The notes under the pieces: model-generated
Told to the model about the DNA's origin: nothing
The model's database searches: none
Seen by the model: only the letters and a program-made list of their open reading frames with translations
Source: a bacterium
Lineage (GTDB): Bacteria; SZUA-182
DNA length: 5,088 bases
NCBI GenBank assembly: GCA_003230635.1
Contig: QIFF01000108.1
Coordinates: forward strand, 1 to 5,088
Reading direction: 5' to 3'
Translations under genes and position numbers: made by a program
Shown here: piece after piece, positions 1 through 5,088 of the stretch
Numbering within the stretch: the stretch's first letter is position 1
How the letters are laid out: each line of letters opens with the position of its first letter

Positions 1-770
1 ATCTGGTCTGTAGCGGGGCCAGGCCCCTGGCGGTTACCAACTGCCTGAACTTCGGCAATCCGGAAAAGCCTGAAATTATGTGGCAGTTTGAGCAGGCTGT
101 CAAGGGCATAACTGAGGCCTGCCGCTGCTTTGATACGCCGGTGACCGGGGGCAATGTCAGTTTTTATAACGAAACCATGGGAGAGGGTATTTACCCCACC
201 CCGGTAATCGGGATGGTGGGATTGCTGGAGGATGGTTCGCAGCGGGTTAGCCCCTGGTTTAAGCAAGAGGGTGACCTGGTAGTCTTGTTAGGGGAAACCG
301 GAAATGACTGGGGGGGCAGCGAGTATCTTAAAATAATGCACCAGCGCTGCGACGGCAAGCCTCCACAGCTAAATTTGGAGACGGAAAAGCAACTACAAAA
401 GTTGTGCCTGGCGGCGATTGGCCAGAGCCTTATACACTCGGCCCATGACTGCTCCGAGGGCGGGCTGGCGGTAGCCCTGGCTGAATGCTGCCTGGCTCCA
501 GAGGAACAAGCTTACGGGATACACCTGGAACTGGAGAGTACTCTTCCTCCCTGGCTGGTGCTCTTTGCCGAGTCCGCCTCGCGGATTGTGGTTTCTTTGT
601 CTGAGGATAACTTACAGCATTTGCAGGAATTAGCCGGCCAGTACCAAACCCCGCTCCAGGTGTTGGGTAAGGTGGCTGGCCAGCGCCTGGTAATCGGGAA
701 ATGGATTGACCTGGGGCTAAAGGAGTTGGCCCATGCCTGGCGGGGGAGTATTGGGCGCTTGTTGCAGTAA
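1..770 (+). CDS. purL: Phosphoribosylformylglycinamidine synthase subunit PurL, C-terminal third (5' end outside window)
   Basis: PurL converts FGAR, glutamine and ATP to FGAM, the fourth step of de novo purine synthesis; in Firmicutes the small PurL acts in the cytoplasm with PurS and PurQ. The reading frame is open from base 3 and gives 255 residues ending at TAA 768-770, against about 740 for a whole B. subtilis-type PurL. Conserved family blocks are visible in order: TNCLNFGNPEKPE near the window start, TPVTGGNVSFYNET, YPTPVIGMVG, GGSEYL, and SAHDCSEGGLAVALAE, followed by the usual FAESASRIVVS segment. These belong to the second AIRS-like ATP-binding half. I see no frameshift or missing block. 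The first Met at base 78 is internal and is not the start. The next gene is a foreign-looking caspase-like gene after 51 nt, then purF. Base composition is clearly GC-richer than in that next gene. Confidence 0.96.
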   Translation, partial: LVCSGARPLAVTNCLNFGNPEKPEIMWQFEQAVKGITEACRCFDTPVTGGNVSFYNETMGEGIYPTPVIGMVGLLEDGSQRVSPWFKQEGDLVVLLGETGNDWGGSEYLKIMHQRCDGKPPQLNLETEKQLQKLCLAAIGQSLIHSAHDCSEGGLAVALAECCLAPEEQAYGIHLELESTLPPWLVLFAESASRIVVSLSEDNLQHLQELAGQYQTPLQVLGKVAGQRLVIGKWIDLGLKELAHAWRGSIGRLLQ

Positions 771-2333
771 AATTTTAAAAAAGATGTCGGCTTTAGTGAG
801 CCACATAATGAGGGAAGAAACATGAAAATAGGGTGCCTGCTAGGAGTTTCGCAGTATAAACACGAGAGTGACCTCCCGGCGTGTAAAAATGACATTGAAC
901 TCATCGAAAAAATTCTCAAAGCTACAAGTGGGTACGATGAAGTCCTTTGTCTCGCAACAAATCAACCCAGTTCTAAAATCAAGCAACAGATTGTAAGTTT
1001 CCTCACTCAGTTTAAAGACAACCAAATAAGTCAAGTTCTTTTCTACTTTACTGGTCATGGTGACTTTGATGGAAAAGAATTTTACTACTTGTTAAACGAT
1101 TTTGAAACCTCTCGGCGTAAGCAAACAGCCATTGAAAATAGTGAACTAGATGAGTGGCTCCGCATCTTGAACCCAGAACTCACGGTGAAAATAGTGGATG
1201 CATGCCATGCCGGAGTTCAATACATCAAAGACCCGGAGGCATTCGGAAAATATCTCCATGAAATAAAGCCAAAGGCATTCAAAAACTGTTATTTTATGTA
1301 TTCTTCTCAGAAGGAAGAATATTCTTATCAAGACCATGAGTTGAGTCATTTTACAAGGAGTTTCGCTAAATCTATTGCTAACTTCAGCGGGACAGAAATG
1401 CGTTTTAAAGATGTTATTGATTATATTTCCGACGATTTTGAAACTAGTCCCAATCAAACACCGCTTTTCGTAACACAAGCAACCAACACAGAGACTTTCA
1501 CGGCCATAGATGGAAAGCTCCGACATCTGATTTCACAACACTTGTCAAGCTATGCTCCACTGGGAGCAAGCGCAACAGCAGCCACTTTATCCTCAGCAGT
1601 AACAGATAAGAAGACATCACTGATTGAATTTGTCAAGACAGATGCAAAAAGGTATTGCACAAAGGATGAACTCATGGAAAGGTTGGAGGCCATAAAAAAA
1701 TTCTGGGACGACCCTTCATTGAGCGATGAAGTGAGCGAACTATATAACTTTGATATTGCCTTATTAGCCAGTCTTGTTGGGGAAGTTCCGAGATTAAAGG
1801 ACGTCGGGAAATGGCTTGCGGAAAATAAAAATGACTATTTTGCTGAGCCAACTTACACAATGGAGGAGTACACAAAAGAAATTGAGGTGCCAATGAAAAC
1901 TAGTTCCTGGTTAGCCCCAGTGAGCCTATTTTCTTCGCGACCATGCACAATAGAGACTGTGACAAGGGAACGTAAGGTTTGTACGGGTTATCATCTCACA
2001 CAAGACACGGATTTTGTAGCAGTTCGTGTGGCAGCTATACCAAAGTTTCAGAACCTCAAGTGGCATGATTTCCATCTGGTTTTCGTATTTTCAAAAACAG
2101 AGATTAGATTTTTCTATTTATTTAGTGTGTTTAAAGAAATTAATTGGGCGGAGAGAAAACGCTATCCAGTAGAGCCAGAGAAATGGCGCATGCTAGTTGC
2201 TCAGCTCAAAGATCAAAGTGATATTACCCACTTACTCGAGAAAATTGTCGTTGAGTTTGGCAACTATATCATGGAACCAATTCGCTCAGAGTTTTTGCCT
2301 TCCAACACAGACGATACTAGACAGGAATTGCAG
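768..2333 (+). mobile_element. Putative inserted segment between purL and purF carrying the caspase-like gene
   Basis: This is an inferred insertion, not a recognised element. Seen: TTGCAG occurs at 762-767 as the last two sense codons of purL and again at 2328-2333, in the same frame, four codons before the stop of the caspase-like gene. Removing 768-2333 (1566 bp, a multiple of three) would fuse purL directly to GATAAATAA followed by GT and the purF ATG. That gives a PurL ending LLQDK, with the purF AGGA ribosome site kept in place. The segment is visibly AT-richer than both flanks. There is no transposase, integrase, terminal inverted repeat or att site. A chance 6-bp match is quite possible, so the boundaries are tentative. 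Confidence 0.35.
810..817 (+). promoter_or_regulatory. Shine-Dalgarno site of the caspase-like gene
   Basis: GAGGGAAG lies just upstream of the ATG at 822, with the AGGG core (811-814) separated from the start by 7 nt. It supports this start and suggests the gene can be translated independently of purL, whose stop is 51 nt upstream. The rest of the 771-821 gap holds an A/T-rich run and a 4-bp stem (789-792 with 799-802), too weak to call a terminator. Confidence 0.6.
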
Positions 2334-2342
2334 GATAAATAA
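822..2342 (+). CDS. Caspase-like (peptidase C14/metacaspase-type) protease with an unassigned C-terminal region
   Basis: This 506-residue protein has a caspase-hemoglobinase fold domain at about residues 1-232. [19 protein letters not shown] is the typical first strand and helix, YFTGHGD holds the catalytic His79, and KIVDACHAG holds the nucleophile Cys128. Asp126, two residues before Cys128, and Asp24 in the PACKND motif match acidic S1-pocket positions of metacaspases. I therefore infer cleavage after Arg or Lys rather than Asp. No signal peptide or clear membrane segment is visible, so it is probably cytoplasmic. Residues 233-260 form a Ser/Ala/Thr-rich linker. Residues about 261-506 match no family I can name; they have a charged helical part (264-350), a Cys-containing segment (about 361-390) and an aromatic, probably beta-rich part (about 395-440). 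The gene is markedly AT-richer than its neighbours and sits between purL and purF, which suggests horizontal acquisition. Bacterial caspase-like proteases act in phage defence, regulated death or signalling; which applies here is unknown. Confidence 0.9.
2323..2335 (+). promoter_or_regulatory. Ribosome binding site for purF inside the caspase gene end
   Basis: Two AGGA motifs (2323-2326 and 2332-2335) lie within the last codons of the caspase-like gene. The second is 9 nt from the purF ATG at 2345, a good Shine-Dalgarno distance. With only 2 nt between the caspase stop and the purF start, translational coupling is likely. Confidence 0.55.
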
Positions 2343-2344
2343 GT

Positions 2345-3775
2345 ATGTTTGAAGCAAAAGAAAAATGCGGGGTTTTCGGGATTTACGGCCATAAGGAGGC
2401 GGCTAACCTGACTTACCTGGGTTTGTACGCCCTGCAGCATCGCGGTCAGGAAAGCGCCGGGAGTCAGGAAAGCGCCGGGATTGTTTCCTTTGACGGTGAT
2501 TACCTGCACCTGGAGAAGGGGATCGGCCTGGTGGCGGATGTCTTTGATGAGGAGCGCTTACAGGCTTTACCCGGTTTTACTGCCATCGGTCATGTGCGTT
2601 ATTCCACCACCGGCGGCACCCTCTTGAAAAACGCCCAGCCCTTTGTGGTGGACTACGCCCGCGGCTCACTGGGGATTGCCCATAACGGTAATCTGGTTAA
2701 CGCCCAAATAGTGCGGGAGCGGCTGGAGGATGAAGGCTCCATTTTTCAATCCACCATGGATACCGAAATCGTCGCCCACTTGATTGCCCGCTCCCCCTGC
2801 CCCCTCTTTGAGGACGCCCTGGTAGATGCCCTCAGCAAAGTGCAGGGGGCCTATAGTATGGTCTTGTTGACTCCCAAAAAGTTGGTAGGGGTGCGCGATC
2901 CTTATGGTTTTCGCCCCTTGATTTTGGGACGCTTGGATGGGGCTTATATCCTGACCTCGGAAAGCTGTGTCTTGGACCTGATCGAGGCCGAGTATGTGCG
3001 GGATATAGAGCCGGGCGAGGTGGTGGTGATTGACAAAGAGGGCTTGCGCAGTTATAAGCCCTTCCCCCTGATGCGGGAGGCTTTTTGCATCTTTGAATTC
3101 ATCTATTTTGCCCGCCCTGACAGCAATTTCGGCGGAGAAAATGTTGCCCAGGTGCGGAAAAGGTTAGGCCGGCAACTGGCCCGCGAAACTCCGGTAGAAG
3201 CAGACATTGTCGTTCCTGTGCTTGATTCAGGGGTTTATGCCGCTATGGGTTATGCCGCTATGGGATACGCTGCGGAGTCAGGCCTTCCTCTTGAGCGCGG
3301 GCTGGTGCGCAATCACTACGTTGGCCGCACCTTTATTGAGCCGCGCCAGGCCATCCGTCACTTTGGGGTCAAAATCAAGCTCAATCCAGTTAGAAAACTG
3401 CTGGAGGGCAAGAGGGTGATTGTGGTGGATGACTCCATTGTTAGGGGCACCACCAGCCGCAAAATTATCGCCATGATCCGCCAGGCCGGAGCTAAGGAGG
3501 TGCATATGCGCATCAGCGCTCCCCCCAGTAAATTCCCCTGTTTCTATGGGATTGACACCCCCACCCGCAAGGAATTGATCGCCGCCACCAAGAGTGTGGA
3601 GGAAATCTCCCAATACCTTACCACTGACTCCCTGGGCTACCTGAGCCTGGAGGGCCTGCTTCAGACGGTGGGGAGAGAAGACAACGGCTTCTGCACCGCC
3701 TGCTTTTCCGGTAATTATCCCATCAAGTCTTCCTGGAGAAAGAAGCGCCAGTTGAGGCTGTTCGAGAGGGTATGA
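2345..3775 (+). CDS. purF: Amidophosphoribosyltransferase (glutamine PRPP amidotransferase), with two small internal duplications
   Basis: PurF makes 5-phosphoribosylamine from PRPP and glutamine, the committed first step of purine synthesis, in the cytoplasm. The 476 residues begin with a seven-residue propeptide (MFEAKEK) before the N-terminal nucleophile Cys8 of the Ntn-hydrolase glutaminase domain. [19 protein letters not shown] (82-91) and AHNGNLVNA (112-120) follow. The PRPP loop of the C-terminal phosphoribosyltransferase domain is [13 protein letters not shown] (358-370). Cys248, Cys399, Cys450 and Cys453 match the four Fe-S ligands of the B. subtilis-type enzyme. Three oddities stand out. 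QESAG is duplicated (residues 35-39 and 41-45), the AAMGY stretch is duplicated (299-308), and the usual PDSG motif reads LDSG (Leu293). Without the 11 extra residues the protein would be 465 long. All recognised catalytic residues remain, so activity is plausible but uncertain. It starts 2 nt after the caspase-like gene and overlaps the next gene by 4 nt. Confidence 0.96.
2445..2480 (+). repeat. Perfect 18-bp tandem duplication in purF glutaminase domain
   Basis: The unit gtcaggaaagcgccggga occurs at 2445-2462 and again at 2463-2480 with no mismatch. It adds six residues, so the conserved HRGQESAGI motif reads [15 protein letters not shown]. The copies are identical, which implies a recent slippage or recombination event, or an assembly error. 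The reading frame is kept. Confidence 0.95.
3235..3264 (+). repeat. Perfect 15-bp tandem duplication in purF phosphoribosyltransferase domain
   Basis: The unit ttatgccgctatggg occurs at 3235-3249 and 3250-3264 with no mismatch. It inserts five residues, giving [16 protein letters not shown] where the family normally has one copy. It is the second exact in-frame tandem duplication in the same gene, and it lies a few codons after the altered LDSG motif. Confidence 0.95.
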
Positions 3776-4707
3776 GTACCTTTATTGAATGGTCGCGAAA
3801 ATTGATGGGCTTAAGTCCTGAACTCCAAGGAAAGTTTTGGCTCTCATTCCTCATTATTTTTGTCCTCTGGCTTCTGCGCAAGTTACTCTTGTCATTAGTA
3901 TTGCCCAGGATTGAAGATTTGCGCATTCGTTATCAATGGCGCAAATCTTCCAGCTACCTGGCTGCTGCTATCGGCATATTGCTGATCGGGCGCATATGGT
4001 TTGCAGGGTTTAAAACCATAGCAACCTTTTTGGGTCTATTATCTGCCGGTCTGGCGATTGCCCTGAAAGACCCATTAGTAAATCTTGCCGGCTGGATTTT
4101 TATCATCTGGCGGCGGCCGCTTGAGGTGGGGGACCGGGTTCAAATTGGGGAACATGCGGGAGATGTTATTGACTTGCGGATATTTCAATTTACCCTTTTG
4201 GAAATAGGCAACTGGGTTGATGCGGATCAAAGCACCGGCAGGGTCCTTCATATCCCCAACGGCAAGGTCTTTACGGAAATGCTGGCCAATTACAGTAAGG
4301 GCTTCCAATACATCTGGCACGAAATTTCTGTTCTGGTAACCTTTGAGAGCGACTGGCAAAAAGCAAAAGACATATTGCAGAAAATCGCAAACAAACACTC
4401 AGAACACCTGAGCAAATCGGCTGCAAAAAAGGTAAAAGAGGCAGCGCAAAAATTCCTCATATTTTACTCCAAGCTAACCCCCACCGTTTATACAAGCGTC
4501 AAAGACAGCGGCATCCTTTTAACAATACGTTACCTTTCTGAACCGCGCCTCCGCCGCGGCAGCCAGCAAGCCATCTGGGAAGATATTTTGCGGGAATTCG
4601 CTGAATGTGAGGATATAGATTTCGCCTACCCCACCCAACGATTTTATAATAACCTTCTTGAGGGAAAAGTGGGGGCTAAACCCTCTTCAGATACAAACCC
4701 CACATAG
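3772..4707 (+). CDS. MscS-family small-conductance mechanosensitive ion channel
   Basis: This 311-residue inner-membrane protein should form a tension-gated channel that releases solutes on hypo-osmotic shock. Hydrophobic segments are at about residues 22-45 and 62-80. The pore-lining TM3 region (about 83-112) contains [17 protein letters not shown] and then [20 protein letters not shown], the classic junction into the MscS beta domain. [10 protein letters not shown] (158-167) is the conserved beta-domain end motif. A cytoplasmic alpha/beta domain follows, with a lysine-rich stretch at about 203-227. The ATG overlaps the purF stop as ATGA. The purine-rich GAGAGGG (3764-3770) ends only one base before the ATG, too close for a normal Shine-Dalgarno, so coupling to purF translation is likely. 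The next in-frame ATG (codon 12) has no better site. Channels of this family have no known part in purine synthesis, so the pairing may only reflect gene packing. Base composition is intermediate, with AT-rich patches. Confidence 0.93.
3913..3950 (+). repeat. Perfect 12-bp inverted repeat (hairpin) inside the mscS-like gene
   Basis: GAAGATTTGCGC (3913-3924) is exactly complementary to GCGCAAATCTTC (3939-3950), with a 14-nt loop. Inside the loop ATT (3925-3927) can pair with AAT (3935-3937) if G3938 is bulged. It encodes residues 48-60, between TM1 and TM2. There is no T-run after it, so it is not a standard intrinsic terminator. Its role is unknown. Confidence 0.9.
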
Positions 4708-4736
4708 GATAAGCTGACATTACTTGCCCACCGTCA

Positions 4737-5088
4737 TTGCCAGTTTCCTCCCGCTACCACAAATTCAGCCTCCACCTCGGGCGGCAATTCGGGTGCCGGG
4801 TGCAGAAGATTCCCCTTAACGCCGGTTTTAGTTGTCCCAACCGCGATGGTGGTCTGGGCAAGGATGGCTGCATTTATTGCGGGGCGCAGGGGGCGGGGGC
4901 CGAACTCGGTCAGAATTTCCTCAGCGTGCGCCGGCAGATGCTGGAAGGAATGCGCAATACCTCCAAGAAACATCCCGACTGCAAGTTCATCGCTTACTTC
5001 CAAGCCTTTTCCAATACCTATGCCCCGGTAGAGACTTTAAACAGGTTGTATAAGGAAGCCCTGGGCGTTGATCCGCGGGTGATTGGTC
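4737..5088 (+). CDS. TIGR01212-type (YtqA/YhcC-like) radical SAM protein, N-terminal part (3' end outside window)
   Basis: The frame is open from 4713 to the window end and gives 117 residues from a TTG at 4737, about a third of a normal 300-330-residue member. RYHKFSLHLGRQFG, then NAGFSCPNRDGG and DGCIYCGAQG, then KFIAYFQAFSNTYAPVE are the family's signature blocks as I recall them from B. subtilis YtqA and E. coli YhcC. Cys33, Cys45 and Cys48 (spacing C-x11-C-x2-C) should hold the [4Fe-4S] cluster that cleaves S-adenosylmethionine. The biological substrate of the family is not established. No ATG is in frame. GTG at 4800 would remove the conserved RYHKF block, so TTG 4737 is preferred; ATT 4719, 9 nt after an AGGA (4706-4709), is an unusual alternative. 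The gene follows the mscS-like stop by 29 nt on the same strand, with no terminator between them. Confidence 0.88.
   Translation, partial: MPVSSRYHKFSLHLGRQFGCRVQKIPLNAGFSCPNRDGGLGKDGCIYCGAQGAGAELGQNFLSVRRQMLEGMRNTSKKHPDCKFIAYFQAFSNTYAPVETLNRLYKEALGVDPRVIG

Follow-up and report, generated by a model that had tools for sequence, protein, structure and literature searches.

A solitary caspase gene between purL and purF suggests a one-gene bacterial defence system

A 5,088-base stretch of bacterial DNA (the window) carries, between the purine-synthesis genes purL and purF, a gene for a caspase-type protease fused to a C-terminal domain of its own. Comparison with relatives in other genomes suggests that this solitary two-domain caspase is a one-gene defence system. 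The reading that we favour on balance is that of a self-sufficient sensor-protease, which would serve immunity against phages or plasmids and would have been acquired between purL and purF. Caspase-type proteases in phage defence are already known; what is new is the solitary family, its private C-terminal domain and its mobility in integrons and prophages.

The gene and its place between purL and purF

The gene (822..2342, forward strand) starts with ATG, encodes 506 amino acids and has no internal stop. In the window, the end of purL is followed by the caspase gene, purF, a mechanosensitive-channel gene and the start of a further ORF. The upstream flank (3..770, forward strand) matches AIRS and AIRS_C (the latter at 1.8e-17) and is called purL from the gene order and the first-pass annotation; the downstream flank (2345..3775, forward strand) is purF (TIGR01134, 4.1e-161). 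Direct reading of the sequence gives GAGGGA (810..815, forward strand) as the likely ribosome-binding site of the caspase gene. Two bases separate its stop codon from the ATG of purF, and the likely ribosome-binding site of purF, read from its spacing, falls within the 3′ end of the caspase gene. With a plain ribosome-binding site and a stop so close to the purF start, the gene fits closely into the operon, and it is likely transcribed together with the purine genes.

The first-pass annotation had described an intact 506-codon gene with a caspase dyad, AT-richer than its flanks and embedded between two adjacent purine-synthesis genes, and in all these respects it was right. The GC content of the caspase gene is 40.3%, against 56.4% in purL, 55.3% in purF and 46.4% in the channel gene; at third codon positions (GC3) the values are 39, 67, 66, and 51%, respectively. 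The junction was compared at six purF loci, all from a single phylum of distant relatives and the best among 254 matching genomes (297 searched); PurF there is about 63–65% identical. At five of these distant loci purL ends about 0–100 bases ahead of the purF start, leaving no space for a gene, and at the sixth no purL match was found. Since purL and purF are adjacent in distant relatives, the caspase gene is an insertion in an old junction, probably acquired from elsewhere and then lodged there.

A sister lineage probably shares the gene: a caspase relative (P0002, 80%) and a PurF relative (P0122, 82%) come from the same source, and for each the longest contig is given as 29,165 bp. One sister contig therefore probably carries both, and the insertion is probably older than that split. 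The longest contigs of the next three PurF relatives (78–80%) are absent among the 120 caspase matches listed. The first-pass annotation had held that presence at this locus throughout the clade, with matching codon use, would speak against its interpretation. The probable sister contig goes a small way towards the former, but the codon use is unlike that of the flanks.

The downstream flank has features of its own. purF contains two perfect tandem duplications, one of 18 bp (2445–2480), which adds six residues by the QESAG motif, and one of 15 bp (3235–3264), which adds five (YAAMG); both are absent in the eight PurF relatives aligned. The 18-bp duplication is either a recent mutation or an assembly error. 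The channel gene (3772–4707), of the MscS type, shares 4 bases with the 3′ end of purF. The last ORF begins at 4737; its visible part (4737–5087) has no Pfam match and presumably resembles a radical SAM protein of the YhcC type.

The protease and its C-terminal domain

Sequence comparison and structure prediction together support a two-part protein: an N-terminal caspase-fold protease, in which the His79–Cys128 dyad is intact and acidic residues are conserved, and a private domain joined to its C-terminal side. The caspase domain, of paracaspase/metacaspase-like type, spans residues 1–230 (822..1511, forward strand). It matches Pfam Peptidase_C14 (PF00656) over residues 6–218 with an E-value of 1.2e-14 and 55 bits, above the gathering cut-off of 21.4, and it has the His-Cys dyad on a caspase fold that characterizes members of PF00656. 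Its best fold match is MALT1, and it is of the general orthocaspase/metacaspase kind.

The predicted catalytic residues are His79 in TGHGD (codon 1056..1058) and Cys128 in DACHAG (codon 1203..1205). Together with Asp24 (codon 891..893) and Asp126 (codon 1197..1199), all on the forward strand, they occur in every one of 72 full-length rows, drawn from the window, 68 genome loci and three plasmid loci. This conservation is partly selected, as the genome loci were retrieved with patterns containing TGHG or DAC. In an alignment of 91 proteins, whose members were found with search words other than the dyad patterns, His79, Lys123, Asp126 and Cys128 are invariant and Asp24 is conserved in at least 90%. 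Asp24 is predicted to form an acidic S1 pocket, with Asp126 as the second S1 acid, and we take the two to be equivalents of the S1 aspartates of MALT1 and metacaspases. In those enzymes the acidic S1 residues confer a preference for Arg or Lys.

A variable linker (residues 231–263; 1512..1610, forward strand), in which residues 251–263 fall below pLDDT 50, leads to the C-terminal domain (residues 264–495; 1611..2306, forward strand). The latter is predicted to have five helices and eight strands, the last helix being long; modelled alone with AF2 it reaches a pLDDT of 94.5 and a pTM of 0.86. A PDB search gave no match at E ≤ 0.001 and no clear fold match, and no Pfam match was found for this domain in the window's own row. 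When its profile was searched beyond full-length caspases, two matches appeared, both of them N-truncated family members by eye. The domain also diverges faster than the protease (mean identity 20 vs. 41%), its identity being lower in 2278 of 2278 pairs. A C-terminal half that is predicted to be folded, and is private and fast-diverging, fits the role in sensing that the first-pass annotation had suggested, without proving it; faster divergence of a non-catalytic domain has causes other than an arms race too.

Movement and neighbors of the family

Among 5.8 billion proteins searched, with candidates restricted to 0.55–1.75 times the query length, 247 of the 7997 candidates scored are relatives. 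Among 120 matches listed (including the window's own protein), 114 cover at least 90% of the query. Genome loci were confirmed in 106 cases, and the best 80 of these, with four plasmid loci, make up the 84 loci compared. The occurrence of the family is rare and patchy: members are found in four of 296 Bacteroidota genomes, two of them known beforehand, and in the class of Enterovibrio in one of 369, which is the known center. The caspase gene is lower in GC than the rest of its locus at all 75 testable loci of the 80 (by 10.6 points on average), and its GC3 is below that of the median ORF at 70 of the 75.

At two loci the gene is a single-gene integron cassette flanked by an attC on either side. 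The Halanaerobacter jeridensis locus (L002) has six attC-like sites, co-oriented and closely alike, each about 131 bp long and preceded by one or two ORFs; the caspase gene (133–1596) lies between an attC end upstream (to base 98) and an attC directly downstream (1620–1750). In Aquabacterium fontiphilum (L073), the gene is preceded, at a distance of about 50 bp, by an attC that was recognized by eye and has its end near 9947, and a second attC (11503–11622) overlaps the last ten bases of the gene; the array has six sites with a stricter core and more with a looser core. No attC-like sites were found on the opposite strand at either locus. The sites come from an in-house pattern, not from IntegronFinder, and the upstream attC ends were read by eye. 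The Moritella copy (L047) sits among repeated attC-like elements, and upstream of the Pseudoalteromonas copy (L048) a canonical-looking attC is recognized by eye. The genomes of L047, L048 and L073 each encode an integron integrase that scores above the curated cut-off (for the last, 306 bits, or 384.5 with neighbors). In the window, pattern and eye found no attC-like core pair at the edges of the gene (700–830 and 2300–2420).

The extent of similarity between loci supports, at the level of sequence, the view that relatives have passed from replicon to replicon and from host to host as one gene on its own. L047 and L048, which come from different families, are 89.6% identical over 1695 bp, comprising the gene with 39 bp before and 115 bp after it, and nothing further in 21 kb. 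Two virus-derived contigs (L089 and L092) are 86.2% identical over the gene and about 98 and 148 bp beside it. Among 247 locus pairs whose nucleotide sequences are similar across the gene, 232 have no other shared stretch of at least 200 bp, and their similarity reaches less than 300 bp past the gene at each end; many of the 232 are distant pairs, in which shared flanks are not expected, and the close pairs are the informative ones. The 15 exceptions are ten pairs within a near-identical Lachnospiraceae group, L057/L067, L033/L056, and three among L085, L086 and L087. A gene that repeatedly moves alone as a one-ORF cassette must be useful alone or with host parts that are present everywhere.

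Phage-like and plasmid locations are also found. Fifteen virus-derived loci (IMG/VR contigs) carry a family member, and a search of 50,697 phage records gave no family match. In L087, L088 and L043 (the last, judged by its length, being the same contig as L091), the gene lies between a P2-type tail completion gene and a baseplate gene (PHROG descriptions), which we take to be gpS and gpV, and L096 ends within the caspase gene, so that the presumed gpS side alone is visible. This junction recurs as a caspase site in P2-type prophages and may be a cargo hotspot. On the tree the P2-type copies do not cluster by themselves: L088 pairs with an E. coli plasmid copy (support 92), L043 with L041 (93), and L087 with L085/L086 (100). 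All of them lie inside one ten-row group (support 90), so the site may have a shared older origin.

Among 72,556 plasmid records seven match, three of them over at least 80% of the query. The carriers include a Paraclostridium plasmid of 6.5 kb, on which four genes are annotated, a Klebsiella plasmid of 4.9 kb, on which five are (a distant member, 28% identity over 69%), and large plasmids. With an E. coli copy as query, 174 of 5426 E. coli genomes match, but only three hold at least 80% of the query and 171 are partial; 39 of the 40 rows listed have the 3′ end only and are mostly plasmid-borne. In one such remnant record (L120, 2974–3543), the remnant is a 190-codon ORF, annotated as hypothetical, that directly adjoins an IS2 transposase gene. 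Chromosomal sites recur as well. In two Methylococcaceae (L033, L056) the caspase gene lies between pyrG- and eno-like genes, and in a Rhodospirillales (L077) both genes are near, arranged otherwise (all named by eye). By its gene order, the pyrG/eno region reads as a further housekeeping-region insertion.

In the tree, Bacteroidota form one clade of 15 rows and Pseudomonadota require seven changes. The amount of phylum signal, together with the single group of P2-type copies, implies that transfer is often within a lineage. The nearest relatives of the window protein include both Methanothrix-named bins (P0025, P0026) and Pseudomonadota (P0018), so that passage of the gene between archaea and bacteria is likely; bins can be contaminated.

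No partner gene is conserved across the 84 loci, nor is there a conserved antitoxin-like one. The commonest neighbor family, an integrase by eye, occurs beside the caspase gene at eight loci, followed by an ABC-transporter-like family at seven and a type I methylase-like family at four (both by eye). The suggestion of the first-pass annotation that the gene lacks an obvious partner and is a stand-alone unit thus gains from the wider comparison, in which no neighbor recurs beyond 8 of 84 loci and similarity ends at the gene.

It had also been proposed to look for defence genes around homologs, and known ones are indeed common nearby. For 20 loci, PADLOC models were compared with 139 of the 248 proteins encoded up to 7 kb from the caspase gene (the near set); 135 of 255 proteins encoded far from it on these contigs served as control. 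At E ≤ 1e-10, 126 models match in the near set vs. 25 in the control; these are counts of models and not of proteins, since one methylase can match dozens of models. At the head of the near set are methyltransferases of types I and II, a type II restriction enzyme, HamA (2.4e-124), and MzaA, and two HpaII-type enzymes are among the caspase neighbors. The strongest control match is an RtcR-type regulator (2.6e-97); the rest are mostly helicase-like or generic, with restriction models at 1.4e-17 or weaker. A second near set, without a control of its own, covered 138 of 325 proteins at 48 of 56 further loci and matches 136 models at E 1e-20, including Old (6.6e-237), GajB (1.7e-216), and PDC-S27. 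At E ≤ 1e-20, two of ten sizeable near neighbors match, and one of nine immediate ones. The enrichment looks real and is not decisive. The window caspase itself gives a weak PADLOC match (5.1e-6).

Proposed role, alternatives and known systems

Movement alone, the company of defence genes, the cargo sites in prophages and AT-richness make immunity the likeliest role. The C-terminal domain would keep the protease inactive until a cue arrives from an invading phage or plasmid. The activated protease would then cut proteins after Arg or Lys, and the cell would be killed or arrested (abortive infection); alternatively, it would cut a protein of the invader. More tentatively, the whole family may be a portable one-gene immune protein, in which the C-terminal domain, itself without a fold match, would suffice to recognize a feature of a phage or plasmid and to switch on the protease, and which has spread via cassettes, prophages, small plasmids and operons through bacterial phyla and probably archaea (the Methanothrix bins). 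We hold this broader proposal to be possible rather than probable.

Location on mobile elements fits toxins and stabilizing genes too. On plasmids and inside P2-type late gene clusters, the caspase could serve the carrier rather than immunity, as a stabilizing toxin or as a phage gene for infection, lysis or competition. The lack of a conserved antitoxin-like partner argues against this, as does the presence of the gene in chromosomal operons and integrons, as in the window, where no element to be served is visible, and we consider such a role unlikely. Less likely still is a host protease for stress or proteostasis, like the studied orthocaspases, acquired by chance. The kind of caspase domain and the place of the window gene inside a housekeeping operon would agree with it, but a family that is rare and patchy, AT-rich at 75 of 75 loci, and partial in 171 of 174 matching E. 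coli genomes does not behave as a housekeeping gene. The protein could also be an effector that depends on a signal produced by some other component of the cell, its C-terminal domain binding the ligand. Type IV Thoeris offers a precedent (PMC12847820), and the predicted compact, well-folded state of the domain makes ligand binding plausible. However, no neighbor family goes beyond 8 of 84 loci, none of the five window proteins scanned with Pfam (within 5,088 bases), hence none of the four others, matches a TIR family, and the gene travels alone as a cassette, which favors self-sufficiency. We therefore regard dependence on such a signal as improbable. The self-sufficient sensor-protease remains our preferred reading.

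As far as the accessible parts of the sources go, bacterial caspase defences mostly depend on a separate sensor, signal or target gene. Borvo is a single-gene system. Its protease is of the CHAT type, from the caspase clan, and is reported in defence in the available part of the source (PMC10952713). CHAT corresponds to PF12770, whereas the window protein matches PF00656, with PF12770 absent up to E 0.1. In type IV Thoeris, as described in the portion accessible, a TIR protein makes a nucleotide that activates a caspase-like protease, which is said to degrade cellular proteins (PMC12847820). The effector resembles the window protein in being a bacterial caspase-like protease, but the TIR gene is in the same operon, and none is seen in the window. 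Canu, in the accessible text, consists of the caspase CanA, CanB and the nuclease CanC and acts in phage defence (PMC12799240). CanA is a MALT1-like bacterial caspase, MALT1 being also the best fold match here. Canu differs in its linked pro-nuclease and CanB, the window neighbors being purL, purF, the MscS gene and an incomplete ORF. The C-terminus of CanA is Ig-like; the C-terminal domain here has no clear fold match. The nearest curated caspase model, NF047832 (caspase_w_EACC1), gives 61.9 bits over residues 5–186, below its cut-off of 140.

Orthocaspases, or prokaryotic metacaspases, share the caspase p20-type domain with its HC dyad; a survey counted 398 sequences with the metacaspase Pfam domain only (PMC3501461, in the part accessible). 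The solitary family may be hidden among them, and the same part describes neither a C-terminal domain of the window type nor solitary mobility. A literature search found no description of this solitary caspase family. If the caspase works alone, it would be the simplest form of caspase immunity; the question of triggering would become directly testable in one polypeptide, and the C-terminal domain might offer a new sensing fold.

Integrons are described, in the accessible part of one review, as reservoirs of small defence systems, with cassettes in chromosomal integrons (PMC12409362). L002 and L073 are likewise cassette-borne, and that part names no caspase cassette. Caspase genes are seen moving as integron cassettes, by a route now tied to phage defence. 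The Halanaerobacter genome has a cassette array (L002, 1620–9309), yet its integron integrase match, at 119.7 bits, is below the curated cut-off of 265.
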